Part shown: piece after piece, positions 1 through 64,000 of the stretch
Numbering within the stretch: position 1 is the first letter of the stretch
Layout of the letters: the number at the start of each line of letters is the position of its first letter
NCBI GenBank assembly: GCA_021234155.1
Contig: JAJEKV010000046.1
Coordinates: forward strand, 9,987,012-10,051,011
Source: Isoetes taiwanensis
Lineage: Eukaryota > Streptophyta > Lycopodiopsida > Isoetales > Isoetaceae
Reading direction: 5' to 3'
Length of the DNA stretch: 64,000 nt
The notes under the pieces: generated by a model
What the model was told of the DNA's origin: nothing
The model's input: the letters and a program-made list of their open reading frames with translations, nothing else
Databases searched by the model: none
Made by a program: the position numbers and the translations under genes

Positions 1-2256
1 CTATTACATTTTTTCATGCATATATCTTTATAGCGCCTTGGACTACGATAAGAGCATCGACATGAAAAGATTTGACAAAGAGGCCACAAGAAGACCATAA
101 AGACCAGCATAAAAAAAACCATGGAAAAGATTTCCCCCCAATTTTCTTTATCATTCGCATTTTCAATTTCATCTTCACTAATATCTGAGGATCCTCCAGG
201 AATGAATTCAAACATTTTATTTTTAGGAGAGACAGGAAGATTTAAAAGATTTTTGCATAAAAGATGGGGAAAGAGAAGAAACATGACCTGGATTGCTGTT
301 TTCCTCAGGTTGAGTTAGGTCTTCTTGCTGGACAACAGTAATTTCTTGAGTAGAATCAGCTGTCATATTCTTATCACTATCCAACCAATTATTGTCATAT
401 TCCAGGCCAGTTGCATCCCTTTCTGGAGTATCTTGTACAATGCAAAGATGTCACCTTGAAGCAATATCAAAGGCAATATTTGAAGGTTGGAGGGGAGGAT
501 CGGGGCTGGTGAAAGATCAATAATTGGTGATTGTATAGGGTTCAACTTGCCTTCACATGGTTTGCTCAACAAAACTTTCAAATCAAGTTCAGGGTTAAGG
601 TTAGCTAATACCTGGAATTGGTTAGAGTTACCAATTACGTGATCAGCAGCCATCTGAGATTCTTGAACAGGACTTGATTCAGCAACATTCCTTGGGAGAA
701 TAATATGATTGTTCTCCATTGATATAGCAGGAATAGGTGCTGGAACAACCTCCACCAGAGTATCTTTGGGGTCAATCATAGACTGTTCATTTTCCAGCCT
801 ATTTTGTTTCAGAGATTTACCATGCTTATTTTTCTTGTTTAATGGACCATTCTTAACCATGTAGGAGTTGAGAATATCAGCATTCTCCTTGCTCTTGGCA
901 GAAAACTTAGCATCCATAATAATTTTGTTCAATGTGTCATGTAGATTACTGACTTTTGACAAGCTGTTATCCTTTTCAGTGATTTTGGCTGAATTTTCAT
1001 GGTTTTGCAACACATTGACTTGCTGAGCTTTACCATTCCTAGAGGTGTACACAAAATCACCTCTAGTCTTTCCCTTATTAGATGATACCCCATTCTTACA
1101 TTCTGCTTCTCTTAACTGCTTTCTCCTTTGAATTCTTTTGTAGCTGCCATTAACTTTAGTCCACTGAAAATTGCTATCTTTGGAGATAATGCATGGATCA
1201 CCAAGGTCAAGATCTTGATGATCAATAACTGATCCTTTTGAATTTTGCATAATCTGCTGACTGTTAACCTCATTACTGATATTGACTTTTTGGTTGACCT
1301 GCTCATTAACTCGACAGTTATCAGATAACTTTATAGCAGCATTTAAATTCTGCTCACAAGTAGCTGATAAATCCTTGCAGGAATCATACTAAAAGTGTCT
1401 AACCTTACAATTTTGGCACTGAGGTGGCAAGCCTGACCATCTCAAATCCAGAGAGGCTTCTTTCCCAAAAACATCTTGAAAGGGAATGTGGAGGGGAATG
1501 TCTTTGGAAATATCAATCTGGACAATGGAGCGGGGTGGTCTATAGGGGGAGAATTCAGTGCAAATATAAGAACCAATTGAGTCAAATAAGAGTTTAAGAC
1601 AATCTTCATTCCAGTATATTGGGTTTAGACCATGAAGGGTGGTAGAAGCAACACAAAGATTGTCCAAATTGGCTACTTCAAATTTGGGATCCCATTTAAG
1701 AAAGGTAAGTTGGAAGGATTCGAAAGCCATGGGACCATGATTTAGTAGAAAATTGGCAGATCTTTTACTGCCACATTCAATCATAATATATGGAAAGTGA
1801 AGCCAGTAAACAACATTTATAAGCATACCCTTCTGAAGGTTCAGGCAGAAAGACCAAAGCTTGTCTAATTTAATCCCATGCTTATTTGTTTTAACAATTA
1901 CAGCAGAGTCATGGAATGAGTTTAATTTTGCATGAACAGAAGGGAGATCTAAGGAAATACCATTGAAAGTAGCCTTCTTTCTGGCACTGAACGGACCCTT
2001 GAAAGGGCGGATATCTCCTAGGATCTTGTCCATAGTAGCATCTGAAGACATTGGTTGATCCGATCTTTTGTCCCCATAAGCAATAGGAATTTGGAGGACG
2101 GGGTCAATGCTTGGCAGTCGGCCTAAGAAATCCGGATCCTTGGAAAGATTATCCCAGCATGGGACTCTAAAAGATAACGGATCCATTGAAGACTGCCCAA
2201 TGCATGAGTTAGCAAAATTACCAAAGAAAATGAAATTTTTAGGATTTTCATGAAGT
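1..2256 (-). pseudogene. LINE (L1-type) ORF1 remnant, DUF4283/zinc-knuckle class
   Basis: Two minus-strand reading frames (about 2270-1389 and 1250-363) read as one degenerate ORF1 of a plant L1-type retrotransposon, the nucleic-acid-binding protein of its RNP. The first frame has the look of plant LINE ORF1 and ends at a partial zinc knuckle (LPPQCQNCKVRHF). The second is the hydrophilic Lys/Asn/Ser-rich tail that normally follows the knuckle. A stop separates them, and further frameshifts near 450 and 240 carry the tail into other frames (for example DKNMTADSTQEITVVQQ), so the gene is dead. The element would continue to its ORF2 beyond position 1. Its 5' end is fused to 25S rRNA near 2256. 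I infer the family from composition and domain order, not from a search. Confidence 0.65.
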
Positions 2257-3330
2257 GAGTTGTTACACACTCCTTAGCGGATTTTGACTTCCATGACCAC
2301 CGTCCTGCTGTCTTAATCAATCAACACCCTTTGTGGGATCTAGGTTAGCGCGCACTTAAGCCCCGTAACCCGGCTTTCGGTTCATCCCGGATCGCCAATT
2401 CTGCTTACCAAAAATGGCCCACTTGGAACTCCAATTCCAGGGCCGGGGTTCAATATAGCAACCCGGCACCTTACCTATTTAAATTTTGAGAATAGGTCGA
2501 GAGTTTCTTCCCCGATGCCTCTAATCATTCGCTTTACCCGATAGAACTTTGAATGAGCTCCAGCTATCCCGAGGAAAACTTAGGAGAGAACCAGCTACTA
2601 GATGGTTCGATTAGTTTTTCGCCCCTATACCCAAGTCTGACGAACGATTTGCACGTCAGTATCGCTACAAGCCTCCACCAGAGTTTCCTCTGGCTTCCTC
2701 CTGCTCAGGCATAGTTCACCATCTTTCAGGTCCCAACAGGCGTGCTCATACTCAAACCTTTCACAGAAGATCATGGTCGGCACATGGTGCACCCGACAAC
2801 AAGGCTCCCACACATTAGTTTCCTTTCGCCAAGACGGATTTTGAATCCACCAACTCACACGTATGTTAGACTCCTTGGTCCGTGTTTCAAGACGAGTCGA
2901 ATGGAAAGCCTCACAAGCCAATGTCAGGAGCGCATAGGTGCATGGTAGCCCGCCAATATGGCATGTGTCCCAGGCCCAAGCCCACCTACGTCATCATCGG
3001 GTCACATGGTCCCTCTTTATCCTGCAGACGGAGCCAACGTTGGCCGGCACCCCGAGTTGACCGGGCAAACCAGCCGAGGCCGTTCCACACCCAACCAGAG
3101 CACACCAACAACCTCCATTCGCTTTCCTCCCAGCAATTTCAAGCACTTTTTAACTCTCTTTTCAAAGTCCTTTTCACCTTTCCCTCGTGGTACTTGTTTG
3201 CTATCGATCTCTTGCCAATATTCAGCTTTGGATGGAATTTACCACCCACTTAAGGCTGCATCGACTCGTGGAGAGCGTCTCGTGGAGCAACAGGGTCCGG
3301 GCCTGATGGGGTTCTCACCCTCTTAGGCAT
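2256..3330 (-). rRNA. Degenerate 25S rRNA fragment (5' part of the large-subunit rRNA)
   Basis: The reverse complement reads as nuclear plant 25S rRNA, from the region with AGAGAGTTAAAAAGTGCTTG (near 3150) through GTGAACTATGCCTGAGC and GCAAATCGTTCGTCAGAC to GTGTAACAACTCAC near 2260. It covers about 1.07 kb of the 5' half of the molecule. Many substitutions and small indels relative to what I know of the plant consensus, plus loss of both ends, make it a pseudogene rather than a working rDNA unit. No 5.8S or 18S sequence adjoins it. At its 3' side it joins LINE ORF1 sequence in the same sense. Confidence 0.9.
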
Positions 3331-4330
3331 CCACTTCCATCATGACTGTCAAAAGAATCCCTCTAGTGATAAACTTGCTATACTATTTGACCTCCACCAT
3401 AGAGTATAGGGCTTCTGCTGCAGAGGGTGTACCCCAAAGAAGTGGTACTGATCATTAATAACTTTTCATCAGGCGACCTGATCCTTTCTTTGCAGTTGCT
3501 ACAACCTGTTTTGAACATGTAAAACACCTCATATGCAAAGAAAAAATATTAATCTACTTAAGCAGAATGAAGGTGATAATTTCAACATGTCCTCCTTGCT
3601 CAATCAGAGTGTCCCGATAAAATCTAAAGACACATAGCCTGCATCTTATATTCAGTTCCTGGATGACGTGCCCTACTCAAATAAGTAAGCATGAAAATCC
3701 TAAAAATAGAAGAAATTGAACAAAACATCAAACTTTAACAGAACTTAACCCTAATGGCTATTTGAAGGATCTTCAATCCTTATGAAGAAAGCAGACTTGC
3801 ATACTTATGAAGGAGTGTGCAAAGCCAAGCACAAAAGGAAAGTGGAGACAATTTTTTTTGGCACAACCACAGAGATACTGGTGCAGAAATTAAATTTCTC
3901 AACTGATTCCAGAAGAGCTTAGCAATTAATTGAATGGAAAACCAACTGAGGAAACAAACATTAGACTAACAAAATCAAACGTGGATGCATCAAAGTCTTA
4001 AGTAACCAGCAACAACTGTAAATAGGCACTTGGATTGAGAAATGAATGTAGATTTTTATGGCACACAGTCTTGCCATTGATAGCACAAAATACAACAACA
4101 GATGCAATGATGAAATAAATAAATAAATTAATTAAATTGATTATTAAGAGTAGAGAAAATAGAATAGAGTTTTTATCGTTCATGGGGACAAGTTGGCCTA
4201 TGGAACCCAAACAAGAGGCGCAATAAGCATATTACTGTCCAAGTTAAAAAAACTCCCTCCCCACCCCAAAGGATTGTTTGGGGAAGAAACTGTGACATGC
4301 CATAGGTTTGCTGTCAAACTGTACAAATAC
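3331..4330. other. Unannotated stretch, no gene seen
   Basis: This is AT-rich sequence between the rRNA fragment and the LINE tail. It holds a short AAAT run near 4113-4130. No reading frame with recognisable protein character was found on either strand. Confidence 0.5.
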
Positions 4331-4332
4331 AA

Positions 4333-4463
4333 CAAATACAAATACAAATACAAATACAAATACAAATACAAATACAAATACAAATACAAATACAAATACA
4401 AATACAAATACAAATACAAATACAAATACAAATACAAATACAAATACAAATACAAATACAAAT
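4333..4463 (-). repeat. (AAATAC)n hexanucleotide array forming a LINE 3' tail
   Basis: About 22 nearly perfect copies of a 6-bp unit, AAATAC on + and GTATTT on -. On the minus strand it begins about 40 bp after the stop of the truncated LINE reading frame, so I read it as the expanded 3' tail of that element. The long shadow reading frames here (poly YKYK, poly TNTN, poly YLYL, poly FVFV) are translations of the microsatellite and are not genes. Confidence 0.85.
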
Positions 4464-4504
4464 ATATATCGAGGGGCAAAAATATGTACATGTATCACGT
4501 AAGT

Positions 4505-4850
4505 GCCTGAGGACAGAGCTGATCTTGGCGATCCATGATCTCTTGAAGGTATGATCTCAACCTCCATACCGATCTCGTGCTCAGCATCTCATGCAGGAGC
4601 TGGCCAGGACGGACCAGCTCAACATAGCGTATCCGAATATCATCATATGCCGGACAACTCTGAAGGATGTGGCATTCGTCTTCCGCTGCTCCAACCTGGC
4701 AGCGTGGACAAAGCCTCTCCTGACGCGGCTCCCCAATCGATCTCCCCGTCTCAATCCAGAGATGGTGTGCACCTGTGCGGATAGAATCCCTGTGTGCGGT
4801 ATTTAATATCGTGAGGTCTGTGATAAGGAATGCCCATCATCTAGAGTGTG
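4505..4850 (-). pseudogene. 5'-truncated LINE, C-terminal end of ORF2 (reverse transcriptase polyprotein)
   Basis: One minus-strand frame, different from the longest frames here, reads through a Cys/His signature typical of the C-terminus of non-LTR ORF2: LCPRCQVGAAEDECHILQSC, followed by PAYDDIRIRYVELVRP and a stop near 4508. It is preceded by a Trp/Glu-containing segment (GAHHLWIETGRSIGEPRQE). The same CxxC...EDECHxLxxCxxY...R layout occurs in the LINE fragment near 58.7 kb, so the two are related families. Homology stops near 4810-4850, a normal 5' truncation, and the element ends in the GTATTT tail. Confidence 0.7.
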
Positions 4851-4859
4851 CCCTTTTTC

Positions 4860-5895
4860 TCCTGGCAAAATAGACAATCCGAGATTTGTGTGACCTTGGG
4901 GTATGCACAACTCTGATATGTATAAGGGATACTACTTTGTGTTAGGGAGGTGGTTGTTGTTACTAGATTGCTCTAGCAAGAGGATGTTGTTCCTGATACT
5001 GGCTTATAGGCAGCAACAATTTTCTAAGCAACAGTTTTCTATTGTGAAGGGGAATCATTGATCCCCTTCCTTATCGGCTCGTAAGGACTTGCATTTCTGG
5101 CTTATAGTGACACAAATTTACAAAAGAAGAAGAAAGGCACATTTGGGAAGTATGAAAAATGTATCTTATTTTATTAGAAATAAGACTGCCAAGGCTTACA
5201 TGAGCTATGAGCAATGAAGAATTGATCCGCTTGCTAGTTTGCTATGTCGAGGACTGAAGGATTGATTTGCTTGCTAGTTTCCGATATCACTTCCATATAA
5301 AAATATGTCGCAAAATTTTCTGAAATTTTTTGATGCTTTAATGGGGTTCATTCATCTGAGGATAGTAGAAACATGGCTAGATAAAGGTTTCAGATTGAAT
5401 TGCATATTGAACTATGCAGAGATGGGCAGATGTAGAGAAATCTACTATAGATATGGAGCATGAATTGGCAGAGAAAAAAAGCAAATGGGTGATATTTTCA
5501 ATGGTTGGTGGAAAGGATCATGGTGCGTGGTGGGTCGTCAGATTTAATTGATTGCTACAAGCAGGTTCATGTGTGCTGCAGGGGCGATGCAAAGCAGATC
5601 TGAGGTATAATTGAGCAAAGAAACTGGTAGTTAAAAGCGCAGGCAACATTGCAAAACTTGATTTGGCAGTTACACATTGCAGCATAGCTAAAGAAATGAA
5701 GAGGAAGGCTGGTTGCTGCTGGAAGATGTTTTTGATACTTCCTTGCAAGTTAAACTGGTTAACTCTTGCCCACCGACCGATTGCATTAAAGATTGCAATA
5801 AAGTTGAGTCAATCCAATTGTTGCCCACCGTCCAATTGCAACAAGGTTATGATGCATAACTTTTAGAATATGCTCGTGTTAGAGAATATTTTGAT
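4860..5895. other. Unannotated stretch, no gene seen
   Basis: Unique-looking sequence with only short reading frames of no recognisable character. Two near-copies of a GCCCACCG-CAATTGCA segment lie at about 5770-5845. Confidence 0.4.
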
Positions 5896-5897
5896 GA

Positions 5898-6011
5898 TTA
5901 CTGTTGGTTTAGTGGCTAATCCATTGGGTTAGCAGTAAAGAGATCTTGTGTTCTCTAGGGGTCCGTCATACGTCCTCATGGACGCTGCCAATGTGGCATG
6001 ACGTAAAAGTA

Positions 6012-6066
<55 letters not shown>

Positions 6067-6092
6067 CCTACCTACCTACCCACCCACCCACC
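5898..6092 (+). mobile_element. SINE-like element with (CTAT)n/(CCTA)n/(CCCA)n tail
   Basis: A possible Pol III A box (TGGTTTAGTGG, 5905-5915) is followed about 35 bp later by a weak B-box candidate (TGTTCTCTAGG). The body ends in GCCAATGTGGCATGACGTAA, then a tetranucleotide tail from about 6013 that drifts from CTAT to CCTA to CCCA. The same terminal motif plus CTAT tail recurs at 9283, which supports a real 3' terminus. The head assignment is weak; the shared 3' end is the firm part. Confidence 0.4.
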
Positions 6093-6129
6093 CACCCAAA
6101 TTCTTTTTTTTTTATTTCTTCTTCAAAAG

Positions 6130-7560
6130 AAATTCATCCGTCCACCATCTTTTGATTTTTCTTCTTTCAATTGTATTTGAAGCAGGCGAAGGTTTCTTTT
6201 TTTTCTATTTCTCCAACTTCTTCTTTGCAGATTGATGCACGCAAGCTTTGTCTGGGGGCCCAATCTCTGTTCATTGGCCAGCAGTTACTTGGGCTAGTGA
6301 GCAAATTGACGGTAGCTTTCTACCTTTTGCCCCTTGCTCATCAATTTTTTTTCCCTCCAATCTATGCCAATAGTTTTTTGTGCATTTTTTACTAGGAAAA
6401 ATGAATTTGCAAACTTTTGGAGAAAAGGGCAATGGTGTATGGAATGAATTAGAATAGGATATGAGCAATATTTATGGTTATAATGAAGGCAGAATGGCCT
6501 TGGGATATAATAAATCAGGCCTTTTGCACTATAATATCATATCAAAAGTTCAAATCATGCAAATTACCATTGAATATGAAGGGTCCTCCAATCTTTGACT
6601 TTGGGGTAAAAAGCGATCTTTTGGTCTTCAAAATTTGACTTCACGTCTACAAGTGTTGATTAAAAGCTTTGGTGATCAATACTCCTTCAAGAAATGCATA
6701 GATGATCTCAAACCAATGTCATCCTTTGGCTCGTCATACAAATATGTCTTCTAGAAGTGACCAAGTTAGATGTCTTCAAATTTCTTGTTCTACAAGCTTT
6801 CATGCAAATGTATGAGTGATCAATATGTAAAGCATGTGTAGGACTCTTCTATGCTACAATTTTGCTGCAGTAGACCCTCAGAATAAAAGCAAGTCTCTGA
6901 TGATCTGTTGCATCTGCAGGGCTTCATTGATTGACAGAATCCACGAAATCCATCAATCTTTATAGCTTTTGCCGAAGTTTTGGAGTATTCAGGATCATTC
7001 CGAGCTGTTTGGAAAGTATAGATCCAAAAAAGGCCTTTTGAATAGCCACTTTCATTAGTTCCTTCTAAATTTTAGACCTTTGAACATGGTGGTGTCATAG
7101 TAATATATGAGCCCTTTTAGTTTTTTTATTCTTCTATCTATATTGCCATGCAGATTAAAAAAAAAACAAATCCTTAGCAAGTTTGAACCTAACAGTTCAT
7201 TTTTGGAGAATGTTGTATGTGCCACAAATTTGTCAACCATTTTTTCTTCTACCGAAATACCAAAAGCTCCATCGCCTATAAGGTTTTGGAATATAAAATA
7301 CCGATAATCCTCCCTATACGGGCTCGCCTAAGGTTTCAGATTTTTAGGTACGAAGGCTCGAACCTCTACCAAAATAATTCAATATTTTAATAACAATGCT
7401 CTTACCAATGCAACAAGCAATCTAACATGCATATTTTTTCTATTGAATTTATGTTAATATCTCTTGTTAAAAAAGGTTCCTGATATGCTCTCCATATAAA
7501 TCAAATTAAATCGAATTATACATGATGAATGGACTTGAAATAACAAATGTAAAAGTCTTT
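6130..7560. other. Unannotated stretch, no gene seen
   Basis: AT-rich sequence with short reading frames only. Nothing recognisable on either strand. Confidence 0.4.
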
Positions 7561-7564
7561 AATA

Positions 7565-7600
7565 CTAGTAATGGGTGCCCGGCATTGCCAGGCATAAGTA
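7565..7600 (-). mobile_element. Helitron-type 3' terminus (hairpin plus CTAG)
   Basis: On the minus strand an 8-bp stem with a 3-nt loop (TGCCTGGCAATGCCGGGCA, one mismatch) is followed by a few bases and then CTAG-T. This is the layout of plant Helitron 3' ends: a GC-rich hairpin shortly before CTRR, inserted ahead of a T. A second, perfect copy lies at 22,302-22,331. The element body would extend rightward. I could not identify its 5' TC end with confidence. Confidence 0.45.
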
Positions 7601-7987
7601 CATTCATCCATGAACTACGATGTGCTACATTGATATATGGCAATGTAAGTGTTCGTTCAGTTCGATTGTCCGAATATCAATTGAAATAAGATTTTGTTCA
7701 TATAATTGAGCTTATGAATAGATCATGTTAGCTATAGTTAGAGGATTTTGGCTACTTGGAGCATAATGATATAAGGGAGGTGACTTAGGGAAGATAACAA
7801 GGGAAAACCCTAGGCGTTGCTGCTGGCACCATGTAAGGACTGCCTTGTGCATTTTCTGTTGTTTCTCCCTAGTTCGGTGTCAGATTCAGGTTTTTGTTGC
7901 ATTGGAGACCTGTTCTGAGGGCTTTCTGAAGGTGTACAACGTCAACACCTTTGCTGCTGATTTCAATTCCGGATTTAGCCATTTCCT

Positions 7988-8597
7988 ATGTCGACCATGA
8001 TGGCTTCCTCGTCTAGAATACATTCACAAGCTTTTGCTTCAAGCTCTGGCCGAAGTCTGATAATCTGTGATAATCCTTTGGCTATCCAGTCAGACCTTGA
8101 TCAAGTTGTTGGTGCTCTAGATTTTTCTCCTTCTGATTTTCCTAAATTGCCATCTAAAATAAATACTTCTGGACCTGCTGCTCCACCTCTTGCAAATCCT
8201 CGCCCGTTGGCATGGAAGCCTTCCACATCTGGTGAGGGTATATCCCGAATGCGCTTTAGTGAGTGGATCAAGAAGGACGTCTCTTCTACAGTGGCGACAT
8301 CTTGCATTTCCAGTGCTATTGACCTTATGACCCAGGATAACAAGAAAGATTTTAGTAATCTTCTAGGGGTGCTTAAGGCAAGACATGTATTTCTCTCCCA
8401 TGTGGTCGTGCTTTACCTGACTGTGTTGTTGTTAAAAGTGACCCTCTGTTTTTCAAAATTTGGATTGCAGCTTCTTAACGGTCCTCAACTCGCCTTGCTC
8501 TTTCTCCATCTTGCCATGTTTGACAACTTTCGAGTCCAAAGAGATTGGCATGTGCCAATCCCCGTCACACCTCCAGCTTCATCTGTTGATCCCCCCC
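7988..8597 (+). pseudogene. Probable 5' part of a LINE ORF1-like frame
   Basis: An open frame starts ATG-TCG-ACC at 7988, rich in Ser/Pro/Ala, with a segment DFSPSDFPKLPSKINTSGPA then WIKKDVSSTV that resembles the N-terminal region of plant LINE ORF1/gag-like proteins. After about residue 115 the composition turns hydrophobic and unconvincing, so the true frame probably shifts there. It is interrupted at 8598 by the poly(T) end of an oppositely oriented LINE. No conserved domain can be named with certainty; an ordinary host exon is a possible alternative. Confidence 0.35.
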
Positions 8598-9282
8598 TTT
8601 TTTTTTTCCGCAGGCAAGATGTTTAGATTTTATTAATGAGAAAACCAGTACAAGACCTTATAACCTTATTTCAGGCTCCACAATAGGCCAGATAAAAAGA
8701 ATTCCATATGCCCATGGTCGCCAAATAGGAAGTATTTACAAAGGAAACCCAGATGTAGATCTAGGAAGTACCAGTGCCATAGAAGACCAGATTAAGGTGA
8801 GATCCGATAACAACATAGAGACAACACCACAATGCGCTTCGGATCCGAAAACATAGGCAAAAAAGAACAAGCAATAGAGAACTTCTTCCCACGCATTAAC
8901 TCGGCCTTGATCTGCAGAGTCTTATAAGGGTACTACAAGGAGAATAGTCAAATCCTCACCATTTTCCCATTATAGAGACGTCCATCAGAGCCTCCCCAAA
9001 AGGGTAGTCCATTACTCCACATTTCATTCAGTCCACCTGTCTGGGTTCTGTCTCTATCATACTCTACTACAGGTGTGATAGCCCTCAGTTCTCCCGTACC
9101 TCAAGCCTCCTGGACCTCTTCCCTTTTAATGATTTCCCTGTCAACGACCACTTCCAGAGTCTACACCTCCTCCTAGTTGGGATAGGAGAGGGCAACACAA
9201 GGGAGGCGCACTACCAAGACTCACATTATGAGATAGATATCTGCCATGGACGAACTAGAGAAGAACCAAATGCTGATACTAC
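8598..9282 (-). mobile_element. LINE 3' region with poly(A) tail
   Basis: The minus strand ends in TCATTAATAAAATCTAAACA then a short linker and A10 (T10 on + at 8600-8610), as in plant L1 3' UTRs. The preceding text (TTTGTAAATACTTCC and GGTCTTGTACTGG) has the same character. No ORF2 coding remains, so it is a 5'-truncated copy inserted into the 7988 frame. On the minus strand a G run follows the tail, as it also does at 54.9 kb. Confidence 0.5.
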
Positions 9283-9326
9283 CAATGTGGCATGACGTAA
9301 AAATACTATCTATCTATCTATCTATT
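9283..9326 (+). repeat. SINE 3'-end fragment with (CTAT)n tail
   Basis: CCAATGTGGCATGACGTAAA followed by a short CTAT array is nearly identical to the terminus at 5991-6030. Only the 3' end is recognisable; the body is missing or too diverged. Confidence 0.5.
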
Positions 9327-9329
9327 TTG

Positions 9330-10795
9330 ATTCCGGTAACAATTTTTTTATGAGACAAACTTCAATTATCGGTGGAAGACAAGGATTCTTTGATCTGCAA
9401 ATGTAGATTTCTTTGGTAACCCCTGTAAGAAGGTTGACTATGTGAAGTCATCCAAATGTAAGATAGTTGACAAGGCCGTCTTATTTGATAGTAACACTAC
9501 GAATGATTGTATTTTTATTTTTCTCTCTACCTCTTACGTCAAACTCCTCGATCATCAAAGATTGAAGCATCCACAAAAGGAGCACACAATAAAAATTGTA
9601 TATTTGCTTCTCGAGGTTGAATTGTAACCACTTCTCGATTTTTCATGAAAGTTTTGTTGCTTGCCATATGCATGCTAGGTTTTCCCTACTAGAAGGGTGA
9701 GATCTTGGTGCTTAATCAAATTTAACCAATGTTGATAAATTTTATTCTTTTGAAGCTTAAAATTTATCGTTTTAAAGAATTTGTTGTCTATGTAAAGTAT
9801 GAATCTGAACCCATTTATAACCAAATGTAAATTCATTTTGCGAGTGTCCCATCAAATTCTATTTTTTTAGTCTATGTTTATGGTTGAAGAAAGTGTTATG
9901 AAATGCTCAACTAGCATCTTAAGTTGTCATTTATCCTACTAAATGTTTATTTATATAGGAGGTGCTTTTTGAATATGCACTCTCACACCACTATGATCCA
10001 TCATTTCCTAAGATTTTTGAGCACGCACCATACGCTAAGATTGTTGAGCGAGCAATTCAAGCAGTTCTCATGAAACTGGAACAAATGGAACTAGTATTGT
10101 CAAATGTTGAATTACACATCTTAAAGTTAGCCATTTATCCTTGTGCTAAGTTTATATGCATTGTTTTTATGCAATAAACATTCCCACTCTATTATGTTAT
10201 TGTGTTCTCACTATAAACTAGGATTCTGAGCAAGCAATTCAATGCAATCCTCATGAGAAATGATAATCCAGCATTGTTATTCATACACTCATTTAAATTG
10301 CCTTCTCACTACCCACATAATGACGGAAATTATATCATTACCAAACACATGGTAAATCCACCATTATTATCTACAGTAACCCAAGTTTTATAAACCCAAC
10401 ATCATAATCTACATCATATTTCCATAGCTCTTCATACGTGTGCACTCGTGACTGATTTGAGCTATGGAGCTCATGACCATAGATACATACAATTTCTCCA
10501 TAGTTTAATTAACTCTGCAAATTAATCAAACGTGCTTTTGACTAGTTTTTCTTTTTCCTTTTTTTCTTTTTCTTTGGGAGGGGGGATGGGGCTTTAAATA
10601 TAGTACGAATTATGACGTCAACATCTAATAATAGCCATGTTAGTTTATTATTACTAGCTTACTTTAGTACTCATTTGAAAACTTCACACAATGCACGTGC
10701 AAAAATTAACTACCATTTGTTGCTTGGAGTCGCCTGTCCAGCTGTAGGTCTTTTGGCATAATGGTAACCTCTTTGCATGAATAGCACAGACCTCT
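9330..10795. other. Unannotated stretch, no gene seen
   Basis: AT-rich. A partly repeated phrase (GAGC-AAGCAATTCAA-GC-TCTCATGA) occurs near 10,045 and 10,225. No coding signal was recognised on either strand. Confidence 0.4.
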
Positions 10796-11140
10796 TCAAA
10801 TGTGGATCTGGAAGATTAACTTGGGAATCAAGAGCTTTGTACTCTTCTGATACTTCCCGATTTCCCTTAATGCGACTACCCCGTGCTTGAATTTGTAAGG
10901 CTTCTTCTTCGTTATCGACAGTCGGGGGTCTCTAAAATCTTCTTCTACATCGTCTAATTCATGTTCTTGGTTGCTGTCGTGTTGGCATGCTGCAATTGCC
11001 AACTGACGCGATGTCACAAATGGAAGCTCTTTGTTGGTGTACCTCGTCATCATCCCTTTCATATTTCTTCCAAAACATACAAAATAGAAATGGTGTCGTC
11101 TAAATTTGATGGCGTGCACTCTGGTGATGACACGTGGCAC
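10796..11140 (-). pseudogene. Histone H3-like (possibly CENH3-like) gene fragment, copy 1
   Basis: The minus-strand frame ends with a clear histone H3 segment at 10,912-10,809: [20 protein letters not shown] followed by [14 protein letters not shown]. This corresponds to the canonical H3 stretch from KKPHR through LPFQ, the end of the tail and the alphaN helix. It stops three residues later, so the histone fold is missing. Upstream is an acidic unrelated tail ([15 protein letters not shown]) rather than the ARTKQ tail of canonical H3. The divergent tail and the LLIP variant at the start of the core recall centromeric H3, but that is inference from a short segment. Parts of this frame are repeated at 11,850-12,018. 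Confidence 0.65.
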
Positions 11141-11149
11141 TTCCCTACA

Positions 11150-11850
11150 ACGCGGAATGGAAGTCGGGTGGACCCATTCCGCGTAATTGGCTGGGCAGGT
11201 TAATTTTTAGGATATTGCTTAGGGTTCTGCTTAGGGTTCTTTGCCGCATTTTTTTTTTCAAGGTTGTTCTTCGATCTATGCTAAAAGATCTCTGCAAATG
11301 CGAACTTCAGGGCTGTTCTCTGTTAAATGCAAACTTCGATCTCTCCTAAAAGATCTCTTCAAGGTTGTTCTTCGATCTCTGCAAATGCGAGCTTCGCACC
11401 GGTTCTTCTTCGAGCTTTGCAAGCAAGATCTTCGAGCAGTTCTCCTTCGAGCTCTGCAATCAGTTCTTCAAGCAGATGCGAGCTCAATAGTTATGGAGCT
11501 CTGCAGTTCTTTGCACTCTAGTATTTTTTGTTGCTTCCGTTGTTGTTTGCTATGCAGGGCATGTAACATAGCAAGCCAGAGATAGAGACTCGGCCGAAAA
11601 ACTCTGCTTTTAAAAAATCTCCCAAATCTTGCTCAGAAATCTTCCTCACCTGCAAAATGTTGCTTAAATCTTGTTGAAAAGCCTCTCAGAAACTCTGCAA
11701 TATCTTGCTGATCTTGTAAAACTCTGTTTTTGCCCCTTGAACCGACTCCCCCATTTCTATTTTATAGGGAAATAAAGGTTGGGACTCCATTCCCAGTTTT
11801 GCAGGTGGGGTCCCGCACGGCGTTAGCCGGGAGCGGATCACCTGCAAAAC
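11150..11850. other. Region of short inverted and direct repeats, no gene
   Basis: An ACGTGGCACTTCCCTACAA segment with a small hairpin (GCGGAATGG...CCCATTCCGC) starts the stretch, and a related block recurs near 12,450-12,510. Repeated CGATCTCTGCAAATGCGAGC-like phrases lie at 11,270-11,470. A perfect 12-bp inverted repeat, GTTTTGCAGGTG (11,796-11,807) and CACCTGCAAAAC (11,839-11,850), abuts the second histone-like fragment. Confidence 0.45.
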
Positions 11851-12018
11851 TACCCCGTGCTTGAAGGTTGCTTCTTCTTTGTCGACAGTCGGAGGTCTCT
11901 AAAATCTTCTTCTAGATCGTCTAATTCTTCTTCTTGGTTGCTGCCGTGTGCCAATTGACACGATGTCACAAATGGAAGCTCTTTGTTGGTGTACCTCGCC
12001 ATCATCCCTTTCATATTT
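11850..12018 (-). pseudogene. Histone H3-like gene fragment, copy 2
   Basis: This near-copy of the 10,870-11,070 segment reads on the minus strand [20 protein letters not shown], then EEELDDLEEDFRDLRLS. A frameshift follows, after which FKHGVV is still recognisable before homology ends exactly at the 12-bp inverted repeat at 11,850. It lacks the remainder of the H3 segment of copy 1. The two copies therefore share the acidic tail and diverge at both edges, as expected for a duplicated mobile segment. Confidence 0.6.
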
Positions 12019-12235
12019 CTTTATTTGAGCGCCCAAATAGGGCCTCTCAATGCCTACTACAAGGGTTTTTCCTACCACACGGGAGGTTTTTTCATCCCAG
12101 TGATAGAGACACATTGTACAAGGTTTCTGTGGTTTTATTTTGTGTTTGGAAACTTTCCGCTATATTGTAAAACCGTCTCATAGGCCAGTTGGCCTCCGTG
12201 GACGTTAAAATATACTTCCTTCCTTCCTTCCTTCC
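12019..12235 (+). mobile_element. SINE-like insertion with (CTTC)n tail
   Basis: In copy 1 the text TTTCATATTTCTT runs directly into CCAAAACATA (about 11,060-11,083). In copy 2 the same two pieces are separated by about 215 bp ending GTGGACGTTAAAATATACTT and (CTTC)4. The paralogue is thus an empty site for this insertion. The end resembles the GACGTAAAAxTACT termini at 5,998 and 9,290, suggesting related 3' ends with different tetranucleotide tails. No convincing Pol III boxes were seen. Confidence 0.55.
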
Positions 12236-13380
12236 AAAACATATATAATTAAACATATGAGCTCAAAAAATGAACCGAAAATGGAAACAATACCCCAAAC
12301 CTCATCATGACCGGTTGCTTGTATAAAGATCTTTCGACCTAGAAAAACAAGCTATTCTAGACCTAGAAATTGGATAGTTCTACGCGCCCCTTTATACAAC
12401 ATGGAAAGTGGGTCGCAGTTTTTGCCTGAAAATGAGCCACAGGCCGCCACGTGGCATATCCCTACAATCCGGAATGGAAAGTGGGATGCCTATTCCGAGC
12501 ATATAAAAATTTACAGGTTATAACTGGTTGCCAAAAATAAGCACATGTTTCATTTTAAACAGAAGTAGATTTTACACACGAATAGATTTACACAGAAGTA
12601 GATTAACTTAGGAAGCAAGTTCGGCACTGTAAAAATCATAAAGAAATGGCTAAGCTTTTTAGCCCTTGTATTCATCAATGTAGCTTCTACAAAAACTGGA
12701 TACAAAGGTAAAAATACTACATGTGCCCTGTCGGCTAGAATAGCTGCAAAAAAGACATGTTTCTGGCCGTGAAAAGCAAAGATATGAAGCTTCAAAACTT
12801 TTATAATGCATCACAACCAAGCTTAGCAAATAGGACCAACTTCGAGCAAACAGATACAGGAACAGAGCAAACAGCTACAGCTTAGCCGATGTTGCAGCTT
12901 CAATGCCGAAAACTAGGAGCAAATCTTTGAGAAATGTTTCTTCAGCGGCATCAAAATCTGCCCCTGCCGCTCCAAACTAAAAGAAACAGACATGCAAAGT
13001 AATTAAAAATCCAGAAGGATGAACAAGAAAAGTTCAAAAACAGAGCATACTAGGTACGGCATTCTTAAAGAAACCGAGATACAGCAAGATTTGAACCTAG
13101 AAAGAGAAATAAAGATCGATCTTGCAGAATGCCCCCTTTTACAAAGCTTGCAGCTATGAAAATGCTGGATCCGGCCGAGAATGCTGGATGAGAAGCTTGA
13201 ATCTACGAAAATGCTGGACGAGAAGCTTGAATCTACGACTGAGGCTATGAGCCGCCCAGCGTTAGGGAACGCCGTCGGGCCAAGCGCCATCGCCATAGCC
13301 GAGGAGCCTAGCGCCATCGCGAGACCTCAACAGAAAAAAAGAAAAGAAAAGAAATAAATGCTCCCACTTTCCATGTTGTG
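12236..13380. other. Unannotated stretch with short repeats
   Basis: It contains the second ACGTGGC...CGGAATGG hairpin block (12,450-12,510) and a short tandem duplication of GAAGCTTGAATCTACGA-AATGCTGGA near 13,165-13,240. No gene was recognised. Confidence 0.4.
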
Positions 13381-13471
13381 GGAGGATGCCCACTTGTCGC
13401 ACATTCTGGTGTGGCCGGTCGCGGGGCCCCACCGGTCCACACCGGAATGTGCTCCCGGTGGGCATCCCCCC
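13381..13471. repeat. Imperfect GC-rich hairpin (about 42-bp arms)
   Basis: GGAGGATGCCCAC...GTGTGGCCGGTC on the left pairs with GACCGGT-like to GGTGGGCATCCCCC on the right (13,428-13,471), with a few mismatches and a very short loop. It contains a GGAATG motif like the hairpin blocks at 11.15 and 12.47 kb, so it may be part of a related foldback or MITE family. Confidence 0.5.
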
Positions 13472-13925
13472 ATACGTCTTCTTTTATTTTACCTAACTAT
13501 GGCTAGAAATGTACGAATTTTTTTGTGGCAGCCGTCTCCAACTTGGCTTCCAAATGAACCAAAACTGGAATTTAAGAAAAAGGGAGTCATCTTTGCAAGA
13601 ATATTCACCAAATCCGAGTCGCCCATCAGTCGAAAGCAATATTTGCTGCCGTGCGTCAATTGGCAGAGTTATAAGCTCTTCAATAAAAGGTACTTAAGGC
13701 GTCTGAGCGAATATGGTTTCTTTCGATTTCTACAAGGTTCCCAAAAGGTCATTTCTATGGCATTTCTTTCTTTTACAGGAAAAGTTTTCCATTTATTGGA
13801 TAAGAAGTTCTGGAAGAGTAATCAACTGTTAGAATTATGGAACAGCCAGTGCGTAAATTTCTTGCTCAGTACTTCAAAAACACACAGAATTTGTTTTACA
13901 CATATTTTTATGGTATGAATTACAG

Positions 13926-15660
13926 AGTCCTCGCGAAACCCTGGAAGGGCAAATAAGGCAAGCATCATGGAGTTCATTTACGAAAAAGGCAACTTCTGTT
14001 TTAGCAGAAGATGTAAGTATCGTTGCAGGTATCATTGCATCTTGGCCTCCTCTTTTGAACCCAAAATTAAGATGGGTTTTTAAGTCAAAAGGAAAAACAG
14101 CTACTCAGACAGGGGGAAATTCTGCAACAACCGGTGGCAAAGAGGGGATTTGAGACCATTCTGGCATCGCTGCCGACCATAAATGGTACTCTTGGGAATG
14201 CTTTGGAGGTAGAATGCTTTGGAGATAGCTGTTAGTTGTATCATTTTTCACATAACTAATTTTTCATATGTAGAGGGGTTACAACTACAAGGAAACAAAG
14301 GCAACAAACAAGAGATCACAGAATGCAGTCAATGAACTTGACAACCAAGGTTGCAGGGTCAGCAATGTGAAGTCATCCCATGACATAAGGTGCCATATGC
14401 TTATCCCATGCTTATAGTTTGATAATAGTAGAAGTTTATTGACAGATATATTTGGTTATGAATTTATAGCTATTTTGGTTGATGCTACTTTCTGCAGTAT
14501 GACAATGGAAATGGCATCTAGGATACAACTTCTTGTTAAAGAAATAAGTACTCTGAAAACGGAACTGTCGTTGGTAAAACATCAGTGCAGACAGTTAGAA
14601 GAGGAGAATATGCGGCTGCATAAGAATAAACTCAGAGAGGTCAAACCCGAGGATGATGACTTGGTATGTCCTTAATCTCCACATTACCTCAAATCGCAAG
14701 ATCTGGAATTTGTACAAGCTTGTCTGTAAAGCATGCTGTATATGCTAGTACCAACTTGTTGATTGAGATAAATTCCATATTAATAGCAAGTTTTTTTTTT
14801 TTTTTTTTTTTTTTTTTGAGAATAGCAAGTTAATTTGGATGCTACATGTACATTTAGAGCAGCCCAAGTTTGTTTCACTCACCATTTGCCAATCAATGCA
14901 TATTTACACAGTTTTATATGATACTAGTTAATCTCTGGAGGTCAATATAAAGCTGCAGCTGGAATTGCTTAAGGGGTTGTCCAGCCCTAGCTATTAAATT
15001 TGGCATTTCAATGCAGCAAGATGCACTCACACTTTTTCAGATCAAGATGAAGTCTATGTTTGGAGTTGCTTAAGGTGATAATCTGGATATCCAACCATTA
15101 AATTTGACTTTCTGATGCGATCAAACACTAACATCAGCTCTAGTTTCAGATTGTGTTTTGTTTCTTTTGTATGTTGAAGCTTAGAAGATTCATGTCCATG
15201 GCTACAGTTTTCAGTTACCAGCCTTTTTGCACTCTTTCTTTTTGTGGCTAGTATTTAATAGCTTCTCTCTTAGTCACTAATGGAGTGCCAATTAGGGAAA
15301 GGTAAGTATTTTGAACCTGCTTGGGAAAAGAACATGCATACCTTCATCTTCATACATATGATGTAACTAAGTGAGCTGAATATTTCAAACTGCTGAATTC
15401 ATAAACTTGAGAAATCAAAGCTATGAAAAAAACCTCAAATAAAAATACCATTGCCATATTAGTCACTTTCTTTTTCTGTTTTCTTGTAGGTAAATCAACA
15501 ATTGGAGGCCCTGCTTTTGGAGAAGTCCAGACTTGCTCAGGAAAATGCAAACTATGCACGAGAGAACCAGGTCCTAACTGAAATAATAGATTACCATCGA
15601 TTAGCACTGCAGGATATCCTATCCAATGAAAGCATTGGGGATGCTGAAGCTGCAACATAA
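13926..15660 (+). CDS. Coiled-coil plant protein, four visible exons (bZIP-like zipper, function unknown)
   Basis: Visible exons are 13,926-14,012 ([28 protein letters not shown], donor gtaagt), 14,274-14,357 (to ...LTTKVAG, donor gtcagc), 14,498-14,663 ([20 protein letters not shown] onward, donor gtatgt) and 15,490-15,660 ([20 protein letters not shown], then [20 protein letters not shown] and a TAA stop). Exons 2, 3 and 4 join in frame and give about 110 residues of heptad-rich coiled coil without the basic region of a bZIP factor. This resembles a conserved plant coiled-coil family with an ARENxxLxEIxxYHxLxxQD C-terminus, recalled from memory. Exons 1 and 2 do not join in phase, so a small exon is missing from my model or the copy is damaged. 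Upstream exons were not found. A TRIM lies 1 kb downstream. Confidence 0.6.
14782..14831 (-). mobile_element. Minimal poly(A) retroinsertion with 11-bp target duplication
   Basis: AATAGCAAGTT at 14,782-14,792 is repeated exactly at 14,821-14,831. Between them lie only about 25 T residues and GAG. On the minus strand this is CTC plus a poly(A) tail, so an LINE-type insertion so 5'-truncated that almost only the tail was copied. It lies in the intron after exon 3 of the coiled-coil gene. Confidence 0.75.
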
Positions 15661-16385
15661 TTCTGTCTTATACAACTCAAACAGTTACCCAGTTGCCATA
15701 CACCCATTTAAAACAAGCACAACTGCCACCAACCACAGATACTTCTTGTTGAATTTATTGCTCTGCATGAGGCAAAAGCTCTAGAGGAGTTTCCTTGAGG
15801 GTAAAGGGCAGCACTCTAAGCAGACAAAAACATGTATAACCTATTTTGCACCAGGTGATAGAGAAAACACCTGGGATGCTCTAATCTTTCATATTTCATT
15901 CTAGTAGAATGTATACCTGTTCATACGTCCAAATAATAACCAGACATTAATAACCTCTCCTCAGTAAACCTTCTATGCCTCATGATTGTGACTTGCATAA
16001 GCTACGTCACCACGTGGGGAGACACATAGGGAGAGACTCTTTCTTGCTTGATGGTTTCTGTAAGACTAGTTATATAAACATCAACCTTTCCAAAACAAGG
16101 CCAGGTTTTCAATGAAACAATTTAGTACCAGTGTGGGGGCAGACAGGAAATAATGAAGTATTATGACAAACAAGATGCAAATGCAACGGTTCCCCTTGTC
16201 TCAATAGTAAGCAATTGAAATACTAAGCAATTCAAAATTGACGGCTTTGTGGCAAAGCAATTTGCTTTTTTATATAAGAAGCTACGAGTTTAGAGTTTAG
16301 ACTCTTCTAATATATTGTGCTATTGTTGTTCCTCTTTTATAAGTTACAAGAAATTTATTGCGGCAACCTATTTCTTTGGCTATGA

Positions 16386-16675
16386 ACCTGTGGAATAGTT
16401 GTGTAAATTTCAATTGTGATGAAAACTCTCTTCAACATGTGTGGAATAGTTGTGTAAATTTCAATTGTGATGAAAACTCTCTTCAACATGTGGGAAATGA
16501 ACCCACTGTTGAGAAATGAGCCTACTATGAACCTGTGGAATAGTTGTGTAAATTTCAATTGTGATGAAAACTCTCTTCAACATGTGTGGAATAGTCGTGT
16601 AAATTTCAATTGTGATGAAAACTCTCTTCAACATGTGGGAAATGAACCCACTGTTGAGAAATGAGCCTACTATGA
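16386..16675. repeat. 145-bp tandem duplication (two units) containing 51-bp subrepeats
   Basis: Units 16,386-16,530 and 16,531-16,675 are nearly identical. Each holds two copies of a 51-bp subunit beginning GTGGAATAGTTGTGTAAATT, and each ends in the sequence around the left TRIM boundary, including 24 bp of LTR (TGTTGAGAAATGAGCCTACT then ATGA). The junction sits at a shared CTATGA. The duplication therefore happened after the TRIM inserted. Confidence 0.9.
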
Positions 16676-16680
16676 TTGGG

Positions 16681-16752
16681 TGGACAGGCTGGGGATTGAA
16701 CCCAGGACCTCTTGCTTGCAAGCCAAGTACTCTACCACTGAGCTACCGGCCC
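16681..16752 (-). tRNA. tRNA-Ala(UGC)-like sequence inside the 3' LTR of the TRIM
   Basis: The 72 nt can be folded as a tRNA: acceptor GGGCCGG against CCTGTCC (six of seven pairs, with G3:U70), D arm GCTC-AGTGGTA-GAGT, anticodon stem CTTGG/GCAAG with one G-G mismatch, 7-nt loop CTTGCAA (anticodon TGC), variable AGGTC, T stem CTGGG/CCCAG, and discriminator A. The B box here is GGTTCAATCCC, one change from consensus. CCA is not encoded. I treat it as an element-borne tRNA-like promoter, not a housekeeping tRNA gene. Confidence 0.7.
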
Positions 16753-17009
16753 TTTGATGGGCTTTCGGTACTCTTCCACTGAGTCATTCTTCATGTGTGC
16801 CCATTACACATACTCCAACATTCCAACATTCCCCCTTAATGGGCACACCAATCCATTCCAGCCTTCACCACAATCCACATGCTCCCCTCCTCGGGCAACT
16901 CCACCACTGCGGGAGTTGGGCTTTCCACTGGCCAAGCTTTGCTCATTCTCACCCCTACACCACTGGGGACTATCCCGGTGCAGTTAAGCACCCTTTACTT
17001 GGGACCATG

Positions 17010-17021
17010 GCTCTGATACCA
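17010..17021 (-). other. Primer-binding site of the TRIM (initiator tRNA-Met)
   Basis: The minus strand reads TGGTATCAGAGC directly after the 5' LTR, matching the standard methionine primer site of plant LTR elements. Two further bases (CA) also fit. Confidence 0.92.
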
Positions 17022-17050
17022 AGTTGAGAAATGAGCCTACTATGATTGGG

Positions 17051-17122
17051 TGGACAGGCTGGGGATCGAACCCAGGACCTCTTGCTTGCAAGCCAAGTAC
17101 TCTACCACTGAGCTACCGGCCC
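17051..17122 (-). tRNA. tRNA-Ala(UGC)-like sequence inside the 5' LTR of the TRIM
   Basis: Same 72-nt fold as the copy at 16,681, but with an intact B box (GGTTCGATCCC). An A box fits TAGCTCAGTGGTAGAG. A partial second A-box-like copy (GACTCAGTGGAAGAGTAC) lies about 42 bp upstream in the same LTR, as though half a tRNA had been duplicated. If it recruits Pol III, transcription would start near the beginning of the tRNA-like block and run toward the primer site. Confidence 0.72.
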
Positions 17123-17339
17123 TTTGATGGGCTTTCGGTACTCTTCCACTGAGTCATTCTTCATGTGTGCCCATTACACATACTCCAACATTCCAACACC
17201 CACATCTATTGTCCTATACTGCTTCGGTTCAGTGGAGTATTGTTTTTCATTTATAATGTACTTCATGAATTGTGTTAGCCCAACATCAGATTTGCATGCT
17301 GTGATTACTGCTTAAGCTGTTTCTACAATTTATTTTTAG

Positions 17340-17612
17340 GTTGCCCGAAAGAAAAACCCCTGGGTGGTGGGCCGATGGCATATTCCAGACGACTATGGAT
17401 GGAGATCTCCGCTTGAAATATATCAGAGTCTTCTGCCAGACTCCATCCTAGAAGATGTTGTAGCAGTAGAGGAGCAGACGACTATAAATCTCTCCACCCA
17501 AAAATACCTTCTTGCCCTTTCCCAAGCCAAAAGCCCTCTTTGTGCATGTCGGAAAAGCCATAACAAGCAAACCCAAAGGTTGTACACTGGCTTTAGAGGA
17601 GCACCAATGTAG
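17340..17612 (+). CDS. Possible terminal exon, unrecognised protein
   Basis: After a good acceptor (TTATTTTTAG) the frame reads VARKKNPWVVGRWHIPDDYG, WRSPLEIYQSLLPDSILEDV, then about 45 less convincing residues to a stop at 17,612. It begins in phase 0 like exon 4 of the coiled-coil gene, so it could be an alternative 3' exon spliced to 14,663. Equally it could be a remnant of another gene. The first 45 residues look like real globular protein. I do not recognise the family. Confidence 0.35.
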   Translation, partial: VARKKNPWVVGRWHIPDDYGWRSPLEIYQSLLPDSILEDVVAVEEQTTINLSTQKYLLALSQAKSPLCACRKSHNKQTQRLYTGFRGAPM

Positions 17613-17639
17613 GGGAAGAATATCGACTGCACTAGATAG

Positions 17640-18335
17640 TAGGCCTAAGTTTGTTTGTATGCATGAACAACTGACAGATAACAACAACAGCCCTAGAGTA
17701 GAAACAGCAAAATAAGCAGATTCAAAACACGGAAATGTGGGATAATGTGCCAAACCTATTTAGTTGTCACTTCTTACATGTTGCATCTTTCACATATTAA
17801 ACACATAAAAACATCCATTATCCAAGCTGTCACTGCTCAGTGATGTGCATCTGACTGATGGAAGAGCGAATTTGTGAAGCCATTTATCAAAGATGACATC
17901 TTGGTTGAAATCAAACATGTAGCAATGTTGTTATTGCAATTTTTCAATTCTATATTTGGCTGGTGCAATTTCCACAGAACAGAGTTCCCATGCTAGTGTA
18001 GAACAATTATTTGCAACTATATTGGCAGGGGGTTCAGACTTCACTAGAAAACAATATATAGCTCATGTATATATATGTATATGCTCCAACCTTGGCATGA
18101 ATTAAGAACATGAATCATTGGTCTAGAAGGTTAATATTGTGCAATTGTAATATTCAATGTGTCCTTCCAAGATTGCCATGACAGAAATGCCAACATGTGA
18201 TGTTCCTGGATAATCAAAAAATCTTGGTGTATGTTCTGTCTACATTCTCTTAAAATAGTCTAAGACATTTGGTAAGTTTTGCTTTATTCTATCATCTTGG
18301 GGTATCATGCATCAAACAAATTGAATTGCATGTTT
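17640..18335. other. Unannotated stretch, no gene seen
   Basis: AT-rich, with short reading frames only and nothing recognisable. Confidence 0.4.
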
Positions 18336-18339
18336 AAGA

Positions 18340-18660
18340 TAAGGTAAGGTACGGTAAGCTAAGCTAATATAAGATAAGATAAGATTTTAAACATGCATGC
18401 AAAGGACGAGAGCCCAAACTGACTATCGGGGACTAAACCCCATGGTGAGAACAAAATAACAAAAACTATGAACAAACAAAGATAAAAGATAAAAGGGCAC
18501 AAAGCCCAAGAGAACAATATATACAAACTGCATTAGAGGTAGCCCACCAGGCTTCGGATAATAGTCGCGAATAATGTCCAATGGCAATGAGTCAACATTG
18601 TAGTCCAATATTGCTGTCCAATTTATCAATTAATAGGAGTGTGTATTTATAGCTTTCTAG
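18340..18660 (-). mobile_element. LINE 3' end with (ATCTT)n tail
   Basis: The minus strand carries TTGGGCTTTGTGCCCTTTTA, TTTGTTTGTTCATAG and GGGGTTTAGTCCCC. These are typical of plant non-LTR 3' UTRs, and it ends in TTTAAAATCTTATCTTATCT. The 68-residue open frame here is a UTR artefact. It is 5'-truncated. Confidence 0.5.
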
Positions 18661-19005
18661 AACATTCATCATCATTATAATTTCTTGAATTTATTGAAAG
18701 GCTTTAACTGCACAATGCATTGTTATGATTAATTTAATCGGACAGATGGAGCTTTATGTGTTAATTGCATGTTGCATGTCTCTAGTTTTAACTTGCAATA
18801 TGTATAGTTTAACAATTACTATAGTAGCTCATCCTAGTCTTTGTAGATCATAAAATCATTTATTCTATTAAAATTAGTCATTTCGATACATATATAAAGT
18901 AGTTTTGAATTTTCCATTGTTTTTGTCCCTCTCTATTTTTTCTGCGCCGCCACGTGTGGATGCTCGCAGGAATCTTGAACGCCATAGCCCAATGCTTCAC
19001 TGAAC

Positions 19006-19286
19006 CTTGCACTGCCATAGCCATGGAAGCGGATGCCACCACTGGAGCCTGAGGCACCTGTTTTCTTCGAGCTCCAACTGTTTCTAGTTGCTTTGCTAGT
19101 CAGAATTTATCTGGCAGCAGTTAAACCACACAATCTTGCACCGCCATAGCCATGGAAGTGGATGCCGCCACTGGAGGAAGGTATTTCTTGTTTGAGGCAT
19201 CTGTTTTTTTTCTTCGTGTTGCAGGTGTTCTAGCTGTATCACTAGCCAGAATTTGTCCGGTAGCAGCTAAACCACCCAATCTTGCA
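19006..19286. repeat. Tandem duplication, two units of about 130-150 bp
   Basis: Both units begin CTTGCACxGCCATAGCCATG, continue GGAxxxGGATGCCxCCACTGG, and end xxCAGxxTAAACCAC-CAATC. They have diverged by scattered substitutions and a roughly 20-bp indel. Confidence 0.75.
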
Positions 19287-19699
19287 TTCATGTATATGTA
19301 AGAGCCCAGAGCTCTTGCAGCCGCTTCTATTCTTAAATTGTGCAGGTCTAATATTCTTGGATGAATGGTTATGCCATTATGGAAAGGTCGCAGGCTCCTG
19401 CATTAGCTCCAACTGCTTAATGCTGTGTCGCCATCAAAAATCTGCAACGACCTCATGTTTCAAAGAAAAATGGTCTGAATTACTGATTCTCGAAGGGAAA
19501 CCAAGGAAAAAGGAAAGGAATAGCATAAAAATCTGCAATTCAATCATGCAGCAAATTCCCTTTGAACCTCGATTGTATGATCCTGCCTATATTTTAGTCC
19601 GCACCTCTTTTCATTGTAACCATTTCTTCTCTTTCGGATATAAAGATACCCTGAAAGAATCAGAAAATAGCCGTGCAGTGCCAAAAACCTAAAATCCCA

Positions 19700-20923
19700 C
19701 CCCCGTTACAAGAAAAAAAATATCGCACAGGAAGGGCCCAGCTGGTTTGCTTCTTATTCCTTGGACGAGATCACTCACAACACCTTGCACTGGCCTGATA
19801 TCATCTGGATTGGCCTGATATCATCTGGATTGGATGCCACAAACTTAGCAAGTCGTGGACATGCTACATGTGCAAACCTTTGGCAGGTGTTTTATATGAC
19901 ATCCATTGGCAAAATGTTGGATAAGATGCAATAAATGGAATAGTTGAGATCCCTTGCATTGCTTTTGAGCTTTTTTGGGAGAAAATATGGAGGTTAGGCT
20001 AGGCTTCTTCAACTTAGACACATTTAGTTCAATTTCGTAAGTCTATAGTTGAGATCCTCTTGACGATACAAAACCTCCTCTGCCACGAGTTGGGCAAAAG
20101 AAATGTTCGCGGCGGCCTTGGCCGCTGCGATAAATTTCTTGTATGGATAACCTATAGCATGTCGTGTGGAGTTAAGATTATAATATATCTTACCACTAAG
20201 ATTCTTGTATATCCTACCATTAAATAAGAGATAAATCCTAGCTAGTAGATAAAGCAACCACCACAGGAAATAGTTACTTTATGAAAGACCCATAATAAAA
20301 CATGTTATGTGGTGTTAAGATTCCGTACCACTAAATAAGAGATGATATCCTAATTAGTAGCTAAAGCAGCAATAAAAAGTTGTGCCCATTTCAATAGTTG
20401 TATGATCAAAGTGCAATTCACTCTAACGCCATTACAAGATCTCTACAATTTCCATTACACCAATATGTTTGCAATGCATGCACATCTCTAGGCCACAACC
20501 CCATCTTAGGAACATCGGACACTAGTAGCAGCATTGCTTTGTGTAAAAAATTAGATATATTATATAGAGATTTGGATATCTTTATCAATGACAACATATA
20601 TAAACGAATGGCAACATAGGAGTACTTAAGTTTTATATTTATTTAATATAATTAGTTACTTATTTATGTAAAGTGCATAATGGAATCACATAGTCCATGC
20701 ATGGGTGGCTGTATTAATATACAATATAAACAATTCACAAGGAAATTATTTTTCCCTAGATATGTATTGTTTAAAATACATGTATTGTTGCCATAGAAAT
20801 GGCATGCTAGCTAGAATCCTCATGTTCTTTCCATGGTCGCTCCCATATTACTATAAAAGAACATCATTCTAAGTAAATGTGCCCTTCTAGTTTAGCTCTA
20901 TCCTCATAATTATGATGAGGGTA
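19700..20923. other. AT-rich stretch with a diverged direct repeat
   Basis: Two copies of a block with TAAGATT...TACCAxTAAATAAGAGAT...CCTAxxTAGTAG-TAAAGCA lie at about 20,155-20,265 and 20,300-20,375. A TCTCTATATAATATATCTAA string on the minus strand at 20,552-20,571 resembles plant Helitron 5' ends. No gene was recognised. Confidence 0.4.
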
Positions 20924-21132
20924 CGTGTAGTTCCCTACATGTAACTCCAAAAAGTAACCATTGCCTTGATAAATTCCAACACCATGCTCTGTCATTCTAA
21001 AGGGACTCAGATACTCGACTTCATAAGCAGAATGAAGTCGAGTATCTGAGTCCCTTTAGAATGAAAGAGCATGGTGTTGGAATTTATCAAGGCAATGGTT
21101 ACTTTTTGGAGTTACATGTAGGGAACTACACG
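20924..21132. repeat. Long near-perfect inverted repeat (101-bp arms, 7-nt loop)
   Basis: Arms 20,924-21,024 and 21,032-21,132 are reverse complements with one mismatch, separated by AAGCAGA. The right arm is open in one frame (MKEHGVGIYQGNGYFLELHV) and runs toward the Pro-rich reading frame, so the left arm looks like an inverted copy of coding or transcribed sequence. Transcription would give a hairpin RNA of about 209 nt. Confidence 0.95.
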
Positions 21133-21161
21133 AGGAAAGACCAACAAAGTTCTCAAGGTTC

Positions 21162-22074
21162 ATGTATATGCCTAAAGGTCCTTTTCCAAGCCCAATGTTA
21201 GCATTCCCAATAACAAGTCCAATAACAAGCCCAATAACAAGTCCTCAACACAGTGATACTTATAAAAGCCCAATGCAACCTCCAAGCCCATCACCTCAAA
21301 GTGGAGCCACACCTTTATAACAAATAATGTTCCTTCCTTATCCCCATATATATATCACATGTATTGAACAATAGTGTTCCTTCATATGTGCCACCTATGT
21401 TTATTGTTTCCCAACCACCTTCTAGAGATATTGATAGCACTCATGGTATTCCAACTCCATCGCCTGCATCGAGTCATAGTGTTCATCCATATTTGTCACC
21501 AACAGAGTTTCCATCTTTATCACCTATGTCGACTCCTCATGTTCCTTCATCCAATGCGCCTCCACATCTAGGTAATACTACACATGCACCTCTCATTAAT
21601 CATGCTCCTCCACTTACAATACCTCGTCCTCCACATTCGACATTTGGACATCCTCCACCTGTAGGACCCCATTATCCAGAACGTTCTCCACCTATGATAT
21701 CTCATTTTCCACCTTCTAAGAGTCCTAAACCACATGTAAATCCAAACCATGGCAGACCAAACTCACCGCAAGATAGAATGAACCATGGTAATAATAATAG
21801 AAATGGAAATGGAGGAAATGGAGGTCCAGGAGGTAATGGAGGGCCTAGACAAGCGGGTGGGGCTAGAGGTCCAGGAGGAAATGGAGGTAATGGAGGTGTC
21901 TACATAGGAGCTTCACGAAGAAATGGTATTAAAGGTAAGAATAATGGAAGAGCCAAAGGTGGAAATCCTCTAAGATCACATGGATCTAGAGGTAATTGGA
22001 GTAGAAAAACTCATCCAAGGGCTGGTAATACTTTGAGAGACAACTTACATCAGGAGAAATCATCCAAAATTTAG
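21162..22074 (+). CDS. Pro-rich then Gly/Asn/Arg-rich low-complexity protein (possibly broken)
   Basis: A 52-codon frame (21,162-21,320, MYMPKGPFPSPM, then repeated PITS units) ends in TAA. About 44 bp later a 236-codon frame (21,364-22,074) continues the same style: roughly 130 residues of Pro/Ser/His-rich sequence (HPYLSPTEFPSLSPMSTPHV), then Gly/Asn/Arg-rich repeats such as NGGNGGPGGNGGPRQAGG, and a basic tail. Similar composition suggests one gene broken by a stop or an intron. The Gly-Arg tail would suit RNA binding, but no RNA-binding domain is present. It adjoins the 101-bp hairpin and ends 230 bp before a Helitron-type terminus. A retroelement gag-like origin is another possibility. 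Confidence 0.4.
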
Positions 22075-22301
22075 TAGTAATACTCTACACTATGAGCATT
22101 AATATTCAAACTAAAGTATAACACCATTGTCATTATGTTTACTATCAAAATTATATAAGTAGATTCATATTCTATTCATTAGTATTAGTAATCTCCTCCA
22201 TGAAGGTGTAATACACGAGGAACCATCTAAAATCTCGTGATATTCCAGGAAAATAATTTAAACATACACTATTTCATCAGTTATTACTATCATAAATACT
22301 A

Positions 22302-22331
22302 CTAGTAACGGATGCCCGGCGTTGCCGGGCA
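22302..22331 (-). mobile_element. Helitron-type 3' terminus (perfect hairpin plus CTAG)
   Basis: On the minus strand a perfect 8-bp stem (TGCCCGGC-AAC-GCCGGGCA) is followed by TCCGTTA, CTAG and T. The terminal 30 bp match the copy at 7,565 with few changes, while sequence beyond differs, as is normal between Helitrons that share only a 3' end. The body must extend rightward, toward the gene-fragment cluster at 25.5-32.7 kb. No 5' end was located. Confidence 0.55.
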
Positions 22332-22939
22332 TAAGTATGTTTTTAAGTAGGTATATATGAAATTGTATATATATGCACAATACTTTGTTTTATTCAAGAG
22401 GAAGCCAAGGCAAAATAAGTTGCAGAAGATTTGAAGAAGCTCGAAGATTTGTTGTGTTACATAAGTTACATATCAATTTGATCTTCTTGTTCATAGTTCC
22501 TATAGTGGTTTGTTTTGTTCAAATATATACCTGGCTTTTTTCAGGCCAATGATGATGATATCAATGAACCTATACTAATATTTGTGACACAACATTTGTA
22601 CATAGTTTCTATAGTCCAAGTTTTATCATTACGTCAAGCAATATACAATATGTTAGTTTTCTTAATTCTATAAATGCATCCTATTCGTATGTGCCACACA
22701 TAAACATGGAAATTGGCAAGCAATGTATTCTCTTTGTTCAATACATTTGATGCGACGGGGAACATGTGGTTACAATTGGAAAAGATGAAATGGAACAAAC
22801 AAAATTGCAGTGATACAAAAAAATAACCATAGAATTCAGGGTCATGCAATTGCGATCCTCATTGTTATGTACATGTATGCACATGTTATTAGTGGCTAGT
22901 ATTGTCTACCAATGGGAACATATGAAACGTTCATGCTTT

Positions 22940-23330
22940 TAAATTTGATATGGTGCCCATACAAAGATTAAAGTACTTGTATCCCCTGGTTGCAATGTTG
23001 AGTGTTTTGTTGATATGGTGCCTAGACAAAGATTAGAGTACTTGTATCCCCTTGCCTCCAATGTGAATTAGAATAGAATGTGAATTGAGAAGTCTCTATA
23101 AGCTTTTGGGGATTAAGGTATAAATAAAAAGGAATATCATTTATTCTCATGGGCCCGTAGCTTTAAAAAGTGTGAGTCTTATAATAAAAAAGTTGTCTAT
23201 TTGTTTGGCTACCACAACCATAAGTGGTCACGTAGCTTTAAAAAGTGCGAGTCTTATAATAAAAAAGTTGTCTATTTGAGTTTAAATTAAACAATTTGGC
23301 TACCACAACCATCAGTGGTCATTTCCCGAG
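22940..23330. repeat. Two adjacent pairs of short direct repeats
   Basis: GATATGGTGCCxAxACAAAG occurs at about 22,946 and 23,013 with shared following text. A second pair, GTAGCTTTAAAAAGTGxGAG then TCTTATAATAAAAAAGTTG, occurs at about 23,157 and 23,231, each followed by TTTGGCTACCACAACCAT. Confidence 0.75.
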
Positions 23331-25500
23331 GTTCAAACAAATAATGGTCATTTTGAGTGTAATATTTATCAAAAGAAATCTACAACATTGATTGTTGTTG
23401 CATGGTTAAGGAAAAAAAAGCATCCATGATGCAATGACAAAATTAATGTTCTATTCCCATGTTACCCTACTACGCATAAAACCTAAGGGCAAAAGAATTA
23501 CTAACTATATGTTACACCAAAGGTAACATCATTTCTTGTTGTGGTTAGTTGCGCAAGGACATAGGTGCATAATTAGAACATTCAGATTTGACGGCCTAAA
23601 TTCTTTACGGGTTATTATTATATGGCGCCATTTAGAAATCGAAAGCATCTCTTAAAGCTAGTCTTTCCATGAATGAGGAGTTGAATAAGATCGAAGTTGC
23701 GAAGAAATATTAAACCGATGTACTAATTGCCTACATCCAGCGTATACCTAGTTGATAGTGTCTGCAAAATTGGCAGTTGTTGGTGCTCGCATTTCTATAA
23801 GGAGAGCGTGGCTATTAAGTAGCCTGGCCCATATTGAAGCTGTAGATACCCTCCCAAATAAGTAACTGACTATACACTATACAGAAGATCATACCATGCA
23901 TTGATGAGCTTCATCTTTTGGATGCTGGAAATTCTTTGCAGAAGAAATAGGGTCCAATCTACAGTTTCCATTCTTTGAATGAAGACATTAATTTTCTGGG
24001 TCGTTTTCATATGCTGAATATGGCTTTTGTTTTCCCTCCAGATGTACAGTACTGAGAAGCACTTGGATCTGCAAAGCATATGGTTAGGATGCGATAAGGC
24101 TCAGATACACAACTGGATATGATCTGACCTGCATTGTGTGTGCATCACGCCTAACATCTTCTTCAAGCAAATGCAACCTTTGTTGTATAAACTTCCTTTG
24201 GTCCCAAGATGGTATCTTATATTTTTGAACAGATGAAGCACCAGAGTGATTCGAATAGTGAGTGAGATACCAATAGATGTGGCTTCTTGATGTGACTTTG
24301 TGACCTCAGACATATATAATGAAAGCAAGGAAGAAAATAACAAGGTGCTGTGCACGAGGGGTTGCCCTTTGGTGTCCCGAGAGTGTGTTTTCATGGTTTC
24401 AGTTTTGTTGTTTTATGTTGGGGTTTTTTTGTTTTGTGTGGAGCTGTGTAAATGCTTTGAACACTGGGTGTCGTTTTGTTTGCAATAGCAATTGGTGTGG
24501 TAGTTGTATTTATAGGACAATAGTTGGTTTTTAGAGTATTCTAGGCATATGCTGGCATATCTTTAGAATATGACACACATGAGCGAGGGTTTGCCCCCTA
24601 GGTGCAACCCCAAAATACATTTTCTAGCAAGTATCTTTGGGATAAGGTTTTCAAACATCGCTTTTACTCCATTAGAGATAATAATTTGGGACCAATGGTT
24701 CATGGAGGAGGGGTTTGATTGTCGATATGTCCTCAGAAGCAGCTAGGGCGGTGCATAAGAACCTATGACGTGCAAAGAGCCAAGGTAGTACTAGATATAA
24801 CTATCCCAGATTTTCTTGCAGCTTGGACCGCAGCCATCAACTGACATTATGGTTGTGTTTAAGCTTGGGGTTTTAAGCCAACCATAGAGCTTGAAGATCC
24901 AAAGTGGTGGGGATTCAGTTACAATTCATTGGTTTAAGATTTCATAATTGCTTTAGGAACTTTGGTTCAAATTGCTCAAAAACAAAACATTAAGAAGCTT
25001 GCATTGTTGTTGAGCTATGTGGGGTGCACAAATTCTTATCTTGTTACTAGTCTTTATCATGGGCTGGAGCAGGTTGGAGCGTCAATTTTTCCAACACGTA
25101 GCAGGGGTCTCCACCACATGTACGTTGGAGAGACCTCTATGTGTTCCCCAAAAATACATATTGGCAAAACTTGGTCAGATGTGGCATATTCCAAAGAATA
25201 TGTGGCAGTTAACATCGGGTCCAAAAGTTATAAGACGAGAATAAGATGTAAGATATGTCCACGTGAATAAATTTCTAACATTTGTCAATGTCCCCTAGGA
25301 GTTGTCTGTCAATGTCCCCTAGGAGTTGTCGTGTGGTGACAACTCTTTATTTGTGCTTGTACAATTTATGATGTTGCTATGTATAAAAGACAACGTTTTG
25401 TCCAGGGATCCAATTATGTTGTGCCACACTTAATGTCCTCTTATTTTAAGGAAAAAAATTTAGCTGGTTAGAAGGTGATCTACACATCCGAAGGCAAGCT
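23331..25500. other. Unannotated stretch with one dispersed repeat
   Basis: No recognised gene. At 24,536-24,615 there is a block (GGCATATxCTxGCATAT-TTAGAATATG...GGGTTTGCCCCCTAGG) that recurs at 29,885-29,975. A short direct repeat (TCAATGTCCCCTAGGAGTTG) occurs twice near 25,283-25,325. Confidence 0.4.
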
Positions 25501-25559
25501 AATCACCAGCCCTAAAACCTTGGCCACACAAATCTGTAGTGCCTTTATAGCCAAAAGAA

Positions 25560-26200
25560 CCATGGTAAGCAAAGCATTTCAAAGATGAATTTTCACAACT
25601 GCTTTGCAGAAGGATAACACAGGACTTGCTACCTGCAAAAGATTAGAACCATTAAACCATTCAGAACTTTAACACAGCCGCAGAATAGAGCTCCCGCAAA
25701 TCTTTCGTTATAGAGTCTAAGAAAATTTCCCCAGTGCCAAGAATGGTATGCTCACCAGATTCTTCACATTTTTTGATTGCCAATGCGTAACTCCTGCTAA
25801 TTTTTGGTAACCCGTCTGCATCTTGCTTGGGTTCAGAGGTTCAGTTGTTGTCGTTACAAGTCAAAGAGTATTGAACTGTATAAGGCCTAAAGATATACAC
25901 ATCTTCTTCTAAAAATTCTGGACAATGTGTTGCTGTTTCTATTATTGAGGCATCTACTCCTCCTATCAGCAGCCAGGGACCAGCAGGTGCTTTGCTAACG
26001 GGAATTTTGTTACGGGCCTGATTAACCCACAATTTTGTTACTTCCTTCACTGTCATATCCTCCTCACCAAATGGAGAATATCCTTCTCCCAAAATGCGCA
26101 CTGTTTGTCCTTTTTGCACAGTTTGTTTGTTCAATTTTGTTGGCTGCAGCAAACATAGCAGAAGGAATACGCTGCACCTATAGGTCCAAAAATTCGGCGG
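25560..26200 (-). pseudogene. Fragment of SNU114/EFTUD2-like spliceosomal GTPase gene
   Basis: On the minus strand, from 26,120 down: QKGQTVRILGEGYSPFGEED, MTVKEVTKLWVNQARNKIPV, PWLLIGGVDASIIETATHCP, EEDVYIFRP, then in another frame TEPLNPSK, and then KISRSYALAIKKCEESGEHT and LDSITKDLRELYS. After an intron ending TTTTGCAG (25,633) comes VASPVLSFCKAVV. These match, in order, domain II onward of the EF-2-like U5 snRNP GTPase. The protein normally drives spliceosome activation in the nucleus. At least two frameshifts and loss of the N-terminal GTPase domain and the C-terminus make this a fragment. The retained intron shows it is a DNA-level copy, not a processed one. Confidence 0.9.
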
Positions 26201-26574
26201 TAAATTTCCATCCTTGAGAAAAAAAAGGTTTTATCTAAGATGGATCATGGGTCTTACCTGAACGGATTTAGCCCTGAGATATGGAAGTTTTCACAAAATA
26301 TATGCAAGTGAAACTGGTAAACTTTTTATGAAGATTTAAGAAGCCAATGGTAGCAACAGATAAGTATAACTAATTCCTTATGCTGCAAATGATTTTGAAT
26401 CTCTCACAGCACCATTACATCATCAGTACTGACCATTTAAAGTAATATCAATTGCTCAATGCACTGCAACGTGTACAAGAGAGTTAGCTGTAACTCCATT
26501 CAAGCTTCTTCATTGCTTCTCCAGGCCATATTCACCAGAATTTTCATTTTTCTCTGGCTCAACCATTTCTTGAG

Positions 26575-26965
26575 GGTGACTATAAATGTTAGGAAACTCA
26601 AATTTGAACTTTGGACCTCACAGTACAGTTTGGTTCATTTGGAAGAGTATGGATTCATGCAGCAAGATAATATCTTCCATAGATGTCTTTGAAAGCAACA
26701 CCTTGATATTTCCTTTCCTTAGAAAACATAGAAGTGAGTTGCCACTATTTCATAATGAACAGCAGAGATATCAACTGCCCAATAACTTGAACACACTAAA
26801 GATGCAAACTTGCTTACAAGGCATAACTGGGACGGGCTTAGATGGCTCTTCCTTGGCTTCTACTGTCCAGGCAGATCCTTTATAGTTTACAATCTCTTGA
26901 GGTGGTGGAGCTAGGAAGATTGATATAAAACCCAATGATATCTCCTTCGATGTATTGTTCGCCAT
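26575..26965 (-). pseudogene. TRAUCO/ASH2-like SPRY-domain exons, downstream copy (more decayed)
   Basis: A tandem copy of the 27,040-27,545 segment. The upstream exon (about 26,965-26,830) still reads GFYINLP-like and [20 protein letters not shown] through frameshifts. The downstream exon (about 26,735-26,575) retains text for the final beta strands with several indels. The splice donor that reads CCAG|GTATG in the sister copy is CCAG|TTATG here, and the intron acceptor is deleted, so it cannot splice normally. Confidence 0.75.
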
Positions 26966-27039
26966 ATAGACATACAGGTTGTCATTTGGCTGAAGATGCT
27001 AAGAAGGCAAATAAAAGGCCAGATGTTGGTACCGTACCA

Positions 27040-27545
27040 ATCAAAGGCCATATGTATTACAGACCATGAAGAGTCAATAACGAGCACTAGACACTGGTTG
27101 CGGCGAAGGGTGACTATAAATGTTTGGAAACTCAAATTTGGACCAAAGTTAAATCTCACAGTACAGTTTGGTTCATTTGGAAGAGTATACATTGATGCAG
27201 CAGGATAATATCTTCCATAGATGTCTTTGAAAGCAACACCTTCATATTTCCCATTCCTTAGAAAACATATCTGACTTCCTGTAAAAACATTAAACAGTAT
27301 GGAAGTGAGTTGCCACTATTTGATAATGAACAACAGAGATATCAACTGCCCAATAACTTGAACACACTAAAGATGCAAAATTGCTTACAAGGCATACCTG
27401 GGACAGGCTTAGAAGGCTCTTTCTTGGCTTCTACTGTCCAGGCAGAACCTTTATAGTTTACAATCTCTTGAGGTGGTGGAGCTAGACTAGCTCCACCAGG
27501 GAGATTGATATAAAACCCAATGACATCTTCTTCGATGTATTGTTT
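27040..27545 (-). pseudogene. TRAUCO/ASH2-like SPRY-domain exons, upstream copy
   Basis: Two exons on the minus strand encode the C-terminal half of the SPRY domain of an ASH2L/TRAUCO-like subunit of COMPASS H3K4 methyltransferase complexes. Exon at about 27,545-27,398: [40 protein letters not shown], donor gtatgc. Exon from 27,278: [47 protein letters not shown]. Both are in frame and splice signals are intact. The frame then drifts into non-homologous residues and the upstream part of the protein is absent, so I call it a gene fragment. A second, more damaged copy follows downstream. Confidence 0.88.
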
Positions 27546-27599
27546 GCCATGTAGACATACAGGTTGTCATTTGGCTGAAGATGCTAAGAAGGCAAACAA

Positions 27600-30500
27600 A
27601 AGGCCAGATGTACGATTTGGCATGCACCTTTTTTTCAAGGAGAGCATTTCTCCACCTCAGCAACACCTCAGCAAGTAGCATGAATTATAATAGTTTCCAG
27701 TTCCCTGCCTTGGCACTTGCAGCATCCACAACAAACTTAATTGCATCTGGGGCTGCTCTTGACCACAGATAATACATTCAAGTTTTCAGGCCCTGCAATT
27801 GCACAATTGGAAAGTTTATCAACGAAAAATAAAGGGAACATAAACTGCAACTCATGGAATAAAATAACTCGCTTTTGACCATGTGTAAAAGTGGAGGGAT
27901 TTTAATTTACCAAAATTTTGTTGGTCCAAGTAATATTCAGGCGTTGACTTTGATCAATAAAAGCTCCATGGTCAGCAACCAGATCCACTATAGTCTGTTG
28001 TTTTATTTTCCATGTCGTCCTGCACAATAACATTCCACATGCTTATTGCTGGAGAAAGTGTGCATGATGTTTTTCTTACAAAACTTGGTGTTTCACCTAA
28101 TGCATATGTATCCCCTGCACTAATGCTACTATATCTCTACAAAGATTGATTGTTGTGTTACAAATGTACATAAATATGATGCCTGCCCAATTTAGCAGAA
28201 CATGTATAATGTGCAACTAGTCTAAGAGGACAAATATTTGCTTCTACAATTTGTGCACCGCAGCTTCTGCAACAAAACGAAAACGGAATGCAAAATAGAT
28301 AGAAGAATCATACACGTGATTAAACATAGGACCATGAATTTAGATAATCGTTTATTTTACCTGTGACAGCCTCAATGACATCTAATGCAATTGGAGTATA
28401 TTAGTTCACAGAAATAAAAAGCTGATGATGAATATAACGCTGCATTTGCATATCTAGCCCCGGTCAACCATGATTCAAAACAGAGAGAAGAACACTGTAA
28501 ATTTCCAGACCTTATTCCATTTAATCTCCATAGCGCATTCCAAAGATGTTCAGATATAAGCACCCATCTTTCTCCCTTTCAATAGTTTGTTCTAGATTGT
28601 CATAGTTCCTTGCAAAGAAGATAAAAGTTAGACAAAGAAAAAATGAAAGAAAAATGAAAAATGAGGTGAGAAATCTATCATGCCTACGAAACTGGAGCTT
28701 CCTAACTGCCTCCATTAGGCAACAAAACCCCCAAACATTCTAAAAAGAGTGCTAAATTAATAATCATCACCTGCCATTTAGAAGGTATCAAAGAACATAC
28801 ATGGTTGAAGCATGGTACTGCATATGACCATGCACATGACATTAGAAGCGGTTTAACACATTATCATCTAGATAACACAACAAATGTATTACAACAGGAA
28901 TAGCATTATCAAAAGCTAAGAAAAGCATCCCGTTAATAGATCAATCTCTGTAATCAGTCTTATGCAGGCTTTTGTGATCTATCTACAATTAATGTTGTAG
29001 AGGGCTGCAAAGAATGGAATGTAAATATCTACAATAGGCAAACTCAGGCAATCTAATACATATGCATCGATTTTAAAGCTTACACATTTTCTTGTATACA
29101 AGATTAGGTATTACTTCAACAACATTCTGGAAACAGAAGATGGCATAAATATACTACCTTAATGAAATGGCATGTTGCAGTCTTGCCAATCTGCTCCCAG
29201 CCCGTGCTGCAGCTCTTCAAATTGCAAATGAATGACACTTATGACCCGAGCAAATCCTGCAGCATCCCGCTGGAAGCCATAAATCCGATGGCCTCTTCTG
29301 CATGCCCTAAAATGTTGGAGCGAGAAGAAGGGCAAAAAATCGTGGTTACAGGACAGGGACAAGCTAAGAAGGCAGGGAGCCTTCTACCCATTTCATTCTC
29401 ATAGAAGACACGTCCAGAAGCTTGGAATCCTAAATGTACATATTGAGAAAAAATCCTAAACGTGCTCTAGATTCCTAAGTCAATTCAAGACCCAACTGAT
29501 GTCATGCCCGGACAATGGACAAGTACAAGTTTTTTTATCCAAGGATCTGAGGTTCCAGGAAGATGATTTCCCCCACTTAAAACGTGACTTCCTCATTGCT
29601 AGTTCTAGCACACTGTCACCACTTTGCAGGCTGTTTTATCATTATAGAATCGCATATCTCTCTCACCTTCCAAGCACCGGACTTCCTCATTGCTAGTTCT
29701 AGCACACTGTCACCGTTTTGCAGCCACCACTTGGACGAGACTCATCCTCGCAGGCTGTTTTATTATCCTTATAGAATCGCATATCTCAATCACCTTCGGA
29801 AGCACCGGTTAACCAGTTTCGAAATGCATGCTCAAGAACAGCCACTACCGCCAGTTTACACCCTATAGCAGGTTTTTAGCAGTCATGGCATATTCCTGGC
29901 ATATACTAGCATATACTTAGAATATGCCATAAACCCCACATAAACAAGGGCTTGCCCCCCTAGGGGCAACCCAAAAATTGTAGCAAGAAGACAATTGTAA
30001 GATAACTATGGTAATGTCTTACTTTGCCAGGTTGTTGGGATATTACGGATGCGACTTCATCACAGAAGCAGGCCATTCCTTATAAAGTTCTGTCAGCAAT
30101 TATGAAATTAGTTGAAAAGGAACATCTAGTACCTGTTATTGAGGCATGCATTAGAAAAATACCACGATCCTTGTCTACTTCTATGTTCCTTGTTCCTCCT
30201 CTACAAAACTTGCACGTACACGCCATTGCTTGCAGTGAATCAAAGGAGTTGTACCATTGTTGCATCGTTAATAATAAAATAAAAAAAGGAAAACAGAAGA
30301 AACGGTGGAAACATTATAGCTTCTAGTCAACATTCTAGGAAAAGAACATGACAATGCTCAAACATTGATTGATCTAAAGTCCCGTTCTACAGAATATGTA
30401 CCCAAGTACCCAACAAATAAGATATAAATAATTCCTGCGCTGAATATATGGATACACCACTGTAGCAAAGTAGCATTCTTATATTGCGAATCTTTCTTAA

Positions 30501-32075
30501 GTCATATACTGGTCAATCACAGCTGAAGAATTTCAAACTGGAGAAACTAAGGATGAAATAAAATACATAAGCAGACGTGGTAAGTTCGGGAACTTCCTAG
30601 ATGCTCCTTACAGAAGTACATACCAATGAAATTCTTGTTTGATGTTTGTGCAAGCTTCATGCAAAACAAATAAGTAAATTTGGATCTCAAATATGCCATA
30701 TCATTCTAATACTTTCTAGACAAAAAGCATCATAAAGCTGAAGATTTTATGCGTTGCCTCACCTCCAGGATTTAAGAAAGAGTATGCCAGCAGTCCTAAA
30801 CAATGTGGGATGCAAGGTGCATCATGCATGGATGCATGCAGCCACCGGCTACCATTGAAAATTATGCAACCCTCAAACTTCATCCACAAATGTCTGTTCC
30901 TTTCTATGCATTTTAGTAACTTGCTTTTTCTAATTTAATTATTCATCCATAGACTCCTTACTACAATTCATCTAGCATGACCAAAGTTTCTGTTTGATCT
31001 ATTTGGGTCATAGTAGGGTAAACAGGATCTTTAATCATGTACCAAAACTTACATCTTCTAGGTGGACTCTATGCGGATGAACCTTTCTGCAACGTCTTGA
31101 GAAGTCTCGCTCGAGTTATTGGTTGGTACCTATATAAAGATGGATTAGTTGGCAATAGACAAAATTTAAAAAGGTGGTATTTGACATGCGAACTTTGCAA
31201 CAACACACAAAAATTTCAATAGCACAAACATAAGGCATGTTCAAATGTAGAAAATTGAAACGAATAGACGCATATACTTACGAAGATGGCAAGATGGAAG
31301 CTCCAGCTCCAAATTGCTCATGGGTTCGCAAATTAGTGGCGCAAGAAAAATTCAACCACTACGCAGAAACATTGCTTCCATTTTTGCAGAACATGCAATG
31401 CAATTGGAACATAAGAAACCTCTGCAGGGCAAAAGATCCATAAGAAGTATTAGATTCCTTTATCCAGTGTCATTCAATATGTAGACGTTGCAGAGAGCAT
31501 CCCTTGTAAAAAGAAATAGCAAGTCCTAGTATAGAAATCCAGAAATCTTATCATAGCCCCGCAGGCATGGCAGTGGGTTCTACCAATCTATACCATGAAT
31601 TTGCTTTCTACAAACATGTCTAGAAAACGAAAAAGATCCACTGATTAAAACAATAACCAAAATCATAATGTTTAAGAGACAAATTAATTGAATAAATGGT
31701 ATAGATAATTCTCAAACCTACTGCAAACATAGTCTCAACATGAGCACTGGCAGCCAAAGCTCTTACTGTTTACACTTTATTAGATCATATATGTTCCATG
31801 GTGGGGTGGACTGTATTTAAGAATATGCCACTCTACTTTGGTAAACTGCAATGCTCTTTTAGTATCTGGGTCGAGTGTGTCAAACCACATAGCTGCATAT
31901 TAAATGGATTTGAGATGGCAAAATAAGAAGCAGCAATCCCAATCCTTAGACAAAACTGTGTTACTCCCTACTCTTGGAAAATGAAGGACATGAGACCTCT
32001 GCAGGTAGAGATCAGGCAAAAAATGGCAAACAAAGAAATCGCAAAAGGGGTGCAGTCTACTCCTGTGAAAACCCC
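27600..32075. other. Mostly unassigned sequence inside the gene-fragment cluster
   Basis: Several minus-strand patches have exon-like texture, for example about 27,775-27,690 (LWSRAAPDAIKFVVDAASAK), 28,600-28,515 and 29,400-29,160, but I cannot assign them. The dispersed block from 24.5 kb recurs at 29,885-29,975. A direct repeat (CTTCCTCATTGCTAGTTCTA then GCACACTGTCACC) occurs at about 29,588 and 29,683. Confidence 0.35.
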
Positions 32076-32079
32076 GTTG

Positions 32080-32680
32080 TTGCCAAGGTTGGTAATGAGC
32101 AAAAAAGTTATGCCCAATTTTGCGATTGCTTCCCTACAGATCTCCTTACCCCCTGCATCAAAATCATTAACCCTCAGATACATATCAGTTGAATATCAGA
32201 GAACCCAGAGGCATACCTGAGCATCATAGATGACAATAGATGCTATCACCACAGACAATCCGAATAGAGAATCTGAAAGACCCCTGCATTTTCACCAGAC
32301 AGAATTATTTCATGCTGCTATACTTGGCAAAAGAATATAGACATTCAGACTTATGAAGTTACCTGTCCAGCCCAATGGCGGTTGCAGCTGCTGTCACAAC
32401 CTATAAAAAGTGCAAAACTTCATTACTGAAGTTCTTTCTAATTTATCACGTTTAGGCCGTTGCTTACTGCAGAATGTGAAGATGACATCCCACCAGACTT
32501 GATAAGTAACCTCCAGTTAAACTCCTCTCCAGATGCAACAGCAGCGCTTCTGCTCGTTTGCCTCGGTGATTTCTTGCTGCAGGCTTTGTAACACTTGCGT
32601 GTAATATCTCTCTAAATCTGCTATCTAAGCTTGCCCATCCAACAGCACCAGAGGATGATATTACAACCTGGGGATGCGCT
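32080..32680 (-). pseudogene. Divergent PAP2/DUF212 membrane protein gene fragment
   Basis: Four minus-strand exons with proper borders carry the signature of the plant DUF212 family (annotated as acid phosphatase/vanadium haloperoxidase-related): upstream exon ending SGGMSSSHSA at 32,468 (donor gtaagc); VVTAAATAIGLD at 32,400-32,363; SLFGLSVVIASIVIYDAQ at 32,272-32,217; GVRRSVGKQSQ from 32,152. The conserved GGMxSSHSA and VxYDAxGVRxxxGKQ motifs are in order. The join between the second and third exons is out of phase, and the fourth runs into a stop near 32,110, so the copy is not functional as read. The family's role is unclear. It shares strand and intron retention with the SNU114 and ASH2 fragments. 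Confidence 0.82.
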
Positions 32681-32689
32681 CAGAGATCT

Positions 32690-34554
32690 GCTGTGCATGT
32701 TAGCTACAAATTGAACTCAAATATCTCAGAGAAAACATCTCTTATAAGCACATATACAGATATACAGATTACCATGTCAGTGTTTTCCAATATAGAGATG
32801 TATTCTATCACAACATATCATGATTCAGAAAGCACGAATTCTCAAAAACCCCACTTTAAACAACAGAATCATTAGTTGCAACGCCCACAGTAGATGAAGC
32901 AAATAAAGGCCAGAATACAGAAGTTTTTTTTGCAAAATCTCAATTATATTCTCTTGAGACACTAATATTCATGATCTCACTTGATAGCATAATGATTGTT
33001 AAAGAAATAAGCATCATATAGGAAGCTTTAGAAGATAGAACATGCCTGTACAATGTCTCTGCTCCAAAATGAGATGCTCAAGTTATGAGAAATCACAGCT
33101 AGGGTTTGGCATGCTACAATCATAAAATGCAACCGGAAATAGAGATAGTTAGATGCGTCTCATGCATTATCGAATCCATGCCTTCATTATCCATATCAAA
33201 ACACGAAACCATGAATCTTACCAATAAGTCTTTCCCCATTTTTGGTATATCGGAAACATTCTCCGATAGCCAAAGCCCTTGAAACCTTAGGATATTAACC
33301 TTAAAAAAAATTCTAAAAAGTTTTCCACTTGCCTGTAAAACCAAATTTAAACAATAGATACTTTCATCTTTGTAAACATTTCTTCTTTCTTGTCTTTCTA
33401 ATCTAACGGGCTACAAAACGTATTTTGATTCGATTAGCCTATCCACTTGGCCTGTCAATAAACTAAACTTCAATGGATTTTAGGAATTTCCAATAACGGT
33501 TGAGAAAATTTGAAAAATCCCTGATAATTTCCTCCGGTTAAGAAAATTGGAAAAATCCCCTATGATTTCCTCTCGGACCTCAAGCAATCAACGAGACCAA
33601 AAGAAAGGACTCTATGAAGTATTTGAGGCGGCCAGTGATGCCGATTTTGCTATTTTTGGATCAGTGGAAACACCTTAAAGATCAGGTTTTCTGCTCGGAT
33701 TAGGCTTGGTTTTTAGAAAAAAGAATTTTGCATCGAACCTGACTACCGTAAGAAATGGATGGGCATGCATCATTTTTGGATCTTAATTTCCAATTACGGA
33801 AAGAACTCGAGAAGATTGGTCTTTTTCTTACTTGCTCTCAGTTTTCTCGATGTGTCCCTTTTTCCAGGTGCGAATACTCATATTACAGCAATCCTTCCAT
33901 CTTAAACAGACATTTCAAGTAGGAGGTTCTTATGTGCATCATGTATGCCTTCATGCAAAAAGTTAGTTCACAGTTGGTCTAATGGGAAAGCTTGCAATGG
34001 TTCCAAAAGGGATTCTTGTCTCATACTCCGAGTCATTAGAAACCAATAAGGAAGCACATTGTTCATTCAAACATCATTTAGATCTTGTAACAATAGAAAT
34101 AGATCATCTTGTTCACATGTACTAAATTGCCAGTATCGACAATAAATATGTATTCTGCCATAAATGAGCGAATAGCAGAAAATCTTTTAGTAATTGAAGT
34201 TAATATCTCTTAAGAGATGTAGGCGGTGATGGAGCTGTCTTTGTCTATCAATTTTACAGCATAAATTTGTGCAACGACCCAGCACAGAATTAATTGCTCT
34301 TTGAGGTCTAGCTTCCTAGAATAAGGAAATGAAGTCCGCAAAGGTTACCCAAGCCTCGGAATAGTGGTCATCAAAGCAAATTCATGCAAATAAACTGAAT
34401 TTTCGTTTGAAAAATAATAGTTTTCTCTTTTGTTTTGCTATTCACGTCTAAAACAGGTTCCTGTGATGTTTCGGATAGGTTTATCTGCTGGTTCAAACTA
34501 TGAGGTGTACAAGTATCCTTGTCAAACTATGATAGTGAGAATTCCAGTTTAAGT
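32690..34554. other. Unannotated stretch, no gene seen
   Basis: A short near-direct repeat lies near 33,500-33,570 (AAAATTxGAAAAATCCC-TGATxATTTCCTC). No coding signal was recognised. Confidence 0.4.
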
Positions 34555-35289
34555 TATAAAGTCGTATTTAATTAAAGTGGGACTCATTCCATTCCCACTT
34601 TTTTTCGGAACTCTGTTATTTTACACAAAAAGGAGCACCCCGACCCGAAAACTGTCCTTAATTCGAATTTTTGTCTGTTACTGTGCATTCAAACTTTCTC
34701 CCAGTTTTCTCGGATAACGAGTCGAGTCCCTGTTTTGGGGCTTATTTGTCATTCAAAATAAGAGTTTTTCGCGTGAGGGTGAATTCCTTTACCAAGACAT
34801 TTTGGCTCTATTTTCTTAGGTGGGTAGACAAGAGATCACAAATTCCAACAAAAATTAAGCAAATTGTTTACTTAATCACCAAAAAATACTAGTTTTGAGA
34901 TACCTTATATTTATAAATGGGCTCATTACAATATATATTACAAGGTGGGTGAGCGACCATAGTGGTCGATTATCACAATGATTACACCCTCTTCACGCAT
35001 GAACCACCTAGTGCAAACGGCGTGGAGCTCTGGGCCCAAGTCACGAGCAACTTACGACGATAGAAATTTGTATGAGGAGTTCCTTCATAGGCCACGCGTG
35101 CTTGTATGTCCAACTGATGTCACCACCCTCTTCTGCAGGCATCTTTCTTCAATGAACTGGTCTTTTCATTGCTCCCAAGCATGTACTATCCGGTCGAGAT
35201 AAGGACCGCAAAGACAAAAATCAAGTTAGTCAAGTGATGCTACAGTGCAAAAAAATTAAAATAAAACACGGTTCTTAGGGCCATTTTTG

Positions 35290-35600
35290 GAAAATACAGG
35301 GCTGAGAGCCTTTTTCTCGACTCCCGAGTCGAAAAAGGCGCTCAAAGCCAAAAACGCAGTTTTAGGGGTCGAAGGCCTTTCTCGACTTCAGCGAGTCGAG
35401 AAAGGCGTACTCAAGCTTAAAAACGCAGGTTTTAGGGGTCGAGGAAGGCCTTTCTCGACTCGCGAGTCGAGAAAGGCGACTCAAAGCAGTTTTAGGGGTC
35501 GGAAGGCCTTTCGACTTCGCGAGTCGAGAAAGGCGACCAAAGCCAAAAAAACTTAGGGCCTTTCTCGACTCATGAAGTCGAGAAAGGCACTTCAGTAAAA
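35290..35600. repeat. Tandem array of about five palindromes (CTTTCTCGACT..AGTCGAGAAAG)
   Basis: Five units spaced about 50-75 bp apart each carry an inverted repeat of GGCCTTTCTCGACT and AGTCGAGAAAGGC. The third (35,448-35,477) is a perfect 30-bp palindrome, while the others have 1-5 bp loops or mismatches. Between palindromes are partial repeats of AAAGCCAAAAACGCAGTTTT and AGGGGTCG. A sixth, shorter version (TTCTCGACTCAGTAGTCGAG) lies at 37,546 in the same element. Confidence 0.9.
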
Positions 35601-35711
35601 AGGCAATTTCAAGGGCTAGACATTATTTTTGCGGAGCATCATTTTATCTATCTTCCATCTAATTTTCCACCATAGTTTATTATTCTATCACACCATAGTT
35701 TATTGTTTGTC

Positions 35712-36005
35712 TCACAGCACATTAGTATTTAGCACACATTAGTATTTAACAATTGTTTTTATACTAGCACACGTTAGTATTAGCACACATTAGCATTTTT
35801 ATACTAGCACACCTTAATTAGCACACATTAGTACTTTATACTACCACAATTAGCACACAATTAGTACTTTATACTACCACAATTAGTATTAGCACACATT
35901 AGCATTTTTATACATTAGTACACATTAGTATTAGCACACATTAGTTTTAGCACACATTAGCATTTTATACTAGCACACATTAGTATTAGCACACACTATA
36001 CTATA
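35712..36005. repeat. Minisatellite of AGCACACATTAGTATT-type units
   Basis: About a dozen irregular copies of TAGCACACATTAGTATTT and variants (TTTATACTAGCACAC, CACAATTAGTACTTTATACT). Confidence 0.85.
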
Positions 36006-37689
36006 CTATGTATTTTTTAATAAACACAATATTTTATGTATTTTCTATGAAAAATTACCCTCCCCATAAATTTCCTATGTATTTTCTATGATAAATAGAC
36101 CCTCCCCATGTATTTATCTAATGGACATCATATGCACCTATAATGCACATAATAATAACTGAAAAATAATTTACCCTACTTACCCTTACAACTAATAATA
36201 ATGCAGTATACAAATATTATGACAACTTCAAAACTCACTCTACGTGACTTATTTTCAAGACTTATTTAATTGTTTCTTATACCCTCCCTTTTTCCCCCAA
36301 TATTTGAATTTTCAAGACTTATTTAATTGTTTCTTATACCCCGCCCTTTTTTCCCCCCAATGAATTTTGAAATTTGGTACACACCTTTGTGCCGCAGATC
36401 CTGTTGTACCACTTGGAAACCACTCTGGTTTCCGGCAGATCTGCACCACGAATCCGTCGAAAAGGAATGACAGAGCTTCTTAATGGCTATGGCGGAGCAA
36501 ATTTAGACGGTATGACCCTCATTCCTTCTGCTAGCCGTAAACGTAGCCCTCTAATGAAGAAAGGCACGAAATGGCAAAAGGAGCAGGCCGGCCGGATCAA
36601 GACAAGGGCAAACGCTTAGGCAAGAGATCGGAGATGGCAGAAAGATGCAAGAGCAGGGCAGATCGTCAGCCAAGGACCAGATCTGCGAGAATATTTTAGA
36701 GATGGTTCTTCAACAAAAGTTTCCTGTGCTAGATGCTCGACATATCCATGCTCTGTGCTGGAACTACCTGCACCAAACAGCCAAATGTGTTCATATTCTT
36801 CACGAATCCTCGTGTTTAGGTTCTGGAGATGTCATTCGAATCTTCAAGACCAGATCTATAGACTCACAAAGGCAAAATCGGCTCCCTCGCTTGAATGGAT
36901 AGTGCGGGCCGCTGGCTAAAGATAAGCCACAACAAATCGATGGTGCACTTGACAGTCCTGTCCACCACCAGTTCGAGCTCTGCAACTCGAGTCGACCAAG
37001 CGGTGCAGCAACTCCGGCATGGTGCTCCATCTCCAGCTTGAGAAAAACACGATCTGGTCTGCCTCTGCACCCCACGATCTGGTCCGCCCTGCCTGATCCG
37101 CCTCTGCACCCCACGATATGCCCCTGCCTGATCTCGCCAAATGCTAGGAAAAGGAGATTCCGGTTGCAGAATCCGACTTCTACAGGCTTGATCTTCATCT
37201 CTGCTCCGTTTCACGAAGTTTGGCAATCGGGCGAATTTCCTTGCTCCCACTTGCGGCGGTTGGTACATATGAGAAGGCGGATTTGTTACGTATGTTTCTG
37301 AAGAAGGGCCGGTTCGGCACCAAAGAAAGGGCTCCTGTCAGCTATTCCGGCATATGTAAACCGGTCTGGGCAACGTGGCTTTCTATCCCGGCTCCAGAGA
37401 GTTGAGTCCCTGTTTGTAGATCCCAGATCCTATCCTGTTTGCAGATGTCCGATCCTATTTGCAGGTGTTCCTATTTGCAGGTGTTGGCAGTGACTAGAGT
37501 TGTTGCTTCCGGAGTTGTTTTGCTCAGCCCTGATAAAGACTTATCAATTCTCGACTCAGTAGTCGAGAACACGGTTTATATTATTTTATTAAATTAATTA
37601 AATTATTTTATATTTAATTGAATTAATTAGTAATTATATTTTAATATTATCATTTTTAATCTCAAGGGGATATATTCCCCTTTAGTTAT

Positions 37690-37960
37690 TTTGGTTTTCC
37701 CCTCTCCCCTTCCCCCTTCATCTCTTCCCCCAACTCTTCCCACTTGCCCCCTCTTCTCACCGGCCTTTCCTTCTCACCTCCCCTTGCCCCTCTTCTCCCC
37801 CCCTCGAACTCACCTCCCCTTGCACTCTCCTCTCACCTCCCTTGCCCCCTCTTCTCAACCCCTTTTCGAACTTCTCCCCCAACTTCTCTCCTTCCCCTCC
37901 CCTCCCTCTCCCCCAACTTCTCCCTTCCCCTTCCCTCCCCTAATCTAACAACGATTCAAT
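37690..37960. repeat. Pyrimidine (C/T) tract
   Basis: About 270 bp of almost pure C and T on the plus strand. The Pro/Ser/Leu-rich frames across it are compositional artefacts. Confidence 0.85.
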
Positions 37961-38059
37961 GTAAAAAAAAATTGTCATTCTGAGTCCCATTTTCGGTCCC
38001 GAGTCCCAAAATTCGAGATTTGTCCCACTTTAATTAAATACGACTTTATAGTTTTGAGC

Positions 38060-38935
38060 CAGCCTTGAATTATTAATTCTGAGATCTTTTATTTAGTCTT
38101 GGATACAAATGCCTATTAAGAATTCCATTACTTTATGATGCTTTCAGTTGAGAAGTGTATGTAAAACGCCGGTATTATGTCTTTGGGGACCACTCAATTT
38201 TATAATGACCGCATTCTTGAGAAGCTAGATAAGCATTGCATGTATGCTTATGCGAGAGATGGCAACTACAAATCTTTCTAGTATGCATTTGATACTTACG
38301 TCCAAGAAATGGTTTCATCTCCCAAAGAATGCCTTTAAATGCACATGTAGAGCCATTGGCCAATAATGCAAGTCTGTAGGTGGAACATTAATAGTACGTG
38401 AAGATTGGCAAAGCAAGTCCCTTAAGGATATTATGATCTTTGATCCAAAATGATGGATGCGAACCACATTACATATTAACAGAATGCTATCATCTTCATG
38501 AAAATAACTGGCATGTGATTCCGTTCGGTGAGAAGGGCTTCGTTTCTGTGCAGGAATAATGCGTGATGATAAGCTTAATATCAAAGTTCGGGCAGGGTTT
38601 TCTAGAAGGAATTCAGGTTTTCTGGCCAGAAATGAATGCATGGAATGAACCGAGAGTCACATGATTGAACAACCTAGATGGCAGCACGTAGTCCTTGTTG
38701 ACCATAAACATATGCATGCTTCATGGATAATTTCCATCTGTTCAGGATAAGCTGGATAGAAAAGTTATTACTTGTTATGTGATTATTAAGTTGTTTTTAT
38801 TCATGGTTTCAAGTACAAAATTGTGCTAGGCTAGTAACACAATAGCAGGGTTGTATTAGAAGATGTCTAACTATGGGCATTCACCATTTTTGGGTGCCCG
38901 CATCTTTGTAACTCTGTGAAGGACTATTTCCTGAC
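38060..38935. other. Unannotated stretch, no gene seen
   Basis: Short reading frames only; nothing recognisable. Confidence 0.4.
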
Positions 38936-40157
38936 CCACCGACCTAGCCGACCTGCCGACCTAGGTGGGAGAAGACCGACCTAGGTGGGGATTTTTTGCC
39001 GACCTACCGACCTATTCTGCCAAAATTCAACTTTCTCTTTTCCTGCAGATAATGCATAAACAACATGCAATACATCTCCACTTCTAAATAAATAGTGAAT
39101 CTGGACAAGTTTACAGCTGAAATAATTTCTAAATAGTTGATTTATAGTATTAAACTTCAAACAATATCTACATAGAGAATCAATACTTCATAGCAAGTTG
39201 TTTCTCATGAATTTCAGACAAAAACTGTGGAGTCCTGACAACAGTAGCAAGAGAAATTAACATTGAAAATTGTAAGAAAGATTGAGGTTGTAGAACAACA
39301 AAACAGAGTCTATAAATTCTCAAACCAAGTTGATTAAACTCAAGCATCCCAAGAGTCTAAGAAACAAAAGCAAGGTAGTGTTGGAAAATAAAAAAGCCAT
39401 ACACTGCCAGGAATGAAGATATTATTAGAGATATATTCTTCTTAAGAATGATTAATAAGTAGGTACCTGTGTGGTGGAGCAAGCAACAGCGTCGAACAAA
39501 TTGTATGATAGCCTTTGCTGGGCAGTCCAGGTGCCTGGTCCCATTCTGTAGGCATGATGAAGATTTTAAGTGAAGCTCTAACGTCAGACAGTACAAAATT
39601 TGAAAAGGATTTGTGTTTACCCAACAACGAAGAAGGAAGTTCCATCCAAATGCCATGACAGCACAAATCTTTCCGTATTCTGGAAGATTATTTCGATAAA
39701 TCCGTGATATTCACCAGATATAACAGAAGTTCCAAGCGCTGGAGTTCCAAGCAATCAGTGACCTAATATAATAATAATTGCTAATAGCTACTGGAATGAG
39801 ACATAATACAAAAGAACACAAGACTGACCTCAAAATCAGCTGTTCTGGCATCTTAGATTAGTCTTCCATCCTAGAATCAAAAAAATGGTGCAACAAGCTT
39901 ACTTGGAGCTCGATTGGCTATATCTTGGCTTACATCGATTGAAACAGAGAGTAGAAGGACTCATGAAGGGATTTGGATGCTGAAATCTAGTCCAAAATGC
40001 TCTGTTCCGGCTGTTTCAACGCCTACGGGATGCAAGACAGAAAAGGGGGGAAATTTTTTTTTTTGCCTTTTAAGACCCATCCGACCTTGGGTCGGATTAG
40101 GCCGACTCCGACCTAGGTCGGAAACGCTCGGATTTTAGGGCCGACCTAGGTCGGCCC
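38936..40157. mobile_element. Foldback-like pair of CCGACCTAGGTCGG motif clusters
   Basis: The left cluster (38,936-39,016) has six GACCTA/CCGACC motifs, including CCGACCTAGGTGGG twice. The right cluster (40,075-40,157) has the palindrome CCGACCTAGGTCGG twice plus CCGACCTTGGGTCGG. The motif is self-complementary, so the two clusters can pair with each other. About 1 kb of unassigned DNA lies between. This modular layout recalls foldback elements. No target duplication was identified, so boundaries are uncertain. Confidence 0.4.
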
Positions 40158-40290
40158 CAACCATGCCTGACATACATTTTCAGACTAAATTCATCTTGAA
40201 TTCATCTTAAATTCAATTTCAGGACAAATTCTATCATGATCTGCTATATCTCTAAAGTAGGAAGCACAACCCAGCCCTAGTTCCCTTCAG

Positions 40291-41140
40291 GGTTGTGATG
40301 CTTCAGTTGTGCTGGATGTTTCAAACAGTGGAAAAGAAGCCAATGAAAACAAGAATTCTCTTCTCGGCTTCAATTACATTGATAAAACCAAAGCTGGTGT
40401 TGAAAATCATTGCCCAGGGGGTTGTCTCGTGTGCTGGTGTACTTGCAGTGTTGCAAGAGACTCTGTGTTTTTTAGTTCTGCATGATCGCTTGCTTTTGTT
40501 CTCTTTTAAAATGCTAAATTAAGTTGCATTTTGTGGTAGAGTGGGGGACCTACTTGGGCTGTACATTTGGAAGGAAAGATGCAGCATTTCTATAATGAAC
40601 AAAGCAGATCACTTTCTTCCAAGGCCGAAGCTTAACTTCCCAACACTGGTTGAGAACTTTAAAAATGTACGTTAGATAAACATGCGATGATCACTCTCTG
40701 GTATGCGTTGAGCAGAGTTGAGCAGAGCTGAGTTGAATTGAGTAGAACTAAATTGAATTGGATTGACTTTTATCATCTACTCGATCACCTTATCACATAT
40801 CTGCATTGCACTGTGGCAGACGACAATAACATCAGATTCGCGCAGTGCCAATTCCACAACAAAAGGTGCTACAACTTGGACCGCCGTTAGCAACACAGGA
40901 AAACTAGATCCATCTCTGGACCCCCAAGATCTAGCATATCTTCAGAAGCTCTGTGGCCTTGTCCCTACAAATACCACCATCTTGACTAACCTAGACTTTA
41001 TCACCGATTGCATTTTTGACAACCATATTTACCAGCATTTGCTTATTGCAAAAGGGCTTCTCAACTCTGACCGAGCCGTCTACACTAGTGGAGAACATTT
41101 CAAGCAAGGATATGTGTGCACTTGCAAGGGTATGTACAAC
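40291..41140 (+). pseudogene. Class III peroxidase pseudogene (exons 2 to 4 region)
   Basis: After an acceptor-like CCCTTCAG the frame reads GCDASVVLDVSNSGKEANEN, KNSLLGFNYIDKTKAGVENH and CPG. A compensated double frameshift leaves VVSCAGVLAV and ARDSV. This is the secretory plant peroxidase segment from the Ca-binding GCDASVLLD to the VVSCADILA helix. At 40,890-41,095 the C-terminal part follows in one frame: GKLDPSLDPQDLAYLQKLCG, FDNHIYQHLLIAKGLLNSDR. The catalytic distal His region lies upstream and is absent, and the proximal heme-binding His segment between the two blocks is missing or destroyed. Introns appear retained, so this is a DNA-level duplicate that has decayed. Confidence 0.88.
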
Positions 41141-41199
41141 ACCTCTACTTATGGTAAACTTGAGAGGTTTGGCCTACAGATTCTGAGGCGACGAAGACT

Positions 41200-43570
41200 G
41201 CTATAAATAACGAAAATAAGGATAATTCGTTCGTGCGATTGAAAGTCCATCCATGCTCTTATGCAGGTTTGGTTTGTTAGTATATATTATTAATCGTCCA
41301 TTCTCACTGCTTTCCCATTGCAACTTGGCGGTCCGCCTTGCTCCAATTACTCTTGTAAGCTCTTTATAACACTAAACCAGTATCATTTTTATAAACGTCC
41401 TATCTATTAATATGTGATTGTCTATCTGGCTATCCTAGAGCATTTAGGTAAAGTTGTTGAGTATTAATAGTCATGTGAGATATTCTAGCTAGCCTAGAGC
41501 ATTAATAGGTAAAGTCATTGAGTACTAACAGTCATGTGAGACATTGTTCAAAGGGTTTAGACAAGTTCTACCATTGTGCAAAATCCATAAGGCATACAAA
41601 ACCCCTGCTTGAATCTATTGAATGAATCCTAGGACATTAACAACATTGTAAGTCCCCCCTCCCTCCCACCTTTTTATCTTTATAGATAGAGAGGACCAAG
41701 CTTGAAAGAGACAAAGGGTTTGAAGGTCATATCATAAAGCACAATTTTCTTAAGATGCATCTTTTATGATGGAGCATTTACATTATATTGTTGCCCAAAG
41801 GATTGCCCTCTGGCTTATTCAATAGAAAAGCGGAGATGCAGCAACAATGCAGACTGTTCATCTACCCAACCCAAATTTAAGATTGATGGCAGTTTACAAG
41901 AAAACCTCTATCAAAATATGACTGGAACAATGGCATATTTGTGATCATCTTAGAAAATAATACTATTGAAGCTGGTTTTTTGCTACAAACGAATGATAAA
42001 TCTAAAGGAAAGAGGACATGTTTTCCTTTGGTTTATTATTATTTTTTTAGTGCTAGCTGATCATTTTGCATTTCAAATGCTGCTTTATTGTTCTATTGTA
42101 GTGAATGGTTCTACACTAGCAAGGCTAAGGTTTTCCATTTAAACTGGGTCTCAGCTGCAAGCAGTGATCAGCAGTCGAAAACTGCAACAACGTCGAAAAC
42201 AAGTCAAATGTATTATGTTTCGCATAAATAAGTATCAGATATGCTAGGCAATATAATGTGCAAAGTGTGGGTGGACATGGAAACACTTTTTAGGCATTGG
42301 AAAGACTAAGCGAATGAAGAATATTTAGTCATTGTAACCTATGTTGGAGTCTCTTATGAATTTTGTACTGAAACTGTCACTGTAACAGTTAAAGTGATGT
42401 TATACTTATAAAAGGACTAAACTACTGGATTTGGACTTCAATATGCTTGTGCTAATGAACGCAACAAAAGTCCACACTTAGAGCAGTTTAGGCTATATTT
42501 ATATATATCTCACTTATATTCTACTTGCTACCCAATTCAACTCATGTAGAAACACCAGCGTGTGTTTCAAATTGCTAATATGTGTGCTTCTCAAACTTCA
42601 ACTTGTGTATATCATAAACACCATCTAAGACTACCATGTGCATATTCATGGTTAAGAATAATAAATATTAAAATATGCCCCTGGCAAGCTGCAAAATGGT
42701 TGCACGATCATCAAAACCATGCATTGAACACATGAAAGCTGGCACATAGGGTTGAATCTGTGGAGCAGAGACTAGCTAACAATTAAAGCCTAATTTCACG
42801 CACTATGATGGAAAGCTAGCTTGTTTTGAACATGCTGTGATCCATTGGAATGATTGCAATGTACTAGCCATACACTTAGAGCAGTCTAGGCACATGCTTA
42901 GAGCAGTATAGGCTGTATTTATGTATCTCTCACTTATCTTCTACCTCTACCCAATTGAGCTCATGTAGAAACACGGATGCGTGTTTCAAACTGCTAATAT
43001 GTGTACTTCTTAAACTTTTTTTTGTGCATACCATAAACACCACATGAGACTACCATGTGCATATTCATGATTAAGAATAAGTATCAGAATAGATGTCCGC
43101 AATATGCACATGAAGAACTTCATCTTCTGGATAACATAAACACAGAGGATAACCACATTATCTTCCATGTACTCCAATCCTGTGACAGGTTTCTATGTAT
43201 ATAAATAAATTCTCCTTGTCAACTGCATCACTAATGCTACCCATTACTAATAGCTTTGAGGAACCTTCTATTGACTAGATTGGTTGCTGGAGGAGGAACC
43301 GAGCTTCAGAAACATGCTCATGAAATAGGAAGGACAAGATTATATTTGCTATCTCTGCTACAAAATAGTATTTGTCATTCAACTATTATTATAGCGTAGA
43401 CCAACAGATAGAGTCTTGCCCTATTTCATGAGCAAAAATGATCCTTCCAAATATAATATGGTTTTTCAGATTTGTTGATGAAGATGTCACATACTATACC
43501 ACCTGTACCTGCACTTGCATAAAAATTCAGTGGTAATATCCTTACCTATCCTTCCATACCATTTATATTC
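41200..43570. other. Unannotated stretch with diverged duplications
   Basis: A roughly 190-bp direct repeat (TTAGAGCAGTxTAGGCT...ACTACCATGTGCATATTCATG) occurs at 42,478-42,665 and 42,887-43,082. A shorter one (AGAGCATTxAxxAGGTAAAGT...AGTCATGTGAGA) occurs at 41,437-41,485 and 41,495-41,545. No gene was recognised. Confidence 0.45.
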
Positions 43571-43574
43571 TTCA

Positions 43575-44013
43575 TTGCGCAATTTTGGCATTGTGTTGTG
43601 CATCGTTTTTGAATAGCCTAGATGTTGGACATGCTTTTACACCCTCTAGTTTCATCCGTTCAAAGCTGATCAGTGGCTGCAAGCAAGGCCTTGTGGAAGG
43701 TTATCATTACCTTAATCTTATTTATCAAATAGTTGGCATATTAAATTCCGTGGAACATTTTAATTGCATATTGGATCACCTCGAATGATGTGGTTGTTGG
43801 ACGTGGGTGGGATCTTGATCAAGAACTTCCCATACCAAACAAATTGTACATCTTGCAAAACATTACTAGGTGCATGCCATAACCGTGTGGATGTGCAACA
43901 AGCAAAGTATATATCAGAATGGATTCTCGAATATCCTAATGATGCAATATATGCCTTCCTTGTAAACATCTACACTGTAAATGCAATGTTAAAAATTTAC
44001 AGTGTTGTGATAG
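43575..44013 (+). pseudogene. PPR protein pseudogene (C-terminal PLS/E-domain region)
   Basis: Two frames read in order as the end of a plant PLS-class pentatricopeptide repeat protein: SGCKQGLVEGYHYLNLIYQI and VEHFNCILDHL (the GLVDEG..YF.. / EHY.CMVDLL pattern). After a frameshift near 43,785 comes CTSCKTLLGACHNRVDVQQA then DAIYAFLVNIYTVNAM (the W.TLLGACR.HG..E.A / Y.LLSNIYA pattern). Such proteins edit or process organellar RNA. At least one frameshift, stops and loss of most repeats show it is a remnant. It abuts the truncated end of the Ty3 element at about 44,035. Confidence 0.85.
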
Positions 44014-44034
44014 TAGAAAAATGCACAATTTGAA

Positions 44035-45396
44035 AACTCCGGCGTGGCTCTTGAAGTGGCGTCCGAAGTGCTGCTAGTTGACCTTCTAAAGCAGATATGC
44101 GGACATCTCCTTGAGCCACGAGATGAAGCTGACGGGTGTAATCACTGCGTAACCCTGTGCAAATCCTGGTTGTTAGCAAGAATTTTGTCTTTATCTTTGA
44201 ATTGAGCCAGAAGTTCTTGAATAGTGGCTTGCAGTTGAACTTGCTGGTCTTCTAACATGGCACTTTTGTCTTGTTCAGCTTTGAGAGCGTCACGATCTGT
44301 AGTAAGGCAGTATGCTTACATTGAAGGTTGTCTTCTAGAGTTTGAACTTGAGTGATGGCAGCCTGGAATTCACAGTGAACAGTATCCGTGGAATCCACAT
44401 ACTCTGTGACGTCATTCATGAATTTCTCCTGCGAATCTCGAAGTCTAAGCATGCATTCAGCTACTACTTGCAAGGAGGGCCATAGAATGACAGATACAGT
44501 GCGCTGAGAGACTTGTTGGAAGTATGAATTTTCGATTTCCGTGGACTGAGAGGATGGGACATTGATGACAGGACCCCGGCGTGGCTCTTGAGGTTGTGGA
44601 AATGGCTGCTCTTCAGGAAGGTGACGGGAACTTTCTTCTTGAAGTTCTTTGATGGCAGGAATGGTGGAAGAAGTCTGGTGACTGGAGGCCTGAGAAGTGG
44701 CATCAAGATTTGTAGGAGATAATTGACTGGGCGCAGGGAGACAATGGTTGATGATAGCTTGAAAATTTGCACCCATTGTGGATTCTAGGCCGGAACCTGG
44801 AGACTGGCGAATGCGATCAACTTCATGAAGTAGGCACTGGAACATTATCTGAAGCCAATCAACAAAACTCGTGGCGCGACAATGGCAGTGTGGAAAAAAT
44901 GTTTGTTAATGTGGGTGTTCTTTATGGAATAACCATAGAACTTCCACCAAAGAAACTTGGCAAAGGCTTCATGGCTTTGCAATATTGGTAAACTTGTGAG
45001 TAGTGGCCACATAGGGACTTTGGCCATAAACTGTGACGTCATGATCCTGCAAAGCAGCCCAATTCAAAGAAGGTGTTCTTCTAGGTAATTGAAATACATG
45101 AGCTAGAAGATTCTGATTGATGGTGATACGATTTTGATCGACCACCGTTTCATAACCTGCATCAGTCTTGACAAGATGAGCGACAAACTGCTGAATTTGA
45201 GTGGGATTAGAAACAGGAGTTCTTGCTTGGAGAACTCAAACAACCCTGCCCTTTCAGCAACTTCTCTACTTATGCCTTCCAAAGGATCTCGAACAGTTGC
45301 AGTGGAGAAAATATCAGATTTAAAAAACGCGGGATCCATTGGTGCGGTGGCCTGGAGAGTTGGAAGCTTTGGAGAAGCGGCCATGGCGATCGACAA
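44035..45396 (-). pseudogene. Extra 3' ORF of the Ty3/gypsy element (env position)
   Basis: Starts with MAASPKLPTLQATAPMDPAF near 45,380 and continues through a frameshift to a block containing a HVFQLPRRTPSLNW-like segment. It then runs as a 197-codon frame (44,845-44,252) rich in Gln/Ser with a coiled-coil-like stretch. The middle block resembles the 'putative plant transposon protein' region seen downstream of integrase in some plant Ty3 elements. No signal peptide or membrane segment marks it as a true envelope. The frame is cut off at the truncated element end. Confidence 0.5.
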
Positions 45397-45453
45397 GGAA
45401 AAGTTATGAAAGCGGAAGACGGAGAGTGAAAGAGTTGCGAAAACTTTTAGGGT

Positions 45454-45774
45454 GTGCGTCTGTTCAGGAAGGTTCGGGCGGCAGGACTATATAAGACGAG
45501 CAAAGTTGCGAGAGGAGAACACCAGTTTACTGCGATGGATATGCCCAACATCATGCCCAAGAATTGTAACGAATGGATTACATGCAAGATGACGGATTTC
45601 GACCTGTGGAAGATGTGTAACCGAGGGATCCCAATGGACGGGTGGCTGGCTGGGTCGGCGGATAATCCCTACCCCATGACTAATCCGCATGATGTGGTCC
45701 TGCATCTGCGCTGGGACCCGGAGCAGTGCCTTTACCTGATCCTGCGTGCTACCGCTGCTCCGAATGCTGAGTAG
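45454..45774 (+). CDS. 106-codon ORF antisense to the retroelement, between IN and the 3' ORF
   Basis: An uninterrupted plus-strand frame with good protein composition (MTDFDLWKMCNRGIPMDGWL, HDVVLHLRWDPEQCLYLILR), lying in the gap between integrase and the 3' ORF. Some Tat-lineage plant elements carry an antisense ORF at this place, so it may be that. I do not recognise a domain, and chance openness remains possible. Confidence 0.35.
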   Translation: MRLFRKVRAAGLYKTSKVARGEHQFTAMDMPNIMPKNCNEWITCKMTDFDLWKMCNRGIPMDGWLAGSADNPYPMTNPHDVVLHLRWDPEQCLYLILRATAAPNAE

Positions 45775-45889
45775 GAGCTTTTAGTTTAGGATTTTGTATA
45801 TAGGACAGATCCCTTGGCGAGTAATATATGGGCAATGCCCAATTTTGTATGATACTGGGGCAGTTTTTAATATAAATATGTTTCTTGCC

Positions 45890-47305
45890 TCACTCTTGTG
45901 TTTCTATGTCTGAGCTTGAGTCATTTGTGTCGGTATGAAAAATTTTAAGGCAAAAGCCATTAACCAGAGTAGGTAATGGAGTGTCATCTAATTCAGTGAG
46001 TTGAAACACACTGGGTTGCACCACTTTAAGAATCTGATAAGGACCAAGCCAGCGAAACTTCAATTTCCGCGGAAAGGTTTTGTATCTGGAATCGTAAAGA
46101 AGAACCAAATCTCCTTCCTTGAATGTCTTTGCTTGCTTGTCATGCCATGATTTCCTTAATTGTTGCCCAGTGAGAACGTGAAGATATGCGTCTCTGCGAA
46201 GCTCATCCAACAGTTGTAATTGATAGACTCGTTCTTGGAGTGCAGTAGGTGGATCATGCACCGTAGCCAGTTGAAAACGGAGAGATGGAAGAACATACTC
46301 AAAAGGTATGAGAGCCTCCTGGCCATAAACCAATTTGAATGGTGCGTGCCCGATAGCAATTTTGAAACTAGTATTATAAGCCCACAGAACAGTAGATAGT
46401 TTTTCCTGCCAGTCAGTGCGAGAAGCATCACAAATTTTCTTCAAGATGGTAATGAGTCTTATTTGTGCTTTCGGCCAGGCCATTCCCTTGTGGATAATAG
46501 GGAGTGGGTAAAAGCATGTTAAGGTGTACCACTTTTGGAACCACTTTAGTGACCCTAACGTGGGGGTGTGCTCTTTCTGTGATGAATGTGTAAATAATCC
46601 GTCAATTCCTTGATGGTCTGATTTACAAAATGAACACCACGATCACTAACAAGTTCCGTGGCATAGCCAAAATGCGTGATGACATGCCTCCGCCCACTTG
46701 GTGGCATAATCTGTAAGAACTAGTATGTAGCGGGCACGGGTGTGCCGTGCGGGTGGATCCATTGGCCCAATAAAGTCCATTCCCTATTTGCTGAAGGGTA
46801 ATGGGGTGGCAACTGGGGTTAAAGGGAGAGCATCATGGGCCGTGGGTCGACCCACATGCTGACAGACGTTATAGTTGCGTGCTTGAGCGTAGGCATCCTT
46901 GAAGAGCGTGGGCACAATCTCTGGTACTTCTTGAGAAAGAACACACCGACACAAAACCATGTCCTTGCCACGTTTATAGAGATGGCCCGCAACCATGGTA
47001 TAGTCACGGACCTCACGGAGGAACTGTTGACGGTGTGACCGGAGCTTCTCAGAAGAGAGCATGGGGCCTTCAGACGGGAATGCACCAGAGAGGAGATACT
47101 GCTGATAGTCATGAAACCAATGGAGCATGGCCGTGACCAATAACGGTTGTGCATCTGGAAAGACATCAGAAACACCCGTGGACGGGTCGTCCGTGTGGAT
47201 GCGTGAGAGATAATCTGGCACAACATGAGATTTATCAGCCTTGTGAATGATCTCAAAGGGAGCAAATTCTTGTAGGAGCAGGACCCAATGGGCAATGCGA
47301 CTCAT
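45890..47305 (-). pseudogene. Integrase region of the Ty3/gypsy element
   Basis: Begins after RNase H with RIAHWVLLLQEFAPFEIIHK and VVPDYLSR, then a degenerate zinc-binding segment. A core fragment GMDFIGPMDPPARHTRARYI follows near 46,780 and contains the first catalytic Asp. After stops, the frame 46,483-45,890 gives the C-terminal part (WAYNTSFKIAIGHAPFKLVY, then KFRWLGPYQILKVVQPSVFQ). The middle of the DDE core is destroyed by stops and frameshifts. It would normally join element cDNA to host DNA. Confidence 0.85.
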
Positions 47306-47319
47306 GGATGTGGTTTTGT

Positions 47320-49109
47320 TGATCAGATAAAGAAGAGCTTGATGATCAACAAAAATTTGATTTTGCTACCCAACAAATAATGACGGAATCGTTGGACACA
47401 GAAGACAAGGCCCAGCAGTTCCCTTTCCATGGCTGAATAATTTCGCTCAGCTGGATTAAGTTTCCTGCTAGCATAGCAAATAGTTTTATCTGTGTGCACG
47501 TCATATGCTTGAGAAAGAACAGCACCAATCGCAAAAGCTGAGACATCGACATGGACATGAAGGGGTTTGTCCCACTGAGGGGGAACAAGATCCGGAGCTT
47601 GAGTTAGCAAGATCTTCAGCCTTTGAAATGCTGCATTCGCCTAGGGATTTCAAGCCCAAGACGATTCATCACCCGTGAGTTTATGAATGGGATCAGCAAT
47701 GGCATCAAGTCCAAGAATGAAGGTTGCATAGTAATTGACTTTACCCAAGAAGGAGCGTGTCTCTTTGATGTTCGAAGGTGCGTACGCCTTCAGCACACAA
47801 CTGATTTTGGCAGGATCCTTGGTGATGTCTTCTTTACTGACAACATGACCAAGAAGGACACCAGAGGTGACACAGAAAGTACATTTTTTTGGATTTGGAC
47901 TGATACCAGACTCATCAGATTCTTTGAAAAACAAGCTCTAATTTGTCAAGATGTTCTTCCATGGAGCTATATGCCAAAAAATTATCCTGAAAATTTTGTA
48001 GGAAGGCATTGTCTTTCATGTAATCTTGAAATACAGAAAGCATGATACGTTGAAAAGTGGATGGAGAATTTGATAAGCCAAAAGGGACCACTTTGCAGGC
48101 AAAAGTGCTCCATGGCGTGGTGAAAGTGGTTTTCAATTGATCCTCAGCCCTGATAGAGATTTGATTGTATCCCGGAAAACCATCCATGAAGGAGTACATT
48201 TCATGGCCGGCTACCGCTTCAAGATCTTGGTCTGTGAAGGATAGCGGGAAATGATCCCTCTATGTGGCCTGATTTAATTTCCTGTAGTCCACACAAACGC
48301 GTATTTTGCCATTGTGCTTGAGAGCAATTACAATTGAGTTCATCCACTCTGAGTGTTTGACCTCATAAATCAAGCTAGCTGCAAGAAATTTGTCTATTTC
48401 GGCTTTGACACGGTCACGATAGTTGGGGTTGAGCTTGTACTGTCGTTGCTAGATTGGACATGCATCAGGTTTGGGTGGGAGTGGTTAGTTCCCCCAACTA
48501 TTTCTTGATACCCCATAAGGCTTTGTAGCTCCACGCAAAGATGTGCTTGAACTTCTTGAAAAGGGTGATAGCACGAGCTTTATAGTTGGGTGGAAGATTT
48601 GCAGCCAACCTGACAGGTTCATTATCGCCAAGATCCGCGACTTCCACTTCTGGAGTTTGAACGTGCGAGACTACTTCTGTGTCATTGACAACATGAGCAG
48701 GAGGTTGGAGCATCACGGGTGGTACAGCACTCTGTGTCGTGAAAAAGAGAGGCTGCTGAGTGTCATCAAGTAATGGTTGCTTCATGACAGCAACAACATC
48801 AACAACATTATGAGGAGCGTCACTTTTGAGGAAAATATCCACTCACTGGATCCTTTTGCAAGGGGCCAGATATGGATCCAGTAAAGCAGCCACAGCCAGC
48901 TCTTGATCGAGGGTCATCTTGCCCCACGGATCTGCATACTCAGGATAAGAAGACAGAGGAAGATCTGCTGGAGGAGCATGAACATGATAAATATTTTGAG
49001 CTTCTTCTAAATCACTATATGAGAGAGATGGCGCAGCATGCTCAACAGAAATGAGCTTTCCAGTTTTCGGGTCCATGGTGGCATTCAGTGTGGCGCACTG
49101 TGATGTCAA
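47320..49109 (-). pseudogene. Reverse transcriptase and RNase H of the Ty3/gypsy element
   Basis: Pieces in order: N-terminal linker (49,109-48,498), RT palm (FMDGFPGYNQISIRAEDQLK, FTTPWSTFACKVVPFGLSNS, 48,199-47,915), thumb (LGHVVSKEDITKDPAKI, RSFLGKVNYYATFI) and RNase H (HVHVDVSAFAIGAVLSQAYD, ICYASRKLNPAERNYSAMER). The frames are broken between each piece. The catalytic YxDD box is not present; its place reads FQDNFLAYS, so both metal-binding Asp residues are not retained as a pair. The enzyme would be dead even if the frames were intact. Confidence 0.9.
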
Positions 49110-49203
49110 GTTGATCAGTTGCCCAATAACGAATGCTCTTAGCCTGGCGGAGGAAAGGTCGTCCTACTAGCATTTCATAGTCACCCGGATCTTCATCAGC
49201 TTT

Positions 49204-49923
49204 CTAAACACCAAATTCCAAGGGAAATTTGAGATCCCCAATACTGATGTGGAGAAGAAGGGTGACACCTTGAGGTCGCGTGATGTGGCCATTAGCAAGC
49301 TTGATGTCATAGGGGGCACGATAAAGTTGCTTGATGCCCACCTGTTTTTGAAGCTTGTCCGTGATGAGGTTGACGGCACTACCGCCATCAATTTGCATAT
49401 GATTGATCTGTTGATTTTCCACCATGGCGCGTACCGTTGTGGTAGAAGTGGCTACAACACCTACCAGGACCGTGGGTAGGGGCAACTGTTCATTGAGAGT
49501 GGGACACAGTTTGAGGATAGTAGCACTCAGGGGAATCTTAATTTTTGCCAGTTCCTCTTGGAGTTCTAAGGGAACATGTGAGAAAGGATCTGCAGGATCC
49601 AAGGGTGCAGGAGTCTGAGGCATGGACGCAGAGACTTCCTTGAGGAGCTCCACTTCAGCAGCAATGTTGGAGTACTGCTGAGTGCATGGGTTTTTTGACA
49701 TGGAGGGTGCTTCCTGACGTTGTTGGGCACGTGTGGTGGCATGAACATTGACAAGCGTGCGACCTTTCGTAGCTTGCATAATTTTGAGAATGCTTTGGCG
49801 CACCTTAGGCATTACATGAGGCATGAGCTTATCAAGATCAGGGTCAAAATGGACCGTTTTGTGCTCATGTGGAATGGTGTCCACAGCAAACGCAGGTTGC
49901 ATGTCATGTGGTATGATCGTCAA
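49204..49923 (-). pseudogene. Aspartic protease region of the Ty3/gypsy element
   Basis: A 239-codon open frame. The active-site loop reads MQIDGGSAVNLIT, a DGGS variant in place of DTG/DSG that is common in plant retroelement proteases. It is followed by a flap-like segment (HITRPQGVTLLLHISIGDLK). The first 120 residues are a linker rich in Gln/Pro/Glu. It would normally mature the Gag-Pol polyprotein. Confidence 0.8.
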
Positions 49924-50083
49924 TGAGCATGATGCCTTGGTCTGGCAGACCAGACCAACCCAATTTGATGGCTGTACCGGAGAATTAAGAACTTGATAGA
50001 TTTCTACCTAAGCTTGTTGATCCAGAGTGGTGGAGGGTGCCCTTGTTGAGGTCTCTGCTGCTATGGTGGGCGAGGGGGTTTCT

Positions 50084-51735
50084 TCAAGACCTAACCTGGG
50101 CCCTGTTTGCCATTGGTGACCCAAAGTTGGTACGCCGTAAGGCGAACTGAAGCCGTTTGATTTGTGTCTGGCAGCTGAACTTGGACTTGAGGAAGCTGAG
50201 GACATGCCGTGGTGGTATGACCCCATTCTTGACAGTGATAACACTGAGCTTTCGAAGGATCAAAAGGAGTCTGGAACCTTGACCATGAGATTGTTGGGGT
50301 TGTTGAACCTGTTGATATTGTTGAGGCAGATATGAATACTGTTGCTGGGCCGTGGTCTGCACCTGGAAGACCATTTTTTGCCTGAAGGGTGTAGGATGCG
50401 CACGGGTACACTCTTCAGCGGAATGATTGCACATATTGCAACGTTTACAGTGAGGAGGACAATTGGTAGAGTTGCACTCATTTGCAAGATGACCCTTGTA
50501 CTTGCAGATGTGACACCAAATCTGACTTTTTTGAGGAAGAGCAGACTGCTGAGATTGTATCGCATTATGAGGAACCATGACAGGTGGCATGAAGGGAAGC
50601 TCTGTGAGGGAAACACCGCGAGAAGACACATTGACGGAGTGGTTCACCAATTCGATAGCTTGCTCCAAAGTCTTAGGAGGGAGGTACTAGGTCATGAGAT
50701 GAATGGCAGGAGGGAGACCCTACAGAAACCAGACGAGAATCTGGCTCTGCGTGGGGTACTCTTTAAACTTGCTGACAAGGATTTGGAGACGATCCGCAAA
50801 ATCACGGGCAGACTCCGTGGGTTGTTGCTGTAGATCATTGAGCTGCTTCAGAAGCTGCTGATCATCATCTGTATAATGTGAGAGGAAGGCAGTTTTCATC
50901 TCTTGCCAGTTTTGTTTCCAGTGACTTTTGTTGGCCATGAGCCACTGATGAGGGGCTCCTCGCAGGTGGAGAAAATGTGGAACTTGAGTTGAGGCTGAGA
51001 ATGGCCATTCAGAATAGCCAAGGCCTCAAATTCCTCCATATGAGCTTGGGCACTTTGATCTAGGGGTTTCCCTTTGATGTTCCCAAAAATCGGATACGTG
51101 AGCTTAAGATTTTGAACAGGGGACGGAGGCGAAACTTGCGTGTAGAGTGGTGGAGCATAAGTGGGAATATAACCCTGAGGCACAGCCGTGGGCTGGGGAC
51201 AAGGTGGTGGCATAGGAACTGAGAAACCATGTGGTCCAGAGAGAGGAGCGTCCGTGGGCAAAGGGCCGTGGGAGCTGTCCTCGTTTAACTTGAGATCAGT
51301 AATGTTGTAAACGGGAACTGAGTGCTGAAAGGAAGGGGAAGACTGAAATTCATGAACATGGGGAGGGCCAAAAGAGACATCTGGATAGCCCATCCCCGCC
51401 TGAGGAGAAGAGGGTTGCGAAGGCAAAGGAGTGTGACCGGAAGGGATATGAATGTAAGTGTTGTCTGGAGTCTGAAAATAATGAGGAGTAGGATGGACCG
51501 GTGTATGGTGTGGCAACTGTGGTTGAGAGCAGTGCTTGCAAATAGGGGGAGACCCTGGTCGAGAACTGACACGAGGATTGGGCGGTGTCGTCTGAGCACG
51601 TGAGCGGACACGGCCTCCTTCGATATCATAATCAGGATCATACATTTCGTGAGCAGTTTGAAGGCACTGACGACGTTCCAATCGGGCTGCAGTTTGGCTA
51701 AGGAGTTCCTCAGGAGTGAAAGCTCGAGCAGACAT
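50084..51735 (-). pseudogene. Gag of the Ty3/gypsy element with three CCHC zinc knuckles
   Basis: The frame from 51,735 has a Pro-rich N-terminus, then the retrotransposon gag domain (KLTYPIFGNIKGKPLDQSAQ; after a frameshift QNWQEMKTAFLSHYTDDDQQ and ESARDFADRLQILVSKFKEY). A C-terminal frame (50,668-50,084) has knuckles CHICKYKGHLANEC and CKRCNMCNHSAEEC, and a third, CYHCQEWGHTTTAC, in a shifted frame. It would form the particle and bind element RNA. At least two frameshifts break it. Confidence 0.88.
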
Positions 51736-51760
51736 ACTGATATGAGAGAAATAGAACTAA

Positions 51761-51778
51761 GACCCGGCATGGGCGCCA
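51761..51778 (-). other. Primer-binding site of the Ty3/gypsy element
   Basis: One base inside the LTR end the minus strand reads TGGCGCCCATGCCGGGTC, the TGGCGCC-type site used by Athila/Tat-like plant elements. Confidence 0.8.
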
Positions 51779-51779
51779 G

Positions 51780-52357
51780 TGTTTAGGGTCTGGCTTCAGG
51801 ATCTCCTGCAAGACAGCCCTCTATGAGGACCCTTGGATCAAACAGGAGAATCTTTGCTGAGTCTCACGCGGGATTTTGCAAAAGAGAAAAGAAAGAGAGG
51901 AAAGGAGAGAATAAAACAAAATAATGAGCAAAAATAAGACTTTCTTGATATTAACTTGCGTATATGAACTCACGTCAAGCGAGAGGAAAACAATCGAGAT
52001 AAGGCCAAAATCTCATCTAAAACTTGAGATCTATCTCTACTCATATATATAGTACAACAGCCTTGGGCCCAAAATAGATATGTGGCAGGTCTCAGTTACC
52101 AACTCCCGGATCAAAGCCTAATTTTCGAAGAATCTGGCAGTGCCTTCTTTATGTGCCTGGAAGCTCGCTGACTTTGGACTATACTCCACGGAGGCCGTCA
52201 TTCGTCCTGGGTCTCTTCTTTGACTGGGGGCGTGGTCTTCTGCATGGGTTTTGGCGGTGGCGTGGGTCTACTACCCGATGCTTGACCTGGTGCCTTATTC
52301 CTGCCCTGCTCCGTGGTTTTCAGGAATAGTCCTGTACTTGGATGTACAGGACTAACA
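51780..52357 (-). repeat. 5' LTR of the Ty3/gypsy element (578 bp)
   Basis: On the plus strand it runs TGTTTAGGGTCTGG ... GTACAGGACTAACA, so it has TG...CA ends, and it directly precedes the primer site on the minus strand. A CATATATATAG string at about 52,040 could supply a TATA-like promoter. No second LTR was found in the window. Confidence 0.82.
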
Positions 52358-53520
52358 AATTCAATATTGCTTGATATTATATATTATTATAACTACAACT
52401 TAATAAGAACAATGGAATAATTTAAGGGGTAAACTTAGCTATTTGACGATTTTTTAGCACATTTTCAAAAAAATTGGCTAAAGTAAATGGAAAAAATTGG
52501 GAAAAAAAAAATAATTTTAGCTTAACTTTTTTCGGGACTGCACCAACTCTGGAACTCTTTAGCCAAACGCTAGAAAGTAAGAGAATGAAATTTTGTATTG
52601 TTTAGCTAAACCACAGAAACTTTTAGAATGAATTTTGGGCTAGTTTAGCTAATATCATTCTACTTTATACGAAATATATAATTAGTAGTTTAGTTTCTAG
52701 CATTATAAATTAATTTGAGTCATAGATTTTGCTAGTTAGCATTATTTTACAATGTTTTCACAAAGAAATGACCAAAATAAGTGGAAACAATTGAAAAAAA
52801 ATACAGTAATTTGGCTTAATATTTTCTGTTGGCCACATCATAGAAATTTTTGGGATGATGTTTGGGTTAGTTTAGCTAAACGCTAAAAAGCATGAGAGGA
52901 AAAATATGTAGAGTTTAGCTAAACCACAGAAAGTTTTGGGATTAATATAGATCAAGTTTAGCTAAAGTCATTCTGGCTAATAAAAAATATGCGATTAGTA
53001 ATTTATTCCTGATAAGAACAGGAGATATTATTGCTTAATTTACAAAGAATATTACCGGCTAAGTAAGCTTTAACAGTGCGTTAGGAACAACTCATTCAAA
53101 GTGCGTGATGTCTATGATATCATAGGGTTAAGCCTATGATGGCATAGCAAATTTTTTTTTATATATATATAAATAAAAACGATGCTATGCCAGTATAGCA
53201 GAAGACGATTCTGTAGAGCGATGTACCATACGAGCAGGTCGATTCAACAGAAGATGATTGACCAGGGAGGTTCAGCAAGCCGATTTATCAACCATAAGGC
53301 ATAGGAGGTCGATTCATCATAAGGCAGGTCGATTTAGATATCCAGGCATACCAACAGGTCGATTCAGCAAAAGGCATATCAGAAGCATAGCAGATGAATT
53401 GAATTGACAGAGGAGACGTGGCATAGCAAATTGAATTAACAGCTGAGGTATGGAACAAATGAATCAAATTGACTAATGATGGCATGGCATAAATGAATTG
53501 ACAAGAATTTCTAAAACAGC
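52358..53520. repeat. Diverged tandem repeat (about 300-bp unit), then a GGTCGATTCAGCA-type minisatellite
   Basis: Blocks at about 52,430-52,700 and 52,740-53,010 share TTTAGCTAAACCACAGAAA, TTTAGCTAAxxxCATTCT and AxATATxxxATTAGTA phrases in order. From 53,220 to 53,420 there are five loose copies of AGGTCGATTxAxCAxAAGGCA. No gene was recognised. Confidence 0.6.
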
Positions 53521-54915
53521 GGTTTGCTATGACAGCAAATTAGTACGTAAAGAATTTTCTTTCTCATTCAGATGCACTAGGAGTTACAGAGCGCCTCACT
53601 GCGCCTTAGGAGTTTGGCTCTTTTTGCAAATTCAAAAGAAAGAAAAACTCAAAAATTCCAATGGAGGAAATGGGTGAGGAAGTGGCGCACACCCCCTCTC
53701 TCTTCTCTACTACTTTTTTCTTTCTATTCTAGCTTCTCTATTTTCTCCCTCATTTCTCCTCCACATTTAGCTTAGATTTGAAGTTGCTCCCCCCTCCCCC
53801 CCTCCCCCCTCCAGATCCCGAAGCAGTTATTTATTGAAGTTTTAACCCTTATATACCTTGGCTACTTTTCTGATTCAGGCATGTGGGATATTCATCTCCA
53901 AGGTGATTTTATTATATTCCTTGGCTACTTTTTTGCTTTAGGCATGTGGGATATCGCACACTCGAATCGGCTCGGATTGACGAATTCTACACCGAAGACA
54001 AGATGAATACAACAAATTCCAACTGAAGCAATCACAATCTTGCTCTAGATATGATCTTCTTATGCCTTCATGACAGATTCTTGATACCTTGTATGATCAA
54101 AAGCGAGTTCATGCATTTCTAACTACCTTTTGAAATACATTTTGAATCAAGTTACCTGCTTTTTTGAAGGATTCCTAGAGAAATCTTCAATAATAACGAG
54201 AATTTGGCATTTATATCTATTTTTCGCTGTTGAGCACCTATTTTCGACATGTATTATACCTTCACATTGAATATATTAATAAAATATAATGATTTATTCC
54301 CTATAAAATCCATCTTTTTTTAGGATCCCTTTGTTTTATAGTTTGATTTGCAAAAATGCAATGCAAGCTCCACAAAGGTACCACTTCAAATCCTTTTTTT
54401 CTTAAATTTCCTTCTTCTCATAGTGATTTTGAGCATTTTTATAATATATAAAACCCAATCTGAGAGGTGAAATTCAAAATCCCTGCTCTTGAAATAATAG
54501 TAGGTTTTTACAAACAGTTGTGCCAATCCAAAAATACAAATCCAAATCCAGTTTTTGTTGAATGCCTCTCTTCCTTGATTAGTCTCGAATATTTTTTTAA
54601 AACCCTAAATCGTAATCGTACTACTTCATAAGAATTTCAAATCTCTGATCACTATTTTTGCACCGACTGCCTATTGACTTGATTTTAACCCACTTAAATT
54701 TGTTTTTTGCTCCGCCAAACCTACTTCAAAAAGCCTAAAAAATATCAAGCGATGAACCTCGTTCTAAAGCCACTACGATAGCCTTGCAGTTCACCATAAG
54801 CTAGATCGCTTATGTCTACCTACTAGAGCCGGAGAAACGCGATTGATATCCTTGAAAATGTCAAGATGTTGCCTAGAATGTTCAACAATTGATATGAGCT
54901 AGAATCCCTCCCCCT
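53521..54915. other. Unannotated stretch, no gene seen
   Basis: It contains a direct repeat CCTTGGCTACTTTTxTG then GGCATGTGGGATAT at about 53,856 and 53,918, and a short CT/C tract at 53,790-53,815. No coding signal was recognised. Confidence 0.4.
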
Positions 54916-56010
54916 CCCCTTTTTTTTTTTGAAGTCAAGGATCTGTATTATATTCAAAGGATAAAACGTTTACATACATACAGTTGAGTCCGGAGCTGCT
55001 ACCACTTCTCATATCCATGAATAGCAGTCCAGACTCTGGGCCTAGTACTCTTCGAGCCTCTCTCAGCTTCTTCTCTGTAGTATACTACAGGAAAGAAGGA
55101 CTAATTTCCTAGACCCCAATGACACAACTGGGGCCAGTTACTGAACAAGAACTACCTGGCCTCTTCTCCAAATAGATACTATGGGAGCAAAGTTCTTCTC
55201 TTTCCACATGCCTCAACTGCATCATTGCTTCAAAAATAGACCCTCTGATATAGAAAAGAAACCAGACTTGAGATTACCAGCAGCAAGAAAGAGAGTAGCC
55301 AATCGCACTGGTTACTGCCAGACTAGAGACAGGATCCTCTTTATGCTCCCCGCCAAAGATAGTACTGATCCCATCAGCTGCTATAACAATACTATAGGGG
55401 GTGCCTCATGCAATGAGGCACTCAACCTTCTTCTCACCAAGCGAACCAAAAGGAACACCACTGCTAGAATCCTGACCCACGCCTGATACATCTGCATCTA
55501 GCCATGCAGGCCTTATCTTCCTGCAAGACCAAGAAATTAACCTTTCTAGGGTCTCCCGCCCATTAGAAGTCAATGACTTTTGAACTGTACCATTCCTACA
55601 GACTATCAATTCACAAGCCACCCCTTGCTGGGAAAAGGGAACACGGGCCCTGCTAATTATTAGACGAACAACCACAAAGTCTTTGAAACATTTGCAACAG
55701 AAATGGAGAAGCACTCATCTTCTGTCAAAAGGTCTAGCTTCTTAGCTGTCATAATACTACAGGGAGTCAACAGTTGTTTCCAGTCTAACATCAAGCTAAT
55801 CTTGAAGATCCCTTCCGAAATTTTTTCTACCTGGGGACTGTACTTAAAGAGTGGTTCCTTCTTCTTATATCAACATACACTACAGGGTTGTTTGTATCTG
55901 TCTCCTGAAATCTGCATCCCTTCGCCCAGCATACCACTAGAAGCTGACAAGAATGAGATCTATGGTAGAAAAGGAGCTCCACTTTAAATCTGAAACTAAC
56001 CTGAGGCACA
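54916..56010 (-). mobile_element. LINE 3' region with poly(A) tail
   Basis: The minus strand ends TATAATACAGATCCTTGACT then TC and A11, a classic plant L1 3' end. Upstream a frame (55,714-55,406) contains VRLIISRARVPFSQQGVACE and LISWSCRKIRPAWLDADVSG, consistent with late LINE sequence. It is 5'-truncated, with no RT motifs left. Confidence 0.55.
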
Positions 56011-56383
56011 ACTCCCATAGCCGAAAACCTGTGGCAGACGCATAGGCAAGAAGCGGAAATACCAAGTGCACTCGCCTTTCCAAGAACCTCAGAGCCTCTA
56101 AACCGTTATCAAAGATTAGAAGCTAAAAGAAATGGAAGGAAGCTTCCCTGATTTTTGCACGAAAGGGAATGAAAAAATAGAAGACTTCAACTGCAAGAAC
56201 GATTCAAACAGCCCAGCCTTCAGCAGCACAAATCCCTAACTGCCCTCCAGCATCTGGGGCAATCTTGATTCACCAAGGAAATGGGGTTGGCCATAGCCGC
56301 TCTCTAGGTTTCTGCCCAAGAAGACGGCCGCCATCGCCGCCCCGTTATCGGATATTTACTTCTCTTCAGCTAGAATTCTTTAC

Positions 56384-56439
56384 AATTGGAAAATTCAAAT
56401 TGTAAAGCTAGAATTCTTTACAATTTGAATTTTCCAATT
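56384..56439. repeat. Perfect inverted repeat, 24-bp arms
   Basis: AATTGGAAAATTCAAATTGT+AAAG (56,384-56,407) is exactly complementary to 56,416-56,439, with loop CTAGAATT. CTAGAATTCTTTACAATT also occurs twice as a direct repeat. Confidence 0.95.
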
Positions 56440-56640
56440 CTAAATGGCATGGGCCTAGATTAAAAATCCTGTCGTATTTGAGGGCTTCGATTGAAACTTC
56501 TGCTGCGTTATGTGAGTTGGTTATCCAAGGTTGTGGTTCCAGCACCAACAATCCACCAGGGCGTAATTCCTCTAATATCTTTTTGAAAAACTTAAATAAC
56601 ATTGACAAAGCCTGTTGTGGCATGGCTCCCAATCCAGTGA
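56408..56640 (-). pseudogene. MePCE/BIN3-type RNA methyltransferase gene fragment
   Basis: The minus-strand frame contains FFKKILEELRPGGLLVLEPQ and PW, matching the Bin3-domain motif (LRPGGxLxLEPQPW) of 7SK/U6 snRNA methylphosphate capping enzymes. This is the strand after the SAM-binding motifs. Flanking residues (AALKY/EALKYDRI) fit loosely. The rest of the methyltransferase fold is absent, so this is a short gene fragment, possibly one exon carried by a mobile element. Confidence 0.75.
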
Positions 56641-57112
56641 CCCGTCTCAATTCGGAGACGGTGTGTCCCCTCCTTTTTTCCCATCCCTTTTTCTCTTTTT
56701 CCGATCCTTTCACTCTTTCCCTTTCCCAATGTCATTTTTAGCTCTTCTTTTCCACTAATAATTACAGTTCTAGCGAGATGTACATTTCTTCCTAAGCTCC
56801 ATTTTATCAAAAGGTGAGAGGCTACCATTTCTTGCAATGTACATCATCCATGTGCAACTTCACAGAATCTAAGCATTGAAATACTATATGGTTGTGCAAT
56901 ATTTTCTTAAGCCTCACCCTTAACCACAATTGAACTTCCAATTGTTTCAATGAACTGATGGCCGGATAGTGACCCCTCCAAACGATGACGGCTCCAACGA
57001 CACCCAATCATCATAAGTTGATTCAACATAAAAGATAAATACTTCATCTCTCAATTTTTCGGAGCACACTCCAAAGAGAATCTTAAAAAACTTCTCGCGC
57101 CCTCTCCAGCTT

Positions 57113-57646
57113 CTACTGCCTTGTATACAATTTGCTACAATCAGTCTTCACAAAAGAGATTGACATCCCTTTAACATCAAAAGAAAAAAGGTGATTCGAT
57201 TGCATGATGTTGCCAACGTTATCTGATGAAGCAGAAATTAACAAGCACAATACAGAATCGTCATTGATGTCTAGCACATAATTCTCTTTTGGAGGATTCC
57301 ATGAAACTCTGCCGAATTGGAAGCTAATCGTTGGGGGTTCTATGTCACGTCTCCCTGAAATATTGAGGCAAGGAAGATAACTATATGATGTATCAATGAG
57401 AGGTAGGCCTCCCAAAGCTTCAACATATGCATCTTTTAAAGCATTGAATACCGAAGTGTCTAGATAACTGAGTGGCGTGCCAGAGTCAAGAAGAGTGCCT
57501 CTAGAGTTGAGGTCTAAAGAAGTGTTGCACCTTGAAATCATAGTATTGCCGACAGTGATGCTTTGAAGATGGACATAGTAGGAAGGATCGTCAGTTTGTA
57601 GAATAGGAATGGAATGGTGAGAGAAGTCAGAAGAAGACCATTCCAT
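57113..57646 (-). pseudogene. A1-family aspartic protease, C-terminal lobe
   Basis: A 177-codon open frame on the minus strand. It carries the second active-site motif LLDSGTPLSYLD at about residue 55, then a domain typical of the C-terminal lobe of plant pepsin-like (nucellin/CND41-type, TAXi_C) proteases: PPTISFQFGRVSWNPPKENY, then LFSFDVKGMSISFVKTDCSK and a stop. It lacks the first catalytic Asp lobe, so it is half a protease. The frame itself is intact. It is the left half of a head-to-head inverted pair with the copy starting at 57,638. Confidence 0.8.
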
Positions 57647-57894
57647 TTCTATTCTACAAACTGACGATCCTAACTATTATGTCCATCTTCGAAGCATTAT
57701 GGTCAGTAATACTATGATTTCAAGGTGCAATACTTCTTAAACCGCAATTCTAGAGGCATTATCATTGATTCAGGCACAGTGATATGGCTCTGCAACCACT
57801 CTAATAGAATTATTCGGTCCTATTCATTATCAATGCAATCAAGGATTCCCAAATAGGAATTAATTTTCATGAAGGATTTGGTTCGAGTTTCGTG

Positions 57895-59040
57895 CTTCAG
57901 TTCGGTCGACATGCGCTGTCCAGGTTCGACAATCCACGTTGAAGGAGGGTACCATTGATAGGCTGGTATTCACCTATCAGGGTCAGAATTTGGAGACAGT
58001 CGAATGTTACAAATTCTCGTCATAGATTTCTCATCTAAATATAACTGGAAGGAGTGTGGGAAGAGGCGGGTAGCTGGAGGGAAGGCGGCATTGTATAGCA
58101 TGTTGGCAAGATGTAACAAGGCTGCATTGACAGAATGGGGGCTGAAAAAGGTATTGTTTAAGACTTTAGTCCAAACAATACTGTTATATGGAGTGCCCAT
58201 TTGGCGGCCAAACCTGTCTGCTAAGATGTGGTGCCATCTTGAATCAGTTCAAAAAATATTTCTGCGGGAGGAATTTGGGATTAAGGCCCAGACACCGTAT
58301 GCTATCATGTTAGCGGAAGCTTGATGCTTCCAATTGAAGTAGAGGCGTTGTTTCAAGCGGTGAATTTTGTTAATAGGCTGGAGAAACAATCGACGGAGCG
58401 CCTCTCGTACCAGGCCACGTTGGGATCCGAACAAAAAAGATGGTTACATTCTCTTAAACAATGGGCAAGCAAGTGGGGGCTGTCGAATGACAACTGGCCG
58501 AGAGACAAAAAAGAAGCAAGGGGACTTCTGGAAGGGCTGGCAGTTGCGCGTCTCTGGGCATCTCCAGGTAGCAGGATGGTAAAATACAAGAATGAAGTGA
58601 ATCAGCTTACAGAATACAAAAGTCAAGGATATCTAAATTCAGATATTCCTAAGTTCTACAAGCAGATAATTTCCAGGTATAGGACAAGTTCACATAGATT
58701 AGAGATTGAGAGGGGCCGATGGTTCAAGGTCCAAGCAGAATTCAGAACATGCAAAGTATGCTCGTCAGGAGATGTAGAAGATGAGTGTCATGCACTCCTA
58801 CATTGTTCGGCCTATATGCACATAAGAGAGAGTTTTAGCATTCAAGCTCTAGATTATTATTCGTTATTCAAGCTCTAGATTATTATTCGTTATTGTGTAT
58901 ACCACCTGCAGTGCTAGGACCTTATTTAACGGCGGTGGACACACACCGATCCCTTCTATTAGAGTTGTAACTTATGTTTCAGGCTCCATGGCCTCTCAAG
59001 GCCCAAGAGAGGAATAGAAATAAATAAATAAATAAATATA
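57895..59040 (+). pseudogene. 5'-truncated LINE, C-terminal part of ORF2
   Basis: The frame 58,004-58,324 carries the end of a reverse transcriptase region (VECYKFLVIDFSSKYNWKEC, TLVQTILLYGVPIWRPNLSA). After a stop at 58,322, the frame 58,321-58,878 continues with LPIEVEALFQAVNFVNRLEK, IERGRWFKVQAEFRTCKVCS and the CxxC...VEDECHALLHCSAY C-terminal motif. The 3' end is (AAAT)n at 59,020-59,036. RT catalytic motifs are missing. It interrupts the inverted aspartic protease copy. Confidence 0.82.
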
Positions 59041-59171
59041 TCAGATTGGATACGTTCTGATCAAGGCCCGTGAATAACGAACGATAAAGGCAGTTGTCTC
59101 TCACGATGGAAGCTTCAGGAGACCTACCTCTAGTGGATACATCATATAGTTATCTTTATTGCTTTCAGATC

Positions 59172-59322
59172 TCCAATTGGCCTGATCGTATTAAAATTCC
59201 AATATGGAGTGATCATCTAAAAGTGATTGATGCTTCAGGGACATTTCTTACTTCTGGAAGTACTTTGTAATATTTTGAGTGTATAATATGAAGTAAAACA
59301 CGTTCTTCCAAAAAAAAAAATT
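59172..59322 (+). mobile_element. Short poly(A) retroinsertion nested in the aspartic protease copy
   Basis: About 150 bp ending AAACACGTTCTTCC then A10 separates two TTTCAG copies (59,166-59,171 and after the poly(A)). The sister minus copy has this position uninterrupted (CAATATTTCAGGGAGAC), so this is an insertion with a target duplication of at least 6 bp. The family is unknown. Confidence 0.65.
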
Positions 59323-59561
59323 TCAGGAAGACGTGATGTAGAATCCAGCGATTAGTTTTCAATTCGACTAAGTTTCAAGGAATCCTCCAAAAGAGAATTA
59401 TACGCTACATCAATGATGATTCTATATTATGTCTGTCAATTTTTGCTTCAGATATGGAATCATTGGCAACATCTTGCAATCGAATCATCTTTTTTCTTTT
59501 GATGTTAAAGGGATATCAATCTCTTTCGTGAAGACTGATTGTAGCAAATTGTAAATGCTAA

Positions 59562-59883
59562 CATAATGCCCTTATAATTTGACGTGGTCTTTACAAATTG
59601 GATTGATAATAATGCATTAGAGTGTTGGTATGTATCACAATGCCCTTATAATTTGATGTGGTCTTTAGAAAATGGATTGCTAATAATGCATTAGAGTGTT
59701 GATATGTATGGACCTCTTTCCCATTTGTTTTTCATTACATTGAAGAAAACTTCCTTGGAAGGGAGAATCAGAATCATGAGGGAGGAAAACACTCTTCTTA
59801 TGCGCCCAGATGATCTTCGAAGAAAACTTCCTCGGCAAGGAGAATTAGAATTATGAGGGAGAAAATTACTCTTCTTACGCACT
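59562..59883. repeat. Two consecutive tandem duplications (about 73 bp and 75 bp units)
   Basis: AATGCCCTTATAATTTGAxG then TGGTCTTTAxAAAxTGGATTG repeats at 59,562 and 59,635. Immediately after, GAAGAAAACTTCCTxGG then AGGGAGAATxAGAATxATGAGG repeats at 59,741 and 59,818. Confidence 0.85.
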
Positions 59884-59889
59884 TCACTC

Positions 59890-62800
59890 TATGTCAGACG
59901 AAGAAGGATAGTTTAGATTGGCAGTCATTACAAGAGCAGGTACGTCAATTGCAAGAGGAATTGGAGGTGTAAAAAAAAGCTTAATGTTGTAAATAATGAA
60001 TTGAATTTTGTGGAAAAAATGTTGGACAAAGTGGAAAACCATTTAGCGCATATCAAAAATTGATCAGGGAAATGGAGATGCAGGGGATAGTGTAGAGATG
60101 GAATCATGTGCCAGCAATTCCTGCCTACCAAAACAACCTTGCAAAGGACATCTCTCACAAAAGTGGTCACGACCTCCAGATCACTTCGGACGATCTATCA
60201 AAGGGAAGACAGAGGGGGTGAGCACATGTTCCTAAAACAAATGATGAGAATATCGTCATATTATAATTGTTAATGTGCACATAATTCCTTAGTTAGGAAT
60301 TTAATATCTATTAATCGGTTAGTTAACATGGGATGTACTCTTGTGTTCAACATATTGCAATTTATTACACTAATATTAGATCATTTAGTATAGGCAAATA
60401 AGTGCTAAATTTCAAGTAAACATTTTTGCATACAGGTTAAAAGAGACCTGCAGTCTGTTTAAAGAAGCTCATTTATCTATACAAAAAGAGGTTTTATAAT
60501 ATTTTTGTTTCTCACATGATCAAAGCATGTCTATCATATAAAAGCATGTATATCATGATAATTTAAACAATGCATCATTCGAAGAATTTATCTCTTTCCA
60601 ATTGAGATCCTATTTATATTCCCCTACATATCAACTCGGTACTCAAACCTTTAGATTGAGAAGCCTAAAACAGAGTCACGTAGAGCATTTGAAGCATTCA
60701 AAACCAAGTTAAAGAGGAGAGTGAGGCTATATAGACGCAAGTACCACTGGTTAATTAGCACCAAATATTTTTTGGATTTGTGATGGATTGCATTATTCAA
60801 TTGTAGATGAGCAACCTCAAACGGGACTTATTGGAGTCTTCCTATAGGCATAATGATGGCATGATTGAGTCATCTCACAAGTGAAATTCAATTGCATTTG
60901 CCTCTGAGGTTTAGTAAATACATAGGGATTTAGCCTTTGGATGTTAAAGCATGCAATTTCTGTCAAGGGACAATCTCTCTCTTATTTTTGTGCAACGGTT
61001 CCCCTATAAGATTTTGCTTATTGCTTTTGCAAATTTAATGCCCTCAAAAACCATCAAATGAATGTTGGAGCTTACAATGACAAGGCAACTCTTCTGCAGG
61101 TTGTCACTATTTCCCTATTGTTTATAGGAGTAGTCTGGCTATTGTTAATATTGGCGATGAAAAAATAGAAGTGAACAAGAGACAATAGTCCAATTCCCCA
61201 ACATCATATTGCAACATTTTTTTAGAACATAGAGAACACTCATACGGAAACATGACTGCAAAGAAATGGTTTCTTGAAAAAAGTCTTGTTGAAAATATGC
61301 AATCTCTTGCTTACATACAATCCATCTCAAACAATATTGGGAAGAAAGTGAGATGGAAGCGGTTTTGAAATCATGAGATATTGGACCCCATATGCCGAGG
61401 TCCAATACGTTCTTCATCAACTTAACAAACAAGATACCTAAACTTATTGCAAGTGGTATGAAATCGATAAATTACATAAAAATTGATAGATCTACTAAGG
61501 CCATGATATATTCTCCCTCCTGCATTTTTTCCACCCCTAACTTATCCTTGGCCATTGCTCTTCCATCATCCCCCCTCCCCCCAAACCTTTTGCCCCAAGC
61601 CTGCCTTATTGCTAATTTGTTGTTTTTCATAATAGGTTTTGCTGGGCACCCATGTGGGACATTGATGCATTGTATTTTTCTTTATAGAGATGGTGCCGAG
61701 GTGATAATGGTACTATTTGTTTTCGTTGCTCTGGTAATTTATTGTAAATGGTGTTTTGTGAGGTGATGGCACCAATACCATGTTAGGTTGTGCTCTTGGT
61801 GGGAGTGTAATCTTGGAACTTTTAATAAGATGGCAGATTTGAGTTCATAAAGTCGTGTGTTGTAGTTTTTTGTTCTTCCAGGTGAAGGAATTTACAATTC
61901 GGGCAAGCTTGGACCTCAATATGTTGCACCCAATGGATTTATCCAGGTTCGATTCCTCGAGGTTGTTTTCGTTGTAAGCAAGTGTTAATCTTGTTGATAC
62001 GTTAATCTAGAGAAATGCATTGCCACTATGCACTTGCATAGACTCGACATATTATATGATTCGAATAGAAATAGAAATTGGTTATACACACAATTCATTT
62101 CTATAAATCCATTTCTTCAGCAACCACCTACACAAACCCATGTTTTTAGCAACCATGCAGTATGTTAGAAAACATGCATGCACATTTCACCTTGTATCTT
62201 GACATCCTTGTGTACAAATTTAACTTGTACACAAATGTAAGGTCAACCATGCAATTAGGTTTTCTCGGTATAGGTATAGTTAGACGTAAGGTATTTGGAA
62301 TTAGGGTTTCCAAGGCAATGACATGGGTTTCAAGGCAATGCCAGGGGTTTCATAATTCCTGCCATATCTCATGATATGCTCTGGGCCAAAGGCCTAGATA
62401 GCCATAAAAAGGGATTTAGCCATAGACCCTTGCAAGAACCCCCTAGAGCCAACTATAAACTTGATGGATTCTCCCTAATAGTTTTCATCGTGCCAATAAA
62501 CCCTTGCAAGAACCCCGGGAGAAAGGGGGTGGATTGTGTTGCAACGACATGTCTCAATATAGCATTTGCAGATTCGATTTTTCTATCCCATAGGCAAATC
62601 GTCTCCAAGCTTCTTCTGCCATATGGCACAATCCCTGACTTGCTGTGTGTGGCACAATTCCTGCTGTTGCATGTTGAAGCCACAAGCACAGACATTTCTG
62701 TAAACATGGTAAGCTGTTTTATGGAAAAGCACGTCAACACTTCCGATTCTGACATACATCCCAAGTGAACTCAAAGAATCTCTACTCCAACTTCCTTTAA

Positions 62801-63300
62801 ACAAAAGCTCTCATGGCTAACCGTTTGCTACCCGCTGTCAGACACCTCCAAGTGTGTCCATGCAGACAACTGCGAGATGTTGGTTTTAGTAAATTCAAAA
62901 CAGAAATTTCAGAAGAGATGGCATGCTTGCCGCCTCTATCATCTAACCCAACCAATTCTAACCATTTTTGAAACATCTAATCTTCAAAAATGGGCAATAA
63001 AATTACAATAAAGTTAAAATGTAGTAAGAGCAGGCCTATTGTAAAACAAAATTTATAAAAATCTCAGTTCAAAAAGGCTTTACATTTGATAGATTCGTAT
63101 CAAGTTAATATGCACAACACTGAGGCAACAGCCTAGGGGCAGTAATTTATTATTCCTATACTATTCCTAACCATTCAGAAGTACTACTCATTTACATGAC
63201 TTCTGCTTGTCCCAATGAAGTGCATTGCTCAAAACAACCTTATTGGCACTTGATGTGAAGGACTAGTGCTTTACTGAATTCGATTATTCATTAAGGATCT
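59890..63300. other. Unannotated stretch, no gene recognised
   Basis: A short plus-strand patch near 59,905-59,970 reads DWQSLQEQVRQLQEELEV, which looks like a coiled coil, but it stops at once. At 62,420-62,515 a phrase (ACCCTTGCAAGAACCCC) occurs twice. No other coding signal was seen on either strand. Confidence 0.35.
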
Positions 63301-63315
63301 GTTTTGCCAAAAAGC

Positions 63316-63699
63316 TCATGTGGATCCTTCTAGTGCTGTAAAGATATCAGTTCTTGTAACAATTCCTGCATCATATTTGACAACCTTGCACATTTTAGCA
63401 TGAAAAAACATTTAAGCTTACTAGGAAAGAACTACTAAGCTGGAAACACTTACCCACAACTTGATTTGAGTCGTTGACAATTGGAATTCTATGAATTTTA
63501 TTTTTCAGCATCAGAATAGCGGCATCTGCAGGGAAAGCATTATATTCAAATAAAATTACACATTAGAGAAAACAAGCAGCAGCAGGAAGGTCACCAGACC
63601 AAAAAAATATATATTTTTCACTGCAATACCTGATACAGTCTTGTCAGCAGATAGGGTAATAGCAGGCGAACTCATTACTTCACCTACAGTAGATTTTAG
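63316..63699 (-). CDS. CBS-domain protein, three C-terminal exons (gene continues past window end)
   Basis: Three exons join in frame with correct GT/AG borders: 63,699-63,630 (LKSTVGEVMSSPAITLSADK, TVS), 63,525-63,454 (DAAILMLKNKIHRIPIVNDS, NQVV) and 63,365-63,316 (GIVTRTDIFTALEGST, stop TGA). Together they form one complete CBS motif, starting with the usual VxExM and ending in HRIPIV-GIVTRxDI. Paired CBS motifs bind adenine nucleotides and tune partner proteins. The first CBS motif and N-terminus would lie beyond 64,000, so localisation and full length are unknown. No frameshift or stop was seen, so this is the best candidate for a live gene here. The 63,888-63,556 open frame is intron read-through. 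Confidence 0.85.
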
Positions 63700-64000
63700 C
63701 TGAAAATCGCACGCAATTGGATTAAAGCCAGAAAGGAGAAACACTTGTGTGCACAATTCTAAAACATTTATCAAAGGAATCCTCAAACTGAGTTTGTTAC
63801 CTACAAAACTATTTCCCTCAATTCTCTCCCTCAAATTAAGATGCAAAGACCAGTGCTGACATCCCACGTTTGACAATAAAATAATCAAAAGATACTAGAG
63901 ACAAAAGAGATCATAAAAATTTCAACTCAAGAACTATGACTGACAATCTCCATACACTCGACATGCCAGAGACCATGTATGCCACTATCCATAGTCAAAA

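Follow-up and report, generated by a model that had tools for sequence, protein, structure and literature searches.

The element and its tRNA-like block

The window, by which we mean the whole 64,000-nucleotide stretch of Isoetes taiwanensis DNA analyzed here, holds a complete, young TRIM whose LTRs each carry a tRNA-like sequence. The element lies on the minus strand at 16652..17198 and is 547 bp long, consisting of a 177 bp 5' LTR (17022..17198), a 193 bp internal region (16829..17021) without an ORF of 120 aa or more, and a 177 bp 3' LTR (16652..16828). Directly after the 5' LTR is the primer binding site TGGTATCAGAGC (17010..17021, minus strand), which we take to be the complement of the 3' end of the initiator Met tRNA, and directly before the 3' LTR is a polypurine tract, AAGGGGGAA (16829..16837, minus strand). 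Copies of the target site duplication CCCAC flank the element at 16647..16651 and 17199..17203. An earlier sequence-only reading of this DNA had described the 177 bp LTRs with their two differences, the methionine primer site, the polypurine tract and the CCCAC duplication, and its anatomy and coordinates proved right, with the element being on the minus strand.

The two differences between the LTRs are at LTR position 132 (G/A, within the B box) and at the last base, position 177 (T/A). The final base of the 5' LTR is A in 25 of 26 paired genome copies, the window copy being the sole exception, so its terminal T seems to be private to this copy. At 16380-16675 the left flank consists of a 145 bp tandem duplication (99% match) that takes in the outer 24 bp of the LTR, copied at 16507..16530 (minus strand), together with a copy of CCCAC, and it was therefore probably formed after the TRIM inserted. 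A 12 bp perfect inverted repeat, GTGTGCCCATTA, spans the junction between polypurine tract and 3' LTR (16795-16806 and 16837-16848), and might fold into a hairpin where the plus strand is primed; its LTR arm recurs at 17165-17176.

Elsewhere in the window there are three adjacent fragments of eukaryotic LSU rRNA at 2176-3473 (minus strand; Rfam, 163-271 bits), which appear to be the pieces of one broken nuclear copy, and fragmented ORFs at 44252-51770 (minus strand) with gag-protease and Tf2-1-like SH3 similarity below the Pfam cut-offs, probably a decayed Gypsy element. TAXi_C and peroxidase domains are also present and fit a land plant. The assembly greatly exceeds the genome of Selaginella in size.

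The tRNA-Ala(TGC)-like block occupies LTR positions 77-148, which correspond to 17051..17122 in the 5' LTR and 16681..16752 in the 3' LTR (both minus strand), and these score 62.3 and 62.2 bits against the Rfam tRNA model, for which the gathering score is 29. ARAGORN independently called tRNA-Ala(TGC) at 17049-17122 and 16679-16752, on the sense strand of the element. The 72-nt tRNA-like block with A and B boxes that had been claimed for each LTR is thus called by both programs in both LTRs. Published box motifs are TRGCY and YGG for the A box and GGTTC for the B box (PMC10886601). The A-box region of the 5' LTR is TAGCTCAGTGGTAGAG (17100..17115, minus strand; LTR 84-99) and its B-box region is GGGTTCGATCC (17063..17073, minus strand; LTR 126-136), while the B-box region of the 3' LTR, GGGTTCAATCC (16693..16703, minus strand), holds the G/A difference. 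Upstream of the block in the 5' LTR is a partial copy of the tRNA 5' half, CTCAGTGGAAGAGTAC (17138..17153, minus strand), with 15 of 16 bases identical; its score of 14 was equalled by 8 of 5000 dinucleotide shuffles.

Among 76 full LTRs in the genome, defined as LTR matches running from position 12 or less to position 170 or more, the anticodon bases and the bases G3 and A73 are conserved in all 76, and T70 in 75. We take the G3:U70 pair and A73 to be alanine identity elements, in agreement with the TGC anticodon of the block. In folding predictions the cloverleaf reaches -18.5 kcal/mol compared to -20.5 kcal/mol for the best fold, so the tRNA fold would be a fair one, not a dominant one.

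A multi-copy family that moved recently

We surveyed the window's own assembly (1.658 Gb, 1110 contigs), which gave 382 first-look candidate loci, of which 40 were scored. The earlier reading had set paired LTRs in other copies as a check on the TRIM call, and these were found: the order LTR, interior, LTR is present in 40/40 scored loci, some of them incomplete, and exact 5-bp duplications bracket 28 of the 36 loci that have intact outer ends, the duplication being shifted by one base in one locus and lacking in seven. This count omits the four loci with truncated outer LTRs (L026, L032, L035 and L038), and one locus among the 28, L027, was scored at a shorter LTR start. Tandem arrays of the form LTR-interior-LTR-interior-LTR and longer occur at three loci (L005, L033 and L040) and possibly at a fourth, L016. 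In 31 simple pairs, nine have no substitution between their LTRs and the median K2P distance is 0.0115, and these undated distances indicate that the family moved recently.

Pattern searches gave 46 matches with up to two mismatches for a 50-nt pattern covering the LTR end, primer binding site and adjoining interior, 228 matches with up to three mismatches for a 54-nt pattern of the tRNA block, and 250 matches with up to three mismatches for a 44-nt U3 pattern. The reversed-pattern control for the first and the controls for the other two gave no match. With this many copies in the genome, chance is excluded as the origin of the structure seen in the window. Solo LTRs were also found. Among six places with a single LTR, exact duplications flank three (L044, L054 and L058), one has a duplication with one mismatch (L046), one has none in register (L080), and the sixth, L077, is a fusion with a Copia element. 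A shorter form of the LTR, starting at position 9, exists as well, for example at L058 (ATAAG duplication) and L078 (AAAAG duplication).

The tRNA block is a feature of the family

ARAGORN called a tRNA in 67 of the 76 full LTRs (66 Ala(TGC) and one Ala(GGC)) and none in the other nine. LTRs were also chosen by the U3 pattern, which lies outside the tRNA: we took 20 in list order from 100 listed of the 250 U3 matches (exact or with one mismatch), passing over loci retrieved before, the second member of any pair, and C1045, C1065, C368, C907:47756841 and C923. Of these 20, 19 matched the block, with a match of just 39 nt at L097; at L096, the remaining one, the LTR match stops at position 90. 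ARAGORN returned 11 tRNAs from the 20 (nine Ala(TGC), one Thr and one Val). Conversely, when exact matches to the tRNA pattern were opened (L041-L070), 30/30 proved to lie inside such LTRs, several of them belonging to the same element. The earlier reading would have been refuted if most other copies had lacked the block; by these calls and matches, the block is instead a feature of the family.

The mean non-majority fraction is 0.017 across LTR positions 77-149 compared to 0.050 at 1-76 and 0.055 at 150-176, making the block about three times less variable than the rest of the LTR. Columns in which at least 4 of the 76 LTRs have a minor base number 4 of 73 inside the block and 17 of 103 outside it (Fisher p = 0.033); with thresholds of at least 2 and at least 8 the same test gives p = 0.097 and 0.082, and with first LTRs only (n = 37) the three thresholds give p = 0.043, 0.009 and 0.027. 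Judged from these alignments, the constraint on the block appears modest, and the column test is no more than suggestive.

Relation to known elements

The sequence-only reading had left it an open question whether elements of this class have been described. They have: TRIMs with a tRNA-derived sequence in the LTR were defined as Helenus (TRIMp3) by Kojima 2024 (PMC10886601). The family shares with Helenus a short, non-coding structure with two LTRs, a primer binding site and a polypurine tract, and in each LTR an A and a B box within sequence derived from a tRNA. The 5-bp duplications of plant and fungal Helenus are likewise found here, as in the exact duplications counted above and in CCCAC at the window copy. 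The sole plant listed for Helenus is Selaginella moellendorffii, with an LTR of 120 bp and an interior of 85 bp (PMC10886601). The Isoetes family, which we liken to the Selaginella elements by description and not by sequence, differs from them in its 177 bp LTRs, its 193 bp interior, its Ala-type tRNA and its Copia composite, described below. Fungal Helenus has been linked to Copia, and Pol III transcription of Helenus itself has been expected, not shown (PMC10886601). A 2026 meeting report mentions Helenus without new plants in the portion available (PMC12859917), and no other plant Helenus appears among the matches listed in the literature outside subscription papers and Repbase.

Like Cassandra, the window element is a plant TRIM whose LTR includes a gene of the Pol III type, and it has the primer binding site TGGTATCAGAGC (Cassandra site as given in the accessible part of PMC7215508), but Cassandra carries 5S rRNA, whereas Rfam at its gathering score finds only a tRNA and no 5S in the window element, and we rejected this assignment. 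A tRNA SINE was rejected on account of the paired LTRs with 5-bp duplications, the primer binding site and the polypurine tract. In structure and in their LTR-interior-LTR-interior-LTR arrays the copies resemble the ordinary and tandem-array plant TRIMs of Gao 2016 (PMC4717578, as far as its main text describes them), a main text in which a word-start search for tRNA gave no hit. A 41-nt segment of the tRNA block had no match in viral contigs.

Composite insertions with a Ty1/Copia element

Two matches to the tRNA pattern lying 5,008 bp apart on contig C109 led to a composite insertion, L071. Read from one GAATT to the other, it consists of a tRNA-bearing LTR, a primer binding site, Copia gag and pol, a polypurine tract and the first 250-odd bases of a different LTR, which has no tRNA call, followed by a TRIM part made up of a primer binding site, TRIM interior, polypurine tract and second tRNA-bearing LTR. 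Four of five coding pieces gave Pfam matches (Retrotran_gag_2, zf-CCHC, Pol_BBD, gag_pre-integrs, rve, SH3_retrovirus and RVT_2), and the fifth, of 109 aa, gave none. A second composite, L081 on C963, has flanks that align with those of L071 and the same GAATT, so the two are one insertion in a homologous segment and count once. Within each composite the two outer tRNA-bearing LTRs are free of substitutions: 176 positions were aligned in L071, with four gap columns, and 177 in L081, with one. The TRIM interior of the composite is approximately 86% like the nearest fetched copies.

The different LTR of the composite has 15 matches in the genome, including those at both composite loci. Paired matches lie 4.7 kb apart on C1059, 4.3 kb apart on C1048 and 2.4 kb apart on C1078, and these look like Copias with LTRs of their own. 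When element ends were compared, the C1059 Copia was 97-100% identical to the composite in the leader and 91% at the 3' end, and the C1048 Copia 88-92% and 79%; the ends of these two Copias have no similarity to the TRIM LTR or interior.

An exact pattern joining the end of the tRNA-bearing LTR, the primer binding site and the Copia-type GCTA matched four times, at C109, C963, C907 and C1038. The locus on C907 is an insertion of 325 bp, flanked on either side by CGTTC, that contains a tRNA-bearing LTR, a primer binding site, a related gag start (identified by eye) and the last bases of an LTR. The locus on C1038 joins TRIM interior, tRNA-bearing LTR and a third gag start. No further tRNA-bearing LTR was found there in the two stretches searched, one of 0.8 kb upstream and one of 3 kb at 3663600-3666600, which lie 2.6 kb apart. 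Both of these fusions are incomplete, and the three joined loci (C109/C963, C907 and C1038) have distinct Copia leaders. At C1038 a different LTR-like end with the B-box-like sequence GGGTTCAAACCC precedes the TRIM interior (L088, 592-721), and a 47-nt pattern of this end had one match at up to three mismatches.

Template switching between RNAs packaged together seems to be the best explanation of the composite. Its two junctions coincide with a primer site in one case and come within approximately 7 nt of one in the other. The observed order would result if the reverse transcriptase changed template once, near the primer site, leaving TRIM RNA for Copia RNA, and if plus-strand transfer then took its normal course. 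On this basis, the Copia clade whose gag-pol is fused to the tRNA-bearing LTR in the composite is most likely the mobilizer of the TRIM. Template switching has been proposed for other elements (Sabot and Schulman 2007, PMC1950507, in the portion of the paper seen). The complexes treated there resemble ours in having two elements within one pair of 5-bp duplications and differ in that they are LTR-retrotransposons such as Opie, where ours joins a TRIM and a Copia.

Proposed transcription and replication cycle

A CAA triplet is found at positions -4 to -2 of the block, its bases being kept in 73, 75 and 76 of the 76 LTRs. According to the available part of one study, CAA triplets upstream of plant tRNA genes raise expression in vitro and most plant tRNA genes are followed by poly(T) stops (PMC11700998). 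The block lacks such a stop, unlike most of the tRNA genes described in that part of the study. We scanned 30 of the 40 loci for runs of four T (T4), taking those with two LTRs only and near-complete ends, and there was no T4 run between the block and the element end in 30/30 simple copies; two runs that were listed sit at the outer left edge. The first downstream T4 run lies at a median of 112 bp into the flank (range 2-800). Because shuffled sequence is also without a T4 run in 61% of cases, this absence is not evidence of selection. With no T4 run inside, Pol III would be expected to transcribe the whole element and to terminate in host DNA.

We consider it probable that the TRIM belongs to a young family of many copies, of the Helenus kind and with a Pol III-driven cycle, which is mobilized by the Copia clade of the composite. 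In such a cycle, Pol III factors would bind the A and B boxes in the block of the 5' LTR and transcription would start a few bases upstream of the block; the RNA would cover the interior and all of the 3' LTR, end in the host flank and be taken up into Ty1/Copia particles. Priming at the primer binding site would then be by initiator Met tRNA, the 100-odd nt from the tRNA start to the LTR end would act as R for strand transfer, the polypurine tract would prime the plus strand, and the Copia integrase would insert the DNA with a 5-bp duplication. The primer binding site, polypurine tract and duplications that these last steps would use or leave are present in the element. Strand transfer would still be permitted under such a start, since everything between the tRNA start and the LTR end, which forms the 5' end of the RNA, is present again in full in the 3' LTR. 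Pol III transcription of the element is, throughout, a prediction from its promoter-like features.

Alternative explanations

The tRNA-like sequence could be a chance insertion peculiar to the window copy, a reading whose probability is negligible given that it is refuted by the 228 pattern matches, the 67 of 76 ARAGORN calls and the block in 19 of the 20 LTRs that were chosen without regard to it. It could instead be a passenger throughout the family, a functionless remnant of an old SINE or tRNA insertion, with the LTR serving as a Pol II promoter, as it does in ordinary TRIMs. The upstream partial copy of the A box suggests that the tRNA part has been rearranged, and modest constraint on the block would also suit a passenger, whereas the near invariance of the A and B boxes, the CAA triplet, the anticodon, G3:T70 and A73 argues against one, as does the genome search, which found no LTR with the block cleanly missing (a search of limited power, both exact flanks being present in only 30 of the 76 LTRs). 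We regard the passenger explanation as rather unlikely and favor the Pol III-driven cycle.

The composite in turn may have arisen when a Copia and a TRIM that had already integrated recombined as DNA, in which case it would say nothing about the mobilizer. Recombinant complexes outnumbered template-switch complexes 20 to 2 in a Triticeae survey, according to the part of that paper seen (PMC1950507), and the TRIM interior of the composite is approximately 14% away from its nearest fetched copies. Against this, a single GAATT duplication brackets the whole composite, its outer LTRs are free of substitutions, and its junctions fall where template switching with plus-strand transfer would put them, and we judge recombination to be the improbable origin and template switching the preferred one. 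A further possibility, that template switching has put tRNA-bearing LTRs onto coding Copia ends and thereby let a protein-coding element move with an LTR of the Pol III type, strikes us as doubtful. Kojima 2024 judged a long LTR stretch shared by TRIMp3 and an autonomous element to be unlikely (PMC10886601).

Significance

The element is ordinary within its class, a recently named kind, but comes with unusually direct evidence for its partner. What is new is a Helenus-type family in a 1.66-Gb plant genome and a TRIM/Copia composite with a single GAATT duplication. Helenus was described from sequence analysis, and in plants from one species (PMC10886601). For annotators of tRNA genes the family is a warning, as the genome holds 228 close matches to the block and the 30 exact ones opened were all inside LTRs of this kind. 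With its many copies without LTR differences, and with the composite, the family opens to testing both the role of tRNA-bearing LTRs as promoters for Pol III and the identity of the autonomous element that mobilizes a Pol III-type TRIM.
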